Shown piece by piece: positions 1-64,000 of a stretch of 64,000 nucleotides of DNA; the first letter of the stretch is position 1, and each line of letters opens with the position of its first letter. Made by a program: the position numbers and the translations under genes. The notes beneath the pieces were generated by a model. It saw only the letters and a list, made by a program, of their open reading frames with translations. It was not told the origin of the DNA and ran no database searches. The DNA comes from Synechococcus sp. BO 8801 (GTDB lineage Bacteria > Cyanobacteriota > Cyanobacteriia > PCC-6307 > Cyanobiaceae): contig NZ_NQKY01000002.1 of assembly GCF_002252675.1 (NCBI RefSeq), positions 62,001 to 126,000 of the forward strand, given 5' to 3'.

Positions 1-1
1 T

Positions 2-553
2 GAGCTGGCCCTCGGGCGCAGCCACAAGGAGCGCACCCGCACCGACCAGCTGCTCGCCGATGTGGGCCTGGCCGCCGCGTGGCTGCAGCAGCAGCTGCCC
101 CCCGCGGCCGCCGCCGGAGGCCTGGGGTGCGTGGGCTTCTGCTTCGGCGGCCACGTCGCCCTGCTCGCGGCCAGCCTGCCGGCGGTGGCCGCCACGGTGG
201 ATTTCTACGGGGCCGGCGTGGCCGCGGGCCGTCCTGGGGGTGGCCCGCCCAGCCTCGAGCTGGTGCCGACGATCGGCGGCACCCTGCTGTGCATCTGCGG
301 CCGGGAGGATCCCCTGATCCCGGCCGCCGACGTGGCGGCGATCGAAACGGCCCTGGCCGCGGCGAACGCCGCCCGGGCTGCGGTCAATGCCTCCACGGGG
401 CTCCACCGGCTGGTGCTGCTGGAGGGGGGCCACGGTTTCATGTGCGCGGCCCGCTCCGACCACCACCCCGCCTCGGCGGCGGCCGGTTGGTCGCTGCTGC
501 TGGACGCGTTTGAGAGCCAGCTGGGGCCCGACAGGCACCGGGCGGGAGGCTGA
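2..553 (+). CDS. Dienelactone hydrolase family protein, 5' part missing
   Basis: Open from the window edge, so the N-terminus lies outside. The visible 183 residues carry the nucleophile elbow GFCFGGH near residue 49, an acid in CGREDPLIP and a histidine in GGHGFM. These are the Cys-Asp-His triad order of dienelactone hydrolases, alpha/beta-hydrolases that open cyclic esters in the cytoplasm. Bacterial homologues are often called carboxymethylenebutenolidase, but the real substrate in cyanobacteria is unknown. The first codons read ELALGRSHKERTRTDQLLAD, which fits the helix before the nucleophile strand. The next gene is convergent and 45 bases away; I see no clear terminator between them. 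The family call is fairly sure and the substrate is not. Confidence 0.8.
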   Translation, partial: ELALGRSHKERTRTDQLLADVGLAAAWLQQQLPPAAAAGGLGCVGFCFGGHVALLAASLPAVAATVDFYGAGVAAGRPGGGPPSLELVPTIGGTLLCICGREDPLIPAADVAAIETALAAANAARAAVNASTGLHRLVLLEGGHGFMCAARSDHHPASAAAGWSLLLDAFESQLGPDRHRAGG

Positions 554-598
554 AAACGTGCTCCGCCAGGAGAGCGAGGGGGGCTCAGCCGGAGCGCC

Positions 599-1180
599 TC
601 AGCTGGCCGCCGTGGCTGGCGTCTTGCCGGCCGCCTGCTTGCGCGGGCTCAGGAACATGATCATGTTGCGGCCCTCGCGCTTGGGGGGCTGCTGGATCTC
701 GGCGTTCTCCTCGAGGTCCTTGGCCATGCGGTAGAGCAGCTGCTCGGCCAGGGCGGTGTGCTGGATCTCCCGGCCCCGGAAGATCACCGTGCACTTCACC
801 TTGTCGCCGGACTTGAGGAAGCGGACCGCCTGACCGATGCGCACCTGATAGTCGTGCGAATCGATCTTGTAGCGCATCTTCACCTCCTTGACTTCGGTCT
901 GGTGCGATTTCTTCTTGGCTTCCTTGGCCTTTTTCTCCTGCTCGAACTTGTATTTGCCGTAATCCATGATCCGGCAGACCGGCGGATCGGCCTTCTCGCT
1001 CACCAGGACCAGATCCAGCTCCCGGTCGCGGGCGACATCAAGGGCCGCCTCTCGGGTGATGACTCCCAGTTGACTGCCGTCCGCATCCACCACACGAAGG
1101 TTGGGGTAGCTGATGCGGTCGTTGATGTTGGGCAGCTCCCGCACGGGAGCACGGCGATCAAAACGGGGACGGGGAGGCAT
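599..1180 (-). CDS. infC: Translation initiation factor IF-3
   Basis: A 193-residue protein matching IF-3 end to end. The N-terminal domain begins [15 protein letters not shown] and contains [18 protein letters not shown] and [17 protein letters not shown] Lys/Glu-rich linker ([18 protein letters not shown]) follows. The C-terminal domain has [14 protein letters not shown] and [21 protein letters not shown]-3 binds the 30S subunit and proofreads start-codon/initiator-tRNA pairing. The tail after NMIMFLSP is short and Ala/Lys-rich, as in other cyanobacteria. It sits 20 bases downstream of miaA on the same strand, so the two are probably co-transcribed. Confidence 0.97.
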
Positions 1181-1200
1181 TCACAGGGGCGGTTAGACCT

Positions 1201-2136
1201 TCACCATAAACCGCCCGTGGCCGCCCCCAGGGCACGCTGAAGCACATCCGCCTCCGAAGCCGGGGCCGCGGCGGCGTCCGTCAGCCAGAGGGGACGGTGC
1301 TGGCGCCGGAACCAGGTGCGCTGGCGCTTGGCGTACTGCCGAGTGCGCCGCTCCGTCAGGGCGACGGCGGCGTCGGGCTCCAGTTCACCCCGCAGCAGCC
1401 GGGCGGCCTCGCCGTAGCCGATCGTTTCCAGCAGGGGGCAGTCGGTCCCGAAGCGCTCGATCAGCTGCGCCGTCTCCTCCACCAGGCCGCCGGCGAACAG
1501 GGCGGCGGTGCGGCGCCGGATGCGCTGGGGCAGGTCGGCCGGATCCAGGCCCAGCTCCAGCACCCGCCAGGGGGGAGGGGAGAGGCCCTGCTGGGCCGAC
1601 AGGGGCCTGCCGGTGGCGTAGAGCACCTCCAGGGCCCGGCTGGTGCGGAACGCATCCGCCGCGGCGATGCGACCGGCCGCCACCGGATCCGCCTGGCGCA
1701 GCACCTGGTGGCAGAACGGCTGGCCCAGGGCGGCGAACTGGGCCCTCAGGGCCGGCTGGGGTGGCACCGCCGGCGGCCGCAGGCCGGCCAGCAGGGCCTT
1801 CAGGTAAAGCCCGCTGCCCCCCACCAGCAGGGCCACGCCGCGGCGGCGATGCTCCGCTTCGATGGCGGCGGTGGCCAGGGCCGTGAACTCCTGCAGGGTG
1901 AGGGGCCGGTCGGGGTCGCTCAGATCCAGCAGCTCGTGCCGCACCCGGGCCCGCTGCTCGGCGCTGGGCTTGGCCGTGCCCACGTCCATGTGGCGGTACA
2001 TCTGGCGGGAATCCACCGACAGCACGGCCAGGTCGAGGGCTTCGGCCAGCTCGATCGCAAGGGCGGTCTTGCCGCTGGCGGTCGGGCCCAGCAGGGCGAT
2101 CACCAGGGGGAGATCGGCGCCGGGGAGGGACACCAC
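1201..2136 (-). CDS. miaA: tRNA dimethylallyltransferase MiaA
   Basis: Transfers a dimethylallyl group to N6 of A37 in tRNAs that read codons starting with U. The P-loop GPTASGKT lies about 16 residues from the chosen start, followed by the substrate motif [17 protein letters not shown]. The C-terminal region has ETIGYGEA and the [14 protein letters not shown] segment that binds tRNA. The frame is open upstream to 2334, giving 66 extra Pro/Arg-rich residues unlike the family. I chose the GTG at 2136 ([18 protein letters not shown]), which gives 311 residues, the usual size. It precedes infC in a likely operon and is divergent from gyrB. Confidence 0.93.
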
Positions 2137-2385
2137 GGGGGTCGGGAGCGGCGGCGGCAGGCCGGGCGCGACAGGGGAATCGGGCCATCCTGCCGGAGGG
2201 GGACGCAGGCGGCGATTGCACCCCCGATCCAAATCGGTTCTCAGAGGCGCCTCTGGGGCTCTACGGGACGGCGGTGGTAGATTGGCCTTTGCGCAGCGTC
2301 CTTTCGGAGCCGCTTCGCCCCATTGCCGCCCCACCGCCCCTGGGATTCGCCGCCCTTGTCAGCCCCCTGGGGAAACCTTTTCTGA

Positions 2386-4343
<1,958 letters not shown>

Positions 4344-4344
<1 letters not shown>

Positions 4345-4679
4345 TGCGGCCGCGTCCTGCGATGCCTCTGCCGGCCTGGCGCTGGGCCGCCCTTCTGGGC
4401 TTCGCCCTGATGGCCCCCGCCGCCCTGCCCGCCGGCGGCGGCGAGCGACGGCTCCCGGAGGTGCGGCGACGGGAGCGCCAGGCCGAGCCCCTGATCAGCA
4501 GCGGCAGCCTCGGTCTCCACTGCGCCCCCCGTTGCCAGGCACCGGTGCTGGTGCGCCTGGAAACAGGCGCTCCGCTGCGGGTGCTGCGGGAATGGCTGGA
4601 GCCGGGCGGCCGCCGCTGGCTGCGGGTGGAGACCTCCACCGCCGACGGCCGGGCCAGCCGGGGCTGGCTGCCCGGCTGA
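4344..4679 (+). CDS. Small secreted protein with an SH3-like fold
   Basis: A 111-residue protein overlapping the gyrB stop by one base, so it is probably translated by coupling. Residues 1-32 form a signal peptide or membrane anchor (WRWAALLGFALMAPAALPAGG). The rest has two cysteines (LHCAPRC) and short strands ending in GRRWLRVET...SRGWLPG, the pattern of bacterial SH3 (SH3b) domains that end in a W-L-hydrophobic segment. I infer a periplasmic SH3-like protein of unknown role. I do not recognise a named family. Confidence 0.65.
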
Positions 4680-4706
4680 CCCTGACGGCATCGGGTCCCA
4701 GCAGGC

Positions 4707-5186
4707 TCAGGCCGCCAGCGCTTTCTCGATCGCGGCGGTCAGTTCGGCCCCGTCCGGTTCCACCGCACTCTTGAAGCGGGCCACCACGGTGCCGTCCTTG
4801 CCGATCAGGAACTTCTCGAAGTTCCAGGCCACGTCGCCGGCGGGTTCGGCCTGGGTGAGGGTGTCGTAGGGGGCGGTCTTCGAGCCGGTGGCGTGCACCT
4901 TGTCGAACAGCTCGAAGCCGACGCCGTAGGTGGTGGAGCAGAACTGCTGGATCTCGTCGAGGGTCCCCGGCTCCTGGGCGCCGAAGTCGTTGCAGGGGAA
5001 GCCGAGCACGGCCAAGCCCTGGGGGCCGAAGCGGTCCTGGATGGCCTGCAGGCCGGCGTACTGGCGGGTGAAGCCGCAGCGGCTGGCCACGTTGACGATC
5101 AGCAGGACCTGGCCGGCCCACTCGCCGAGCCGGCGCTCCTGGCCGGCGGCGGTGCGCACCACCACGTCGCTCACGTTGACGGCCAT
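4707..5186 (-). CDS. Glutathione peroxidase family thiol peroxidase
   Basis: A 159-residue protein from the ATG at 5186 (MAVNVSDVVVRTAAGQE). The catalytic context NVASRCGFTRQYAGLQ carries Cys where animal enzymes have selenocysteine. FPCNDFGAQEPGTLDEI contains the second conserved Cys and the Gln, and WNFEKFLIGKDGTVV holds the conserved Trp-Asn-Phe. Cyanobacterial members reduce lipid and organic peroxides, generally using NADPH or thioredoxin rather than glutathione. The open frame runs on to 5333, but the extra N-terminus has no family likeness. The gene is divergent from mgtE with about 80 bases between them. Confidence 0.93.
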   Translation of the reverse strand: MAVNVSDVVVRTAAGQERRLGEWAGQVLLIVNVASRCGFTRQYAGLQAIQDRFGPQGLAVLGFPCNDFGAQEPGTLDEIQQFCSTTYGVGFELFDKVHATGSKTAPYDTLTQAEPAGDVAWNFEKFLIGKDGTVVARFKSAVEPDGAELTAAIEKALAA

Positions 5187-5265
5187 GGGTTCCTGGGGAG
5201 GGGAGAACGCCGCGGACCCTAGCGGCTCAGCCCATACACTCGTACCCACCGGCATCTGAGGAGCG

Positions 5266-6642
5266 ATGGCTGAGGCCTCCGCCGTCGCCGAGGTGGTGGC
5301 CCGCCAGCTGGAGGGTCTGCTGCAGGCGGGCAACTACGACGGCGCCAAACTGCTGCTGCAGCCCGTGCAGCCGGTGGATTCCGCCGAGGCGATCGGCACC
5401 CTGCCGCGCACGCTCCAGGCCCTCGCCTTCCGGCTGTTGCCCAAGAACGAGGCCATCGAGGTCTACGAGTACCTCGACGGCTCGGTGCAGCAGAGCCTGC
5501 TGGAGCGGCTGCGCTCCGGCGAGGTGCTGGAGCTGGTGGAGGAGATGTCCCCGGACGACCGGGTGCGACTGTTCGATGAACTGCCGGCCAAGGTGGTCCG
5601 GCGGCTGCTGGCGGAACTGAGCCCGGCGGAGCGGCGGGTCACCGCCCAGATGCTCGGCTACGAGGCCGAGACCGCCGGTCGCCTGATGACGACCGAGTTC
5701 ATCGACCTGAAGGAATTCCACAGCGCCCAGCAGGCCCTCGACATCGTGCGTCGCCGGGCCCGGGACACCGAGACGATCTACAGCCTCTACGTGACCGATG
5801 CCTCCCGGCATCTCAGCGGCATGCTGTCCCTGCGGGATCTGGTGACGGCCGATCCGGAGGACCGGCTCGGGGACGTGATGACCCGGGAGGTGATGAGCGT
5901 CAGCACCGACACCGACCAGGAGGAGGTGGCCCGGGTGATCCAGCGCTACGACTTCCTGGCCGTGCCGGTGGTGGACCGGGAGCAGCGGCTGGTGGGCATC
6001 GTCACCGTCGACGACGTCATCGACGTCATCCAGCAGGAGGCCACCCGCGACCTCTATGCGGCCGGCGCCGTGCAGGCCGGCGACGAGGACGACTACTTCC
6101 GCAGCAACCTGTTCACCGTGGCGCGGCGCCGGGTGGTGTGGCTGCTGGTGCTGCTGGTGGCCAACACCGGCACCTCGGCCGTGATCGCCTCCGAGCAGCA
6201 TGTGCTCAAGCAGGTGGTGCTCCTGGCGGCCTTCATCCCGCTGCTGATCGGCACCGGCGGCAACGTCGGCGCCCAGAGCTCCACCGTGGTCATCCGGGGT
6301 CTCAGCACCCAGCGGCTGCAGTCCCTGGGCCCCTGGCGCACGATCGGCCGGGAGCTGGTCGCCGGGGCGCTGCTGGGCGGGCTGCTGGCGGTGGTGGTGG
6401 TGCCCTGGGCCTGGACCATGGGGGGCAGTCCGCTGGTGGCCGCCTCGGCGGGCATCAGCCTGGTGGCCATCACCACCCTGGCGGCCACCGCCGGAGCGGC
6501 CCTGCCCCTGCTGTTCGACCGCCTGGGACTGGATCCGGCCCTGATGTCGGCCCCGTTCATCACCACGGCCACCGACGTAGCCGGCGTGTTCATCTACCTC
6601 AGGACCGCCCAGCTGCTGCTGCCCCGGCTCGGCACCGGCTGA
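5266..6642 (+). CDS. mgtE: Magnesium transporter MgtE
   Basis: A 458-residue channel-type Mg2+ transporter. Residues 1-120 form the helical superhelix N domain (EEMSPDDRVRLFDELPAKVVRRLLAELS). About 125-255 are two CBS domains (YVTDASRHLSGMLSLRDLV and VVDREQRLVGIVTVDDVIDVI). About 285-458 are five membrane helices with the pore signature PLLIGTGGNVGAQSSTVVIRGL. The N and CBS domains sense cytosolic Mg2+ and close the pore. Family identity is secure. No magnesium riboswitch is visible in the short upstream gap. Confidence 0.96.
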   Translation: MAEASAVAEVVARQLEGLLQAGNYDGAKLLLQPVQPVDSAEAIGTLPRTLQALAFRLLPKNEAIEVYEYLDGSVQQSLLERLRSGEVLELVEEMSPDDRVRLFDELPAKVVRRLLAELSPAERRVTAQMLGYEAETAGRLMTTEFIDLKEFHSAQQALDIVRRRARDTETIYSLYVTDASRHLSGMLSLRDLVTADPEDRLGDVMTREVMSVSTDTDQEEVARVIQRYDFLAVPVVDREQRLVGIVTVDDVIDVIQQEATRDLYAAGAVQAGDEDDYFRSNLFTVARRRVVWLLVLLVANTGTSAVIASEQHVLKQVVLLAAFIPLLIGTGGNVGAQSSTVVIRGLSTQRLQSLGPWRTIGRELVAGALLGGLLAVVVVPWAWTMGGSPLVAASAGISLVAITTLAATAGAALPLLFDRLGLDPALMSAPFITTATDVAGVFIYLRTAQLLLPRLGTG

Positions 6643-6740
6643 TGCGGGCCCGTCCGGACCGCGTTTCTGGGCCCTCCCGTTTCTGAGAGGAGTTCACACT
6701 TCGTGATGTTACGCTTTACAGACAGTTATGGATCGGATCC

Positions 6741-7811
6741 ATGGTCGTCGCCCTCGCCTACGCCCAACCCTCGACGTCCGACACGGTCCAGATCGCCGAG
6801 ACGATCCAGGTTTCCGACACGGTCCAGGCCGTGGTCCGCGCCTCCTCCGGCCGCTCGATGCCGCCGGTGGACGGCGACCTGGTCCGTTCCTACCTGAGGG
6901 ACATCGGCCGGGTGCCGCTGCTCAGCCATGAGCAGGAGATCACCCTGGGCCGCCAGGTGCAGGAGCTGATGGCCCTCGAGGAGATGCGCGAGGAGCTGAA
7001 GATGCGCTCCGGCGGCAGCGAGCCCAGCCAGCAGGAGCTGGCGGCGGCGGCGGGCCTGCGGCCGGAGGTGCTGCGCAAGCGCCTGCACGCCGGCCGCCGC
7101 GCCAAGGAGCGGATGGTGGCCGCCAACCTGCGTCTGGTGGTGAGCGTGGCGAAGAAGTACACCAAGCGGAACATGGAACTCCTGGACCTGATCCAGGAGG
7201 GCACCATCGGCCTGGTGCGGGGTGTCGAGAAGTTCGATCCCACCCGCGGCTACAAGTTCTCCACCTACGCCTACTGGTGGATCCGCCAGGGCATCACCCG
7301 GGCGATCGCCGAGAAGAGCCGCACGATCCGCCTGCCGATCCACATCACCGAAACCCTCAACAAGCTCAAGAAGGGCCAGCGGGAGCTCAGCCAGGAGCTG
7401 GGCCGCACCCCCACCCTGAGCGAACTGGCCGTGGCGGTGGAGCTGCCCGAGGAGGAGGTGAAAGACCTCCTCTGCCGCGCCCGCCAGCCGGTGAGCCTGG
7501 AGACGAAGGTGGGCGACGGTGAGGACACCGAGCTGCTGGATCTGCTGGCCGGCGACGACCTGCTGCCCGCCGATCTGGTGGACGGCGAATGCCTCAAGGG
7601 AGACCTGCGGGCCCTGCTGGAGCAGCTGCCGGAACTGCAGGGGCGGGTGCTGAAGATGCGCTACGGCATCGACGGCGAGGAGCCGATGAGCCTCACCGGC
7701 ATTGGCCGCATCCTGGGCATCAGCCGCGACCGGGTGCGCAACCTGGAGCGCGACGGCCTGGCCGGCCTGCGGCGCGTCAGCGACGCCGTCGAGGCCTACG
7801 TGGCCATCTGA
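6741..7811 (+). CDS. Group 2 RpoD-like sigma-70 factor
   Basis: A 356-residue sigma factor without the long region 1.1 of a primary sigma. Region 1.2 is VRSYLRDIGRVPLLSHEQEI. Region 2 includes LRLVVSVAKKYTKRNMELLDL, GLVRGVEKFDPTRGYKFSTYA and the -10 reading YWWIRQGITRAI. Region 3 has LPIHITETLNKLKKGQRELS. Region 4.2 has the helix-turn-helix GIGRILGISRDRVRNLERDGLAGLR. Cyanobacteria have several such non-essential sigma factors used in dark, nutrient and redox responses; which one this is cannot be decided here. The leader (about 40 residues) is poorly conserved. The ATG lacks a strong Shine-Dalgarno. Confidence 0.93.
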   Translation: MVVALAYAQPSTSDTVQIAETIQVSDTVQAVVRASSGRSMPPVDGDLVRSYLRDIGRVPLLSHEQEITLGRQVQELMALEEMREELKMRSGGSEPSQQELAAAAGLRPEVLRKRLHAGRRAKERMVAANLRLVVSVAKKYTKRNMELLDLIQEGTIGLVRGVEKFDPTRGYKFSTYAYWWIRQGITRAIAEKSRTIRLPIHITETLNKLKKGQRELSQELGRTPTLSELAVAVELPEEEVKDLLCRARQPVSLETKVGDGEDTELLDLLAGDDLLPADLVDGECLKGDLRALLEQLPELQGRVLKMRYGIDGEEPMSLTGIGRILGISRDRVRNLERDGLAGLRRVSDAVEAYVAI

Positions 7812-7906
7812 CGCCTTCCCGGGCGCTCCGTTTGCGAGGCTTGGAACCGCACGCACCTCTTCCTCCCATGGCCGGCATGCCCCCCGCAGCCTCGGAGGAC
7901 CCGACG

Positions 7907-8638
7907 ATGGAGGTGATCAGTCTCTTTCCCCGCTACCTGCTCCAGGGCCACCTCGGCCCCGCCCAGCTGGCCGATCTTCAGGCCATGGCCCGGGGGGTGC
8001 TGGCGGCGCCCGAACGCAGTCCCGATGCCTCGGTGAAGCTGGCCGGCCAGCTGACCCAGCAGCGGGAGCTCGGCCCCGACCATCCCGCCGCCGCCGAGCT
8101 CTGCCGTTCGGTGATCCTGCCGGCCTGCGAGCGCTGGATCCGCCACGTGATCGACCAGCAGCCGCCCCAGGGCCGGGGTCCATGGACGCCGGGCCGCTAC
8201 GGCCTGCAGATGATCGATCTCTGGCTCAACGCCCAGCGCGCCGGCGACTACAACCCCACCCACACCCACGGCGGCAGCTTCTCCGGCGTACTGTTCCTGC
8301 AGGTGCCGCCCCAGATCCGGGCCGACAGCTTCGACGGCCAGCTCTGCTTCCACGGCCCGGAGGAATGGCACATCCAGAGCTTCCGCACCGGCATGGCCCA
8401 CTACGTGCTGCCGGTGCCCGGTGACTTCTATGTGTTCCCGGCCTGGCAGCCCCACTCGGTGCCCCCCTTCCGGGGCGAGGGGGAGCGCTGGTCGATCGCC
8501 TTCAACGTGGTGGCCGTGCCCCAGCCGCCATCGCGCCCCGCCCCGCCGCCGGCCCCTGCCCAGGGGGCTGGGCAGGGCCCCTTGCAGGGCAACGTCTCCC
8601 TCTCCAGCGGCCGACCCCGACCGGGTGGGTTCCTCTAG
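7907..8638 (+). CDS. TIGR02466-like putative 2OG-Fe(II) oxygenase
   Basis: A 243-residue protein. The core YNPTHTHGGSFSGVLFLQVP and the later VFPAWQPHSVPPFRGEGERWS give the His-x-His...His/Arg spacing of the double-stranded beta-helix oxygenase-like family I know as TIGR02466; its substrate is unknown. I chose the ATG at 7907 because a GGAGG lies at 7894-7898; an ATG at 7868 is also in frame. The C-terminal 40 residues are Pro/Ala-rich and unlike the family core. Its 3' end overlaps the likely GTG start of the broken native mutY (8625), which suggests the two were once translationally coupled. Confidence 0.75.
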   Translation: MEVISLFPRYLLQGHLGPAQLADLQAMARGVLAAPERSPDASVKLAGQLTQQRELGPDHPAAAELCRSVILPACERWIRHVIDQQPPQGRGPWTPGRYGLQMIDLWLNAQRAGDYNPTHTHGGSFSGVLFLQVPPQIRADSFDGQLCFHGPEEWHIQSFRTGMAHYVLPVPGDFYVFPAWQPHSVPPFRGEGERWSIAFNVVAVPQPPSRPAPPPAPAQGAGQGPLQGNVSLSSGRPRPGGFL

Positions 8639-8828
8639 GACGCGGCCCCCGCAGCTTCCGGGCCCGATTGGGCCCCTGCGGGCCGATCTGCTCGCCTGGT
8701 GGGAGCGGGAGGGCCGCCACCACATTCCCTGGAAGCTTCACCCCGATGGCTCCCGACCGGGGCCGGGGGAGCCCCTGGCCGCCTACGGGGTCTGGGTCGC
8801 CGAGGTGATGCTGTGCTCTGCGGCATAG
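8625..8828 (+). pseudogene. mutY: Native 5' end of mutY, cut off by element insertion
   Basis: From a GTG at 8625 the frame reads a typical MutY N-terminus: LRADLLAWWEREGRHHIPWK, then GVWVAEVML, where MutY would continue QQTQ. Instead it runs into CSAA and a stop at 8828. The missing continuation QQTQLAVVLPYW is found 11 kb away from 19941. The fragment keeps host-like GC and the overlap with the preceding gene, so I take it as the original chromosomal start, separated from the rest by the mobile element. Confidence 0.88.
8792..8813 (+). repeat. attL: left copy of 22-bp direct repeat in mutY
   Basis: The 22 bases encoding WVAEVML are identical to 19919-19940, and the flanks differ at once on both sides. 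This is the expected junction of site-specific integration into mutY; the true crossover dinucleotide lies within it. Confidence 0.85.
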
Positions 8829-8863
8829 CAAGACTAGGCTGACCATGCCGCCGTGATTCTTGG

Positions 8864-10693
8864 ATGGCACTGGCTTTCTCCTACCGTCGCGTCTCCAGTG
8901 GTGGCCAAGCCAAGGGCGGCAAGTCTGGGCTCCAGCGTCAGGAGCAGGCGCTCGCAGGGTGGTTGCGGGGGCATCCCGAGTTCTCCCTGGCGGAGGAGTT
9001 GATCGACCCTGGGCTTTCGGCCTACAGCGGCACTCACAGGTTGAGAGGCGCCTTGGGGAGGTTCCTGAGAGCGGCCGAGGGTGGAACTGTTCCGGTGGGC
9101 AGCGTTCTGGTGGTTGAGGACTTCCGTCGCTTCAGTAGGGAAGAGCCGGTTGATGCGCTGAAGTCGTTGATCTTCAGCATTTGGGATCAAGGTCTGGGTT
9201 TCGCGTGCTGCGCTTACGAATCCGGGAAGCCCTTGTTCAAGGTTGACGCGGGTGGGATCCACTTGGCGGTTCTCTCCATGATGTTCTCCCAGGCCCACAG
9301 CGAAAGCCAGACGAAGTCCGCCTGGTCACGTGGGGGGTGGAAGAAGATCTATGAGGCCCAGGATCGAGGAGAGCGCCCCAGGCATGGCATCCCCTACTGG
9401 ATCGATCGGGATGAGGCCTGCCCCCAGGATCCATTCCGCCTGAATAGTCACTCCCGAGCTGTCGAGGCGATGTTCAGAATGTGCCTTGCTGGCATGGGGC
9501 AGACACAGATCGCCGACGAGTTGAACAGCGATGGATTCGATCCGGCACCGTCAAGTAAGAACGGACGTTGGAACCGTGGACAGGTCAGCCAGAGATTGAG
9601 GGACTTGGCTGTGACCGGGATGCTTGAGCGGAAGAACAGTCACGACATCCCTGCCTATTACCCGTCCGTGATTAGCCGAGAGATTTTCGATCGAGCACAG
9701 CGGGCGAAGGCAAGCCGGGATCGGAAGAAATCAACCACCAAGGCTAGGAAGGCCCATTTTCTATTCGGTGGCTTGGTTCGGTGTGCTGGTTGCGGATCCC
9801 TACTGACCTACAGGGCAGCGGGTCGCTACGCCCGTCCAGGCCATCCCGGATACATCACATGCATGGACAGTTGCGGTGCTGCAGCCAAGCGTGGTGAGAG
9901 CCGCTGCCGCGAGCAGCTTGGGGCTTGGCGGAAACAGCCAACGATGAATCTTCCGCTGGACGAAGCTGAAGCGCTGTTGATGGCGACGTTGTCGTTGGCC
10001 GACTGGCAGAACCTGTTTCCTGTGCAGAGTGGGCCTGAGGTGGAGGTTCTGCGTAGGCAGATCCGGGCTGCGGAAGATGAGCGGGTCGAGCTTCAAGGCA
10101 GGATTCAGCGCGGCGAAGAGCGCTTGGCTGATGAACTCATGAAGGAGAGCCCGAATGAGACTCAGATTGATGTCTTGACGAAGACCCTAGAGCTCGCTCG
10201 AAGGCTGTTACCTGAGGCGGAGCAACAGGCCGCTGAGTTGAACCTCAGGCTGAGCGAATTGCAACCTGCAGATCCGCTACTTAGTGCTCAGGCCACATCA
10301 AAGAGGGTTGCAGAGTTCTTGTCGGCGGATCTGCGGGATGTTGCTAAGCGGATGCAGTTCAACTCCTGGCTCCAGCAACTTGGTGTCCATTGGGTTGTTG
10401 GTGGTGACCTGATCACTCTTCAGTACAATCGTCCTGGCCCTGAGGGTGATCTCAGTCAGTACTGGGGGACTGTCATAGGTGAGCTTCATGCCTTGCGCGC
10501 CATGGGGCATAAGCGTGGGCTCGCCTTCTTGTTCGCGTGCAGGCGTTGGTTCCAGCGGCTCAAGGAAGGCAAAGCTGAGGTTTCCCTTGTGGATGGACCT
10601 GTTTTGCCTTCAGATGTTGCCGCTGGGCTTCAGGAAATCGTGTATTTCCGTGCCCAGGAAATGGGGGTCGATGCCTCTCTCCCCCTTTCCTAG
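8864..10693 (+). CDS. Large serine integrase
   Basis: A 609-residue serine recombinase. The N-terminal resolvase domain starts FSYRRVSSGGQAKGG, with the nucleophile Ser near residue 11 and the conserved VLVVEDFRRFSREEPVDAL. The recombinase domain (about 165-290) includes GIPYWIDRDEACPQDPFR. A zinc ribbon follows: GLVRCAGCGSLLTYR, then CMDSCGAA. After it comes a coiled-coil stretch rich in Glu/Arg (about 375-465), typical of integrases that use a directionality factor. These enzymes recombine short non-identical attP and attB sites. The gene starts 50 bases from attL, the usual place for the integrase of the element. No excisionase was recognised. Confidence 0.95.
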   Translation: MALAFSYRRVSSGGQAKGGKSGLQRQEQALAGWLRGHPEFSLAEELIDPGLSAYSGTHRLRGALGRFLRAAEGGTVPVGSVLVVEDFRRFSREEPVDALKSLIFSIWDQGLGFACCAYESGKPLFKVDAGGIHLAVLSMMFSQAHSESQTKSAWSRGGWKKIYEAQDRGERPRHGIPYWIDRDEACPQDPFRLNSHSRAVEAMFRMCLAGMGQTQIADELNSDGFDPAPSSKNGRWNRGQVSQRLRDLAVTGMLERKNSHDIPAYYPSVISREIFDRAQRAKASRDRKKSTTKARKAHFLFGGLVRCAGCGSLLTYRAAGRYARPGHPGYITCMDSCGAAAKRGESRCREQLGAWRKQPTMNLPLDEAEALLMATLSLADWQNLFPVQSGPEVEVLRRQIRAAEDERVELQGRIQRGEERLADELMKESPNETQIDVLTKTLELARRLLPEAEQQAAELNLRLSELQPADPLLSAQATSKRVAEFLSADLRDVAKRMQFNSWLQQLGVHWVVGGDLITLQYNRPGPEGDLSQYWGTVIGELHALRAMGHKRGLAFLFACRRWFQRLKEGKAEVSLVDGPVLPSDVAAGLQEIVYFRAQEMGVDASLPLS

Positions 10694-11012
10694 GAGATCA
10701 ACTCTGAAGACGACCTAATCTGAAACGACACGTCAGGAAACAGAGGCGGCTCTGGGGCAAGCGCCCAGCGGGCGAGGTCCGAGAAGACGCTGCGGAAGCT
10801 GAGCGGCGGACGTGGTCAAGCACTGCGCAGGGGGCCACCAGCCACTCAAAGCACACCGGATCCCTGATCACCCAGGGGCGATGGCATGACGCTGGATGTG
10901 ATGGAGTTTGGGGCGCTGTAGAACATAGGCCCATCAACGCTCCAGATCAGAAGCGGGCAGATAATCGAAGGATAAACAGATTTGCACTGCTCCCGGCTTC
11001 TGTATCTGGATG
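10694..11012. other. Non-coding stretch after the integrase
   Basis: 319 bases with no convincing gene on either strand; the only open frames are short and cross the integrase end. No hairpin with a T-run, tRNA or repeat was seen. Confidence 0.6.
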
Positions 11013-11588
11013 TTAGCCAGAAGACGAGCCTGTTCCGATTCCAGGACTTAGCCATGTGGCTGGAGACACATAGAGTTTATCAACTTTGCCGAGAACTCTT
11101 TCGCGAAGCTCTACATTGACATCTAGGCTACCAATGAAGTTGACTGCGCCCCCCTTTGTCTCTTCGATTAAAGTATCCAAGTGAACAACGACATATTGGC
11201 CAGGATGTCTGCGTGCTAGATCATGTAATTGAGTGGGGTCTGCGCTTCCATAGTGGTAAAGGATGTGTTTTGCCTTTCCCCTCTTGCTGACGGTTGACTC
11301 TGCCGACCAGTGGTGGACTACAGCACATCGGGCCCCATAGAGATCGCTTGCTTCACAGTCCAGCTTCCCACGCGAAAGCATCCAGTCAGACACCCAGCGC
11401 TCAAATCTTGGGCCAATATCACTTTCTGTCTCCTCTGCAGCCAAAGAAGCCATGTTATCGATGAAACAGTAAGTGAGAGTTAGAGCTGGTAAGACCCACT
11501 CGCATTCCAGGGACTTCTCCATTGCCCGCCAACTGTGGTCGACGGCACTAGCCAAGATGGTGAATTTCCGAATCGCCTCTGCGTCCAT
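11013..11588 (-). CDS. HEPN-like protein of unknown function
   Basis: A 191-residue all-helical-looking protein. The centre reads SDLYGARCAVVHHWSAES, with Arg87 and His92 spaced as in the R-x4-6-H motif of HEPN domains, many of which are RNases in toxin-antitoxin, CRISPR and abortive-infection systems. The family with LY-x-x-RC-x-x-x-H followed by S-x-GKA is one I have seen only as hypothetical. No partner antitoxin lies next to it, and 840 bases of apparent non-coding DNA separate it from the restriction enzyme upstream on the same strand. The fold call is an inference from one motif; RNase activity is not shown. Confidence 0.55.
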   Translation of the reverse strand: MDAEAIRKFTILASAVDHSWRAMEKSLECEWVLPALTLTYCFIDNMASLAAEETESDIGPRFERWVSDWMLSRGKLDCEASDLYGARCAVVHHWSAESTVSKRGKAKHILYHYGSADPTQLHDLARRHPGQYVVVHLDTLIEETKGGAVNFIGSLDVNVELRERVLGKVDKLYVSPATWLSPGIGTGSSSG

Positions 11589-12428
11589 GTCCTATGTCTG
11601 GCTAACAGCATTTCGAAGGGGTCCGGTATCCATCCTGCTCGGGGTGCTTCGGCGGTATAAGAGGCCTGCGAGTCCACGATAATGCCCTGGAACCGCCTGC
11701 CTGTAAGCGTCGAGAGGCTTATTGGAGAAAATACAGACTCTTCGAGCCTGCAACCCGCCTTCCCGCAGGAGGAGCCTACTTGACCCAGTCTGCGCTGGGG
11801 CGGCCGCCTGGCACGCCGTATCAGGGAAAATTGGAGTGGATTCGGCGGGGCGCATACCTGGAGGGGGCGGTGACTTTCAGGGAAGTTGTCACTGCTTGGC
11901 TGCCACTCAGGCGACCCGAATAAATGGTAGCGCCAGCATCGCTTCTGGGCCCTTTGGTGGCTGGTTGATCCACACTTCTTCTGGTTGACGCCAACAACGG
12001 GTGCGCGGGCTCCAGCGGGCGCCGCTGATTGGGTGATTGCGAGCCCCTAATCATGGATCAGGCTTTCGCAGACCGCCACCCAGTCCATGCGAGTCTTCAA
12101 AACACTGGGGTGAATTAGTGGTATCAATATATTAGCCTCTTACTAGCAGATACCATCTCGTTGATACGCGATATCTCACCATCCTGGCGCGTCGTGATCG
12201 TGAATTTGAAATTGGCCGCAGGACCGTCACTATCACAATCTATGAATTGAGGTTAGCAAGTAAGTATGCAGAGTAGCGCGCCCTACTCTGCGTTCTGCTA
12301 ATCGAGCGAGTTAAGCTAACAAGGCATTCCAAAGGTAATGTAGCCTTCTACCCCCCACCCCCCCCCGTAGAGGCCAAGAGCATTCAACCGCTCCGAGTTC
12401 CTTTGAGTAAACAAGCAATTTATCGATA
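11589..12428. other. 840-base non-coding region with a strong hairpin and a C-tract
   Basis: No frame here has codon use or start signals of a real gene. It holds a 9-bp perfect stem with a 6-base loop at 12268-12291, flanked by an outer GTTAGC/GCTAAC pair (about 12252 and 12316), and a C-rich run at about 12352-12366. It could contain the promoter of the HEPN-like gene, a structured RNA, or an origin for the ATPase. Confidence 0.5.
12268..12291. other. Perfect 9-bp inverted repeat, loop of 6
   Basis: GCAGAGTAG pairs with CTACTCTGC around the loop CGCGCC. There is no T-run on either side, so it is not a standard terminator. It lies about 140 bases beyond the 3' end of the restriction-modification gene. 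Confidence 0.6.
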
Positions 12429-15400
12429 TCAGGTTCTTTCGTTAAGGGCTGGCAGGTTGGCGACGATGTGGTTGGTTTCAACGGACACGCGAGTAATTCG
12501 TTTCACGAGATCAATGATGTAACGGGGGTTGTCATGCTCGCGGCACCAGTCGTTAGGATCGTTCTTGATGCCACTATTTTTGTCTACCGTAATCTGATAT
12601 CGTTCCATGATCCATTCAAGTGCAGGCTTGCCGTTGACGACGTAGTCATAGGCATCTAGCGGGATGCCAGAAAGAGTTACTTTGCTGTTATAGACGATGC
12701 GGGTCTTGTCCCATTTTAATCCCTGGGCCTTCTGCTTAGGGCTGGGTCGGGCAAAGGTCATCTTCTGCAGTTTAAACAGCTCCCATGGATCAATACAGAG
12801 TTCGTCGCATTGTTCCGAGATGTTCGGATGAGGGTCAACAGTCTCGTAGTTAAGATGCATATTGGCGAGATCGCGACCTGCCTGAGTGAAGCACTGGTAG
12901 TCGGCAAGCTCCTTAGTCAAAGGAATCCGTGGCAGCATCTTCTGAAGATCGGCAGCGAAGCGTTCGCGGTATTCAGGTGAGTGAAGGATGCCGTAAACAT
13001 AATAGAATATGTCCTCCTTCTCTACTTTATCGCCATATACGAGACGAAACTTGGCATGTATACCGTCAGTGATGGCATTTCTGCGACGGTAGCCATCAAT
13101 GATTACGACGTCATCATCTTCTGTGTCTAGGTCTAGTCTGCCAGCTATTGCCTGCACCTTTTCATAGAGATATAGGGGGAAGCACTGGACACCTCCATCA
13201 GGATGTAAGTCTGGCAGATTTCCCACTGCTAGCGCACCTATCCCTGACCCACTCCATCGAACTTGCCACATAATCATCAAGTTCTGGTGGTTAATAGTTG
13301 GATAGATCCGTTCTTTGTAGCGGTGATTAAAGTGCTTGTCGTAATATAGTGCAGACTTTGAATATGGACGATAGAGTGATATACCGATCTTTGCCTCTGA
13401 GAAAGTGGTCTTCCGAGACTGACACAGCTTTGCAATAAGGGAGCTAGTCCACTTTATTCGCTTGTCATCTTCAATTACTCGCCTTTTTGCTTCGGCAGGT
13501 GGATCCGACGCTGCTCTGCAAGCCGCTCCATGCGCATCTACCTGTTGGTTGAAGAAGTCAATGCTGGTCTGCATTGTTGTGGCAAGCTTATGGCGCGAAA
13601 AATTGTAAACCCATGCGTCTCTATTAGTTTGAACTCCGTTCTGTCGATCCGCGAAGAACTCCAGTTGTCCGTGATGATCTGAATTCATGGGAATGAACCT
13701 CTGGAATGCCGGATCACGATGATTTATCCAGTCATGAGAGCTGTTGGGCCTAATCCTGCACCATTTATTCTCGCGATTCAGGGCGTTTATACTGACGAGT
13801 CTGGCGATAGTACTTAGCTTTTCCTGACGGGTGAGGTAGTCGCCTATATCGTGGTAGAAGAGTTCTCCGGGCCCTCTCTTTAGAGGGTTTCTGACAAGGA
13901 TAGAGATGGCAATTGGAGTGCGAGAACCTTGGCCGAAGACATTATCCTTCTCCTTGCGGCGCTGTTCACCGGAGGTTCTAGCGTTGCCGCGAAGGTTGAC
14001 TATATATAGCGATGTGAACTCATCTACGAGGCACGCACGTAGGCCGCTGCCTACGTTGGAGTCAATGAATTGGCCGTTGGTTACGAATCCGATAACGCCT
14101 TGTTTGCCTATTCTGTCACTGGCCCAGCGGATCGCTCGGATATATGAGTCGTAGAGAGAGTTTTTATTGATGGCTGCTGAACGGGCGGCGTAGGTTTCGG
14201 TGATTCGAGTGTCGAGAGTGGGGTAAGCGACTGGGTTGTCATTCACCGAATACGGCGGGTTGGCGAGGATAACGCGAATTGGTGCATTCTTCTGCCGTGT
14301 GACGCGCATGTTGTTAACTGGAAACATGACATCTTGCATCTCGGTCTGAGTTTCCGAGACTTCGGTAAGGTTGAACGTATCAGTGAGGACGATGCCATCA
14401 AATGGCACGTATTCGAGACGATCAGCACTCTTGTGACTGTCGTCGTCGTTCGCTCCTGCTTCTTGCTGCAGAGTGTGAAAGGTCTCCTCAATATTGATGG
14501 CGGCTATGTAGTAGGCAAGGAGGACGATCTCGTTGGCGTGGAGTTCATTGGTGAACTTGCGCTGGATGTCTTCGGGTCTGATGAGACCGCTCTGGAGGAG
14601 GCGTGTGATGAATGTGCCGGTGCCGGTAAAGGGGTCAATGATGTGGACGTCCTTTGCGCTTAGAGAGGAATTGAACTCGCTCTGGAGAACGTCTTCAACT
14701 GAACGGATGATGAAATCCACAACCTCTGTGGGGGTGTACACAATGCCAAGGCGTTCGGCAACTGACTTAAAGGCAGTAGCAAAAAACTTCTCGTAAAGTT
14801 CTAGGATTATCTTCTGCTTGCCTTCTGCATTGTCAATGCCAGCAACACGGGTGCGAACGGAAGCATAAAACTTCTCTAAGCTGGCAGTTTCCTTTTCAAG
14901 CGCTTGACCCTCTAGGGCGTCAAGCATCTTCTGCATCGACTGGGATACCGGGTTGAGATCGGAAAAGGCGTAGTCAGCAAAGAGGGCATCGAAGATGGGC
15001 TTGCTGATGAGATGCTGGGAGAGCATCTCAACAGCCTCTTCGCTCGTGATGGCAGGGTTGATATTTTGGTGGAGTCCGGACAAGAACTGGTCGAAGGCCT
15101 TGACATGTTTCGGCCCTCCTTGATCAAGCAGGAGCTGAATGCGGTCAGTGTGGCGTTGTGCAATCTTGGCGACGTCCTCAGCCCATTTGTGCCAGTAACG
15201 GCGCTCCCCGCACTTCTTGACAATGCGTGCATAGAGAGCATCTTTCCATTCTTGGAGCTGATGGGAGAAGTTAAAGGTGTACTGTTGACTTCCATTGGAC
15301 TTTTTATCGGTGCTGTCGCCATCGGATTTTGAACCGGTGTCGTCTGAGACTCCGCCACCTTCTCCGATCCCAATAACGCCAATCTTCGGGGGCGCTTTCT

Positions 15401-17360
15401 TGTTCAGTTCAATCTGATTAATAGTAGCGTTGAAGCGATCATCGTGAGAACGCAGTGCCTGGAGAACTTGCCAGACAATTGCGTATTTCTTGTTGTCCTT
15501 AAGTGCCTCTTCAGGTGTTATGCCAGCAGGGATTCCGATGGGTAGGATGATATAGCCGTATTGCTTGTCCGTAGCTTTGCGCATTACCCGGCCGACGGAC
15601 TGGACTACATCGACGACGGAGTTCCGTGGATTGAGGAAAATAACGGCGTCGAGGCTGGGGACATCAATACCTTCCGAAAGGCAGCGTGCATTGGAGAGAA
15701 TGCGGCAGCGCAGGGCCGGACCTGGCTCCTTGAGCCAATCCAACTTGTGGGCGCGTGTGATGGCATTCATACTGCCATCCACATGGTCTACTTGCACGTC
15801 AAGGAGGTTTTCTTCGTCGGGATGATCTCCTTTGTATGAATCGACGAGTTCTCCGAAGTAGGAACAGAACGCCTTGGAGTCAGCTATGGAACGTGAGAAG
15901 GCGACTGCGGTACGCATTGGGGCGAGATCCCCGTACAGTTCTGCCTCGTCAGTGGTTGTGTGATCAAGCTTTTTCGCGAGCCCGTTCCAGCAGCCTGTGA
16001 TGCGTACGGCATCGTCGAGGGTTAGGGAGTTGTCGGAATCGGCGATCTGAGCCTGGAAGGTCTTAGAGGCGTAGGCTTCATCCACGGCAAGGACGAGTAC
16101 CTTGTAGTCGGTGAGTAGATTCTTCTCGACGGCTTCGCCAAAGCCGAGGCGATGGAACTCTGGGCCGTAGACAGCCTCGTCGTCCATTGAGCACAGAGTG
16201 GCGTCGGCGTCGTCGGCTTTCGATTTAGTCTCGTCTCCATAGACCCGTGGGGTTGCGGTCATGTAGAGGCGCTTGGAGGCGCGAATGTAGTCGTTATCAT
16301 GGATCTTGATGAAGTGGGACTCGTCCTGGTCGGCGAGGGTGACGCCAGTGGTGCGGTGAGCTTCGTCGCAGACAACTAGGTCAAAGTCAGGCAGGCCCTT
16401 CTTCTGCGCCTCGTGGACAGAAGCGATTGAGTGGTAAGTGGAGAACACGACGGCAGTGCCACGGTTTTCCTTGGACTGCTTGCGCTTCTTGATTTTTGAC
16501 TGAAGGGCCTCCCACTGGTGTATGAGCGCTTTTGTGTTAGTCGTGGCGGGAAAGGCAAGATCTGTTACGTCAATATCAACATCGTCAGCGTCCTTCGTCT
16601 TTCGGCGGCCGATACTAGAGTCTGAGCAGACGGCGAGCGCGTGGATAGGTTTGCTAGAGAAGGCAGTCCACTCGCGAAGTGTTTGGGCGAGTAGAGCGAG
16701 AGAGGGAACGAGGAAGAGAACGGTTCCTCCGAGGGCAATCTCTTCGGTGATGGCAAGGGAGGTGTAAGTCTTCCCGGTGCCGCACGCCATTATCAGCTTG
16801 CCGCGGTCATGATCGGCGAAGCACGCCTTGACATCAGCGATGGCGGCTCTTTGGTGAGGTCGGGGGTCACGCTTCTTCTGGAGTTTGAGCCTGTTGATGG
16901 CCTCCAGCGAGAATGTGGACCAGTCCACGGGTGAGGCGTCGAGGTCCTGGACTCGGAGCTTCTGGATCGGCTTGCTCTGGTCCTTAATTGTGTGCTCGAC
17001 ATTCGACCCCCATTTATCTGTGGTTGAGACGATGATGCCGGAGGAAAACTGCCGCTTGCCGAGGGCGGAGAGGAATGAGTCGATATCGCCCTTGGAGAGT
17101 TGGTGCTCGGGCAGATAGAACTTGCACTGGATGCCGACGATATCACCGGTGGCATCTTCCTCCGCGACGATATCGATTCCAATATCGCCACTATCCCCCT
17201 TGAGTGGCCATTCGTTCCAGAGCCATACGTTGGAGAACCGCTCAGCGTATTGCGGGTCGAGTTGGAGGTATCGGCAGATAAGCCGCTCGAACTTGTCGCC
17301 TAGGTCTCGGTTGTTGAGGGCGGCATCGCGGAACTCGGCGAGGATGTTATGGATGCTCAT
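12429..17360 (-). CDS. Type ISP restriction-modification enzyme, single chain
   Basis: A 1643-residue protein uniting all functions of a translocating restriction enzyme, as in LlaGI/LlaBIII. Residues 1-130 form an Mrr/PD-(D/E)xK nuclease (GIDIVAEE at 61, GIQCKFY at 76). About 165-620 form a superfamily 2 helicase: Walker A MACGTGKT, VCDEAHRTTG, LYMTATPR, and SVGRVMRKA. About 700-900 is a coupler. About 905-1200 is a gamma-type N6-adenine methyltransferase: motif I DPFTGTGTF, motif IV ILANPPYSVND. The C-terminal 400 residues would be the target recognition domain. Such enzymes methylate one strand of an asymmetric site and cut unmodified phage DNA after ATP-driven translocation. All visible motifs look intact, so the gene seems functional. 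No separate specificity subunit is needed or seen. Confidence 0.93.
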   Translation of the reverse strand: MSIHNILAEFRDAALNNRDLGDKFERLICRYLQLDPQYAERFSNVWLWNEWPLKGDSGDIGIDIVAEEDATGDIVGIQCKFYLPEHQLSKGDIDSFLSALGKRQFSSGIIVSTTDKWGSNVEHTIKDQSKPIQKLRVQDLDASPVDWSTFSLEAINRLKLQKKRDPRPHQRAAIADVKACFADHDRGKLIMACGTGKTYTSLAITEEIALGGTVLFLVPSLALLAQTLREWTAFSSKPIHALAVCSDSSIGRRKTKDADDVDIDVTDLAFPATTNTKALIHQWEALQSKIKKRKQSKENRGTAVVFSTYHSIASVHEAQKKGLPDFDLVVCDEAHRTTGVTLADQDESHFIKIHDNDYIRASKRLYMTATPRVYGDETKSKADDADATLCSMDDEAVYGPEFHRLGFGEAVEKNLLTDYKVLVLAVDEAYASKTFQAQIADSDNSLTLDDAVRITGCWNGLAKKLDHTTTDEAELYGDLAPMRTAVAFSRSIADSKAFCSYFGELVDSYKGDHPDEENLLDVQVDHVDGSMNAITRAHKLDWLKEPGPALRCRILSNARCLSEGIDVPSLDAVIFLNPRNSVVDVVQSVGRVMRKATDKQYGYIILPIGIPAGITPEEALKDNKKYAIVWQVLQALRSHDDRFNATINQIELNKKAPPKIGVIGIGEGGGVSDDTGSKSDGDSTDKKSNGSQQYTFNFSHQLQEWKDALYARIVKKCGERRYWHKWAEDVAKIAQRHTDRIQLLLDQGGPKHVKAFDQFLSGLHQNINPAITSEEAVEMLSQHLISKPIFDALFADYAFSDLNPVSQSMQKMLDALEGQALEKETASLEKFYASVRTRVAGIDNAEGKQKIILELYEKFFATAFKSVAERLGIVYTPTEVVDFIIRSVEDVLQSEFNSSLSAKDVHIIDPFTGTGTFITRLLQSGLIRPEDIQRKFTNELHANEIVLLAYYIAAINIEETFHTLQQEAGANDDDSHKSADRLEYVPFDGIVLTDTFNLTEVSETQTEMQDVMFPVNNMRVTRQKNAPIRVILANPPYSVNDNPVAYPTLDTRITETYAARSAAINKNSLYDSYIRAIRWASDRIGKQGVIGFVTNGQFIDSNVGSGLRACLVDEFTSLYIVNLRGNARTSGEQRRKEKDNVFGQGSRTPIAISILVRNPLKRGPGELFYHDIGDYLTRQEKLSTIARLVSINALNRENKWCRIRPNSSHDWINHRDPAFQRFIPMNSDHHGQLEFFADRQNGVQTNRDAWVYNFSRHKLATTMQTSIDFFNQQVDAHGAACRAASDPPAEAKRRVIEDDKRIKWTSSLIAKLCQSRKTTFSEAKIGISLYRPYSKSALYYDKHFNHRYKERIYPTINHQNLMIMWQVRWSGSGIGALAVGNLPDLHPDGGVQCFPLYLYEKVQAIAGRLDLDTEDDDVVIIDGYRRRNAITDGIHAKFRLVYGDKVEKEDIFYYVYGILHSPEYRERFAADLQKMLPRIPLTKELADYQCFTQAGRDLANMHLNYETVDPHPNISEQCDELCIDPWELFKLQKMTFARPSPKQKAQGLKWDKTRIVYNSKVTLSGIPLDAYDYVVNGKPALEWIMERYQITVDKNSGIKNDPNDWCREHDNPRYIIDLVKRITRVSVETNHIVANLPALNERT

Positions 17361-17879
17361 ATAGTCAACTCAATGTGGATGTGGTCAATTGACGCTTGAG
17401 AAAAACGAACACTTACCTGCCGTTCGTCTCCTGCGTTGGCAGAGGGGGCTTGCCAGGTCACCAAGCATCCAGTTGGTACAGAAGTTGTAACACGGATTGG
17501 GCTGTCGCAACAAGTCCATTACCCACCTGTTCGTCAAGATGCACCGTTGGCGAGCTTTGAAGAATCGCAGTGTGCCTCTTCTGGAAGATTGAAGGCTTAA
17601 GTCGAGATTCTCTATAGGTAGAAATTGATTCAACCCTTCAATCGTCCTGGTAACTAGGCAGTATCCATTTGACCCTGGCGCCACCTGGTCTCGATTGGTG
17701 CTGATCAGGCCCATCCCCCCCACCCCCCACCCGAAACTGCCTTATTGGTAAGCCAACGGCCATGATCTCTGTTGTCGCAATGTTTTTGGAGTTCAGGGGA
17801 AAGTCCAGAATGCCTCGAATCATAGTCTCGATGTTCTGGTCTCTACGCATCCCTCTTAACCCACTGATGTCACAGGGTT
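17361..17879. other. 519-base non-coding region between restriction enzyme and ATPase
   Basis: No credible gene on either strand. It includes a run of C residues broken by single A residues at about 17711-17728, similar to that beyond the other end of the restriction gene (about 12352-12366). It presumably holds the promoter of the restriction gene. Confidence 0.5.
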
Positions 17880-19289
17880 TTAAGCCTCTGTGTTACCAGT
17901 CGGGTGATGTTCCAGCGGAAGGGGGGGTGCAGGCGACTTGCTGGCTACGCGAAGGCTGTCCAAGTGTTTAGTGCCCCTCGCAGTCAGGAGGTAGCCAGTC
18001 CCTTTACGCTTCAGCATTCCTTCTTGTTTGAGGCGCTGGATTGCGTTGTAGACCGATTGGTTGGGCCGCTTTGTAATAGCGATAATCTGCGCTGCACTTG
18101 TGCTAGCAGTAATCCCTTGTGCCTTCATTGCATGTTGCTGGGCGATTGCCCCCAAGACTTGGTCAGCACAGTTCACATAGTAGTGACCTTCAGTTACCCT
18201 AAGCCCCTCCTCCGTAAACCCGTATGAAAAGCTGCGATAATCGGAACCACGCAACTTTAGTACATGCCAGACCCTGAGCTTTTCTCCGTTGCCGTTTGGG
18301 CGCGACTCAATCATGTGGATTACTGATGGCACCTCCTGAAATGCAGCATGACCACCAATACCTTTGACGGATGCATTCCCAGTCCGATTTGTGTGATGCA
18401 GGATCCACAGTGCGCTGTGTTTACAGACAATCTGTTTGAGAAGTCTCAGATATTCTTCGATGGGACCAATGCCAGGTTGCAATCCAGCTCCACGAAACAC
18501 AGCATTTGCAGTATCAATGATGACCGCACAGATATCTCCTTTCTCCAGGCGACTAGCGAGGCGTTCAAGGTTTGGAAGGCTCATGTTCCAGGGACGCTCG
18601 CCCCGTTCGTCATCCTGTGCCCAAATGACAATCGAGGCTCCCCGTTCGTTTGCATTCACTGAATCCAGATAGTCCTCCCACATCGCGTAGGCGCTCCCAT
18701 CTCCATCGCTTGCGATGATCAAGACAGTGCTGCGGGGATCATCCTCAGGATCGTTGCGAGGTGCTTCCTGGTCCAGGAACCCCCTGTCACGTGTGCTGTA
18801 GACCGTTGCAAGCTCCGCAGCGGCGGTAGATTTCCCTGCAGACGCATCAGCGACCAGCAAATGCAGCTCTTTGTCTATACCAAATCCGGGCAATTGCTGG
18901 CGCAAGCCTTGGGTGTGCCTTTGTTCCCCGAAACGACGTTCCTCGACGTGAATGTTATTTCCGCCTGGAGAAATATCATAGCTATGGCGCTCAGCCCACA
19001 GATATAAGACCCGCTCGTCTGCCCGTTCGCGCTTCAGTCCGAGCTTGAACAATGCACAATAGTGTGCGTCAACTTTGTTGTGATTATTGGCAAGCTTGGC
19101 ATTAAGTAGTTCCTCGATCTCCAGCTCAATCCGTTTTGCTGTTAAGAGGCTGTTGCTGGAAACCAAAGACTTCAAGTTGCCTTTTGGTTCGTTCAGACCG
19201 ATTGAACTGGTTTTTCCGAACTGAGAATGATCCTTATCTAAAGTAGGCACGGTACTTTGCCGATATTCCCTCCGAGGCTGGTTGCGCAC
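17880..19289 (-). CDS. RepA/RecA-like AAA ATPase with C-terminal winged helix
   Basis: A 469-residue protein from a GTG. Around residues 130-330 is a RecA-fold ATPase: LHLLVADASAGKSTAAAEL (P-loop AGKST), TVLIIASDGDG, Walker B ICAVIIDTANAVF and ALWILHHTNRTG. This is the AAA_25/RepA hexameric helicase type often found beside primases on plasmids and chromosomal islands. The last 100 residues look like a winged helix (SAAQIIAITKRPNQSVYNAIQRLKQEGMLKRKGTGYLLT). I infer a role in replication or maintenance of the element. No primase or initiator was recognised nearby. A regulatory role is possible because of the winged helix. Confidence 0.75.
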   Translation of the reverse strand: MRNQPRREYRQSTVPTLDKDHSQFGKTSSIGLNEPKGNLKSLVSSNSLLTAKRIELEIEELLNAKLANNHNKVDAHYCALFKLGLKRERADERVLYLWAERHSYDISPGGNNIHVEERRFGEQRHTQGLRQQLPGFGIDKELHLLVADASAGKSTAAAELATVYSTRDRGFLDQEAPRNDPEDDPRSTVLIIASDGDGSAYAMWEDYLDSVNANERGASIVIWAQDDERGERPWNMSLPNLERLASRLEKGDICAVIIDTANAVFRGAGLQPGIGPIEEYLRLLKQIVCKHSALWILHHTNRTGNASVKGIGGHAAFQEVPSVIHMIESRPNGNGEKLRVWHVLKLRGSDYRSFSYGFTEEGLRVTEGHYYVNCADQVLGAIAQQHAMKAQGITASTSAAQIIAITKRPNQSVYNAIQRLKQEGMLKRKGTGYLLTARGTKHLDSLRVASKSPAPPLPLEHHPTGNTEA

Positions 19290-19724
19290 AGAGCCAGCCC
19301 TTTTCCTCTATCAGAGTCTGATGATTCCGCGCGAGCCCGTGCGTTGGCTCGCTGAGGTTTGGGTTTGCCCCTTGAGGGATCGGGGCCTTCTTCTTTTTTC
19401 TATCATGGATCCAGGCGCCTGGAGAGACGGCCTTTGCTGTTGCAGATTGCAAACTGGCCTCTCATCTTTCGTCCTGTAGCGCAGTCGGGCCATCCCCAAA
19501 TTTAAAAACTTTTTATTTTGACTTCGGGCATCGCAATCGACATTTTCCGATGCAGTCACCCAATTGGTTGCTATGGGCTGGCAGCGGCTTGGGCTTTCAT
19601 GCGGGCCGTTCCAGCGTGTTCTCAAGCATCCATCGCAGGGATTTCATGAGCATTCGGGAGGCCAGATGCGACGCAAGGCAGTCCCGCTGCTTGGACGAGC
19701 CTCCCTTGAGGGGGTGGATTGCCC
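19290..19724. other. Non-coding stretch before the hybrid mutY
   Basis: 435 bases with no recognised gene. An A/T-rich patch around 19500-19520 in otherwise GC-rich DNA is a plausible promoter site for the element-borne mutY start, since the native promoter is now 11 kb away. A GAGGGGGTGG at 19708-19717 is a likely ribosome-binding site. Confidence 0.45.
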
Positions 19725-20918
19725 ATGCCAACTGACGCGCAAGGACCCATGTCCGACCCTGATCTGAGCGGGCTGGCGGACCAGGCTCCGCTTCTGCGGC
19801 GACAGATTCTGGACTGGTGGGAAGCCCATGGACGGCGCCGCATCGACCAGAAGCCCTGGATGTTCACGCCGGATGGCCGCTGGCCAGATCCAGGCGAAGA
19901 GCTGTGTGTCCTAGAGTGCTGGGTCGCCGAGGTGATGCTGCAGCAGACCCAGCTGGCGGTGGTGCTGCCCTACTGGCACCGCTGGATGGCGGCGTTTCCT
20001 GACGTTGGGACCCTCGCCGCCGCCAGCGAGCACGACGTGCTGATGCTCTGGCAGGGCCTGGGCTACTACGCCCGGGCCCGCCGTCTGCACGCGGGGGCGC
20101 GGCAACTCGTCGCCGGCGCCCAGCCATCGGCTGCGGGCAGCGGCGACCCCTGGCCGCGCAGCCTCGAGGGCTGGATGGCCCTGCCGGGCATCGGCCGCAG
20201 CACCGCCGGCAGCATCCTCTCCTCCGCCTTCGATCGGCCCTTCGCGATCCTTGACGGCAACGTCCAGCGGGTGCTGGCCCGGCTGATGGCCCACCCGGTT
20301 CCGCCGAAGCGGGAGCTGGCCGGGTTCTGGCGGCTCAGCGAGACCCTGCTCGACCCGCAGCGGCCCCGCGCCTTCAACCAGGCCCTGATGGACCTGGGCG
20401 CCGGCGTCTGCACCCCCCGCCAGCCCGCCTGCGGCACCTGTCCGTGGCAGCCGCACTGCGCTGCCTACGCTGCCGGCGACCCCGGCCGCTTCCCCGTGAA
20501 GGACACCCCCCCGCCCGTGCCGTTCCAGGTGATCGGGGTGGGGGTGGTGTCGGACGCTGCCGGCAGGGTGCTGATCGACCAGCGGCTCCCGGAGGGCCTG
20601 CTCGGGGGGCTGTGGGAGTTCCCGGGGGGCAAGCAGGAACCGGGCGAGGCGATCGAGGCGACGATCCGGCGCGAGCTGCGCGAGGAGCTGGCCATCGAGG
20701 TGACGGTGGGGGAGGAGCTGATCACGCTCGAGCACGCCTATAGCCACAAGCGGCTGCGCTTCGTGGTGCATCTCTGCCGCTGGCTGGCGGGGGAGCCGCA
20801 GCCGCTGGCCTCTCAGCAGGTGCGCTGGGTGGCGCCGGATGAGCTCGCCAGCTACCCCTTCCCGGCCGCCAACGCCCGCATCATCGCGGCGCTGGAGGCA
20901 AGGATCGCGGCGGGGTGA
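19725..20918 (+). CDS. mutY: Adenine DNA glycosylase MutY, hybrid with element-supplied start
   Basis: A 397-residue MutY that removes A mispaired with 8-oxoG. From WVAEVMLQQTQLAVVLPYW on it is the native gene. It has the helix-hairpin-helix LPGIGRSTAGSI with the following catalytic Asp in FAILDGNVQRVLARL, the iron-sulfur ligands C-x6-C-x2-C-x5-C (CTPRQPACGTCPWQPHC), and a C-terminal NUDIX-like 8-oxoG domain (LWEFPGGKQEPGEA, RRELREELAIEV). The first 65 residues come from the mobile element and differ from the displaced native start at 8625: RRRIDQKPWMFTPDGRWPDP replaces GRHHIPWKLHPDGSRPGP. ATG 19725 is preferred; a TTG at 19719 and an ATG at 19749 are in frame. It overlaps tsaE tail-to-tail. 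Confidence 0.93.
   Translation: MPTDAQGPMSDPDLSGLADQAPLLRRQILDWWEAHGRRRIDQKPWMFTPDGRWPDPGEELCVLECWVAEVMLQQTQLAVVLPYWHRWMAAFPDVGTLAAASEHDVLMLWQGLGYYARARRLHAGARQLVAGAQPSAAGSGDPWPRSLEGWMALPGIGRSTAGSILSSAFDRPFAILDGNVQRVLARLMAHPVPPKRELAGFWRLSETLLDPQRPRAFNQALMDLGAGVCTPRQPACGTCPWQPHCAAYAAGDPGRFPVKDTPPPVPFQVIGVGVVSDAAGRVLIDQRLPEGLLGGLWEFPGGKQEPGEAIEATIRRELREELAIEVTVGEELITLEHAYSHKRLRFVVHLCRWLAGEPQPLASQQVRWVAPDELASYPFPAANARIIAALEARIAAG
19919..19940 (+). repeat. attR: right copy of 22-bp direct repeat in mutY
   Basis: Identical to 8792-8813. To its right mutY continues natively; to its left is element DNA that encodes a homologous but different MutY N-terminus. Confidence 0.85.
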
Positions 20919-21417
20919 AGCCTGGCGGCGGGGTGAAGCCCGGCGGCGTGATCCGGGCCAGCCGGCCCTCGCCCTCCTCCGCGTGGCTCAACGCCACCTC
21001 CCAGGCTCCCTCGGGCTGGAAGCTGAGCCGCTCGGGCCATTCCACCGCCAGGACGGCGCCGAGGCCGCGGGCGTCCTCCTCCTCCTGGGCGAACAGTTCA
21101 TCGGCCGCGGCGCCCGTCTCCAGCCGGTAGAGATCCAGATGCACCAGGGCCGTGGTGCCGGCGTCGGAGCCGGTATCGGTGTCGTAGTGCTGGGCCAGGG
21201 CGAAGGTGGGGCTGGTGACCGGCTCGGCGATGCCCAGGGCGGCGGCCAGCCCCTGCACCAGCGACGTCTTGCCGGCCCCGAGCTCCCCTCGCAGCAGCAG
21301 CAGGGCGCCGTCACCGTCACCGGCCGCAAGCAGCTGCGACGCCAGTCGCCGCCCCAGGGCGTCGGTGGCGGCGGGGTCCGCCAGATGGCACACCTCGATC
21401 GCGTCAGCGGATTCCAT
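20881..21417 (-). CDS. tsaE: tRNA threonylcarbamoyladenosine synthesis ATPase TsaE
   Basis: A 178-residue protein from the ATG at 21417. The P-loop [18 protein letters not shown], then [22 protein letters not shown] and VEWPERL are the TsaE signatures. With TsaB, TsaC and TsaD it makes t6A37 in ANN-reading tRNAs. The end, [16 protein letters not shown], is a short repeat absent from the family core; it is encoded by an 18-bp tandem repeat lying across the overlap with the mutY stop. The frame is open upstream to 21510, but those residues would overlap the ahcY leader. Confidence 0.93.
20907..20950. repeat. 18-bp tandem repeat at the mutY/tsaE convergent overlap
   Basis: About 2.4 copies of an 18-bp unit (copies at 20907-20924 and 20925-20942, then a partial one). 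Copy one contains the mutY TGA. On the other strand the units encode the Pro-Gly-Phe-Thr-Pro repeats at the TsaE end. Confidence 0.7.
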
Positions 21418-21484
21418 CGATGTAGATTGCCCTCCAGCGAGCCCGAAGCCTCGGCGTCTCTGCAGATATTTCCACTTTTTCGCC

Positions 21485-21498
21485 CTCCCCTTGGGGAG
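21485..21498 (+). promoter_or_regulatory. Hairpin covering the ahcY ribosome-binding site
   Basis: CTCCC pairs with GGGAG around a 4-base loop, and the GGGGAG arm is the Shine-Dalgarno of ahcY, 10 bases before ATG 21509. The stem could mask the site; whether it is regulated is unknown. Confidence 0.45.
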
Positions 21499-21508
21499 CT
21501 TCCCATTC

Positions 21509-22951
<1,443 letters not shown>

Positions 22952-22955
22952 GCGG

Positions 22956-22992
22956 CGACGGCCCGGAGCTCCTGGCAGCGACCGGGCCGTCG
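22956..22992 (+). terminator. Strong hairpin after ahcY
   Basis: An 11-bp perfect inverted repeat (CGACGGCCCGG / CCGGGCCGTCG) with a 15-base loop starts 4 bases after the ahcY stop. It lacks a T-run, so it may act as an mRNA 3' stabiliser or a weak terminator. Confidence 0.5.
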
Positions 22993-23025
22993 TGGAAGAC
23001 TGGCGCCTCTGATCCGGCTGGCCCG

Positions 23026-23682
23026 ATGGCGATCGAACTGGTCCAGAAGTTGCCCGAGATGATCGGCGCTGCGGTGGAGGCCAACCCGGCCGCAGGGTAT
23101 GGCGCGATCTTCGCGGCCATGTTCCTGGAGAACCTGTTCCCCCCGATTCCCTCCGAGCTGATCATGCCGCTCGGGGGGTTTTTCGTGCATCAGGGCAAGC
23201 TCTCCCTGGTGCCGGTGGTGCTGGCCGGCCTGCTGGGCACCGTGCTCGGTGCCCTGCCCTGGTACGGCATCGGCCGGCTGGTGAACGAGGAGCGCATCGA
23301 GCACTGGCTGGAGCGCCACGGCCGCTGGATCGGCATCAGCCCCCAGGAGCTGCGCCGCAGCCGCCGCTGGTTCAGCCGCCATGGCACGGCCCTGGTGTTC
23401 TGGGGCCGGCTGGTGCCCGGCATCCGCACCCTGATCTCGGTGCCCGCCGGCATCGAGATGATGCCGATGGCCCCCTTCCTGCTCTGGACCACCGCCGGCA
23501 GCCTGATCTGGACCCTGCTGCTGACGCTGGCGGGCCTGGCCCTGGGCGAGGGCTACACGAATGTGGAGCGCTGGATCGAGCCCGCCGCCCGGGTGGTGAA
23601 GGTGCTGTTGCTGGTGGCGGTGCTGGCCGGCGCCGTGTGGCTGGGGCTGCGGATCTGGAAGCAGAGCCGCCAGCGGCCCTGA
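23026..23682 (+). CDS. DedA family membrane protein
   Basis: A 218-residue inner-membrane protein. The DedA signature is present: FLENLFPPIPSELIMPLGG with the conserved acid, then GALPWYGIGR, FSRHGTALVFWGRLVPGIRTLISVPAG (the amphipathic re-entrant helix with essential Arg) and a C-terminal helix LLLVAVLAGAVWLGLRIW. Recent work on the DedA superfamily assigns polyprenyl-phosphate recycling and lipid flipping to some members; which applies here is unknown. It ends 44 bases before the bidirectionally placed ssb terminator. Confidence 0.92.
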   Translation: MAIELVQKLPEMIGAAVEANPAAGYGAIFAAMFLENLFPPIPSELIMPLGGFFVHQGKLSLVPVVLAGLLGTVLGALPWYGIGRLVNEERIEHWLERHGRWIGISPQELRRSRRWFSRHGTALVFWGRLVPGIRTLISVPAGIEMMPMAPFLLWTTAGSLIWTLLLTLAGLALGEGYTNVERWIEPAARVVKVLLLVAVLAGAVWLGLRIWKQSRQRP

Positions 23683-23725
23683 TCGGAGTCCCGGGCCTGC
23701 AGGGACTCCGGCCCGGCCCCGGACA

Positions 23726-23753
23726 GTAAAAAAGGCGCCCCGGGGGGCGCCTT
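23726..23753 (-). terminator. Rho-independent terminator of ssb
   Basis: A 9-bp stem AAGGCGCCC/GGGCGCCTT with a 4-base loop. Read on the minus strand, it is followed by six T residues, as expected for the end of the ssb transcript. On the plus strand the T-run is weak, but it may also stop the DedA transcript. Confidence 0.85.
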
Positions 23754-23828
23754 CTCTGGCTTCGGACGCTTGATAACCCGGCTGGGCCACTGGCACAAGC
23801 CCCCCGGGCCGAATCCGGGCCCGCAGGC

Positions 23829-24227
23829 TCAGAACGGCACTTCCTCCTCGCTGGGTTCGCCGCCGCCGAAACCGCCCCCGAAGCCGCCGCCGCCGCCGCC
23901 TCCCTCCGCGTCCCGCTTGCTGCCGAGCAGCTCCAGCCGATCGACGCGGATCACCGGCTTGCTGCGCTCCTCACCGCTGGCCCTGTCCGTCCAGCGGTCG
24001 AGCTTGAAGGAGCCGATGATGCCGATCAGGGCACCCTTGCGGACGTAGTCGGCGGCCACCTGGGCCTGCTTGCCCCAGATCTCCAGGTTGAACCAGTCGG
24101 GCTCGTCGTCGCGGCTGCGGCGGTTCACCGCCAGGGTGAGGTTGGCGACCATGCTGCCGGATTCGAAGTAGCGGACCTCAGGGTCGCGGCCGGCTCTGCC
24201 GACGAGGGTGATGGAATTGACGCCCAT
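23829..24227 (-). CDS. ssb: Single-stranded DNA-binding protein
   Basis: A 132-residue SSB from ATG 24227, preceded by CAGGAG. The OB-fold has NSITLVGRAGRDPEVRYFE, DWFNLEIWGKQAQVAADYVRKG and GSFKLDRWTD. The tail is Gly-rich (nine glycines in one run) and ends in the acidic tip EPSEEEVPF, which recruits repair and replication proteins. An ATG at 24254 would add nine residues without family likeness. Confidence 0.96.
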   Translation of the reverse strand: MGVNSITLVGRAGRDPEVRYFESGSMVANLTLAVNRRSRDDEPDWFNLEIWGKQAQVAADYVRKGALIGIIGSFKLDRWTDRASGEERSKPVIRVDRLELLGSKRDAEGGGGGGGFGGGFGGGEPSEEEVPF

Positions 24228-24386
24228 GGCGTGCTCCTGGAACGAATGGATCAATGATGCGGCACCCCGATCGGGGGCCTCTCCCTTTCCGTTCCACCCT
24301 TCGTCCCGGTTGTCACACCCGGCGGCTCTGCGGAGGGCCGCTGGGAATGCCCCACCTATGATTCACCGCTGCCAGAGGCCTTGCCC

Positions 24387-25433
24387 GTGTTTTTCCGCCG
24401 CTTCCAGTTCTCCCGCGACATCGGCATCGATCTGGGGACGGCCAACACGCTGATGTACGTCTCGGGCAAGGGGATCGTGCTGCAGGAGCCCTCGGTGGTG
24501 GCGATCGATCTGGAGCGCGGCACCCCCCTGGCGGTGGGCGAGGAGGCCAAGCTGATGCTCGGCCGCACCCCAGGCAACATCCGGGCGATCCGCCCCCTGC
24601 GCGACGGCGTCATCGCCGACTTCGACGCCGCCGAGCAGATGATCAAGAGCTTCATCCAGAAGGGCAACGAAGGCCGCGGCGTGATCGCCCCGCGCCTGGT
24701 GATCGGCATCCCCAGCGGCGTCACCGGCGTCGAGCGCCGGGCCGTGCATCAGGCCGGCCTGGCCGGGGCCCGGCAGGTGCACCTGATCGATGAGCCGGTG
24801 GCGGCCGCCATCGGCGCCGGTCTGCCGGTGACCGATCCGGTGGGCACGATGATCGTCGACATCGGCGGCGGCACCACCGAGGTGGCCGTGCTGAGCCTGG
24901 GCGGCACCGTGCTGAGCGAGTCGGTGCGGGTGGCCGGCGACGAACTCAGCGACGCCATCAGCGTCTATCTCAAGAAGGTCCACAACCTGGTGGTGGGCGA
25001 GCGCACCGCCGAGGACATCAAGATCCGCATCGGCTCCGCCTTCCCCGACGACGCCCACGACGAAACCTCCATGGACGTGCGGGGTCTGCACCTGCTCTCC
25101 GGCCTGCCGCGCACGATCAACATCCGGGCCGGCGACATCCGCGAAGCCATGGCCGAGCCGCTCAACGTGATCGTCGAGGCGGTCAAGCGCACCCTGGAGC
25201 GCACCCCTCCCGAGCTGGCGGCCGACATCGTTGACCGGGGGATCATGCTCGCCGGCGGCGGCGCCCTGGTGCGGGGCATCTGCGACCTGATCAGCCACGA
25301 GACCGGGATCCTCACCCACGTGGCCGAAGACCCCCTGCTCTGTGTGGTCAACGGCTGCGGCATGGTCCTTGAGGACTACAGCCGGCTCGAGCGCGTGCTC
25401 GACACCCCTGAATTCGCCCGGATGACGGCCTGA
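24387..25433 (+). CDS. mreB: Rod shape-determining protein MreB
   Basis: A bacterial actin of 348 residues from GTG 24387 (FFRRFQFSRDIGIDLGTAN). Phosphate-binding loops IGIDLGTANTLMYV and MIVDIGGGTTEVAVLSLGG, and the adenosine motif MLAGGGALVRGI, are intact. MreB filaments guide lateral cell-wall synthesis. A TTG six bases earlier is also possible. It leads an mreB-mreC-mreD run with tight spacing. Confidence 0.96.
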   Translation: MFFRRFQFSRDIGIDLGTANTLMYVSGKGIVLQEPSVVAIDLERGTPLAVGEEAKLMLGRTPGNIRAIRPLRDGVIADFDAAEQMIKSFIQKGNEGRGVIAPRLVIGIPSGVTGVERRAVHQAGLAGARQVHLIDEPVAAAIGAGLPVTDPVGTMIVDIGGGTTEVAVLSLGGTVLSESVRVAGDELSDAISVYLKKVHNLVVGERTAEDIKIRIGSAFPDDAHDETSMDVRGLHLLSGLPRTINIRAGDIREAMAEPLNVIVEAVKRTLERTPPELAADIVDRGIMLAGGGALVRGICDLISHETGILTHVAEDPLLCVVNGCGMVLEDYSRLERVLDTPEFARMTA

Positions 25434-25438
25434 GTCCG

Positions 25439-26179
25439 ATGCCGGCTTGGCGCTGGCTCCGCTTCGTCGACGGCTCCTCCCTGCGACGCCTCCTGCCCTG
25501 GCTGCTGGTGCTGCTGGCGCTCGTGGCCGTGCGTCTCAGCAAGGGGGCGATGCTCACCGATGCCTACGCCTTCCTCAGCCGACCCTTCTGGCCGGGGACG
25601 GCCCAGGCCGAGTGGCTGCGGTCGGCCCGCCGGGTGGAGGACGGTGCCCGGCTGGCCCAGCTGGAGCGGGACAACCAGCGGCTGCGCTCGCTCCTGGACC
25701 TGCAGCAGAAGAATCCCAACCGGGTGACCGCCCCGGTGATCTCCCGCGACGGCTCCGGCTGGTGGCGCCAGCTGCTGCTCGGCCAGGGGGCCCTGAGCGG
25801 CATCCGGGCCGGCCAGGCGGTGCTCGGCCCCGGCGGCCTGGTCGGCCTGGTGGGGAGTGTCACCCCCAGCACCGCCACCGTCACCCTGCTCACCGATCCC
25901 AGCAGCCGGGTCGGGGTCTGGGTGGGGCGCACCCAGCACCATGGCCTGCTCACCGGCATCGGCACCGCCCGGCCCCTGCTGCGCTTCCTGGAGAAGGATC
26001 CCCAGGCCCGTCCCGGTGACGTGGTGGTGACCTCCCCCGCCAGCACCCTGGTGCCGCCGAACCTGCCGGTGGGCGTGATCCAGACCATGGACGCCAATGC
26101 CGATCCGGCGCCGGAGGCGGTGGTGCAGCTGATCGCGCCGGTGTCGGCCCTCGACTGGGTGCAGGTGCAGGTGCGCTGA
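25439..26179 (+). CDS. mreC: Rod shape-determining protein MreC
   Basis: A 246-residue periplasmic scaffold of the elongasome. One membrane helix is at about 20-37 (LPWLLVLLALVAVRLS). A coiled coil follows (ARRVEDGARLAQLERDNQRLRSLLDL), then the beta-barrel region with VISRDGSGWWRQLLL, GPGGLVGLVGSVTPSTATV and VVTSPASTLVPPNLPVG. It lies five bases after mreB, and its stop overlaps the next ATG by one base. Confidence 0.93.
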   Translation: MPAWRWLRFVDGSSLRRLLPWLLVLLALVAVRLSKGAMLTDAYAFLSRPFWPGTAQAEWLRSARRVEDGARLAQLERDNQRLRSLLDLQQKNPNRVTAPVISRDGSGWWRQLLLGQGALSGIRAGQAVLGPGGLVGLVGSVTPSTATVTLLTDPSSRVGVWVGRTQHHGLLTGIGTARPLLRFLEKDPQARPGDVVVTSPASTLVPPNLPVGVIQTMDANADPAPEAVVQLIAPVSALDWVQVQVR

Positions 26180-26790
26180 TGGATCTGCTCAGCCGGCAGC
26201 CCCTGCTTGCCGCCACGGTCCTGCTGGTGCCGCTGCTCGTCCTGGCCTCGCCGGGCTGGCTGGCCCTCGACGGCGTCGGTCCCTGCTGGGCGGTGCTGTG
26301 GCTGCTGCCCTGGGCGCTGTGCGACGGCCCCTTCTCGGGAGCCTGCGCCGGCCTGGCCCTGGGCCTGCTGCTGGATGCCCTCCACCCCGGCGGCGTCACC
26401 CAGATCCCCGCCCTGCTGCTGCTGGGCTGGTGGTGGGGGCGGATGGGACGGCGGGCGTCGCCGATCCAGCGCAGCTTCAGCCTCGGCCTGCTGGCCCTGA
26501 TCGGCACGGCCCTGCTGGGCCTCACCCTGATGCTGCAGTGGGGGATCCTCGACTGGATCGGCACCCGGGAGGCGCTGCAGCTGGCGGGACCGTTGGCAGG
26601 CCGCAGCGCCCGGGAGCACGGGGTGAATCCCGCCCTGCTGGCCCTGCCGGGCTGGCGCTGGGATGATCTGGCGGGATCCGGCCTGCGGGTTCTGCTCGCC
26701 CAGACCCTGATCACGGCCGTGCTCGCACCGATGCTCTGCTCCCTGCAACTGCTGCTCTGGCGGCAACTGGGCTCCGGCTGGCGCCGCTAG
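26179..26790 (+). CDS. mreD: MreD-like membrane protein
   Basis: A 203-residue protein with about five hydrophobic helices (LLAATVLLVPLLVLASP, CWAVLWLLPWALC, GLALGLLLDALHPG and two more). Its size, topology and place directly after mreC, with an overlapping start, make MreD the natural call. MreD sequences diverge strongly, so the name rests on context as much as on sequence. Confidence 0.85.
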   Translation: MDLLSRQPLLAATVLLVPLLVLASPGWLALDGVGPCWAVLWLLPWALCDGPFSGACAGLALGLLLDALHPGGVTQIPALLLLGWWWGRMGRRASPIQRSFSLGLLALIGTALLGLTLMLQWGILDWIGTREALQLAGPLAGRSAREHGVNPALLALPGWRWDDLAGSGLRVLLAQTLITAVLAPMLCSLQLLLWRQLGSGWRR

Positions 26791-26793
26791 GCC

Positions 26794-28134
26794 ATGGCCA
26801 GGATGTCTTCCCGCTCCAGCCGGCCGTCCCGCCTGCCCCGCCGCCAGGCCCTGCGGCTGCTGGCCGCCCCGTTCGCCCTCGCCCTCGCCGCCGGGGCCTG
26901 CGGCCGCCCGCCCGCGTCCGGCCGGGGCAAGGTGCTCAACGTCTGGACCCTGGATCTGGCGCCCCGCTTCAACGACTACATGGGGCGGGTGATCGCCGCC
27001 TGGGAGCGGGCCCATCCCGGCGTGACGGTGCGCTGGACCGATGTGCCCTGGGGGTCGGTGGAACGCAAGCTGCTGGCCTCGGTGTTCGCCCGCACCGCCC
27101 CTGATCTGGTCAACCTCAACCCCAACTTCGCCGCCAACCTGGCCAGCAAGGGGGGCCTGCGGGACCTCACCCCCCTGCTTCCCCCCGACGCCGCCGAGCG
27201 CTACCTGGCCGGCATCTGGACCTCGGGCCAGCAAGCGGGGGAACAGTTCGGCATTCCCTGGTACCTGACGGCCCGGGTGACGATCGCCAACCGCCGGCTG
27301 CTGCAGAAGGCCGGCCTGGCCGCCCCGCCGCGCCGCTGGGAGGAGGTGCCGGCCTATGCCGAGGCCGTCCGGCGCCGCACCGGCCGCTACGCCCTGTTCG
27401 TGACCGTGGTGCCCGACGACTCCGGTGAGCTGATGGAGGCGCTGGTGCAGATGGGGGTGCGGCTGCTCGACGACCGCCAGCGGGCGGCGTTCAACAGCCC
27501 CGCCGGTCGCCGGGCCTTCGCCTTCTGGAGCGACCTCTACCGCCGCGGCCTGCTGCCGCGGGAGGTGGTGAGCCAGGGGTACCGGCGGGCGATCGAGCTG
27601 TACCAGGCCGGGGACCTGGCCCAGGTGGCCAGCGGCCCCGATTTCCTGCGCAACCTGCAGACCAACGCCCCCGGCATCGCCGCCACCTCCGCCCCCTTCC
27701 CGCCCCTGACCGGGGCCAGCGGCGAGGCCAACGTGGCGGTGATGAACCTGGTGGTGCCGCGCCAGAGCGCCATGGCCCCGGAGGCGGTGAGCTTCGCCCT
27801 GTTCCTGAGCGACGCCGCCAACCAGCTGGTCTTCGCCGAGGAGGCCCGGGTGCTGCCCTCCTCCCGGGGCGCCCTGGCGAGCCTGGAGGGGCGGCTGCGG
27901 GCGGCGGTGCCCGCCGACGGCCAGGAGCGGCTGGTCCACAGCGCCCGGCTGCTCTCGATCGAGACCCTGGCGGCGGCGCGGGTGCTGGTGCCGGCGACCC
28001 CGGGGGTGAAGCGGCTGCAGGCGATCCTCTACACCCAGCTGCAGCGGGCGATGCTGGGGCAGCTCGACAGCGACGCGGCCCTGGCCGAGGCCGAGAGGCA
28101 GTGGAACAGCTACGCCGAGGCCCGCTGGCCCTGA
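26794..28134 (+). CDS. ABC transporter solute-binding lipoprotein, sugar type
   Basis: A 446-residue extracellular solute-binding family 1 protein. The leader has a twin-arginine-like PRRQALRLLAAPFALALAAG before Cys36, the likely lipidation site. The mature part begins LNVWTLDLAPRFNDYMGRVIAAWERAHPGVTVRWTDVPW, the MalE-like start of sugar binders. EQFGIPWYLTARVTIANRRLL and the C-terminal NVAVMNLVVPRQS fit too. The substrate is unknown; glycerol-phosphate-like or oligosaccharide ligands are typical. No permease or ATPase gene is adjacent. It follows mreD by three bases, so it may share the mre transcript. Confidence 0.85.
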   Translation: MARMSSRSSRPSRLPRRQALRLLAAPFALALAAGACGRPPASGRGKVLNVWTLDLAPRFNDYMGRVIAAWERAHPGVTVRWTDVPWGSVERKLLASVFARTAPDLVNLNPNFAANLASKGGLRDLTPLLPPDAAERYLAGIWTSGQQAGEQFGIPWYLTARVTIANRRLLQKAGLAAPPRRWEEVPAYAEAVRRRTGRYALFVTVVPDDSGELMEALVQMGVRLLDDRQRAAFNSPAGRRAFAFWSDLYRRGLLPREVVSQGYRRAIELYQAGDLAQVASGPDFLRNLQTNAPGIAATSAPFPPLTGASGEANVAVMNLVVPRQSAMAPEAVSFALFLSDAANQLVFAEEARVLPSSRGALASLEGRLRAAVPADGQERLVHSARLLSIETLAAARVLVPATPGVKRLQAILYTQLQRAMLGQLDSDAALAEAERQWNSYAEARWP

Positions 28135-28273
28135 GGCCGCCGGCGGCGGGACTGGCACCCTGAAGAAATGTTGTAAATCGGCCAGAGGCCAGCTGCCGGA
28201 ACCGATTCCGTGCTCACGGCACGAAACGGCGTCGCGTTATGGTTGCGATTCTTCATCCGGTCGGACAGGAGCG

Positions 28274-29158
28274 ATGCCCACGCCTTCGGTCGCATCCTCT
28301 GCATCCTCAGCCTCCCCGTTCACCGACGGGGCTGATCTGCAGGAATCCTCCGGTGGTGTTTCTGCCGCCCAGCAGCCCGCGTCACCGCCACCTTCCGACC
28401 AGCAGCCCGCCCAGCCGATCGCCACCCTGCTCGTCGTCGACGACGAGGCCGCTGTGCGCCGGGTGCTGCTGATGCGCCTGCAGCTGGCCGGTTACCGGGT
28501 CCTGTGCGCCGAGGACGGCGAGGAAGCCCTGGCCCTGTTCCACAAGGAGCAGCCCGATCTGGTGGTCCTCGACGTCATGCTGCCGAAGCTGGACGGCTTC
28601 GCCGTCTGCCGGCGGCTGCGGGCCGAATCCTGCGTTCCGATCATTTTCCTCTCCGCCCTCGATGCCATCGCCGAGCGGGTGGCGGGCCTGGACCTCGGCG
28701 CCGACGACTACCTGCCCAAGCCCTTCAGCCCCAAGGAACTGGAGGCCCGCATCTCCACGATCCTGCGCCGCATGGGCCGGGGGGCCGCCACCAGCGAGCC
28801 CCGCGAGCTGCCCACGGGCTCCGGGGTGCTGCGGGTGGGGGATCTGGTGGTCGACACCAACCGCCGCCAGGTGACCCGCGAGGGACAGCGCATCGCCCTC
28901 ACCTACACCGAATTCAGCCTGCTGGAGCTGCTGTTCCGCGAGCCGGGACGGGTGGTGCCCCGGGCCGAGATCCTCGAGCAGCTCTGGGGCTATCCGCCGC
29001 GCCGGGCCGCCGACCTGCGGGTGGTGGACGTCTATGTGGCGCGGCTGCGCGGCAAGCTCGAGCCCGACCCCCGCAACCCGGAGCTGATCCTCACGGTGCG
29101 CGGCACGGGCTACGCCTCCCAGCGGATGGGCGAGGGAACCCTGGCCGCCGCCGGCTGA
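28274..29158 (+). CDS. OmpR-family response regulator, RpaB-like
   Basis: A 294-residue two-domain regulator. The receiver domain (about 50-170) has TLLVVDDEAAVRR, the phospho-acceptor Asp in LVVLDVMLPKLDGF and the conserved Lys in DDYLPKPFSPKELEARI. The winged-helix DNA-binding domain has LTYTEFSLLELLFREPGRVV, WGYPPRRAADLRVVDVYVARLRGKLE and LTVRGTGYASQR. It resembles RpaB, which controls high-light and photosystem genes, but RpaA and other paralogues are similar. The N-terminus has about 45 extra disordered Ser/Pro/Gln residues. The start is preceded by AGGAG two bases away, unusually close. Confidence 0.85.
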   Translation: MPTPSVASSASSASPFTDGADLQESSGGVSAAQQPASPPPSDQQPAQPIATLLVVDDEAAVRRVLLMRLQLAGYRVLCAEDGEEALALFHKEQPDLVVLDVMLPKLDGFAVCRRLRAESCVPIIFLSALDAIAERVAGLDLGADDYLPKPFSPKELEARISTILRRMGRGAATSEPRELPTGSGVLRVGDLVVDTNRRQVTREGQRIALTYTEFSLLELLFREPGRVVPRAEILEQLWGYPPRRAADLRVVDVYVARLRGKLEPDPRNPELILTVRGTGYASQRMGEGTLAAAG

Positions 29159-29230
29159 ACCGCGCGCTGAAGTCGATGCCGGCCGGTCCTGCAGGATGGG
29201 CAGCGACCCTTCTCCATCGCCCTGCCTGCC

Positions 29231-30727
29231 TTGTCGGATCTGCGTGAGACCCGTCTGGAGAAAGCCCGCGCCCTGGAGGCCCTCGGCCGGGCTCCCTATG
29301 CGCTCGGCTTCGCCCCCAGCCACCGCACCGCCGAGCTGCAGCAGGCCCACGCCGACCTGCCCAACGGCGAGGAGCGGGCCGTGGCAGTGGCGGTGGCGGG
29401 GCGGGTGATGACCCGGCGGGTGATGGGCAAGCTGGCCTTCTTCACCATCGCCGACGAAACCGGTCCGATCCAGCTGTTCATCGAGAAGGCCACCCTGCTG
29501 GCGGCCCACCCGGACGAGCCCGAGGCCTTCGCCCAGATCACCTCCCTGGTGGATGGCGGTGACTGGATCGGGGTGCACGGCAGCCTGCGCCGCACCGACC
29601 GGGGCGAGCTCTCGGTGAAGGTGACCGACTGGGTGATGCTCTCCAAGGCGCTCCAGCCCCTGCCCGACAAGTGGCATGGCCTGGCGGACGTGGAGAAGCG
29701 CTACCGCCAGCGCTACCTGGACCTGATCGTTTCGCCCCACACCCGCGAGACCTTCCGCCGCCGGGCGCGGCTGGTGAGCGCCATGCGCCGCTGGCTCGAC
29801 GAGCGCGGCTTCCTCGAGATCGAGACGCCCGTCCTGCAGACGGAGGCCGGCGGCGCCGACGCCCGCCCCTTCGCCACCCACCACAACGCCCTCGACCTGC
29901 CCCTCACCCTGCGCATCGCCACGGAGCTGCACCTCAAGCGGCTGGTGGTGGGGGGCTTCGAACGGGTCTACGAACTGGGGCGCATCTTCCGCAACGAGGG
30001 GATCAGCACCCGCCACAACCCCGAGTTCACCTCGGTGGAGATCTACCAGGCCTTCGCCGATTACCACACGATGATGGATCTCACCGAGCAGCTGCTGGCC
30101 GCAGCCTGCCTGGAGGTCTGCGGCGACACGCGCCTCACCTACCAGGGCGAGGCGATCGATCTCACCCCGCCCTGGCGGCGGGTCACCATGCACGAGCTGG
30201 TGGAGCAGGCCACCGGCCTGGATTTCAGCGGCTTCAGCGACCGCGCCGAGGCGGTGGCGGCGATGGAGGCCGCCGGCCTGGCGGCCCCCGAGGCGGCCGA
30301 CAGCGTCGGCCGGCTGCTGGTGGAGGCCTTCGAGCAGGCGGTGGAGACCACCCTGGTGCAGCCCACCTTCGTGATGGACTACCCGGTGGAGAACTCGCCC
30401 CTGGCACGGGCCCACCGCAGCAAGCCGGGGATGGTGGAGCGCTTCGAGCTGTTCATCGTCGGGCGGGAGACGGCCAACGCCTTCAGCGAGCTGATCGACC
30501 CCCTCGATCAGCGTGCCCGGCTCGAGCTGCAGCAGCTGCGCCGCCAGGCGGGGGACCCCGAAGCCCAGACGGTGGACGAGGATTTTCTGCACGCCCTGGA
30601 GGTGGGCATGCCCCCCACCGGCGGCCTCGGCATCGGCATCGATCGCCTCGCCATGCTGCTCACCGACAGCCCCTCGATCCGCGATGTGATCGCCTTCCCC
30701 CTGCTGCGCCCGGAGGCCCGCGACTAG
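29231..30727 (+). CDS. lysS: Lysyl-tRNA synthetase, class II
   Basis: A 498-residue class II synthetase. The OB-fold anticodon-binding domain has [22 protein letters not shown]. Class II motif 1 is [12 protein letters not shown] and [21 protein letters not shown]. Motif 2 is [26 protein letters not shown], and motif 3 is [26 protein letters not shown]. It starts with TTG at 29231 ([11 protein letters not shown]), which aligns with related LysRS N-termini. Confidence 0.96.
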
Positions 30728-30789
30728 GCCGGAACCGACGCAGTGGGATAATGGTCCCCAGTAGGCCTTCTCCCCCTCGGGGCTCTGGT

Positions 30790-31053
30790 ATGAGTGGTGA
30801 GCGCGTCGGTTTTCGCTTTCAACACGCCGATGCTGTGGTGAAGCGCAATCCCCAGGGGCGATCTCGCCGTGGCTGGGTCATGGAGCCCGTGGAGCAGACC
30901 ACCAGCCGGGGCACCAAGATGCCCGCCTACCGCATCCGCTGGCGGGACAGTGAACGTCCGGAGATCGTGCTGCAGCACATGCTCATCGCCGATCCCGACC
31001 CCACTCCGCCGCCCGAGGGCGTGAGCCTGGTGCCGCCGGCCCCCAAGAAGTAA
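30790..31053 (+). CDS. Small conserved cyanobacterial protein
   Basis: An 87-residue, Arg-rich protein starting MSGERVGFRFQHADAVVKRN. It has a compact beta-type core (RGWVMEPVEQ, AYRIRWRDS, EIVLQHMLIA) and a Pro-rich end. I believe similar short proteins follow lysS or stand alone in other picocyanobacteria, but I know no function. The layout recalls small SH3-like or KOW-like folds; this is a guess. Confidence 0.65.
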   Translation: MSGERVGFRFQHADAVVKRNPQGRSRRGWVMEPVEQTTSRGTKMPAYRIRWRDSERPEIVLQHMLIADPDPTPPPEGVSLVPPAPKK

Positions 31054-31084
31054 CCCGCCGCAGCGCCCGGCGAGCGATCCAGCT

Positions 31085-31885
31085 TCAGACCCACCCCCGC
31101 AGCCGGTAGGCCAGCAGGCCGAGATGTTCGCGCATGGCCGTGGTGGTGAGCACCAGGGCTTCGGCGCTGGGCAGCACCCCCATCACGGTGCCCGCCAGGG
31201 TGGGGGTGCCGAAGGAGCGCCGCTCGGGCAGCTGGAAGTCGCAGGCCACCGGGATGATCCGCAGGTCCGGGGCGGCGCGGCGCAGGGTGGCCAGCGAACG
31301 GGGCAGGTGGGTGGCGCTGGTGACCAGCAGCAGGGAGTTCCAGCCCCGCTGCCGGGCCACCCGCACCAGTGCACCCGCCTCCTCGCCGGTGTTGCGCCCC
31401 TCCTCGCTGGTCACGATCCGATCGGCCGCCACCCCCAGGCTGGTGGCCAGGGCCTTGGCCAGCCTGGCCTCACCGGCCGCCGGATCATTGGCCATGAAGG
31501 TGACCTTGCCGCCGGTCACCAGCAGCCAGGGGGCCTTGCCCTCCCGCATCAGGGCCACGGCGCGCAGCAGCCGGTCGCCGGCCTCGTTCACCTCCACCCC
31601 CTGGCGCGGCGGCAGGGCGGGCCGCAGGCCGCCGCCCAGCACCAGCACCGCATCGGCGCTGGGGATCGGCGACGGCGTCAGCCGGGCGGCCCGCTCCTCC
31701 AGGCTCCAGACCAGCTGCCGGCTCAGCAGGGGGGTGGCCGCCAGCCAGAGCAGGGCGATGCCCACCCCGGAGAGCACCGGACCGAAGCGGCGCTGCCGGC
31801 CCAGCAGGCCGGCGATCTGGAGCAGCAGGGCCAGGCCGAGGGGGTAGAGGCCGAGCGGCAGCAGTTTGGAGAGCAGGAAACCCAT
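31085..31885 (-). CDS. YdcF/ElyC/SanA family (DUF218) membrane protein
   Basis: A 266-residue protein with two N-terminal helices (LGLYPLGLALLLQIAGLLG and VLSGVGIALLWLAATPLL). A DUF218 domain follows: AVLVLGGGLRP, LLVTGGK, ESEEGRNT-type TSEEGRNTGEEA and SLLLVTSATHLPRSLATLRR. ElyC of E. coli acts in cell-envelope/undecaprenyl lipid homeostasis. It is the last gene of a five-gene minus-strand run with egtB and egtD, 13 bases after its neighbour; a link to ergothioneine is only positional. Confidence 0.85.
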   Translation of the reverse strand: MGFLLSKLLPLGLYPLGLALLLQIAGLLGRQRRFGPVLSGVGIALLWLAATPLLSRQLVWSLEERAARLTPSPIPSADAVLVLGGGLRPALPPRQGVEVNEAGDRLLRAVALMREGKAPWLLVTGGKVTFMANDPAAGEARLAKALATSLGVAADRIVTSEEGRNTGEEAGALVRVARQRGWNSLLLVTSATHLPRSLATLRRAAPDLRIIPVACDFQLPERRSFGTPTLAGTVMGVLPSAEALVLTTTAMREHLGLLAYRLRGWV

Positions 31886-31898
31886 GGGGCGGCGGGGT

Positions 31899-32384
31899 TC
31901 AGCGCTGGCTGCGGCGCTTCAGCTCCTGCAGCTCCTGCTGGGCCTCGAAATGGGCCCAGTCGGCCTCCAGGTCGGGGGTGGGGGCGGCGCCGGGGCGGGG
32001 CCGGCTGGTGAGCTCGGCCAGCTCCTGCTCCACGCCGGCGAAGCGCTGGCCCAGATCGGCCAGGGCGCGCCAGCGGTGGCGGCCCTGGTCCATCAGCCCG
32101 GTCACATGCTGCTCGGCCCGGCCGGCCAGGTCCTCGGCGCCGGCGGCCCGGGCCCGGCCGGTGCGCTCCTGCCACTGGCGGATCTCCTCGGCCAGCCGCA
32201 GCAGTTCGCGCCGCTGCTCCTCCGCCTGCTGGCGCAGGCGTACCCGTTCCGCCAGTAGCTGCCGCTGGCGGTCGCGGGACGCCTGTTCCCGCAGCAGCTC
32301 CTCCTGCTGGGGATTGGTGCGCAGGAAGCCCTCCAGCTGCTGATCCAGCCGCGCTTCCAGTTCCTCCAGCCAGCTGCTGCTCAT
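31899..32384 (-). CDS. Coiled-coil protein of the ergothioneine operon
   Basis: A 161-residue protein that is almost entirely charged helix (LEELEARLDQQLEGFLRTNP, then a long Gln/Arg/Glu coiled coil). It overlaps the preceding small gene by four bases (ATGA). I recall cyanobacterial families annotated as hercynine metabolism proteins that always accompany egtB and egtD; this gene and the next match that description in size and place, but the exact family number is from memory. The role is unknown. Confidence 0.7.
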   Translation of the reverse strand: MSSSWLEELEARLDQQLEGFLRTNPQQEELLREQASRDRQRQLLAERVRLRQQAEEQRRELLRLAEEIRQWQERTGRARAAGAEDLAGRAEQHVTGLMDQGRHRWRALADLGQRFAGVEQELAELTSRPRPGAAPTPDLEADWAHFEAQQELQELKRRSQR

Positions 32385-32617
32385 GGCACAGGTTCGCCGG
32401 GGGCGCGGGTGATCAGGGGCGCCTCAATCTCCTCCTGCAGGGGGGTGATGGCCGCCTCCCGCGAGCGCAGCAGCAGCTGGGTGAGCCGGGCGATGGCCCC
32501 TTCGCCCAGGTCCTGTTCGCCGATGCGGTCGAAGGCCCGGCGATAGAGATCCTCGAGTTCCTCGATCAGCCCCTCGCGCACCCCACGCATGGACTGACGC
32601 TGCTCCTCCCTGCTCAT
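32381..32617 (-). CDS. Small helical protein of the ergothioneine operon
   Basis: 78 residues (REEQRQSMRGVREGLIEELE...), predicted helical. It overlaps egtD upstream (ATGA) and the coiled-coil gene downstream, so all are probably co-translated. It is probably the small hercynine-metabolism partner known only from co-occurrence with egtB/egtD in cyanobacteria. No catalytic motif is visible. Confidence 0.7.
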   Translation of the reverse strand: MSREEQRQSMRGVREGLIEELEDLYRRAFDRIGEQDLGEGAIARLTQLLLRSREAAITPLQEEIEAPLITRAPGEPVP

Positions 32618-33585
32618 GGCGTGCTCCGGTGCTGTTCCGAGTCTGCCTGCACCAGCAGATGCAGACAGAAATCGCCGGCGGCATCGCTCCAGCGGCCCGC
32701 CCCCAGCCAGCCGGCTTCGGCGGCCAGGGCCAGGAAGGCCTCGGGGGCGTACTTGTGGCTGTATTCAGTGATCAGCGGTTCGCCGGCCGTGAACGGCCAG
32801 GGCCGCCCCGCCAGGCGCACCTCCAGGTCGCGGCGGCTCACCAGGGCCATGGCGATGCGAGACTGGCCGGCCTCCCACCAGGCCCGGTAGTGGAAGTCGT
32901 CGGGGTGGAAATCGCCCTCCAGATCCCGGTTGAGTCGGGTGAGCAGGTTGCGGGCGAAGGCCTCCGACCAGCCGGCGGCGTCGTTGTAGGCCGCCTCCAG
33001 CCGCTCCACCGCCTTGGGCTGGTCGATGCCGATCAGCAGGCGGCTGCCCGGCCCCAGCAGCCGGCGGAACTGGCGCAGCAGCTCCCGGGCGCCGGCGGGA
33101 TCGAAGTTGCCGATCGAACTGCCCGGGTAGAAGCCCAGCCGGCCGTGGCCCTCCAGGGCGGGGTGCTCGGGCAGCTGCTCCAGGCGGCTGTAGTCGCAGC
33201 AGATGCCGAGCACCGCCAGGTCCGGATGGCGTTGCTGCAGGGCCCGGCAGGCGGGGGCCAGGTGGTCGGCGCTGATGTCGAGGGCGACATAGGCGGCGGG
33301 CTCCAGGGCGCTGAGCAGGGGGCTCACCTTGCGGGCGCTGCCGGCCCCGAACTCCACCACCACCCCGGGGCCGAGGGCGGCGGCCAGCTCGGGCGCCCGC
33401 GCCTCCAGCAGGGCCGTCTCGGTGCGGGTGAGGCTGTACTCGGGCTGCTCGCAGATCGCCTCGAACAGACGGGACCCCTCGGCGTCGTACAGCAGCCAGG
33501 CCGGCAGCTGCTTGGGGCGGCGGGCCATGCCATCGATCACCAGCCGGGCCATGTCGGCCGGTTCGGGATGGAGGTCGATCAGCAT
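32614..33585 (-). CDS. egtD: L-histidine N-alpha-methyltransferase EgtD
   Basis: A 323-residue SAM-dependent enzyme that trimethylates histidine to hercynine, the first step to ergothioneine. Motifs: PKQLPAWLLYDAEGSRLFEAIC, PEYSLTRTETALL, VVEFGAGSARKVSPLL (SAM site), YVALDISADHLAPA and LGFYPGSSIGNFDP. The C-terminal FTAGEPLITEYSHKYAPEAF is also typical. It overlaps egtB by seven bases and the next small gene by four. Confidence 0.95.
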   Translation of the reverse strand: MLIDLHPEPADMARLVIDGMARRPKQLPAWLLYDAEGSRLFEAICEQPEYSLTRTETALLEARAPELAAALGPGVVVEFGAGSARKVSPLLSALEPAAYVALDISADHLAPACRALQQRHPDLAVLGICCDYSRLEQLPEHPALEGHGRLGFYPGSSIGNFDPAGARELLRQFRRLLGPGSRLLIGIDQPKAVERLEAAYNDAAGWSEAFARNLLTRLNRDLEGDFHPDDFHYRAWWEAGQSRIAMALVSRRDLEVRLAGRPWPFTAGEPLITEYSHKYAPEAFLALAAEAGWLGAGRWSDAAGDFCLHLLVQADSEQHRSTP

Positions 33586-34829
33586 GGGGCGCCGGTACCG
33601 TCGTCAGCGCCGTCGCGGGCCAGCCGCAGCCCGGCGGCCATCCAGCGGCAGTGGGGCCCGAAGAAGTTGCGGTAGGTGGGGCGGGCGTGGCCCGCCGGGG
33701 TGAGGAAGCAGCTGCCGCGGAGCACGAACTGGGAGGTCATGAACTTGCCGTTGTATTCCCCGACGGCCCCGGGGGCGGGGCGGAACCCCGGGTAGGGCCG
33801 GTAGGGGCTGGCGGTCCATTGCCACAGGGCGCCGAAGGCCTGGGGCAGGGGGCGGCCGTCCGGTTGGGCGGCTTCCGTCGCCACCAGCTCCCATTCGGCT
33901 TCGCTGGGCAGGCGGCCGCCGCTCCAGCGGGCAAAGGCGTCGGCCTCGAACCAGCTGACGTGCCGCACGGGCGCCTGGGGGTGCCGCGGCCGGCGGCCCG
34001 CCAGGCTGAATTCCCATTCGCCGCGCCAGTAGCGCGGTGCGTTCCAGCCCTGCTGCTGCACCAGCGCCCAGCCCTCGCTCATCCACAGCTCCGGCCGCCG
34101 GTAGCCGTCATCGGCGATGAAGGCGGCGTAAGCCTCGTTGGTGACGAGGGTTTCGGCGAGGCTGAAGGGCTCCAGCCACTGGCGGTGCCGGGGGGCTTCG
34201 TTGTCGAAGTGGAAGCCACCACCGGAGTGGCCGATCTCCACCAGCCCGCCGGGGTGGGAGCGCCAGCCGCCGGTGGTTTCCGGTGCCCCGGCGCCGGGGG
34301 GTTCGACGCCATAGGCGGGCTCCAGCGGGTTGCGGCTGAAGCCGTCGAGCAGATCCATCAGCAGCAGCTCCTGGTGCTGCTGCTCGTGCTGCAGCCCCAG
34401 TTCCACCAGCTCCAGCAGGGGCCCGGCCGCCTCGGGTGGCTGGCGATCCAGCTGCAGCAGCAGCGTCTCCAGCCCGGCGTCGACGCGCCGGCGCCAGGCG
34501 AGCACCTCGCCGATGGCCGGCCGGGTGAGCAGGCCCCGTTCGGGACGGGGGTGGCGGCTGCCGACCGCCTCGTAATAGGAGTTGAACAGATGGCCCCAGC
34601 GGCGATCGGGCGTCGCGTGGCCCGGCAGGTGGGGCTCCAGCAGGAAGGTCTCGAAGAACCAGGTGGTGTGCCCCAGGTGCCACTTGGCGGGGCTGGCATC
34701 GGCCATGCCCTGGAGGCAGAGGTCCTCCGGCTCCAGGCCCTGGATCAGGTGTTCACTGTGCTGACGGACCGCCTGGAGCCGTTGCAGGAGGCAGGGGATG
34801 TCCGCCGGCGCGTGTGCCCTGGAACCCAT
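33579..34829 (-). CDS. egtB: Ergothioneine biosynthesis protein EgtB
   Basis: A 416-residue non-heme iron enzyme that adds sulfur to hercynine as a sulfoxide. The DinB-like N-terminal domain has the iron ligands: a His in KWHLGHTTWFFETFLL near residue 51, and two in the QHEQQHQELLLMD helix. The C-terminal formylglycine-generating-enzyme-like domain has VGVEPPG..., VRHVSWFEADAFARWSGGRLPSEAEWE and FVLRGSCFLTP. It heads the operon egtB-egtD-small-coiled coil-ydcF. Whether the thiol donor is cysteine or gamma-glutamylcysteine cannot be read here. Confidence 0.95.
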   Translation of the reverse strand: MGSRAHAPADIPCLLQRLQAVRQHSEHLIQGLEPEDLCLQGMADASPAKWHLGHTTWFFETFLLEPHLPGHATPDRRWGHLFNSYYEAVGSRHPRPERGLLTRPAIGEVLAWRRRVDAGLETLLLQLDRQPPEAAGPLLELVELGLQHEQQHQELLLMDLLDGFSRNPLEPAYGVEPPGAGAPETTGGWRSHPGGLVEIGHSGGGFHFDNEAPRHRQWLEPFSLAETLVTNEAYAAFIADDGYRRPELWMSEGWALVQQQGWNAPRYWRGEWEFSLAGRRPRHPQAPVRHVSWFEADAFARWSGGRLPSEAEWELVATEAAQPDGRPLPQAFGALWQWTASPYRPYPGFRPAPGAVGEYNGKFMTSQFVLRGSCFLTPAGHARPTYRNFFGPHCRWMAAGLRLARDGADDGTGAPC

Positions 34830-34889
34830 GGTCCTGCCGTTCTCTGGGGCCGACCATAGGGATGTTCCCTACGATCCGGCCACGCAGCG

Positions 34890-35936
34890 ATGGAGAAGGC
34901 CAGCCGCATGGGAGCCCACAGCGACGGCATGAGCACCGGGATCACCGAGGGCTTCAGCGGGGCGGTCGGCGGGACGCCGCTCATCCGGCTCCATGCCCTC
35001 AGCGCCCTCACCGGCTGCGAGATCCTGGGCAAGGCGGAATTCATGAACCCCGGCGGGTCTGTGAAGGACCGGGCCGCCCTGGGCATCCTCCAGGAGGCGG
35101 AGGCCAGCGGCCTGCTCAAGCCGGGGGGCACGGTGGTGGAGGGGACCGCCGGCAACACCGGCATCGGCCTCACCCACCTCTGCAATGCCCGCGGCTACCG
35201 CTGCCTGATCGTGATCCCCGAGACCCAGTCGGCGGAGAAGATCGGCCTGCTGCGCAGCCTCGGCGCCGAGGTGCGCACGGTGCCGGCGGTGCCCTACAGC
35301 GACCCGGCCAACTACGTGCGCCTCTCGGGCCGCATCGCCGAGGAGACCCCCGGCGCCGTGTGGGCGAACCAGTTCGACAACCTCGCCAACCGGCGGGCCC
35401 ATTACGGCAGCACCGGGCCGGAGATCTGGGAGCAGACCGGGGGCCGGCTGGATGCCTGGGTGGCCGCCACCGGCACCGGCGGCACCTACGCCGGGGTGGC
35501 CCTCTATCTCAAGGAGCAGGATCCCAGGATCCGCTGCGTCCTGGCCGATCCCTGCGGCAGCGCCCTCTACAGCTGGGCCACCGACGGCACCCTGAAGAGC
35601 GAGGGCAACTCGATCACCGAGGGCATCGGCAACAGCCGCGTCACCGCCAACCTGGAGGGGGCGCCGATCGACGACGCGGTGCGGATCGACGACCCCATGG
35701 CCCTGCGCACGATCTACGGCCTGCTGTGGCAGGAGGGCCTGTTCATGGGCGGATCGGTGGGGATCAACGTGGCGGCGGCGGTGGAGACGGCCCGGCGGCT
35801 GGGCCCCGGCCATCGCATCGTCACCGTCCTCTGCGACAGCGGCGATCGCTACCGCTCCCGCCTCTACGACCAGGAGTGGCTGGCGGGCCGCGGCCTTGAG
35901 CAGCCCCAGCGCACCGGCGTGGCCCTGATCCCATGA
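34890..35936 (+). CDS. cysK: Cysteine synthase A-like PLP enzyme
   Basis: A 348-residue fold-type II PLP enzyme. GGTPLIRLHAL is followed by the Schiff-base Lys in FMNPGGSVKDRAAL, the substrate loop VEGTAGNTGIGLTH, the phosphate cup ATGTGGTYAGV and SEGNSITEGIG. It makes cysteine from O-acetylserine and sulfide, although this longer subgroup with ETQSAEKIGLLRSLGAEV may use other donors. Starts at 34908 and 34929 are also possible; the one at 34908 has GGAGAAGG upstream. It is divergent from egtB, so sulfur supply sits next to a sulfur user. Its end overlaps the kinase start by four bases. Confidence 0.88.
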   Translation: MEKASRMGAHSDGMSTGITEGFSGAVGGTPLIRLHALSALTGCEILGKAEFMNPGGSVKDRAALGILQEAEASGLLKPGGTVVEGTAGNTGIGLTHLCNARGYRCLIVIPETQSAEKIGLLRSLGAEVRTVPAVPYSDPANYVRLSGRIAEETPGAVWANQFDNLANRRAHYGSTGPEIWEQTGGRLDAWVAATGTGGTYAGVALYLKEQDPRIRCVLADPCGSALYSWATDGTLKSEGNSITEGIGNSRVTANLEGAPIDDAVRIDDPMALRTIYGLLWQEGLFMGGSVGINVAAAVETARRLGPGHRIVTVLCDSGDRYRSRLYDQEWLAGRGLEQPQRTGVALIP

Positions 35937-36988
35937 GCGCAGCCCAGGGCCAGGTGATCGGCGGCCGCTACCGGCTCGAACGCCGTCTCGGGGCGGAGAC
36001 GGGCGGCCCCCAGGGGGAGCTGTGGCAGGCGAGTGACCAGCTGGCCGCCGACGGGCCCGTGGCCCTGCGCCGCATCGGGCCGGACCAGGACCAGGCCCGG
36101 GCCCGGGAGCTGTGGTCGCGGCTGCAGGGGGTGCTCCACCCCCAGGTGCCCCGCATCGGCGCCGTGATCGAGGCCGAGGGCCAGCTCTGGCTGGTGCGGG
36201 AGTGGCAGGCGGGCCGCACCTACCAGCAGCTGCTGGAGCTGCGCGCTGAGCGCCAGCTGGTGTTCGGGGCGGGGGAGGTGCTGCTGCTGCTGCGCCAGCT
36301 GCTGCCGGTGCTCGCCGCCCTGCACAGCCAGGACCTGCTGCACGGGGACCTCAGTCCCGCCAACCTGCTGCGCCGCGACAGCGACGGCCTGCCGGTGCCG
36401 CTCGATTTCGGCCTGGTGCGGGGCACGTCCGCCGGCCCCGCCGGCGAGCGGCTGTTGGGGGCCACCCCGGGCTACGCCCCGCCGGAGCTGGCCAGGGGCG
36501 AGCCTGCCCAGCCCTGGATGGATCTGCATGCCCTGGGCGTGGTGTCCCTGGTGCTGCTGAGCGGGGACGGGCCGGAGCGCCTGCTCGATCCGGCGACGAT
36601 GCAGTGGCGCTGGCCGGCGGCCCTGGAGCACGAGCCGGAGCTGCTGCGCCACCTGCAGCGCCTGCTCAGCCGCCACCCTGAGGAGCGCTTCGCCTCCGCC
36701 GGCCAGGCCCTGGTGGCCTTCCAGTCCCTGGCGATGCCCGACAGCACGGGCCCGGTGCCCCGGGCCGACCGCACCGTGGTGCTGGTGCCCGAGGCCGCCC
36801 CAGCCGCCCCGCCGCCGCCGCCATCGGCCCCTGCCGCCGCCGAGGCGGCGATCGCGGCCGCCATCAGCGCCCCGCCGGCCTGCCGTGGAGCGGGCGGAGC
36901 CCCAGCTGCCGCTGCGCACGGCCACCGCCACCACGCCACCGCCGCCGGCCGCCGTGGCCGTCAGCGACAGCCTGCGGCGCCGCCATGA
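35933..36988 (+). CDS. Atypical protein kinase-like domain, frame ends early
   Basis: A 351-residue frame. Residues 10-265 look like a Ser/Thr kinase: GGRYRLERRLG, catalytic loop LLHGDLSPANLL, PLDFGLVRG, LLGATPGYAPPELA and DLHALGVVSLVLLSG. Several key sites deviate. The VAIK lysine position reads VALRRI (Arg), and the HRD arginine is Gly (HGD), while the catalytic Asp, the Asn and DFG stay. After about residue 318 the reading loses meaning; the continuation (VERAEPQLPL...) is in the next frame from about 36885. So this and the next entry are probably one roughly 700-residue membrane-anchored kinase split by a frameshift or read by slippage. Confidence 0.75.
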   Translation: MSAAQGQVIGGRYRLERRLGAETGGPQGELWQASDQLAADGPVALRRIGPDQDQARARELWSRLQGVLHPQVPRIGAVIEAEGQLWLVREWQAGRTYQQLLELRAERQLVFGAGEVLLLLRQLLPVLAALHSQDLLHGDLSPANLLRRDSDGLPVPLDFGLVRGTSAGPAGERLLGATPGYAPPELARGEPAQPWMDLHALGVVSLVLLSGDGPERLLDPATMQWRWPAALEHEPELLRHLQRLLSRHPEERFASAGQALVAFQSLAMPDSTGPVPRADRTVVLVPEAAPAAPPPPPSAPAAAEAAIAAAISAPPACRGAGGAPAAAAHGHRHHATAAGRRGRQRQPAAPP

Positions 36989-38051
36989 GGAACGGGAGGA
37001 GGAGGCCGAGGGGGGCTTCTGGCCGGTGCTGATCGCCCTGGTGCTCTCGGCGGTCGTGGGGACGGCGGTGGGCTGGTGGTGGCTGAGCCGCGGCAAGGTG
37101 GCCGCCCCGGCCCCCGGCGGCCAGAGCGAGCTCCCCAGCAGCCTGCCCCCCTCGGAGGTGGACCAGCGCCAGCAGCTGCTCAACCGCCTGCGGGCGATGC
37201 AGGTGGACCGGGCCTGGTTCCTGAGCCTGGTGGATGCGGCCCTGCTGGCCCAGTACCCCGAGCGCAACGGCCGCCTCCCCTCCGACTCCCTGGAGGACGC
37301 GCCGCTGCGGCGGGTGTGGAACGAACTGGCCGAGGAATGGCTGGCCCGGGTGGAGCAGTTGCCCCTGCCTCTGCGGCGCCGGCTGGGCAACTTCAGCGCC
37401 AGCGACTGGGAGCAGCGGCAGGGTGGCTTCGTGGGCCAGGGGCTGAGCCCGGCGGTGCTGCGGGAGCTGGTGTCGGCCAGCGTCCAGAACCTGCTGCCGA
37501 GCCGCGCCTCCCAGGCGATGCCGCCGGAACCCTTCCGCCAGATCTGGTACGCGGCCGCCGAAATGATGCTGGAGAACCTGAGGATCGAGCCGATCGAGGC
37601 CCCCTCCGGCAACGCCCAGGTGCTGTCGGCCGAGGTCCCTGCCAGCGGGGCGCGCCTGTTCCCGATCCGTCTGCCCGCCGGCCACGGCCTCGCCCTCGGG
37701 GTCAGCGGCTCGCCGCTGCTGCAGATGAGCGTCTACTCGGCCGGGGGCACCCTGCTGGAGCCGAGGGGGCCGCTGCGGGTGGTCACCCTCGACTCCCAGA
37801 AGAGCTCGCCGGTGCAGCTGCTGCTCACCAACGACGGCGTCGCCCCGGCCCTGATCCGCCTGTCGCTGCGGGCCGATCCGCCGGCCCCCACGCCGCCGCC
37901 GGCGCCGGACGCGCCCCCGGCCCCCGAGGAGCCCCAGGACACGCCGGCCACGCCCGCTCCGGACACCCCCGGCGCCACACCGGCACCGGCCGCCCCGGCG
38001 GCCCCAGCCCCTGCGACCCCACCGGCGCCCCCCGCACCGCCCAGCAACTGA
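36885..38051 (+). CDS. Membrane-anchored C-terminal part of the kinase-like protein
   Basis: A 388-residue frame from a GTG. A charged stretch (SLRRRHEEREEEAEG) precedes one membrane helix (FWPVLIALVLSAVVGTAVGWWWL, about 46-68). A helical extracytoplasmic domain of unknown family follows, then a beta-type domain and a Pro/Ala-rich tail of about 60 residues. It overlaps the kinase frame by 104 bases in a different frame. The layout kinase-TM-sensor is the usual cyanobacterial receptor-type kinase, so a single ancestral gene is likely. If separate, this would be a one-pass periplasmic protein. Confidence 0.7.
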   Translation: MERAEPQLPLRTATATTPPPPAAVAVSDSLRRRHEEREEEAEGGFWPVLIALVLSAVVGTAVGWWWLSRGKVAAPAPGGQSELPSSLPPSEVDQRQQLLNRLRAMQVDRAWFLSLVDAALLAQYPERNGRLPSDSLEDAPLRRVWNELAEEWLARVEQLPLPLRRRLGNFSASDWEQRQGGFVGQGLSPAVLRELVSASVQNLLPSRASQAMPPEPFRQIWYAAAEMMLENLRIEPIEAPSGNAQVLSAEVPASGARLFPIRLPAGHGLALGVSGSPLLQMSVYSAGGTLLEPRGPLRVVTLDSQKSSPVQLLLTNDGVAPALIRLSLRADPPAPTPPPAPDAPPAPEEPQDTPATPAPDTPGATPAPAAPAAPAPATPPAPPAPPSN

Positions 38052-38057
38052 GGCCGC

Positions 38058-38558
38058 TCAGAGCCTGGCGACGGCGGCCCGGGTCTCCTTGGCGATCTGC
38101 TTGTTCTTCTCGTCCGCGCGCTTGTCGTGCAGCTTGCGGCCCTTGCCCAGGCCGATGGTGATCTTGATCCAGGAGCCCTTGAGGTGCAGGTTCAGCGGGA
38201 TCAGGGTGAGGCCCTTCTGATCGAGGGCCACGCGCAGCTTGTCGATCTCGCGGCGGTGGGCCAGCAGTTTGCGCACCCGCAGGGGCTCGTGGTTGAAGAA
38301 CTTGCCGGCGTGGCTGTGGGGGGAGATGTGGACGTTGTGGAGCTGCATCTCGCCGTTGCGGATCAGGCAGAAGCCGTCGCGCAGGTTCACCTGGCCGGCC
38401 CGGATCGACTTCACCTCGGTGCCGAGCAGCTCGACGCCGGTCTCGAGGGTTTCGAGAATCTCGTACTGGTGTCTGGCCAGGCGGTTGTCGGCCAGCAGCC
38501 GGTTGGCCGGGTCGGCGCCCTTGGCGCCACCACCCTTCCTGCCGGGCCCCTTCGCCAT
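38058..38558 (-). CDS. smpB: SsrA-binding protein SmpB
   Basis: A 166-residue tmRNA-binding protein for rescue of stalled ribosomes, from ATG 38558 ([10 protein letters not shown]). Core: [50 protein letters not shown] and the C-terminal [20 protein letters not shown] tail that enters the empty A site. It is convergent with the kinase-like gene and divergent from ruvB. The tmRNA gene itself is not in this window as far as I can see. Confidence 0.95.
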
Positions 38559-38620
38559 CGCCGCGTTCCTGATCACCTGGGTGCTCCCCGACCCTAGGCA
38601 GCAGCCGGTACCCTCCAACC

Positions 38621-39687
<1,067 letters not shown>

Positions 39688-39691
<4 letters not shown>

Positions 39692-40470
39692 GGCGGCGCG
39701 CAGCGGCGGTGCTGGCCCTGCTGGTGCTGCTGGTGGGGCTGCTGGCCTGGCCGCCGAGTGCGGCGGCGTCACTGCCGGACCTGTTCGAGCAGGCCCTGGC
39801 CGCCAGCCGCGAGGGGCGCTTCGGCGAGGCCCTGCCCCTGTGGGACCGGGTGGTGGATCTGGCGCCCGAGGACGCCTCGGCCTGGAGCAACCGCGGCAAC
39901 GTGCAGCTGGCCCTGGGGGACGCCCGGGCGGCGATCGCCGACCAGGAACGGGCCATCGAGCTGGAGCCCGCCAGCGCCGACCCCCACCTCAACCGCGGCA
40001 CCGCCGAGGAGGCCCTGGGCCTCTGGTCGGAGGCGGCGGCCGACTACGCCTGGATCCTGGAGCGCAACCCGGAGGATGCCTCCGCCCTCTACAACCTCGG
40101 CAACGTGGAGGGTTCCCGGGGCGACTGGCCGGCGGCCCGCCAGTGCTTCGAGGCGGCCGCCGCCGCCCGGCCGGGCTTCGCCATGGCCCGTTCCAGCGCC
40201 GCCCTGGCCGCCTTCCAGCTGGGGGACACAACGGTGGCGGAGAAGCAGCTGCGCGACCTGATCCGCCGCTACCCGCTGTTCGCCGATGCCCGCGCCGGCC
40301 TCACGGCGCTGCTGTGGCAGCGGGGGGCCCGGGGCGAGGCCGAGAGCCACTGGGCCGCGGCCTCCGGCCTCGATCCCCGCTACCGGCAGGAAGAATGGCT
40401 GCTGCAGATACGGCGCTGGCCGCCCGTGCCCGTGCAGGCTCTGGCCCAGTTCCTGGCCCTGGCCTCCTGA
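39688..40470 (+). CDS. Exported TPR-repeat protein
   Basis: 260 residues with a signal peptide ([23 protein letters not shown]). At least four tetratricopeptide repeats cover about residues 30-170, e.g. [30 protein letters not shown] and [33 protein letters not shown] proteins act as assembly or scaffolding partners; several in cyanobacteria help photosystem biogenesis, but nothing here identifies the client. Its start overlaps the ruvB stop. Confidence 0.85.
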
Positions 40471-40504
40471 ACCGGCTTCGCCCCCTCGGCCTCCCCCTCC
40501 GCCC

Positions 40505-41743
40505 ATGACCCCCTTGTCCTTTCCCCCCTTCTCACCCGGCGGGCCCGTCGAGGGGGGGGATGGGACCTGGGACGCCCTGGGGCTGGAGGACACCCTGCAG
40601 TCGCTGCTGCCGGAGCTGATCCAGATCCGCCGCCACATCCACCGCCACCCCGAGCTGAGCGGCCACGAGCAGCAGACCGCCGCCCTGGTGGCCGGTGAGC
40701 TGCGGCGCTGGGGCTGGGAGGTGCGCGAAGGGGTGGGCCGCACCGGGGTGGTGGCCGAACTGGGGCCGGTGGGGGCGCCGCTGGTGGCCCTGCGGGCCGA
40801 CATGGATGCCCTGCCGATCGAGGAGCGCACCGAGCTGCCCTATGCCTCCAGCCGCCAGGGCCTGATGCATGCCTGCGGCCACGACATCCACACCACCGTG
40901 GGCCTGGGGGTGGCGCGGCTGCTGGCCGGCGTGGCCGACCGGCTCACGGCCCGGGTGCGGCTGCTGTTCCAGCCGGCGGAGGAGACGGCGGAAGGAGCGG
41001 CCTGGATGCGGGCCGACGGGGCAATGGAGGGGGTGCAGGCCCTGTTCGGGGTGCACGTGTTCCCGAGCCTGGAGGTGGGCACGGTGGGGGTGCGCAGCGG
41101 CAGCCTCACGGCCGCGGCGGGGGAGCTGGAGGTGGAGGTGCTGGGGGAAGGGGGCCACGGCGCCCGGCCGCACCAGAGCACCGATGCGATCTGGATCGCC
41201 GCCCGGGTGGTGAGCGGGCTGCAGGAGGCGATCAGCCGGCGGCTCGACCCGCTCCATCCGGTGGTGGTGAGCTTCGGGCTGATCGAGGGGGGCAAGGCCT
41301 TCAACGTCATCGCCGACCACGTGCGGCTGCTGGGCACGGTGCGCTGCCTGGATCTGGAGGTGCACGCCCAGCTGCCGGGCTGGATCGAGGACACGGTGCA
41401 CGCCCTCTGCCAGGGCCACGGCGGCGAGGCCCGGGTGCATTACCGCTGCATCTCGCCGCCGGTGCACAACGATCCGGAGCTCACCCAGCTGGTGGCCGAC
41501 ACGGCCGTGGGGCTGCTGGGCCGCACCAAGGTGCAGTGGCTGGAGCAGCCGTCCCTGGGGGCCGAGGACTTCGCCCAGCTGCTGGAGGGCACCCGCGGCA
41601 CCATGTTCCGCCTGGGGGTGGCCGGGCCCGGGGGCTGCACGCCCCTGCACAGCAACAGCTTCGATCCCGACGAGGGCTGCCTGGAGGTGGGCATCAAGGT
41701 GCTCACCCTCAGCCTGCTGCGCTGGATGGAGCAGCCGGTTTGA
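40505..41743 (+). CDS. M20-family amidohydrolase (hippurate hydrolase/IAA-amino acid hydrolase type)
   Basis: A 412-residue metallopeptidase-like hydrolase. Metal and substrate motifs are IRRHIHRHPELSGHEQQTAAL, ALRADMDALPIEE, MHACGHDIHTTVGLG, LLFQPAEETAEGA, the dimerisation-domain GEGGHGARPHQSTDAI and the last ligand in GCTPLHSNSFDPDE. The family removes amino acids from N-acyl conjugates. The upstream open frame to 40286 lies inside the TPR gene and is not used. The TTG of the next small gene overlaps its stop. Confidence 0.92.
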   Translation: MTPLSFPPFSPGGPVEGGDGTWDALGLEDTLQSLLPELIQIRRHIHRHPELSGHEQQTAALVAGELRRWGWEVREGVGRTGVVAELGPVGAPLVALRADMDALPIEERTELPYASSRQGLMHACGHDIHTTVGLGVARLLAGVADRLTARVRLLFQPAEETAEGAAWMRADGAMEGVQALFGVHVFPSLEVGTVGVRSGSLTAAAGELEVEVLGEGGHGARPHQSTDAIWIAARVVSGLQEAISRRLDPLHPVVVSFGLIEGGKAFNVIADHVRLLGTVRCLDLEVHAQLPGWIEDTVHALCQGHGGEARVHYRCISPPVHNDPELTQLVADTAVGLLGRTKVQWLEQPSLGAEDFAQLLEGTRGTMFRLGVAGPGGCTPLHSNSFDPDEGCLEVGIKVLTLSLLRWMEQPV

Positions 41744-42003
41744 GCGGCCGTCGGCCCTCCCGCTTCCGGGCGGCGCTGCTGGCGCTTTCCTCGCCGCTGC
41801 TGATCCTGCTGGCCCTGCTGGTGCTGTGCACCCGCCAGGGGGCCGACAAGCTGCCGGCCGTGCCTGCCCTGGTGATCGGCTCCGGCCTGCTCACCACCAG
41901 CTGGATCCGGCGGCGGCGGCGGCGGGCCGAGCTGCTGCGGGCCCTGCGCCAGGGCCCCCCGGCCGGCGGCGAGCTGCGCCAAGGTGAAGGATCCCCGCCC
42001 TGA
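41740..42003 (+). CDS. Small two-helix membrane protein
   Basis: An 87-residue protein from a TTG that overlaps the preceding stop. Two hydrophobic helices (AALLALSSPLLILLALLVL and ALVIGSGLLTTSW) are followed by a run of basic residues (RRRRRR), which places the C-terminus inside. I do not recognise a family. It lies between the amidohydrolase and the HEAT protein in one tight run. Confidence 0.6.
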   Translation: MSGRRPSRFRAALLALSSPLLILLALLVLCTRQGADKLPAVPALVIGSGLLTTSWIRRRRRRAELLRALRQGPPAGGELRQGEGSPP

Positions 42004-42008
42004 TCCCC

Positions 42009-42608
42009 GTGAGTGAGTCCACCCCCGATCTGGAAGCGGCGCGGCAGGCGATCGCTTCGGGCGATCCGAGCCGGGCGATGCCGGCCCTGGCGGGGCTGCG
42101 GGGGGTGGAGCCGGAGGCGGCGATCCCGCTGCTGCTGCTGGGGCTGGAGCAGGCCACCTTCGTGATCCGTTCACTGGCCTGCGCCGGGCTGGGGGTGAAG
42201 CGCAGCGAGGCCGGCTGGGCGGCGCTGGCGACGGCGGTGCGCCAGGACGAGGACGCCAATGTGCGGGCCGAGGCCGCCAACGCCCTGGCCAGCTATGGGG
42301 TGGAGCGGGCCTGGCCCCTGCTGCGGGATGCGTTCGTGGCCGACGACCAGTGGCTGGTGCGCTGCAGCATCCTCTCGGCCCTGGCGGAGCAGGAGGCGAT
42401 GCCGGCGGCCTGGCTGCTGGAGCTGGCTCGGGAGGCGGTGACCGATGGCGACGGCACGGTCCGGGCCGGTGGGGCCGAGATCCTGGGCCGCCTGGTGCGG
42501 GACGGCCGGGGGCCGGAGGCGGCCCAGGCCCGCGAGGCCCTGGCGGCGCTGCAGGGCGACGGCGACCATCGCGTCACGGCCATTGCTTTGGACGGCCTGC
42601 AGACCTGA
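42009..42608 (+). CDS. HEAT-repeat protein
   Basis: 199 residues from a GTG. Helical repeats of about 30 residues are visible: AIPLLLLGLEQATFVIRSLACAGLG, NVRAEAANALASYGVERAWPLL and WLVRCSILSALAEQEAMPAAW. This matches the PBS-lyase/HEAT type common in cyanobacteria. Some relatives are phycobilin lyases or IaiH-like proteins, but short standalone members are usually uncharacterised scaffolds. Last gene before the thiC leader. Confidence 0.8.
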   Translation: MSESTPDLEAARQAIASGDPSRAMPALAGLRGVEPEAAIPLLLLGLEQATFVIRSLACAGLGVKRSEAGWAALATAVRQDEDANVRAEAANALASYGVERAWPLLRDAFVADDQWLVRCSILSALAEQEAMPAAWLLELAREAVTDGDGTVRAGGAEILGRLVRDGRGPEAAQAREALAALQGDGDHRVTAIALDGLQT

Positions 42609-42672
42609 CACCTGCGCCCTCGCCAGCGGGCGTTCGTGGCCCCGGGGATGCGCGCGCGCGCCGTTTCCCGAA

Positions 42673-42690
42673 CCTGTACAGCCTGTACAG
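42673..42690. repeat. Tandem 9-mer with two TGTACA palindromes
   Basis: Two direct copies of CCTGTACAG. The spacing between GTAC cores is five bases, one more than the cyanobacterial LexA box I remember, so an operator role is only a possibility. Confidence 0.4.
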
Positions 42691-42792
42691 AACCCGGAAA
42701 CATGGTGGCGGAGCCCGGTCCCCGTTCCGCCCTGGCCCTGACCCTTTCAGCCCTGGCCCCACCCCCGTTCAGCCTTGCTAGGTTTCGAGGGT

Positions 42793-44324
<1,532 letters not shown>

Positions 44325-44330
44325 GTTGGG

Positions 44331-44348
44331 GGGGCGGGCCACCGCCCC
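44331..44348 (+). terminator. Possible thiC terminator hairpin
   Basis: GGGGCGG pairs with CCGCCCC around a GCCA loop, seven bases after the thiC stop. Only a loose T-rich patch follows (TTGTTT). Confidence 0.5.
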
Positions 44349-44525
44349 TGCAGCTTGTTTCCCCTGATCTGGACTGTCTGGCGTGACAAGATATTCGGCG
44401 GTTTCAGGAAACGCCCTCATCGCAGCGTTGAAAGATATTGGCTTTTAAGAGATCAGGGTGAAAGGCAGTCACCATTTCCTGAGGCACCTAGATGGAAGGG
44501 CGACAGTTGTCCCCGTTCTTGCCGA

Positions 44526-44543
44526 TAATCGCAAGCGTTAGCC
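44526..44543 (+). other. attC-like right half site before the DUF1801 gene
   Basis: AATCGCAAGCGTTAGCC closely resembles the right end of the attC at 50630-50719 (GATGGCAAGCGTTAGGC), and it precedes a small gene by 20 bases, as in an integron cassette. I find no matching left half within 130 bases, so it may be a remnant. Confidence 0.45.
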
Positions 44544-44563
44544 AGTAGTGAGGTTTGCCCCCA

Positions 44564-44965
44564 GTGAAAAGCATTAACAGGCTCGGCACGTTCGAGGATG
44601 TTCTTGCGTCTGCGCCGCAGGATGTGCGCTTGATCTGCCAAGCTCTGAGAGCGCTCATCCAGGAACTCCATCCGGATAGCATCGAGGTGCCCCGCCCGGG
44701 TGAGCCATCGGTTGCCTATGGCTTTGGAGAGAAGAAGATGTCCGAAGCCTATGCGTACATCATGCCCCAGAAGAGCTATGCAAACCTGGGCTTCTATCAC
44801 GGCGCGAGTATTGCCGATTCGCATCCAGTCCTTGAGGGTACAGGCGCCAGGCTCAGGCACATCAAGATTCGTACGATTGAGGCCGTGCGATCACCGGCAA
44901 CGGTGAAGGTATTGCAGGATTCCATAGCTGAACGACGGACAGCTCTAGGGCTCGACATGGCCTAG
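44564..44965 (+). CDS. DUF1801/YdhG-like small protein
   Basis: A 133-residue protein from GTG 44564 with a GAGG ten bases upstream. TFEDVLASAPQDVRLICQALRALIQELHPDSIEV, then SVAYGFGEKKMSEAYAYIMPQKSYANLGFYHGASI and LEGTGARLRHIKIR follow the DUF1801 plan (related to E. coli YdhG), a cytosolic alpha/beta fold of unknown function. Such proteins are, as I remember, frequent cargo of integron cassettes. GC is lower than in thiC, which suggests acquisition. Confidence 0.75.
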   Translation: MKSINRLGTFEDVLASAPQDVRLICQALRALIQELHPDSIEVPRPGEPSVAYGFGEKKMSEAYAYIMPQKSYANLGFYHGASIADSHPVLEGTGARLRHIKIRTIEAVRSPATVKVLQDSIAERRTALGLDMA

Positions 44966-45004
44966 AACGTCGCCGCTTGTCCCCCGGCGATTCAGTGATC
45001 CCTG

Positions 45005-45262
45005 CAATCGACTACGGCCAGCGTCACCGAGATCGCCCCGCAGGCCGAGCCGGTCTGCACGTTCGTCAGCAAGGTCGTCAGTGTGGACGACTTCGCCCCC
45101 CACCTGCCCCACGGCTGGGATGCGGGCCTGTTGTTCGAGGAAACGCAGAGCACCCTGTTCTGCTCGGATCTGCTGCATCAGTTCGGAGCGGTGCTGCCCA
45201 TCACCTCCGAGGACCTGATCGGCCCGGCCCTGGCCGCCATGCACGGATTGTCCTATGCGGGT
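45005..45262 (+). pseudogene. Remnant of an ODP-type metallo-beta-lactamase-fold protein
   Basis: The frame reads SVTEIAPQAEPVCTFVSKVV, then PHLPHGWDAGLLFEETQ and LFCSDLLHQFGAV. This matches the second half of flavodiiron-like (ODP) di-iron MBL proteins. There is no start, the His-rich first half is absent, and residues usually found between the two visible blocks seem deleted. I take it as the decayed 3' end of a gene disrupted near the DUF1801 insertion. Confidence 0.65.
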
Positions 45263-45323
45263 GATGGCGGCCTGATCAGGCCTCCACGGGGGGGCTGCCC
45301 CGAGAAGTTGCCCGCGTCCACCG

Positions 45324-45812
45324 ATGTGTTTATGGTCCAAGCGTCGTTGTTGGCCGCATCGATTGGGCTTCCCATTTCCCAATGGCGTCACGTCCTATCT
45401 GTACGGGGGGCTGTTCCTCGGACTGGGACTGATGGTCATGTACCTCACCCTCGGCGTCAAAGCCGGGGCGAGTTCCGTCCTGAGCTCCACGCTCACCTAC
45501 GTCACGCCGCTCACGGCTGAGCGCAGCTCGCGCCAGTGGCGGCTGCTGTTCGCCCTGGCCATGGTGCTGGGCGCCTGGCTGTACGCCGCCACCCACCAGG
45601 CCTTCTTCGTCACGGCGGAGGGCTGGTGGCGGCTGGCGCTGGGGGGGCTGCTGGTGGGCTTCGGCACCCGGCTCTCCTCGGGCTGCACCTCCGGCCACGG
45701 CATCTGCGGCGTCGCCTCCTTCTCGCGGGCCTCGCTGCTGGCGGTGGCGGTGTTCATGGCGGTGGCCATCGTCACCGCCCGGGTCGTGATGCTGCTGGGG
45801 GTGACCCCATGA
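45324..45812 (+). CDS. YeeE/YedE-type transporter, first half
   Basis: A 162-residue membrane protein with about four helices. The signature GFGTRLSSGCTSGHGICGVASFSR carries the Cys conserved in YeeE/YedE (TsuA) thiosulfate-uptake channels. The start is uncertain: ATG 45324 gives a basic leader outside the family, and TTG 45363 (GFPFPNGVTSYLYGGL) fits family N-termini better. It pairs with the next gene; together they equal one full-length YeeE. Its ATGA overlap shows co-translation. Confidence 0.85.
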   Translation: MCLWSKRRCWPHRLGFPFPNGVTSYLYGGLFLGLGLMVMYLTLGVKAGASSVLSSTLTYVTPLTAERSSRQWRLLFALAMVLGAWLYAATHQAFFVTAEGWWRLALGGLLVGFGTRLSSGCTSGHGICGVASFSRASLLAVAVFMAVAIVTARVVMLLGVTP

Positions 45813-46231
45813 AGCGCCTGTTCTCGATCCTGCTGGGCGGTGGTCTGTTCGGCTATGGGCTGGCGCTGAGCGGCATGGCCCGGCCGGAGGTGGTGCTGAG
45901 CTTCCTGCAGCTGCGCGACCTCGGCCTGCTGCTGGTGATGGCGGCGGCCCTGGCGGTCACGACGATCGGCTTCCGGCTGGCCCCGAGGCTGCGGGAGACC
46001 ACGCTGCTGGGGCTGCCCTTCTCCCACGAGGTGAAGCCGATGCTGGCCGGCACTGTGCCGGGGGCGGTGATCTTCGGCGTGGGCTGGGGCCTGTGCGGCC
46101 TGTGCCCCGGGGCGGCGGTGGCCAGCATTGGCATCGGCAACGGGCCGGTGCTGATCGGCCTGGCCGGGATGTTCGTGGGCGCCTACCTGCAGGGGGTGCT
46201 GGCGGAAGGACGCCCCAAGCTGCAGGGCTGA
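45809..46231 (+). CDS. YeeE/YedE-type transporter, second half (DUF6691-like)
   Basis: A 140-residue membrane protein with four helices. GGGLFGYGLALSGMARPEVVLSFL and the Cys-rich VGWGLCGLCPGAAVAS are the second-half signatures. It overlaps the first half by four bases and is followed 13 bases later by a persulfide dioxygenase. The set probably imports a reduced sulfur species for oxidation. Confidence 0.87.
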   Translation: MKRLFSILLGGGLFGYGLALSGMARPEVVLSFLQLRDLGLLLVMAAALAVTTIGFRLAPRLRETTLLGLPFSHEVKPMLAGTVPGAVIFGVGWGLCGLCPGAAVASIGIGNGPVLIGLAGMFVGAYLQGVLAEGRPKLQG

Positions 46232-46244
46232 CGCCGCAGACGCG

Positions 46245-47360
46245 ATGGCTCCCCACGCTCCCTTCGCCCTGTCGGCCGCCGCCGGCGGTGCGCCGCTGCT
46301 GCTGCGGCAGCTCTTTGATGCCGAGACGGGCACCTTCACCTACCTGCTGGCCGATGTGGCCTCCCGACAGGGGGTGCTGATCGATTCGGTGTATGAGCAG
46401 CACCCCCGCGATCTCTCCCAGATCCGCGAGCTGGGCATCCAGCTGGTCGCCAGCCTCGACACCCACGTGCACGCCGACCACGTGACCGGCAGCTGGCGAC
46501 TGCATCGGGCCACCGGCTGCGCCATCGGCCTGGCGGCCGTGGCCGGGGCCGAGAACGTGACCCTGCCCCTGCACCACGGGGATCGGGTGAGCTTCGGCGG
46601 CCGCCATCTGGAGGTGCGCGCCACCCCCGGCCACACCGACGGTTGCCTGAGCGTGGTGCTCGATGACCACAGCGTGGCCTTCACCGGTGATGCCCTGCTG
46701 GTGCGGGGCTGCGGCCGCTGCGACTTTCAGCAGGGGGATGCCTCCACCCTCTACCACTCGATCACCGAGCAGCTCCTCTCCCTGCCCGACCAGTGCCTGC
46801 TCTACCCGGCCCACGACTACAGCGGCCGGGCGGTGAGCTCGGTGGCCGAGGAGAAGGCCTACAACGCCCGGCTCGGGGGCGAGGCCGATGAGCGCGACTT
46901 CGTGGGCTACATGGAGAACCTGCATCTCCCCCACCCCAACCGGATCTCCGTGGCCCTGCCGGCCAACCTGCGCTCCGGCCGGCCCGCCGACGGTGGCCTG
47001 GAAGAGGCGGACGACTGGGCACCGATCGAGCGCAGCTATGCCGGCCTGCCGGAACTGAGCGCCGACTGGGTGGCCGGCCACCGCGAGGCCCTGACGCTGG
47101 TGGACGTGCGCTCCGAAGCGGAGGTGCAGGGCCCGGACGGTCGCATCCCGGGCAGCCTGCTGATTCCCCTGCCCGAGTTGCCGACGCGAGCCGGCGAGAT
47201 CCCCACGGATAGGCCCACGGTGGTGCTTTGCCACTCCGGCAGCCGCTCCGCTCTGGCCACCCAACAGCTGCAGAAGAAAGGACTGACCCAGGTGGCCAAC
47301 CTGCGCGGGGGACTGCGGGCCTGGAAGGCGCAGGGGCTGCCGTTGGAGCATCCCGCTTGA
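46245..47360 (+). CDS. Persulfide dioxygenase-like MBL protein fused to a rhodanese domain
   Basis: 371 residues. The N-terminal metallo-beta-lactamase domain has SLDTHVHADHVTGSW (H-x-H-x-D-H), ATPGHTDGCLSVVL, FTGDALLVRGCGRCDFQQGD and LLYPAHDYSGR. This is the ETHE1/Blh type that oxidises glutathione persulfide to sulfite. From about residue 270 a rhodanese domain ends in the active Cys loop VVLCHSGSRSALA. Together with the two YeeE halves it makes a compact sulfur-import and oxidation operon. Confidence 0.93.
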   Translation: MAPHAPFALSAAAGGAPLLLRQLFDAETGTFTYLLADVASRQGVLIDSVYEQHPRDLSQIRELGIQLVASLDTHVHADHVTGSWRLHRATGCAIGLAAVAGAENVTLPLHHGDRVSFGGRHLEVRATPGHTDGCLSVVLDDHSVAFTGDALLVRGCGRCDFQQGDASTLYHSITEQLLSLPDQCLLYPAHDYSGRAVSSVAEEKAYNARLGGEADERDFVGYMENLHLPHPNRISVALPANLRSGRPADGGLEEADDWAPIERSYAGLPELSADWVAGHREALTLVDVRSEAEVQGPDGRIPGSLLIPLPELPTRAGEIPTDRPTVVLCHSGSRSALATQQLQKKGLTQVANLRGGLRAWKAQGLPLEHPA

Positions 47361-47572
47361 ATCACATCATCGTGGTCTGTTGTAGCCGTAAATACAAGTG
47401 GTTCACGGGCCCGTTAACCATGGCTGGTGTTGGGGTTCCTGATTAGATTGTCGTTGCCTGCCAAGGGTTTCAGAGACTGGTTGCTGTGAACTCAGTTGTC
47501 TTATCGGGAATGGACATGCCGGCTGGGGGTGGTTCACGGAACTGTCCAATAAGGAGTTAGGGTTCATGGCAG

Positions 47573-48397
47573 ATGGCGTCGCTGTCTTCCATCTCCATGG
47601 CAGAATCACACAGCAGCATGCCTGCCATGCGCACTGTCACCGTAAACTTACATAAGAAGAAGAATTCCGCATGTGCTTCCATGTCAGCCTGGAGTGAGTT
47701 TCTAGATCAAGTGAGAGATGCCGAACAAGACCTCGGCAATCCCACAGAAACCTGGTATAGGGGCCATTCAGATCATGGATGGAATCTTGTACCTAGTTTG
47801 CCTAGGGAAGCAGATTGGGAGAAGAAAGAAAAGGCGCTGTTCATTGAGTTTACGAAGTCAGCAACTCGTCTATTCGACCGCCGTACTAGCGATTGGGAGA
47901 CGCTATTTGATATGCAGCACTATTGGGTCCCTACTCGCCTTCTGGACTGGACCACTGTTATGGGTGTAGCAATAGCATTTATTCTTTATAGCGACTACAG
48001 CGATTCAGACGACAGTGCCCTCTTTGTACTAGACCCTATTGCCTTAAATCGGCTTAGCGGACGGGATGACGTCATCAATTTACCCGAAGACAAGTCATTT
48101 GATTATAAGAGTATGTATTGGGAAAATAGGCCAGTCAAGATCGAGAAACCGCTAGCAATACGCCCAGGTCCGCAGAGCGATAGGCTAGTTGCTCAAAAGG
48201 GGGTCTTCACGGTGGCCGGCTCACTACCAACCGGATTTGAGTCAGCAGCCTCTGAAACGTTTCGAAAAGTGATTCTGCCAAGCGCTGCAAAACCAGAGGC
48301 ACGCGAGTTCTTGCGATGGGCTAATCTTGATGAATACACAATCTATCCCGACATCGTAGGGATGGCTCGCCACATCAAGCACAAGATTCTTTATTGA
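47573..48397 (+). CDS. FRG-domain protein
   Basis: 274 residues. The FRG domain covers about 40-140: SAWSEFLDQVRDAEQDLG, TWYRGHSDHGWNLVPSLPR and LFDMQHYWVPTRLLDWTTV, the F/Y-R-G and PTRLLDWT signatures. FRG proteins are often found in toxin and defence contexts, but their activity is poorly known. The frame opens at ATG 47573; ATG 47681 (MSAWSEF) lies closer to the domain and may be the true start. The gene is AT-rich, unlike the core genome, and is followed three bases later by the YfbU-like gene, so the pair shares one cassette. Confidence 0.85.
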   Translation: MASLSSISMAESHSSMPAMRTVTVNLHKKKNSACASMSAWSEFLDQVRDAEQDLGNPTETWYRGHSDHGWNLVPSLPREADWEKKEKALFIEFTKSATRLFDRRTSDWETLFDMQHYWVPTRLLDWTTVMGVAIAFILYSDYSDSDDSALFVLDPIALNRLSGRDDVINLPEDKSFDYKSMYWENRPVKIEKPLAIRPGPQSDRLVAQKGVFTVAGSLPTGFESAASETFRKVILPSAAKPEAREFLRWANLDEYTIYPDIVGMARHIKHKILY

Positions 48398-48400
48398 AAA

Positions 48401-48913
48401 ATGACAATTACACTCACCAAAAAAGACCGACTCATCCTTATCAACCAGTACCGTATTCTTGCTGAACTAAATAAGGGCGAAGAGTCGCGCTATCTAGAGT
48501 TGATTGATATACTTGAATGCGGATATGAAGTCTTCTATTCAATGGTTGACGAATGGATCTCTGAAGACATGCCCGAAAGCGAAGGGCGTTTTGTCCTAGA
48601 GGTGCTCAATCTCTACCGAGCAATAGAAGACGTTAAGCGGTCTAGCCGAGACCTCCAGCTGGTCAGCCATCATTTGAGCATTTTTCCAGGATTTGATGGG
48701 AATAACGAATCAAGGTACCTAGGGTTTTGCCGGTTCCTTCTTGAAAAGCAGGGAAAGTTCCAAGAACAGGAGCAGTACCTTGCTCAGAATGATGGCATGA
48801 ACAGCCACATGCCAATGGTCGGAAAGTACCGCCGCATGCTTAGTGCTGCGGGGGACATCAGCAATGTACGCAGACTTTCACCTGAAGAAGTGATCGCAAT
48901 ATTGGACGCATAG
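48401..48913 (+). CDS. YfbU-like protein paired with the FRG gene
   Basis: 170 residues resembling E. coli YfbU across its length: KKDRLILINQYRILAELN, SRYLELIDILECGYEV, VLEVLNLYRAIEDV, FPGFDGNNESRYLGFCRFLL, MPMVGKYRRML and the end LSPEEVIAILDA. YfbU is a small helical protein of unknown function. Two genes in one cassette with a three-base gap suggests a functional pair such as toxin and antidote; which one is which is not shown. The attC follows 24 bases after the stop. Confidence 0.83.
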   Translation: MTITLTKKDRLILINQYRILAELNKGEESRYLELIDILECGYEVFYSMVDEWISEDMPESEGRFVLEVLNLYRAIEDVKRSSRDLQLVSHHLSIFPGFDGNNESRYLGFCRFLLEKQGKFQEQEQYLAQNDGMNSHMPMVGKYRRMLSAAGDISNVRRLSPEEVIAILDA

Positions 48914-48936
48914 TCAAAACCGTTGGCTATACTGAA

Positions 48937-49022
48937 CCCTAACATCAACATCCAGCGGGCGGGATTCCAAATTATTCATGATGGCACAAATCTTCTCCCG
49001 CCGCTGATGTTGGGGGTTAGGC
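48937..49022 (+). other. attC site 1 of the cassette array
   Basis: 86 bases. The left core CCCTAAC and right core GTTAGGC pair, and the inner arms CAACATC/GATGTTG and GCGGGCGGGA/TCCCGCCGC pair with a few unpaired bases, as in integron attC hairpins. The central loop is AT-rich. The right core lies 23 bases before the next ATG. Confidence 0.82.
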
Positions 49023-49044
49023 GTCACAACCGAAGCCTCTGTAC

Positions 49045-50628
49045 ATGACACTTCGATTTCCTAGCACTACTCCGGGTGGGCTCGTTGTTGAGGTTCCCCA
49101 TCCATCTCGTGTTGTGGTCATTGGAGCAAACGGCTCCGGAAAGACACGACTTGGCATCTGGCTGGAGGGTCAGAACCAGGGGCACATTCCCGTTCATCGC
49201 ATAGGAGCGCAAAAGGCACTAGCGCTGCCCGACTACGCAGAGGTCAAGAACGTTGAGCAGGCGGAGAGGGAACTCTACTTCGGACGATCAGATCAGCACG
49301 CAAGCACCGACCGGAAGATTCATGATCGCTGGGGCGGAAACCCAGCGACGCACCTGCTGAACGACTACAACGGCGTTCTCGCTTTGCTCTTTGCGAAGGA
49401 AAGCGAACGGGATCGAATCCACACTCAGATGACCAGAGAGGTCGCCGCGTATTTGCCGGTACCTGATTCCGCAATAGACAACATTGTCAAGCTGTGGAGC
49501 TATCTGATGCCGCATCGCTCCGTCTCATTTCATGATGGAAAGGTGGTCGTCAACAGGGGGACACCGGCCGAGTACCACGCCAAGGAAATGAGCGACGGTG
49601 AGCGCGTCACGCTGTACCTGCTTGGCCAATGCCTTACGGCGCCGCCAGGGTCACTCGTCATCGTGGATGAACCGGAACTTCATCTACACAAGTCGTTGAT
49701 GGACAAGCTTTGGAACAAGGTGGAAGAACTTTGCCCGGACAAGTCCATCGTCTACATCACGCACGACCTCGACTTCGCCGCTAGTCGGTACGGTGCATCC
49801 AAGTTCTGGGTACAAAGCTTCACCGCAGGCGCTTGGACATGGTCAGAGCTGCCGACCGATGAAGCACTTCCCGAGAGCCTAGTACTTGAACTCGTGGGTA
49901 ATCGGAAGCCTGTCCTCTTCTGCGAGGGCGAGCGCGGCGGCCTTGATCACTCACTGTACCAGCTGTGCTATCCAAGCTATCACGTAGTTCCAAGAGGAAG
50001 CAGTGAAAAGGTAGTCGAATCGGTTAAAGCGCTTAACGCGAACCCGGCTCTTCACACTCTTACTGCGTTTGGACTAGTGGATAGGGATCATCGGTCTGAT
50101 GACGAGATCGCCGCTTTGGAGAGGCATCAAGTCTTCTCGATTCCCTTTGCGGAAATTGAGAATCTTCTTTGCAACGAACAGGTACTCTCTTGCGTAGGGC
50201 AAGTGCTTGCCCGGGATCCGGCAGAAACAGTCCGCGCTGTCACGGAGTATGTCAGCAGATCTCTAACCGCTGAAATTGAGCTACAGGTTACGCAGTCCGC
50301 AGCGAGACGGATTAGATATCACTTGAGCTGCTTCTCGCCCTTGTCGAATGATCGAGCAGGGCTCCAAGCTGGAGTGGATGCCTTACTGGCAACCCTGGAC
50401 ATTACAGCGATAGCAGCCGACGCTGAGGCGCGCTTCAGGGCGGCACTCCAGAACCAGAGGCTCGACGACATACTAAAAATCTACAACCGTAAGTCTCTGG
50501 CAGATCAAGTATCCACGTGCCTGGGGCTGAAGCATGCCGAGTATCGCGAGCTTGTGTTCAGACTCGCAAAAGATTCCCAATCTAGCGACATACTTGGCCG
50601 ATTCTTGAACTACTTGCCGAGAAGGTGA
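49045..50628 (+). CDS. ABC-type ATPase fused to TOPRIM/DUF4435-like domain (PARIS-like)
   Basis: 527 residues. Residues 20-260 form a compact ABC/SMC-like ATPase: Walker A GANGSGKT (27-34), signature SDGER (183-187), Walker B LVIVDEPELHLHK (Asp208, Glu209) and switch His240. From about 285 the chain turns into a TOPRIM-like nuclease: PVLFCEGERGGLD with Glu294, GLVDRDH with Asp346 and Asp348, then FAEIENLL. ATPase plus DUF4435 is the AriA-AriB architecture of the PARIS anti-phage system, known both as two genes and as one fused gene. PARIS degrades essential host RNA or stops growth when an anti-restriction protein is sensed. Here it is the only gene of an integron-like cassette. The assignment is by motif order only. 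Confidence 0.78.
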   Translation: MTLRFPSTTPGGLVVEVPHPSRVVVIGANGSGKTRLGIWLEGQNQGHIPVHRIGAQKALALPDYAEVKNVEQAERELYFGRSDQHASTDRKIHDRWGGNPATHLLNDYNGVLALLFAKESERDRIHTQMTREVAAYLPVPDSAIDNIVKLWSYLMPHRSVSFHDGKVVVNRGTPAEYHAKEMSDGERVTLYLLGQCLTAPPGSLVIVDEPELHLHKSLMDKLWNKVEELCPDKSIVYITHDLDFAASRYGASKFWVQSFTAGAWTWSELPTDEALPESLVLELVGNRKPVLFCEGERGGLDHSLYQLCYPSYHVVPRGSSEKVVESVKALNANPALHTLTAFGLVDRDHRSDDEIAALERHQVFSIPFAEIENLLCNEQVLSCVGQVLARDPAETVRAVTEYVSRSLTAEIELQVTQSAARRIRYHLSCFSPLSNDRAGLQAGVDALLATLDITAIAADAEARFRAALQNQRLDDILKIYNRKSLADQVSTCLGLKHAEYRELVFRLAKDSQSSDILGRFLNYLPRR

Positions 50629-50629
50629 C

Positions 50630-50719
50630 GCCTAACGCAGTCATTCACCTTTGCCGCGCCCTGATGGACGTTGTTGATCTTGCTTGCTCTTGGCGGCCAG
50701 GTGATGGCAAGCGTTAGGC
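50630..50719 (+). other. attC site 2 of the cassette array
   Basis: 90 bases starting two bases after the ATPase stop. The cores GCCTAAC and GTTAGGC match the consensus RYYYAAC/GTTRRRY. The arms (GCAGTCATTCACC... against GGTGATGGCAAGC) pair with bulges, and the inner TTGCCGCG/TGGCGGC pair forms the second stem. Confidence 0.9.
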
Positions 50720-50838
50720 ATTCAGTAGGAGCCAGATATGCCTGGACACGCTTCGAATGTTGCGAAGCTTGCTGAAGTGGCGATATCTGTCTTCAATGCC
50801 TAGACTCAACTTCACAGTCCTTGTGCCTGACGCTTTGC

Positions 50839-51453
50839 ATGTCATCTACGACGAAGCGAATCAACTATGTCTTGATTGACTATGAAAGCGTTCAGCCAAA
50901 CCAGCTTGAACTGCTCAATAGGGATGGGTTTATTGCCTATGTCTTTGTGGGCAAGGGGCAGACAAAACTCTCTTTTGAGACCGTGTCTGCAATACAGGAC
51001 CTTGGTGAGCGCGCCAAGTATATCAAGATTTCCGGAGCGGGCCCGAACGCATTAGACTTTCATATTGCGTTTTACATAGGCAGAATTGGTGCGACTGATC
51101 CCAATGCGTTTTTTCATATCATTTCCAAGGACAAAGGGTTTGACCCACTGATCGAGCACCTAAGGGAGAGGAAAATTTTTTCGGTAAGAAGCGAGACAAT
51201 TGGCGAGATCCCTTTGATCCGTGCATCAAATGCCAAGACGCCCAAGGAGCGCATGACCCTAGTGGTGGATCGCTTAAGGTCTGGGTCCTCTCGCCCACGG
51301 ACGTTGTCAGCTCTCAAGTCTTCAATTGACGCCATCCTTTACAAGCAAGTGAATGACATAGACGTCCTGGCTGTGATCGATCAGATGGCCAAGGCGAAGT
51401 CCATCACTGTTGCTGATGAGAAGGTTTCTTACAAGCTGACAAATGATGCCTAA
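50839..51453 (+). CDS. PIN/NYN-like nuclease domain protein
   Basis: 204 residues from ATG 50839. YVLIDYESVQPNQLELL with an acidic pair near residue 14, AKYIKISGAGPNALDFHIAFYIG and FHIISKDKGFDPLIEHLRERKI place three acidic clusters as in PIN_7/NYN-type RNases. The C-terminal third (about 140-204) may be a small winged helix. Such proteins are common single-gene cargo of mobile elements; an antitoxin is not evident. Its TAA stop is part of the left core of the following attC. Confidence 0.82.
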   Translation: MSSTTKRINYVLIDYESVQPNQLELLNRDGFIAYVFVGKGQTKLSFETVSAIQDLGERAKYIKISGAGPNALDFHIAFYIGRIGATDPNAFFHIISKDKGFDPLIEHLRERKIFSVRSETIGEIPLIRASNAKTPKERMTLVVDRLRSGSSRPRTLSALKSSIDAILYKQVNDIDVLAVIDQMAKAKSITVADEKVSYKLTNDA

Positions 51454-51537
51454 CCCTGCCTTGTGCCTATGCCCCCGCGAACTGCTCCTTCGTGGCCCCG
51501 CTGGCATTTTGCAGCCAGGCCATGGCAAGCATTAGGC
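51448..51537 (+). other. attC site 3 of the cassette array, right core altered
   Basis: 90 bases, the same length as site 2 and sharing its right arm (GCCAGG..ATGGCAAGC). The left core GCCTAAC is perfect. The right core is ATTAGGC instead of GTTAGGC, so the G at the crossover is lost; the site may be inactive, ending the array here. Confidence 0.82.
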
Positions 51538-52575
51538 CCGGTGATACCTCACCTTCTGCCCCTCCCGCTCACTCTGGAACCGCTGCAGCCGGTGGGTCAG
51601 CGCCCGTAGCCGCTTCATGTCGCGAGAGTTCACCGGATCGAACAGATCACCCCGTGCCGTTTCGATGAACACCAGTACATCTTTCGGGGTACAGGGGCCG
51701 CTTTTCCAGCCATGAAACTCCCGATGCAGATCGGGCACCAGCACCAAGATGTTCTCCGGCAGGTCGGCCAGGTCCGGTCGGCTGCGGCGGTCGAACAGAT
51801 GGTGGCCGTCGAGGTCGATCTTCTTGTGCACCGCCGCTTGCTTGCCGGTGATTTCGCAGCGATGGCCGGCCGCCGACTTGGCGCGCTTGATCGCCCGGTT
51901 CACCCCATCGGTGAGGTAGCGGATCTCGGAGTTGAAGCAGGCTTCCACCACTTCGCCCACGGCTTCGATCCAGGCCTGACGCGTTTTTGTGATGCGGCTG
52001 TTGACCCGCATGTCGCGGGCCACACGGGCGATGCCCCGCTGGCTGATCAGCACCTGCCGCTCCTCGTTCTCCAGGAAGTCCTTGTTCAGCTCAAGGGCTT
52101 CTTCCCCCTCCTCCGTACCAGCTGTGCGCAGCCGCTCCCATGAGTTGGAAAGGCCCTTGTAGTTGGTCTGCAGGATCCCCACCGTGGTTTTTCGGCTCAC
52201 GAAGGCCAGATCGCCCCGGATCTCCAGGGTGCCGCCGGCCTCGATGAACTCCTGGGTGATCCGCCGCGACACCAACAGTTGCTTGCGCTTCTGCTTCACG
52301 TTGAAGAGCCGCTCACGGAACCAACCCAGCACGCCCGTCTTCTCGGTGGCTTCGATGTAGCGGGCCAGGGCCTCCACGCCCTCCTCGCTGAAGCGACGGG
52401 GGCGCCGCCCATTGGCGCCGGCCACGGCAGGGCCGGCGTACTCGAAGTGCTCGCCCTCCACCAGCTCCCATTCGTCGTCGGCTTTGGCATCGAACGCTTC
52501 GACGATGTTGTAGAGGATGTCAATCCGTTTCCCGAGAATCCTGGCCGTTTCCTGGGCCGTCAAAAAGTCGCGCAT
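51532..52575 (-). CDS. HNH-like endonuclease protein, partner of J-domain gene
   Basis: 347 residues. The N-terminus (LTAQETARILGKRIDILYNI) resembles a helix-turn-helix. The middle is helical. Near residues 255-300 an HNH-like core reads CEITGKQ, DLDGHHLFDRRSRPDL, ENILVLV and LHREFHGW, giving the His-His, Asn and His expected of the beta-beta-alpha metal site, with only one of the usual Cys pairs. The stop codon lies inside the right core of attC site 3. It follows the J-domain gene by four bases. Codon use is GC-rich like the host. I do not recognise the family as a whole; nuclease activity is inferred from the motif. Confidence 0.65.
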   Translation of the reverse strand: MRDFLTAQETARILGKRIDILYNIVEAFDAKADDEWELVEGEHFEYAGPAVAGANGRRPRRFSEEGVEALARYIEATEKTGVLGWFRERLFNVKQKRKQLLVSRRITQEFIEAGGTLEIRGDLAFVSRKTTVGILQTNYKGLSNSWERLRTAGTEEGEEALELNKDFLENEERQVLISQRGIARVARDMRVNSRITKTRQAWIEAVGEVVEACFNSEIRYLTDGVNRAIKRAKSAAGHRCEITGKQAAVHKKIDLDGHHLFDRRSRPDLADLPENILVLVPDLHREFHGWKSGPCTPKDVLVFIETARGDLFDPVNSRDMKRLRALTHRLQRFQSEREGQKVRYHRA

Positions 52576-52579
52576 CGCT

Positions 52580-53248
52580 TCAGGGCATCAGGGCAAGGAT
52601 CGAGTCCTTCATGGTTTGCAGGCGTTCCGCGACCCGGGGATCGCCGCCGTGGTCGGGGTGGTGCACCTGGATCAGGCGCCGGAATGCCTCGCGCACCTCA
52701 TCCGCGGTGGCGGTCTTCGGGTCGAGGCCGAACACCACCCAGGGCCGGAAGTGCTGCAGCACGTCGATGCCGTTGATCACGGTGGGTCCGTCCGCCAGGT
52801 TCCGCTCGTTGGCCGGAATGCCGATGAAGCGCCGGTAGAGCACCAGCCAGTCGTCCTTGGTCTTCAGCGCCACCTCTTCGCCCGTCATCGAGAGCTGGAA
52901 GTTCTTGTCCTTGCGCAGCTGGGTGACGGTCTTGCACCTGAAGTGGGCCAGCACCTTGCTCTTGATCTCGGTGGCGGTGGGCGGCTTGGGCTTTGGCGGC
53001 GGCGGATCCTTGAACGCTGCCCCGTTGACCGTCTGCGCGAAGGCCAGCAGGTCGGCCTCGTCCAGGTCCGGCTTCGCAAGGAGCGCCTGGATCAGCCCCC
53101 TGACCTCCGTCAGCGTCAGCTTCTTGCTTCGGGCGGCCACAGGCCAGTGGTGGAAACGATTTTCATGCTGGCCAGAGGCCTCAGGCGTTGCCTGGGGGCT
53201 TAGGAAACTGTCGTCTTTCGCCTGCCTGCCTGACCCTGCGGCAGCCAC
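52580..53248 (-). CDS. Protein with a C-terminal J domain
   Basis: 222 residues from a GTG. The last 60 residues form a DnaJ-type J domain (PWVVFGLDPKTATADEVREAFRRLIQVHHPDHGGDP) with the invariant HPD that stimulates DnaK. The first 150 residues are unlike DnaJ: a helical segment (LTEVRGLIQALLAKPDLDEADLLAFAQ), a Pro/Lys linker and KSKVLAHFRCKTVTQLRKDKNF. A C-terminal J domain is unusual and fits an accessory protein that brings Hsp70 to one client, perhaps the HNH protein encoded four bases downstream. The start is uncertain; a later GTG near 53140 would remove a low-complexity leader. Confidence 0.75.
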   Translation of the reverse strand: MAAAGSGRQAKDDSFLSPQATPEASGQHENRFHHWPVAARSKKLTLTEVRGLIQALLAKPDLDEADLLAFAQTVNGAAFKDPPPPKPKPPTATEIKSKVLAHFRCKTVTQLRKDKNFQLSMTGEEVALKTKDDWLVLYRRFIGIPANERNLADGPTVINGIDVLQHFRPWVVFGLDPKTATADEVREAFRRLIQVHHPDHGGDPRVAERLQTMKDSILALMP

Positions 53249-53330
53249 CAGAACGCCTGGCCTGTCTGGGTTCGGTGGTATGGAGTGCCTTTGCTAGGTT
53301 GCCGCCGCCTGCCTGGCCCGTTGCTGCCTG

Positions 53331-54104
53331 ATGAAAGCCGTCATCCTGGCCGGTGGACTGGGTACCCGACTCGCAGAGGAGACCCACCTGCGGCCCAAGC
53401 CGATGGTGGAGATCGGTGGCAAGCCGATCCTGTGGCACATCCTCAAGATCTACAGCCACCACGGCATCAACGATTTCATCATCTGTTGTGGCTACAAGGG
53501 TTATGTGATCAAGGAATACTTCGCCAACTATTTCCTGCACACCAGTGATGTCACCTTCCATATGGACCTCAACCACATGGAAGTGCACCGCCAGAAGGCC
53601 GAACCCTGGAAGGTGACCCTGGTGGACACCGGCGACGCCACCCTCACCGGCGGCCGTCTGGCCCGGGTGCGCAGCTACCTCCCCGACGACGAGTCCTTCT
53701 GCTTCACCTACGGCGACGGCGTCGCCGATGTGGACATCACCGCCCTGATCGCCCATCACCAGCGCCAGGGCCTGCAGGCCACCCTCACCGCCGTCCAGCC
53801 CCCCGGCCGCTACGGCGCCCTGCACCTCGACGGTGATGTGGTCACGGATTTCGAGGAGAAGCCCGACGGCGACAATGCCTGGATCAACGGCGGCTTCTTC
53901 GTGCTCGACCCCCCCGTGATCGACCTGATCGACGGCGACCAGTGCGTCTGGGAGCAGGCCCCCCTCAAGGCCCTCGCCACCCAGGGCCAGCTCAACTCCT
54001 TCAAGCACCGCGGCTTCTGGCAGCCCATGGACACCCTGCGCGACCGCCAGCGCCTCGAAGACCTCTGGCAGCAGGGCCGCGCCCCCTGGAAGATCTGGAG
54101 CTGA
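53331..54104 (+). CDS. rfbF: Glucose-1-phosphate cytidylyltransferase
   Basis: 257 residues. It makes CDP-glucose from CTP and glucose 1-phosphate, opening the CDP-3,6-dideoxyhexose pathway. [30 protein letters not shown] is the nucleotide-binding start. [14 protein letters not shown] supplies the catalytic acids, and [19 protein letters not shown] and [14 protein letters not shown] are RfbF signatures. First gene of a same-strand run of five. Confidence 0.96.
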
Positions 54105-54106
54105 CC

Positions 54107-55240
54107 ATGGCCAGCACCTCCCCCCGGCGGGCCTGGCAGCAGCCCGATCCCGCCTTCTGGCAGGGCAAGCGGGTGCTGCTCACCGGCCACACCGGCTTCA
54201 AGGGCAGCTGGCTGGCCCTGTGGCTCTGCGAGCTGGGCGCCCGCGTCACCGGCTTCGCCCTGGCGCCGGACACCGAGCCCTCCCTGTTCGACCAGCTGGG
54301 CCTGGCCGGCCGCCTCGACCACCACGTGGGCGATCTGCGCGATCCGGCCGCCCTCAGCGAGCTGGTGGCGGCCGTGCAGCCGGAGGTGGTGCTGCACCTG
54401 GCGGCCCAGCCCCTGGTGCGGCGCAGCTACGCCGAGCCGGTGCTCACCTGGGAAACCAACGTCCTGGGCACCATCCACCTGATCGAGGCCATGCGGCCCC
54501 TGGCCCAGCCCTGCGCCGCGGTGCTGATCACCACCGACAAGGTGTACCGCAACAACGAATGGCTCTACGGCTACCGGGAGAACGATCCCCTCGGCGGCCA
54601 CGACCCCTACAGCAGCAGCAAGGCCGCCGCCGAGCTGGCGATCAGCTCCTGGCGCGCCAGCTACTGCGGCACCCTGCCCCACCAGTCGCCCCACCTGCGC
54701 CTGGCCAGTGCCCGGGCCGGCAACGTCATCGGCGGGGGCGACTGGGCCGCCGACCGCATCATTCCCGACACCGTCCGCTCCCTGCGCGCCGGTGAGCCCA
54801 TCACCCTGCGCAATCCCGGCGCCACCCGCCCCTGGCAGCACGTGCTCGAACCCCTCGGCGGCTACCTGGCCTTGGCCGAGGCCCTCGCCGAGCCGTCCGA
54901 TGGCCTCGCGATGGCGGAGGCCTTCAACTTCGGGCCCCAGCTGGAGGCCAACCGGCCCGTGCAGGAGCTGGTGGAGCAGGCCCTGCACCACTGGCCCGGC
55001 ACCTGGATCGATGCCTCCGATCCCACCGCTCCCCATGAGGCGGGTCTGTTGAACCTTGTGGTCGACAAGGCCCACCACCGCCTCGGCTGGTCGCCCCGCT
55101 GGGATTTCGCCACCACCACCGCCCGCACGCTTCAGTGGTATCGCCGCGTGATCGAAGCCGGCGACGACCCCGTGTCCTGCTGCCTCGACGACCTCACCGC
55201 CTATCTCGCCTGCTGCCCGCCGGGCCGATCCACCCCATGA
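54107..55240 (+). CDS. rfbG: CDP-glucose 4,6-dehydratase
   Basis: 377 residues from ATG 54107, two bases after rfbF. An extended SDR: NAD loop LLTGHTGFKGSWLALWL, AAQPLVRRSYAEP, ITTDKVYRNNEW and YSSSKAAAELAI (Tyr-x3-Lys). ARAGNVIGGGDWAADRIIPD and RPWQHVLEPL are typical of RfbG. It converts CDP-glucose to CDP-4-keto-6-deoxyglucose. It overlaps rfbH by four bases. Confidence 0.95.
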   Translation: MASTSPRRAWQQPDPAFWQGKRVLLTGHTGFKGSWLALWLCELGARVTGFALAPDTEPSLFDQLGLAGRLDHHVGDLRDPAALSELVAAVQPEVVLHLAAQPLVRRSYAEPVLTWETNVLGTIHLIEAMRPLAQPCAAVLITTDKVYRNNEWLYGYRENDPLGGHDPYSSSKAAAELAISSWRASYCGTLPHQSPHLRLASARAGNVIGGGDWAADRIIPDTVRSLRAGEPITLRNPGATRPWQHVLEPLGGYLALAEALAEPSDGLAMAEAFNFGPQLEANRPVQELVEQALHHWPGTWIDASDPTAPHEAGLLNLVVDKAHHRLGWSPRWDFATTTARTLQWYRRVIEAGDDPVSCCLDDLTAYLACCPPGRSTP

Positions 55241-56727
55241 CCGCCGACCTCGACCAGCTCAAGCAGGAGATCCTCCGGCTCACCCGCGACTACGCCCGCC
55301 GCGCCCACGCCGGCTACCGCCCCGGCGACGACCCGGACCGCACACCCCACGCCGACGGCCAGACCATCCCCTACGCCGGCCGTGTCTTCACCGAAGACGA
55401 AGTCGAAGCGGCCGTGGGCACCACCCTCGACTTCTGGCTCACCCTCGGCACGGAAGGCGCCGCCATGGAGAGCGAGCTGGCCGCCTTCCTGGGGGTGCGC
55501 CACAGCCTGCTGGTCAATTCCGGCTCCTCGGCGAATCTGGTGGCCATCTCGGCCCTCACCTCCCACCGCCTGCCCGCCGAGCGGCGCCTGCGCCCCGGCG
55601 ATGAGGTGATCACCGTGGCCGCCGGCTTCCCCACCACCGTGGCGCCGATCCTGCAGGTGGGCGCCGTGCCGGTGTTCATCGACGCCGATCCGATCACCGG
55701 CAACGCCCGCTGCGACCAGCTGGAAGCCGCCTTCACCCCCGGCGTCACCAAGGCCGTGATGATGGCCCACGCCCTGGGCAACCCCTTCGACCTGGCGGCC
55801 GTGCTGCGCTTCTGCCGCGCCCACGACCTCTATCTCGTCGAAGACAACTGCGACGCATTGGGGTGCTCCTATTCCATGCCCCGGGAGCTGGCCGAATCCC
55901 TCGGCTTCTCCGACAACAGCCCTGGCCTCGATGAGGGCCCCGACCGCGTCATCCGCTGGACCGGCACCTGGGGCGACATCAGCACCCAGAGCTTCTACCC
56001 GCCTCACCACCTCACCATGGGCGAGGGCGGCGCCGTCAACATCGTCCGCGACCAGAAGCTCAAGGTGGTGGCAGAGAGCTTCCGCGACTGGGGCCGCGAC
56101 TGCTGGTGCCCCTCCGGCAAGGACGACACCTGCGGCAAGCGCTTCGACTGGCAGCTCGGCGAACTGCCCGCCGGCTACGACCACAAGTACATCTACAGCC
56201 ACCTCGGCTTCAACCTCAAACCCCTCGATCCCCAGGCCGCGATCGGCCGGGTGCAGCTGCGCCGCCTGCCGGAGTTCATCGAGGCCCGCAAGCGCAACTG
56301 GCAGACCCTGCGTGAAGGCCTGGTGGCCACCGAGCATGTGCTGGAGTTCTCCCTGCCCACCCACGCCACCGGCTGGGATCCGCAGACGGGCTTCTCCTGG
56401 GATGCCAGCGGCTGCCGCACCGACTGCTCCTGGTTCGGCTTCAAGATCGCCGTCAAGCCCGACGCCCCCTTCCGCCGCACCGACCTGGCCCGGGAGCTCG
56501 ATGCCCACCGCATCGGCAACCGCATGCTGTTCGGCGGCAACCTGGTGCGCCAGCCGGCCTTCGTGCAGCTGCGCGCCGATCGCCCCGACGCCCTGCGGGT
56601 GGTGGGCGACCTGGCCGGCGCCGACGCGATCATGGTCGACACCCTCTTCCTCGGCACCTACCCGGGCCTCACGGCGCCGATGCTGGCCAAGGAGATCGAC
56701 GTGATCCGGGCCTTCTGCCAGGCCTGA
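55237..56727 (+). CDS. rfbH: CDP-4-keto-6-deoxyglucose 3-dehydrase (E1)
   Basis: 496 residues. A PLP/PMP and iron-sulfur enzyme that removes the 3-hydroxyl. The aminotransferase-fold core has VNSGSSANLVAISAL and EDNCDALGCSY. The Lys position that normally holds PLP is His in FYPPHHLTMGEGGAVNIV, the hallmark of this enzyme. The Cys set in RDCWCPSGKDDTCGKRFDW supplies the [2Fe-2S] cluster. It needs an NAD(P)H reductase (E3), which is not in the window. It overlaps the next gene by one base. Confidence 0.95.
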   Translation: MTADLDQLKQEILRLTRDYARRAHAGYRPGDDPDRTPHADGQTIPYAGRVFTEDEVEAAVGTTLDFWLTLGTEGAAMESELAAFLGVRHSLLVNSGSSANLVAISALTSHRLPAERRLRPGDEVITVAAGFPTTVAPILQVGAVPVFIDADPITGNARCDQLEAAFTPGVTKAVMMAHALGNPFDLAAVLRFCRAHDLYLVEDNCDALGCSYSMPRELAESLGFSDNSPGLDEGPDRVIRWTGTWGDISTQSFYPPHHLTMGEGGAVNIVRDQKLKVVAESFRDWGRDCWCPSGKDDTCGKRFDWQLGELPAGYDHKYIYSHLGFNLKPLDPQAAIGRVQLRRLPEFIEARKRNWQTLREGLVATEHVLEFSLPTHATGWDPQTGFSWDASGCRTDCSWFGFKIAVKPDAPFRRTDLARELDAHRIGNRMLFGGNLVRQPAFVQLRADRPDALRVVGDLAGADAIMVDTLFLGTYPGLTAPMLAKEIDVIRAFCQA

Positions 56728-57593
56728 TGCGGCTGTTCCTCACCGGCGGCACCGGCTTCATCGGCTCCCACGTGCTGGCGGCGGCCCTGGCGGCGGGGCA
56801 CCAGGTGCGGGCCCTGCGCCGCAGCCCCGCCTCCGCCCCGGTGATCCCCCTGCCCCGCCAGCCCCAGTGGTGCGAGGGCGACCTGCTCACCCTCCCGGCC
56901 TCCGCGCTGGAGGGGGTGGAGGCGGTGCTGCACTTGGCCTCGGCGGGTGTCAGCCCGAAGCAGGTGCCCTGGGCTGAGCTGGTGCAGGCCAACGTGGCCG
57001 GCAGCCTGCGGCTGCTGGAGCTGGCGGCGGAGGCGGGGGTGCGCCGCTGCGTCGTCACCGGCACCAGCCACGAGTACGGCAACGCCGCCCGCCGTTTTGC
57101 GGCCATCCCCCCCGATGCCCCCCTGGAGCCCCTGAGCGCCTACGGGGCCAGCAAGGCGGCGGCCTTCCAGCTCCTGCGCACCTTCGCCATCCAGCGGCGC
57201 CTGGAGCTCTTCTACGGCCGCATCTTCACCGCCTACGGCGAGGGCCAGTTCGCGGGCAACTTCTGGCCCTCCCTGCGGCGCGCCGCCCTGGCCGGGGAGG
57301 ATTTCCCCATGACCTCGGGCCGCCAGGTCAGTGATTTCGTGCCTGTCGCCGCCGTGGCGGCCCACCTGCTGGAGGCCTGCACGCGCCCCGATGTGGCCCC
57401 GGGCCGCCCCCTGGTGGCCAACATCGGCTCGGGCGTCGCCACCAGCCTGCTGGCCTTCGCCGAGGCGGAGTGGAGCCACCTGGGGGCGACCGGTAGATTG
57501 CGCCCCGGTGTGCTTCCCGACCGACCCGATCAGATCGAGCGATACGTTCCGGACCTGGCTGGTTTGAGGCTTCCCGCGTCCCCTCTGCCCTGA
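56727..57593 (+). CDS. NAD-dependent reductase of the CDP-paratose/abequose synthase type
   Basis: 288 residues. An extended SDR with FLTGGTGFIGSHVLAAALAAG and YGASKAAAFQLL (Tyr-x3-Lys). The usual Ser before Tyr is in VVTGTSHEYGN. Its place between rfbH and an rfbE-like epimerase fits reduction of CDP-3,6-dideoxy-4-ketoglucose to CDP-paratose (RfbS/Prt) or CDP-abequose (RfbJ). Paratose is more likely because the next enzyme would use it. Confidence 0.82.
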   Translation: MRLFLTGGTGFIGSHVLAAALAAGHQVRALRRSPASAPVIPLPRQPQWCEGDLLTLPASALEGVEAVLHLASAGVSPKQVPWAELVQANVAGSLRLLELAAEAGVRRCVVTGTSHEYGNAARRFAAIPPDAPLEPLSAYGASKAAAFQLLRTFAIQRRLELFYGRIFTAYGEGQFAGNFWPSLRRAALAGEDFPMTSGRQVSDFVPVAAVAAHLLEACTRPDVAPGRPLVANIGSGVATSLLAFAEAEWSHLGATGRLRPGVLPDRPDQIERYVPDLAGLRLPASPLP

Positions 57594-57598
57594 ATCCG

Positions 57599-58654
57599 AT
57601 GAAGGTCCTGATCACCGGCGGTTGCGGCTTTCTCGGCTCCAACCTGGCCGCCTCCTACCTGCAGGAAGGCGCCGAGGTGATCGTGCTCGATGCCCTGTTC
57701 CGGCGCGGTTCGGCGGCCAACCTGGCCTGGCTGGAGTCCCAGGCCGCCCCCGGGCGCTTCCACTTCATCCAGGGCGATCTGGCCGAAGCCGAGGCCGTGA
57801 TGGCCGTCTTCCGCCGCCACGCCCCCTTCGACTACATCGCCCATGTGGGCGGCCAGGTGGCGATGACCACCTCCCTGACCGATCCCGCCCGCGACCTGCA
57901 GACCAACGTGCTGGGCACGTTCCACGTGCTCGAAGCCGCCCGGGCCCTCTCCCCGGAGGCGCTGATCGCCTACAGCAGCACCAACAAGGTCTACGGCGAC
58001 CTGGAGGGCCTCCGCTACGAGGAGACCCCCACCCGCTACCGCCTCCCCGACCACCCCGAAGGCCTCGACGAAGCCCTCGGCCTCGATTTCTCCACCCCCT
58101 ACGGCTGCTCCAAGGGGGCGGCGGACCAGTACGTACGCGACTGGGCCCGCGTCTATGGCCTCAAGACGGTGGTGTTCCGCCACTCCTCGATCTTCGGCGG
58201 CCGCCAGTTCGCCTCCTTCGACCAGGGCTGGGTGGGCTGGTTCTGCCAGAAGGCCATCGAGCAGAAGCGCGCCCACCAGGCCGGTGTGGCCCCCGAGCCC
58301 TTCACCATCGCGGGCACCGGCAAGCAGGTGCGCGATGTCCTCCACGCCGACGACCTGATCCGCCTCTACCGGGCCGCCTACGAGCACCGGGAGCGCATGA
58401 CCGGCGAGATCTTCAACATCGGCGGCGGCGCCGCCAACTCCCTCAGCCTGCTGGAGCTGTTCGCCCTGCTCGCCGAGCTGCTGGCCATTCCGCCGCTGGT
58501 GTACACCCCCACCCCCCGCCGCGCCAGCGACCAGGACTGCTTCATCGCCGACATCGCCAAGGCCCAGCGGCTGCTGGGCTGGTCGCCGGCCATCTCCTGC
58601 CGCGACGGCGTCAGCCGCATGCTCGCCTGGACCGAAACCAACCTGATGGGCTGA
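57599..58654 (+). CDS. rfbE: CDP-paratose 2-epimerase
   Basis: 351 residues, five bases after the reductase. LITGGCGFLGSNLAASYLQEGAEVIVLDALFRRGSAANLAWL, HVGGQVAMTTSLTDPARDLQTN, YSSTNKVYGDL, TPYGCSKGAADQYVRDW and HSSIFGGRQFASFDQGWVGWF are close to tyvelose epimerase of Salmonella and Yersinia. It turns CDP-paratose into CDP-tyvelose. The NAD loop and Tyr/Lys pair are intact. Confidence 0.92.
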   Translation: MKVLITGGCGFLGSNLAASYLQEGAEVIVLDALFRRGSAANLAWLESQAAPGRFHFIQGDLAEAEAVMAVFRRHAPFDYIAHVGGQVAMTTSLTDPARDLQTNVLGTFHVLEAARALSPEALIAYSSTNKVYGDLEGLRYEETPTRYRLPDHPEGLDEALGLDFSTPYGCSKGAADQYVRDWARVYGLKTVVFRHSSIFGGRQFASFDQGWVGWFCQKAIEQKRAHQAGVAPEPFTIAGTGKQVRDVLHADDLIRLYRAAYEHRERMTGEIFNIGGGAANSLSLLELFALLAELLAIPPLVYTPTPRRASDQDCFIADIAKAQRLLGWSPAISCRDGVSRMLAWTETNLMG

Positions 58655-58661
58655 GGCCGGG

Positions 58662-60449
58662 GTGAACCGAACCATGCCCGTTGCCCTGCAGAAGCTGCGC
58701 CCCCTGCTCGTCTCCGCCGGCTTCATCGGCCTCTGCGCCCTGTTCTATTTCCTGAGGCGGCCCTCCATCTCCCTGGAGCCGCTCCTCTATGCGGAAGACG
58801 GATCGATCTTTCTGCAGACGGCGATCGATTCAGGCGTCCACTCCATCTTCAAGACCTACGCCGGCTACAGCCACCTGCTGCAGCGCCTGGTGGCCCTGTT
58901 CGCCGTCAACAACCTCTCGCCGCTGGATTACCCGCAGTTTTTCCTGGCGGTGGCCTGGGCCAGCTACCTGGTGCCCCTGTGCTGCATGGAGGCCCTGATC
59001 CGGATGGGGTTCTTCGGCCGGATCCTGCGCTTCTCCTATATCCCCTATGTCTTCTATCCCTACGGCCAGGAAACCTATCTCAATCTGCCCAACGCCTACA
59101 TCTTCTTCCCGCTCGGCTTCATCCTGATCGCCTATGCGGTTTACGGCCGCCTGCTGCAGGGCAGTGAGGCGCCGCCCCTCCGGGTGTGGCCGGGCTTCCA
59201 GCTGCTGCTGTTTCTCTATGGGCTGGTGGCGGTGTTCACGGGCCCCTTCGCCGCCCTCTATGGCCTGCCCCTGCTGGTCTTCGTGCTGCTGAAGCGGCGC
59301 CGTCTCTCGCTGGCCCCGGTCTGGCTCACCGTGCCGGTGCTGCTCTCCTCCGTGCAGCTCTATCTCTCCCAGCTGAGCTACAGCTACAAGGTCTCCACCG
59401 CCGAGGCGATCAGCAAGCTGCTGGCCCGGCCGGATGTGCTGCTCGACTGGTTTACCATCCACCTGGTCAGCCCCCTGTTCGGCGGCTACAAGCCGGGCTG
59501 GTACCTGCGGGTGCTGCCGGAGCCGCTGCAACTGCTGCTGGTGGCTGTGATGGTGGCCGTTGTGGTGCTGGCGGTGCGGGTGGTGAGCCGCCGGATGCGG
59601 CAGCCGTCACTGCTCTATCTGGCCATGTTCTCCACCATGGTGCTCTCCCTCTCCAGCCTGCTGGTGGCGGTGCGCCGGGGGGCTCCCCTCGCCGTCTTGA
59701 CCGTGGAGGATGCCGGCGGGCGCTTCTTCTTCTGGAACACCGTTCTGTTCCTCACGATCCTGATCACGGCCTTTGTTCTCCTGGTGCGCGATCGCACAAC
59801 CCGCCAGGGAACGGCCTCCAGGATCCTGGCCTGCTGGCTGATTCTTTCGATCGTCTTCTATCACAACAACGTCGCCCGCCGCGCGGCGCCGATCAGCTAC
59901 AGCGAACAGCTCGAGCAGCAGTGTCGGGTGCCCGGCAAGCTGCCGATGGAGCTGCAGATCTTCGCGGGCCCCGTCTGGAGCTTCCATTTGGGCCGGCCCC
60001 AGATCGACCGACTCTGCGCCGGCGTGATGCACTTCACGCCGATGAATTCGAAGGTCAGCGACCTCCTGCCCAGGCAGCTCCAGCCCATGCCCTTGCACAC
60101 CGGTCGGACGATGCGCTTTCCCGTCGTTCCACAGGAGGATCTGAAGATGGAGGCCGTCGGTCTGATGATCGGTACCAACAACCGGGTCAACCATGGCGTC
60201 CTGCGCCTCTGCGTTCAATCCCCATCGGCGGCCGCCCCTGTCTGTTCGGCGGATGTGGACAAGAGCCGATTGCAGGACAACCACATCGCCCGGTTCCCCT
60301 TCACAGGCGGCCTGGCGGTGCGCTCCGGCGAGACACTGGAGTTTTCCCTGAGCGATCTGGATCGGCCTGGAAACAGCTCCAAGGGTGAGACGGCCATCTA
60401 TGTGTCCAGGCTGATCGACAGTCCCGTGGCCTTTGCGGGAGTGAGCTAG
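58662..60449 (+). CDS. Multi-spanning membrane protein, GT-C-like
   Basis: 595 residues from a GTG (ATG 58674 also possible). About ten hydrophobic helices run from LLVSAGFIGLCALFYFL to ILACWLILSIVFY, followed by a C-terminal soluble domain of about 180 residues (from about 415). Just after the first helix comes LLYAEDGSIFLQTAID, an acidic pair placed as in GT-C glycosyltransferases that use lipid-linked sugars. No family was recognised. With the next two genes it could form a lipid-linked glycosylation set. It converges with the small gene and overlaps it by four bases. Confidence 0.65.
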   Translation: MNRTMPVALQKLRPLLVSAGFIGLCALFYFLRRPSISLEPLLYAEDGSIFLQTAIDSGVHSIFKTYAGYSHLLQRLVALFAVNNLSPLDYPQFFLAVAWASYLVPLCCMEALIRMGFFGRILRFSYIPYVFYPYGQETYLNLPNAYIFFPLGFILIAYAVYGRLLQGSEAPPLRVWPGFQLLLFLYGLVAVFTGPFAALYGLPLLVFVLLKRRRLSLAPVWLTVPVLLSSVQLYLSQLSYSYKVSTAEAISKLLARPDVLLDWFTIHLVSPLFGGYKPGWYLRVLPEPLQLLLVAVMVAVVVLAVRVVSRRMRQPSLLYLAMFSTMVLSLSSLLVAVRRGAPLAVLTVEDAGGRFFFWNTVLFLTILITAFVLLVRDRTTRQGTASRILACWLILSIVFYHNNVARRAAPISYSEQLEQQCRVPGKLPMELQIFAGPVWSFHLGRPQIDRLCAGVMHFTPMNSKVSDLLPRQLQPMPLHTGRTMRFPVVPQEDLKMEAVGLMIGTNNRVNHGVLRLCVQSPSAAAPVCSADVDKSRLQDNHIARFPFTGGLAVRSGETLEFSLSDLDRPGNSSKGETAIYVSRLIDSPVAFAGVS

Positions 60450-60787
60450 CGGCCCGCCATCCCAAGGGCCACGATCCCATAGCCCAGGGTGATGGCCAGG
60501 ATGTTGGCCGGAGCCACCGGGGCCGCATCCTTCAGCGAGAAGAACACATACAGCAGCGGATATTGCAGGCTCAGCACCAGCACGGCCAGTTTTCGATCGA
60601 CCCCGGGCAGCACCAGGGCCGTGATGCCGAAGGAGGCGCCATAGCAAACAAGCGAGGCCGCCAGGTAGATCGCACCGGTGCGGACGCCTTCGGCCGGCGG
60701 CCGGATCCGCAAGATGAATTGGCCCAGGCATGCCGCAAGAACGGCAGCCAAAAGATACACTGCCTGCAGCATGCTTTTTGACAACAT
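60446..60787 (-). CDS. Small four-helix EamA/ArnE-like membrane protein
   Basis: 113 residues from the ATG at 60787 (MLSKSMLQAVYLLAAVLAACLGQFILR). Four helices with an SMR/EamA look, e.g. AIYLAASLVCYGASFGITALVLPGV, AVLVLSLQYPLLYVFFSL and ILAITLGYGIVALGMAG. Similar small proteins (ArnE/ArnF, GtrA-like) flip undecaprenyl-phosphate sugars across the membrane. It starts only six bases from the divergent glycosyltransferase start. The long frame running on to 61948 on this strand is a shadow of that gene. Confidence 0.7.
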   Translation of the reverse strand: MLSKSMLQAVYLLAAVLAACLGQFILRIRPPAEGVRTGAIYLAASLVCYGASFGITALVLPGVDRKLAVLVLSLQYPLLYVFFSLKDAAPVAPANILAITLGYGIVALGMAGR

Positions 60788-60793
60788 TTGCCC

Positions 60794-61759
60794 ATGACGA
60801 CGTCGACGCATCATATTGCCATATGCATTCCCTGTTACAACGAGTCGTCCAACGTCGAAGCGCTCTATGTGAGGCTGGCCAAGGTTCTCGAGCAGTTTCC
60901 GGACGATGTCTTTTCGATCGTTTTTGCCGATAACTGCTCCACCGACCACACCGTGCAACTGATCGAGGGGCTGGCGGCCAGGGACTCCCGCGTCGGCCTG
61001 ATCCGCAACGTCTCGAACTTCGGTTTCGTGCGCTCCTCGGCCAATGCCCTGCTGGTGCCCGATGCGGATGCCAATGTCTTTCTGATGGCGGATCTGCAGG
61101 ATCCCCCCGAGCTGGTGGCCGATCTGATCAGCGCCTGGAAGAAGGGCGATGACCAGGTGATCTTCGCGGTGCGGCGCTCCAGCCACGAAAGCCCGATCCT
61201 GTTCCTCTGCAAGAAGATCTATTACGCCACACTCTCGTGGCTGTCCGACTACCCAATGGTGCGCGACACCACCGGATTCGGCATCTACGACCGCTCCGTG
61301 ATTCTGGCCCTGCGGCAATCGATCGATTCCTATCCCTTCATCAAGGGCCTGGTCTGCGCCATCGGCTTCAAGTGGTCCACGATTCCCTACGTGAGTGCCG
61401 ATCGCAAGGGCGGCAGCAGCTCCGCCTCGCTCTCCTTCCTGGTGGATTTCGGCGTGCTCGGCATCGTCACCTCCTCCCGCAAGCCGATGCGGTTGATCAC
61501 CACCGCCGGCCTGTCGCTCGGGGCCCTTTCGATTCTGCTGTCGTTCGTGGTGATGGTCAGCAAGCTGATCTTCTGGGACAGCTTCCAGTTCGGTGTGGCC
61601 ATGCTGTCGGTTTCGGCGCTGTTCTTCGCCGGCACCATGATGTTCGCCCTCGGCATCCTGGGCGAATACATCGGCTTCATCAACCAGCGCACCCTGCGCC
61701 TGCCCCTGGTGGTGGAGCGAAGCCGCCACAACGTTCCCTCCCGCGAGACGAGGGTCTGA
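60794..61759 (+). CDS. Family 2 glycosyltransferase, polyprenyl-phosphate type
   Basis: 321 residues. The GT2 domain has IAICIPCYNESSNVEALYVRL, IVFADNCSTDHT, NFGFVRSSANALLV and the D-x-D-like LMADLQDPPELVADL. The acceptor region is DTTGFGIYDRSV. Two C-terminal membrane helices (LITTAGLSLGALSILLSFVVMV and SVSALFFAGTMMFALGILG) end in GEYIGFINQRT. This is the layout of GtrB/DPM1-like enzymes that load a sugar on undecaprenyl phosphate. Divergent from the small EamA/ArnE-like gene. Confidence 0.9.
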   Translation: MTTSTHHIAICIPCYNESSNVEALYVRLAKVLEQFPDDVFSIVFADNCSTDHTVQLIEGLAARDSRVGLIRNVSNFGFVRSSANALLVPDADANVFLMADLQDPPELVADLISAWKKGDDQVIFAVRRSSHESPILFLCKKIYYATLSWLSDYPMVRDTTGFGIYDRSVILALRQSIDSYPFIKGLVCAIGFKWSTIPYVSADRKGGSSSASLSFLVDFGVLGIVTSSRKPMRLITTAGLSLGALSILLSFVVMVSKLIFWDSFQFGVAMLSVSALFFAGTMMFALGILGEYIGFINQRTLRLPLVVERSRHNVPSRETRV

Positions 61760-61832
61760 AAATCCTGGGAGTCCCCTTACCATGGGGCACAGCAACGCTT
61801 CCTGCTGCTGGCGGCCTAGGGGTCTTGCTTCC

Positions 61833-62561
61833 ATGAGCGCCGTTTCCCCTGACCCGCGACCCCGGAATGTGCTGGTGTTCGGCGCCGGGGGTGCCCTGGG
61901 TTCGGCCATCGCCGAAGCCCTGACGGCTGCGGGTGACCAGCTCCACACGGCCGGCTCGGCAGCCGTTTCCCCCTCAGGGAGTGCCCGTTCCCACGTGGCC
62001 CTCTCCTATGCCGAGCCGGTGAGTGCCGAGCTGTTTTCGGCCTTGCCGCCGCTGGATGCGGTGGTGTGGGCCCACGGCCTCAACGCCAGTGATTCGATCG
62101 CTGATTTCGATCCGACCACCTTCGAGCGGCTCTGGCAATGCAATGTGCTGTTCATTGCGGCCAGTCTTTCGGCGCTGTTGTCGGCGGGGCGGCTGGAGCG
62201 CGGCAGTCGCCTCTGCGTCATCAGTTCGATCTGGCAGCTGGAGAGCCGGCTGGGAAAACTCTCCTACACCGTCTCCAAGGCCGCACTGCAGGGCCTGGTG
62301 AAGTCCTGCGCCATGGATCTGGGAGAGAAGGGCATCCTGATCAATGCGGTGCTCCCCGGTGTGGTGGATTCACCGATGACGCGACGTCACCTGTCCCCCG
62401 AGCAGATCGGGGCGATCACGTCCCAGACGGCCCTCGACCGCCTCGCCCAACCCGAGGACATCGCTGCAGCCACGGCTTTCCTGGTCGGGCCCGGCAATCG
62501 CTTCATCACCGGCCAGTTCCTGACCGTGGACGGCGGTTTCATCGGCTTCAAGCACACATAA
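61833..62561 (+). CDS. Short-chain dehydrogenase/reductase
   Basis: 242 residues from ATG 61833. A classical SDR: VLVFGAGGALGSAIAEALTAAG (cofactor), NVLFIAASLSALL, VISSIWQLESRLGKLSYTVSKAALQGLVKS (Ser, Tyr, Lys) and INAVLPGVVDSPM. The C-terminal FITGQFLTVDGGF is typical of NADPH-dependent oxidoreductases. Its position before the cyclase and the ThDP enzyme suggests a step in making an unusual sugar or cyclitol; the substrate is unknown. Confidence 0.88.
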   Translation: MSAVSPDPRPRNVLVFGAGGALGSAIAEALTAAGDQLHTAGSAAVSPSGSARSHVALSYAEPVSAELFSALPPLDAVVWAHGLNASDSIADFDPTTFERLWQCNVLFIAASLSALLSAGRLERGSRLCVISSIWQLESRLGKLSYTVSKAALQGLVKSCAMDLGEKGILINAVLPGVVDSPMTRRHLSPEQIGAITSQTALDRLAQPEDIAAATAFLVGPGNRFITGQFLTVDGGFIGFKHT

Positions 62562-62580
62562 CCAGCACTCCCAGTCCTTC

Positions 62581-63717
62581 ATGACGTCCCTGTCCCTGGC
62601 TTCGCTCCCCCCCATCGTCATCCGCAGCTCACTGTCCGACTACAGCATCGACTTCCAGGGGCTGACCGATCTCGGGGCATGGAAGCCTGAGGCGGACCTG
62701 ATCCTGATGGATGCCTTCTTCCGGGACAGGATCAGCTTTCCAGCAGAGCAGCCCGTCATCTTCCTGGAGGCCACCGAAGACGCCAAGTCCCTGCCGCAGA
62801 CCATCGAGCTGTTCGTGGCGCTCAAGCAGGCCGGACTCGGTCGCGGCTCCCGCCTGCTCGCCGTGGGAGGTGGCGTCATCCAGGACATCGCCACCTTCGT
62901 GACCTCGCTGTACATGCGAGGTATCGCCTGGGACTACGTGCCGACCACCTTCCTGGGCATGGCCGATTCCTGCATGGGGGGCAAGAGTTCGATCAATGTC
63001 GGCCCCTACAAGAATCTGATCGGCAATTTCCACCCCCCTCGCTGCATTCAGATCCTTCCTGTCTTCGCACGCACACTGCCTGCCGTGGAGATGGCAGGTG
63101 GGGCTGCAGAGGCTGCCAAGATCGCCTTCTGCCGTGGACCTGAGGCCTTCTCCAGCTATCTGGAGCTGGTGCAGCCTGTGTTGGCCGGAGCCTGGAGCGA
63201 GCAGGACCTGGCCGCCTTGCTGCACGCCACCCTGCGGGTCAAGCAGTGGTTCGTGGAGAGGGACGAATTCGACCGGGCAGAGCGACGCTGCCTCAATTTT
63301 GGCCACACCTGGGGGCACGCCCTGGAATCGGCGACCCAGTTCGCCATTCCCCACGGGCTGGCGGTGGCCCTGGGGATGATGGCGGCGGTCCGCTTTCTCG
63401 GGTCACCGCCCGATTGTCTGTCGCTCTGGGATCATTGCCTTCAGCTTCTGCATCCGACGCTTGATCCCACGACCGTTGAATCGTTTGACCCAGAACGTTT
63501 CCGTCGTGCCTTTCTTGCTGACAAGAAGCATTCTCCCGGTTACTATCATCTGATCGTTCCGACCTCCAGCGGTGTGAAGCCAGGATTAGAGCCTTCCAGT
63601 GTGCTTGGGGTCGAGGAAATCAAGATCCCGGCCGGTGAGCCCCAGTTGGCAGCCATCCAGCTCGCCATGGAGGAGGCCCTCAAGGCTGTGTCTTCCGTTC
63701 CCCAGGAGATTGGTTGA
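62581..63717 (+). CDS. Dehydroquinate synthase-like sugar-phosphate cyclase
   Basis: 378 residues of the DHQS superfamily: LLAVGGGVIQDIATFVTSLYMRG, VPTTFLGMADSCMGGKSSINVGPYKNLIGNF, and Zn ligands in MAGGAAEAAKIAF and NFGHTWGHALESA. It differs from housekeeping AroB in the GGKSSINVGPYKN loop. Placed in a polysaccharide cluster, it more likely cyclises a sugar phosphate to a cyclitol or related ring than serves the shikimate pathway. Its stop overlaps the next ATG. Confidence 0.85.
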   Translation: MTSLSLASLPPIVIRSSLSDYSIDFQGLTDLGAWKPEADLILMDAFFRDRISFPAEQPVIFLEATEDAKSLPQTIELFVALKQAGLGRGSRLLAVGGGVIQDIATFVTSLYMRGIAWDYVPTTFLGMADSCMGGKSSINVGPYKNLIGNFHPPRCIQILPVFARTLPAVEMAGGAAEAAKIAFCRGPEAFSSYLELVQPVLAGAWSEQDLAALLHATLRVKQWFVERDEFDRAERRCLNFGHTWGHALESATQFAIPHGLAVALGMMAAVRFLGSPPDCLSLWDHCLQLLHPTLDPTTVESFDPERFRRAFLADKKHSPGYYHLIVPTSSGVKPGLEPSSVLGVEEIKIPAGEPQLAAIQLAMEEALKAVSSVPQEIG

Positions 63718-64000
63718 TGAAATACTCCGATGTGATGCTGGAGTGGCTCAAGTCCGCGGGCTTCACCCACTGCTACTTTGTCGCGGGGGGGAACATCATG
63801 CATCTGCTGAATTCCGCCCGCCATCAGATGGTGTGCGTTCCCACGGTGCATGAGGTGGCTGCCGTCATTGCCGCCGAACATCACAATGCCACCCTGAATT
63901 CGGGAACCGCGGCAGAAGGAATCGGCCGTGCCTTTGTCCTGGTCACGGCAGGTCCGGGTCTGACCAATGCCCTCACGGGCCTGGCGGGGGCCTGGTTGGA
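63717..64000 (+). CDS. ThDP-dependent enzyme, acetolactate synthase-like, cut by window end
   Basis: Only the first 94 residues are inside. SAGFTHCYFVAGGNIMHLLNSA, VCVPTVHEVAAVIAAEHHNA with the catalytic Glu of the ThDP pyrimidine domain, and VLVTAGPGLTNALTGLAGAW identify the family. Relatives in polysaccharide clusters add a two-carbon unit or decarboxylate a keto acid. Start and stop of the neighbouring gene overlap, so both are co-translated. Confidence 0.88.
   Translation, partial: MKYSDVMLEWLKSAGFTHCYFVAGGNIMHLLNSARHQMVCVPTVHEVAAVIAAEHHNATLNSGTAAEGIGRAFVLVTAGPGLTNALTGLAGAWL

Follow-up and report, generated by a model that had tools for sequence, protein, structure and literature searches.

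A serine-integrase island in mutY of Synechococcus sp. BO 8801 and exchange of MutY N-termini in related cyanobacteria

Integrative elements that enter genes

Mobile elements are usually thought to disrupt genes or to spare them. In Streptococcus, SpyCI islands sit in the repair gene mutL and switch it off and on. Phage satellites and tycheposons occur in marine picocyanobacteria, the latter being tyrosine-recombinase elements at tRNA genes.

The closest described systems are islands and prophages of Proteobacteria that insert at the 5' end of dusA and substitute their own sequence for it, giving a hybrid protein (Farrugia et al. 2015, PMC4482086). According to the portions of that paper used here, these islands have a tyrosine recombinase, enter other genes at lower frequency, vary in content with the integrase as the sole universal part, and replace a section of DusA that includes none of its known flavin- or tRNA-binding residues. 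Integration into mutY has been described for ICEEa1 of Elizabethkingia anophelis, an element with a CTnDOT-like integrase that inserted at position 841 and truncated the last 57 of 342 residues; the strain is a probable mutator, and the element lies elsewhere in six other strains (excerpts of PMC5458099; ICEEa1 in mutY is also named in an excerpt of PMC8694125). In the excerpted text of PMC5785829, mutY serves only as a typing gene, and no report of a mutY-restoring island was found among the literature matches listed.

The locus described here lies in the window, a stretch of 64,000 nucleotides from BO 8801 (genome G000; other genomes are named by similar handles). Like the dusA islands, as far as the excerpts describe them, the island in the window supplies the 5' end of its target and leaves the native 5' end at the far junction, and a related island has inserted off target (G225, in a cobW-like gene). 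The principle of 5'-end replacement is already known from dusA (PMC4482086). Unlike those islands, the mutY island is a cyanobacterial element, carries a serine integrase and replaces about 68 codons of mutY, with a crossover placed in a catalytic codon; the target, the integrase class, this crossover and the recurrence of the insertions are what is new. It shares with ICEEa1, on the points described in that source, an integrative element within mutY, but in the window the gene is rebuilt. Like SpyCI it lies in a DNA-repair gene, whereas the mutY frame is intact after integration, and it differs from tycheposons in using a serine integrase. A housekeeping repair enzyme is partly rewritten, and repeatedly.

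The island and its empty site

A 22-bp direct repeat, CTGGGTCGCCGAGGTGATGCTG, bounds an island of 11,127 bp that sits in mutY together with its serine integrase (Table 1). The two copies are 100% identical and constitute the longest perfect direct repeat reported within 8500-20500. In blocks of 500 bases, G+C is 64-76% outside the island vs 45-61% for the blocks from 9000 to 19999. The left mutY frame, whose GTG start was inferred by eye, reads ...AAYGVWVAEVMLCSAA and then stops. The right frame (19719-20918) is an unbroken MutY of 399 codons with HhH-GPD, 4Fe-2S and NUDIX_4 domains; the ATG given for it was chosen by eye, the frame being open from TTG 19719 too. The integrase starts 50 bp past the left repeat.

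Table 1. Features of the island and of the two parts of mutY (window positions)
Feature	Position	Strand	Basis and remarks
Native mutY 5' remnant	8625..8828	+	Cut past the crossover; stop at 8828 supplied by the element
Repeat, putative attL	8792..8813	+	Predicted crossover bases GAGG at 8802-8805; repeat, G225 off-target site, attP symmetry
Large serine integrase, 609 aa	8864..10693	+	PF00239, PF07508; phrog_95 integrase; orthologues in mutY
191-aa ORF	11013..11588	-	No Pfam match; weak phrog_18591 (family of unknown function)
Type ISP restriction-modification enzyme, 1643 aa, cargo	12429..17360	-	Domains, PADLOC
AAA ORF, 469 aa	17880..19289	-	AAA_25 26.4 bits, just below cut-off 27
Element-borne mutY N-terminal segment, ~68 codons	19725..19928	+	No DNA match in nearest relatives
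Repeat, putative attR	19919..19940	+	Predicted crossover bases GAGG at 19929-19932
Native body of mutY from the catalytic Glu on, including Fe-S and NUDIX domain	19929..20918	+	DNA identity to G009, domains

When the host flanks were joined, an uninterrupted mutY was obtained that is 95.2% identical to the relative G009 over 2,870 bp, with no break at the junction. The left flank is 95.5% identical to G009 over 1,415 bp, and the right side, from the crossover on, is 94.9% identical over 1,469 bp, continuing past mutY. In the tree of MutY bodies, that of the window groups with G009, G003, G002 and G001. These four nearest relatives all have a native-type N-terminus, and no DNA match to the element-borne N-terminus was found in them. 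Over 52 columns, the left fragment shares 90% identity with the G009 MutY N-terminus, which rules out an unrelated second glycosylase gene.

The earlier note had claimed a mobile element with a serine integrase in mutY, a native left fragment, an N-terminus brought by the element, and a full-length chimeric reading frame. All of these hold, given the repeats, the integrase domains, the match of the flanks and body to G009, and four related islands of the same layout in which the segment travels. An element-free relative with mutY intact across the 22-bp site is also at hand, as G009 aligns unbroken with the joined flanks.

The integrase has a PF00239 Resolvase domain at residues 4-152, followed by a PF07508 Recombinase domain at 197-284. 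The motif YRRVSSGG is found in the integrases of the window, G225, G085, G054 and G131, and reads YRRVFTGG in G241; the serine after YRRV, which we take to be the catalytic one, is kept in five of the six, and the G241 island, whose integrase lacks it, is probably dead. The 1643-aa cargo ORF matched PF18135, PF22240, PF13156, ResIII and N6_Mtase, and PADLOC REase_MTase_IIG at 2127 bits. The AAA ORF, with no PHROG or PADLOC match, is possibly a replication helicase.

Related islands and the crossover point

Besides the window's genome, full-length integrases of this type, with 68-69% identity, were found in five of 399 genomes of the order; five of the resulting six are in mutY, always in the order left mutY fragment, integrase, full mutY, with island lengths of 7.4-11.1 kb. 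A search of a phylum sample of 339 genomes at E 1e-20 gave four with a match, full length only in G000 and G054. A scan of genome contigs gave Synechococcus sp. AG-679-C18, whose contig is that of G241, and a partial copy in AG-670-F04, and a search of viral contigs gave no integrase match. Among the 30 integrase loci listed, surveyed with 1.5-kb flanks, six adjoin a mutY piece (G000, G085, G054, G131, G241 and the degraded G378), and a general habit of serine integrases of hitting mutY was rejected.

The G085 and G131 islands come from two genera, yet they share 98.2% identity over 9,657 bp and have the same N-terminus; their flanks, by contrast, match at 73-80%, their left fragments differ and their MutY bodies are divergent. 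Such islands presumably move between cells. They may be phage satellites, elements in which an integrase and a replication gene accompany a phage packaging gene and capsid genes are lacking. Those of the G085 type encode an integrase, a DUF3854/AAA protein that resembles replication proteins, and TerS, the small subunit of a terminase. The G085 TerS matched phrog_6299 (1.4e-11) and is 25-28% identical to proteins of the cyanophages PSS2 and S-CBS2, annotated terS in four of five records. No match to this TerS was found in G000, whose island has only the weak AAA ORF, and the N-terminus of the G085 island had no match in 50,697 phage records. The island of G225 splits the cobW-like gene, still ends in an orphan mutY N-terminus of 78 codons, and leaves the mutY of that genome whole elsewhere, so it is a natural control indicating that the N-terminus is carried by the element.

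The point of recombination is placed at GAGG within the 22-bp repeat, that is, in the GAG codon of what we take to be the catalytic glutamate of MutY. This placement rests on the off-target site of G225 and on the symmetry of attP. Within the 22-bp core of G225, GAGG is the only in-register run of more than two bases common to attL and attR. The dyad symmetry of attP is maximal on the GA of GAG in all four distinct elements, with 39 matches of 64 against 28 for the second-best centre, and this centre was the best among 42 with both 16-bp and 22-bp arms. The symmetry of attB is weak: GA is best in sum only with 16-bp arms, G241 alone has it as the single best centre, and no symmetry around GA was found at the off-target site of G225. 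In all six islands examined, the breakpoints lie at the same GAGG and the integrase starts 61-62 bp past it. The repeat exceeds the crossover because attP itself codes for the same MutY residues.

The mechanism most consistent with these data, which we hold to be highly probable, is integrase-driven insertion in mutY with replacement of the N-terminus, followed by decay that leaves the foreign end in place. The integrase would recombine attP of the island with an attB over the conserved motif AEVMLQQT. The attP site would fall within a copy of the mutY 5' end carried by the element, so that integration would cut off the host N-terminus, whose dead remainder would lie ahead of the integrase, and would join that of the element in frame to the host MutY body. 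The host would retain a full-length hybrid, and the cost of a housekeeping gene as landing site would be removed. Islands would later decay or vanish while the foreign N-terminus remains, and mutY 5' ends in the family would thereby be overwritten repeatedly. Because its attB can be predicted within a conserved gene and its crossover has been mapped, the serine integrase may also serve as a genetic tool for relatives of Synechococcus.

Hybrid enzyme, scars and history of the N-terminus

The dN/dS of the element N-terminus is 0.02-0.15 in 21 of 28 pairs, a sign of purifying selection that speaks for a functional hybrid MutY; it is higher, 0.15-0.32, in the seven pairs with G159. The swap had also been proposed to tune the mutation rate, in that a weaker hybrid or weaker expression would give a mild mutator, reversed by excision. 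The element N-terminus has V-L-E-C where the native ones in the alignment have Y-G-I/V before W/L-I/V-A-E, a different stretch of DNA lies upstream of the hybrid gene, and the ICE in mutY probably made the Elizabethkingia outbreak strain a mutator (excerpts of PMC5458099). However, the element segment is under purifying selection, the invariant W, G-R, P-W and A-E positions are retained, and this N-terminus type persists in several species without an intact island, so that mutator tuning is not supported and appears very unlikely. The MutY hybrids are natural segment swaps with which one can test what N-terminal changes the enzyme tolerates. An AlphaFold model of the hybrid, built from two sequences, had a mean pLDDT of 48 and was unusable.

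Insertion may also exchange promoters, the integrase being read from the host mutY promoter and MutY from the island, which we regard as a tentative and rather unlikely addition. With the integrase start so close to the crossover, there is scant room for a promoter, so the gene would be read from the host mutY promoter once integrated; a resolvase ORF overlaps the mutY start (TGATG) in G085, G054, G131 and G225, which would place MutY last in an operon of the island. Were the element a free circle, this operon would continue into the integrase. Promoter scans, including one of 19250-19760, gave no sigma-70-like site. If promoters are exchanged, host repair of oxidised guanine would rise or fall as the satellite or its helper phage changes state, and mutY 5' ends would spread through picocyanobacteria by way of the mobile N-terminus.

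An element-type N-terminus without an intact island in mutY was found in eight of 13 labelled genomes. In five of these eight, and in G046, island remnants lie directly before mutY; together with the native-type N-termini of the four nearest relatives, this is why the island-free cases are read as scars of past islands. The earlier note had held that such N-termini in element-free relatives would refute its reading, and to a weak degree they do occur. The genus-mate G034 has an N-terminus like that of G000 (72% in amino acids; 81% of 140 bp), about 1.2 kb from a conserved upstream gene to mutY without a recognisable mutY piece, and no close integrase or second mutY fragment was found in it. 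Additional N-terminus matches in G052, G079, G112 and G218 were short and weak, with no second fragments.

Homologous recombination could instead swap mutY 5' ends between species, the islands just sitting nearby. Besides the N-termini without an intact island, such exchange would suit G007, where two 98% identical mutY ends of 267 bp flank a small insert, as from duplication, and the mosaics of G046 and the middle fragment of G120, with an element-like beginning and a native-like end that one clean exchange leaves unexplained. Against it stand the constant GAGG breakpoint and integrase spacing of the six islands, the N-terminus carried into an unrelated gene in G225, and the island resolvase remnants that abut mutY in six of 16 genomes searched; we consider it very unlikely. 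That the right-hand mutY is a whole horizontally acquired second gene and the left fragment the dead native copy agrees with one gene being intact and the other broken, but is virtually excluded, since the body matches G009 DNA beyond the gene end, groups with the four nearest relatives, and is foreign only before GAGG.

To integrase-driven replacement the trees add a history. The body set comprised 73 of 75 fetched genes with AE-V/I-M-L/P-QQT and an open frame (G052 and G117, with broken frames, were left out); it is not a random set, since split or unfetched mutY genes fall outside it and family members were chosen partly by N-terminus score. The two trees disagree: the element-type label changes 12 times on the tree of bodies, close to the mean of 12.2 for shuffled labels, and three times on that of N-termini (14.0 when shuffled, with 0 of 500 shuffles this low), where the clustering is partly circular, as the label was set from the N-terminus itself. 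The starred branches of the quick body tree force at least nine changes, gains and losses not being told apart, and those of the N-terminus tree, from 61 columns, only one. Element-type bodies as one clade were rejected (p-AU 2e-6, in a test that presumes a group named before tree inspection). These results suggest that the N-terminus was overwritten many times. The mutY that G120 now has is not ECW-type, despite the remains of two islands upstream. Whole-gene mutY trees in the family would mix two histories. For G000, G085, G054 and G378, the left fragment falls with the N-termini of host relatives; those of G131 and G241 fall among the N-termini of their genus, yet not beside the nearest body relatives of their hosts.

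Structure of the insert and origin of the two mutY ends

In the window, a perfect 22-bp repeat bounds an 11,127-bp insert that splits mutY, on contig 11 of the 3.27-Mb host genome (G000; 99.7% complete). The G+C of the insert is below that of the flanking DNA, a tRNA search of the whole window found none, and the right-hand mutY is a complete gene with the expected domains. Coordinates are listed in the table.

Location of the features discussed (plain numbers, window positions; G, genomes of the order; L, loci)
Feature	Location	Remark
22-bp repeat, left copy	8792	
22-bp repeat, right copy	19919	
Large serine integrase	left end of window insert	reads inward
191-aa ORF	window insert	
Type ISP restriction-modification enzyme	12429-17360	1643 aa; cargo of window insert; gene looks intact
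AAA ORF	window insert	469 aa
DNA just 5' of right junction	19300-19928	
G241 integrase	L144:8121-9941	YRRVFTGG in place of YRRVSSGG
G120 island remains	G120:C2:1536000-1547000	
G225 island	G225:C1:1105000-1117000	
G007 insert	L075:4990-6450	
G363 insert	L097	
G034 mutY region	L017, G034:C13	
TerS-like copies away from mutY	G085:C1:337548; G131:C1:558703; G046:C14:78016	
Broken mutY frames	L093 (G052); L101 (G117)	

When the host flanks were joined at the GAGG crossover and compared with the DNA of the nearest relatives, G009 matched at 95.2% over 2,870 bp, unbroken at the junction, G003 at 93.4% over 2,690 bp, and G002 (92.7%) and G001 (91.5%) likewise across the junction; mutY is uninterrupted at this site in these four, and both flanks are native, as the earlier note had supposed. 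The DNA just 5' of the right junction had no match in any of the four and is foreign to them, and the genus-mate G034 gave the sole match among the five relatives compared (81% over 140 bp). In the N-terminus tree, the left fragment grouped with G009 (90% identity over 52 columns) and the right-hand N-terminus with G034 (72% over 58 columns), while the MutY body grouped with G009, G003, G002 and G001 in the body tree. The short-type N-terminus of the left fragment (I, L or V before P-W) was present in 27 of the 29 genus members besides G000 whose MutY was extracted, the exceptions being G034 and G040. The expectation that relatives without the element lack the right-hand type of N-terminus holds for the four nearest, and G034 contradicts it in a weak form.

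Related islands and their crossover point

When 399 genomes of the order were searched with the integrase, 30 including G000 showed a match of any kind, and five besides G000 had a full-length close relative at 68-69% identity (G225, G085, G054, G131 and G241). In the last four, the integrase is immediately preceded by an N-terminal piece of mutY, and a complete mutY stands after the island, which is 7.4-9.6 kb; Synechococcus sp. AG-679-C18, which has the same contig as G241, also belongs to the family. In G378, a left fragment adjoins a degraded integrase, and a complete mutY begins another contig, a layout consistent with one island in a broken-up state. Since a mutY piece was found in the 1.5-kb flanks at 6 of the 30 integrase loci (G000, G085, G054, G131, G241 and G378), mutY targeting seems to be a trait of this integrase clade. 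G120 retains the remains of two tandem islands upstream of mutY, and its middle N-terminus is element-like at the start and native-like at the end. The G241 integrase has lost the serine after YRRV, which we take to be catalytic, so this copy is probably immobile.

An identical element N-terminus (MGQRRSAEHRDF...NVLEC) is carried by G085 and G054, of one genus, and by G131, of another; the bodies differ, and so do the three native left fragments. The G085 and G131 islands share 98.2% identity across 9,657 bp, with matches of only 73-80% in the flanks, and a body tree with G054, G085 and G131 forced together was rejected (p-AU 0.00013).

In G225, the left and right junctions compared in register share GAGG, with mismatches on either side. 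With attP assembled from the two island ends, its mirror symmetry peaked at the GA of GAGG in each of the four distinct elements (39 matches in 64 arm positions, against 28 for the next centre); the attB symmetry was weaker and not decisive for the centre. The GAG encodes the glutamate of the AEVMLQQT motif, the counterpart of SEVMLQQT in solved MutY structures, and this glutamate is presumably the catalytic one. Between the window element and three others, identity is 75-79% in the 24 nt ahead of GAGG and 55-56% in the 141 nt before those. This fits an attP constraint, but the conserved W-A-E is encoded in the same 24 nt.

The G225 island splits a cobW-like gene rather than mutY, with the CobW domain on one side and CobW_C on the other, and retains an orphan 78-codon mutY N-terminus at its right end. 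G225's own mutY is whole; its element-type N-terminus, a resolvase remnant directly before it (71%) and a terminase remnant ~14.4 kb upstream indicate that an older island was probably once there. The cobW-like gene adjoins znuA/znuC-like genes (names from reading ORFs).

Recurrence and traces of former islands

The element-type core (L-[EDQH]-C-W before A-E) was found by exact pattern in 12 of 399 genomes, and by its reversed control in none; G052 and G159 have the same core residues and were missed by the exact pattern. When mapped on a body tree built by a quick method from 73 MutY proteins, the 13 element-type rows required 12 changes, at least nine of them forced by starred branches, a number like that of shuffled labels (mean 12.2; 291 of 500 as low); a single clade of these rows was rejected (p-AU 2e-6). 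In the tree of N-termini, which has 84 rows and 61 columns (15 labelled rows, with the G225 orphan and G052 added), the label required 3 changes against 14.0 when shuffled (0 of 500 as low), a figure partly circular because the label is defined from the N-terminus, and starred branches force only one. The left fragments are independent of this label: those of G000, G085, G054 and G378 lie beside relatives of their hosts, and those of G131 and G241 within their own genus only, with mostly modest support.

Among 16 genomes searched, a remnant of the island resolvase lies directly before mutY in six (G225, G046, G378, G296, G079 and G073); a match lies at the degraded island in G120 and elsewhere in G052, G065 and G150, and G034, G112, G363, G218, G182 and G159 gave no match. 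Decayed left fragments persist in G296 and G046. For the element-like N-termini of G034, G065, G182, G159 and G052 no island remnant was found, and we infer that these are scars of lost islands. In G034, ~1.2 kb of DNA separates mutY from the conserved upstream gene, and no piece of mutY could be recognised in it; at the corresponding place in the left flank of the window there is almost no DNA. By eye, the G034 gap holds a GGDEF-like reading frame on the opposite strand.

A second type of insert, ~1.2 kb and lacking an integrase, lies between two mutY N-termini in G007 and G363, of two genera (80% identity over 783 bp). It encodes a nucleotidyltransferase/HEPN pair (by Pfam for G007), decayed in G363; the left N-terminus ends GAGGTGATGCGAGCAGCC, and the crossover point is that of the serine-integrase islands. 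Similar DNA also adjoins mutY in G173, where a decayed left junction is visible, and in G035, G039 and G163; some match occurs in 73 of 329 genomes, in many away from mutY.

Precedents, function and element type

Islands in dusA put sequence of their own in place of the 5' end of that gene, by which the protein may be restored (PMC4482086), and the mutY islands likewise supply the 5' end; a 2026 paper describes reconstitution of the entered gene by islands in many cases (PMC12884075). ICEEa1 in Elizabethkingia is the opposite case, where mutY is broken and a mutator probable (PMC5458099), whereas here it is rebuilt. No report of a mutY-restoring island was found in the literature searched; replacement of a target's 5' end is thus a known principle, and its occurrence in mutY would be new.

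Among eight element-type N-termini, dN/dS was 0.15-0.32 in the seven pairs that include G159, which diverges most at its start, and 0.02-0.15 in the other 21 pairs. By these values the segment evolves as protein, and we conclude from the sequences that its role would be to keep MutY working; the predicted structure of the hybrid MutY was poor and gave no structural support for function.

Among the products of the G085 island are DUF305 and DUF411 proteins, a replication-like protein with DUF3854/AAA and a resolvase; the stop codon of the resolvase overlaps the start of mutY. Another product, of 161 aa, matches a family of terminase small subunits (phrog_6299, 1.4e-11) and, at 25-28% in five records, the terS region of the cyanophages PSS2 and S-CBS2. 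Islands of this type are candidate cyanophage satellites. The cargo of the window island differs (restriction-modification), and a TerS-like gene sought in G000 gave no match. Further TerS-like copies away from mutY perhaps mark other satellites. In G052 and G117, a premature stop breaks the mutY frame and the downstream sequence is otherwise readable; these are possibly natural mutY-defective strains, or else sequencing errors.
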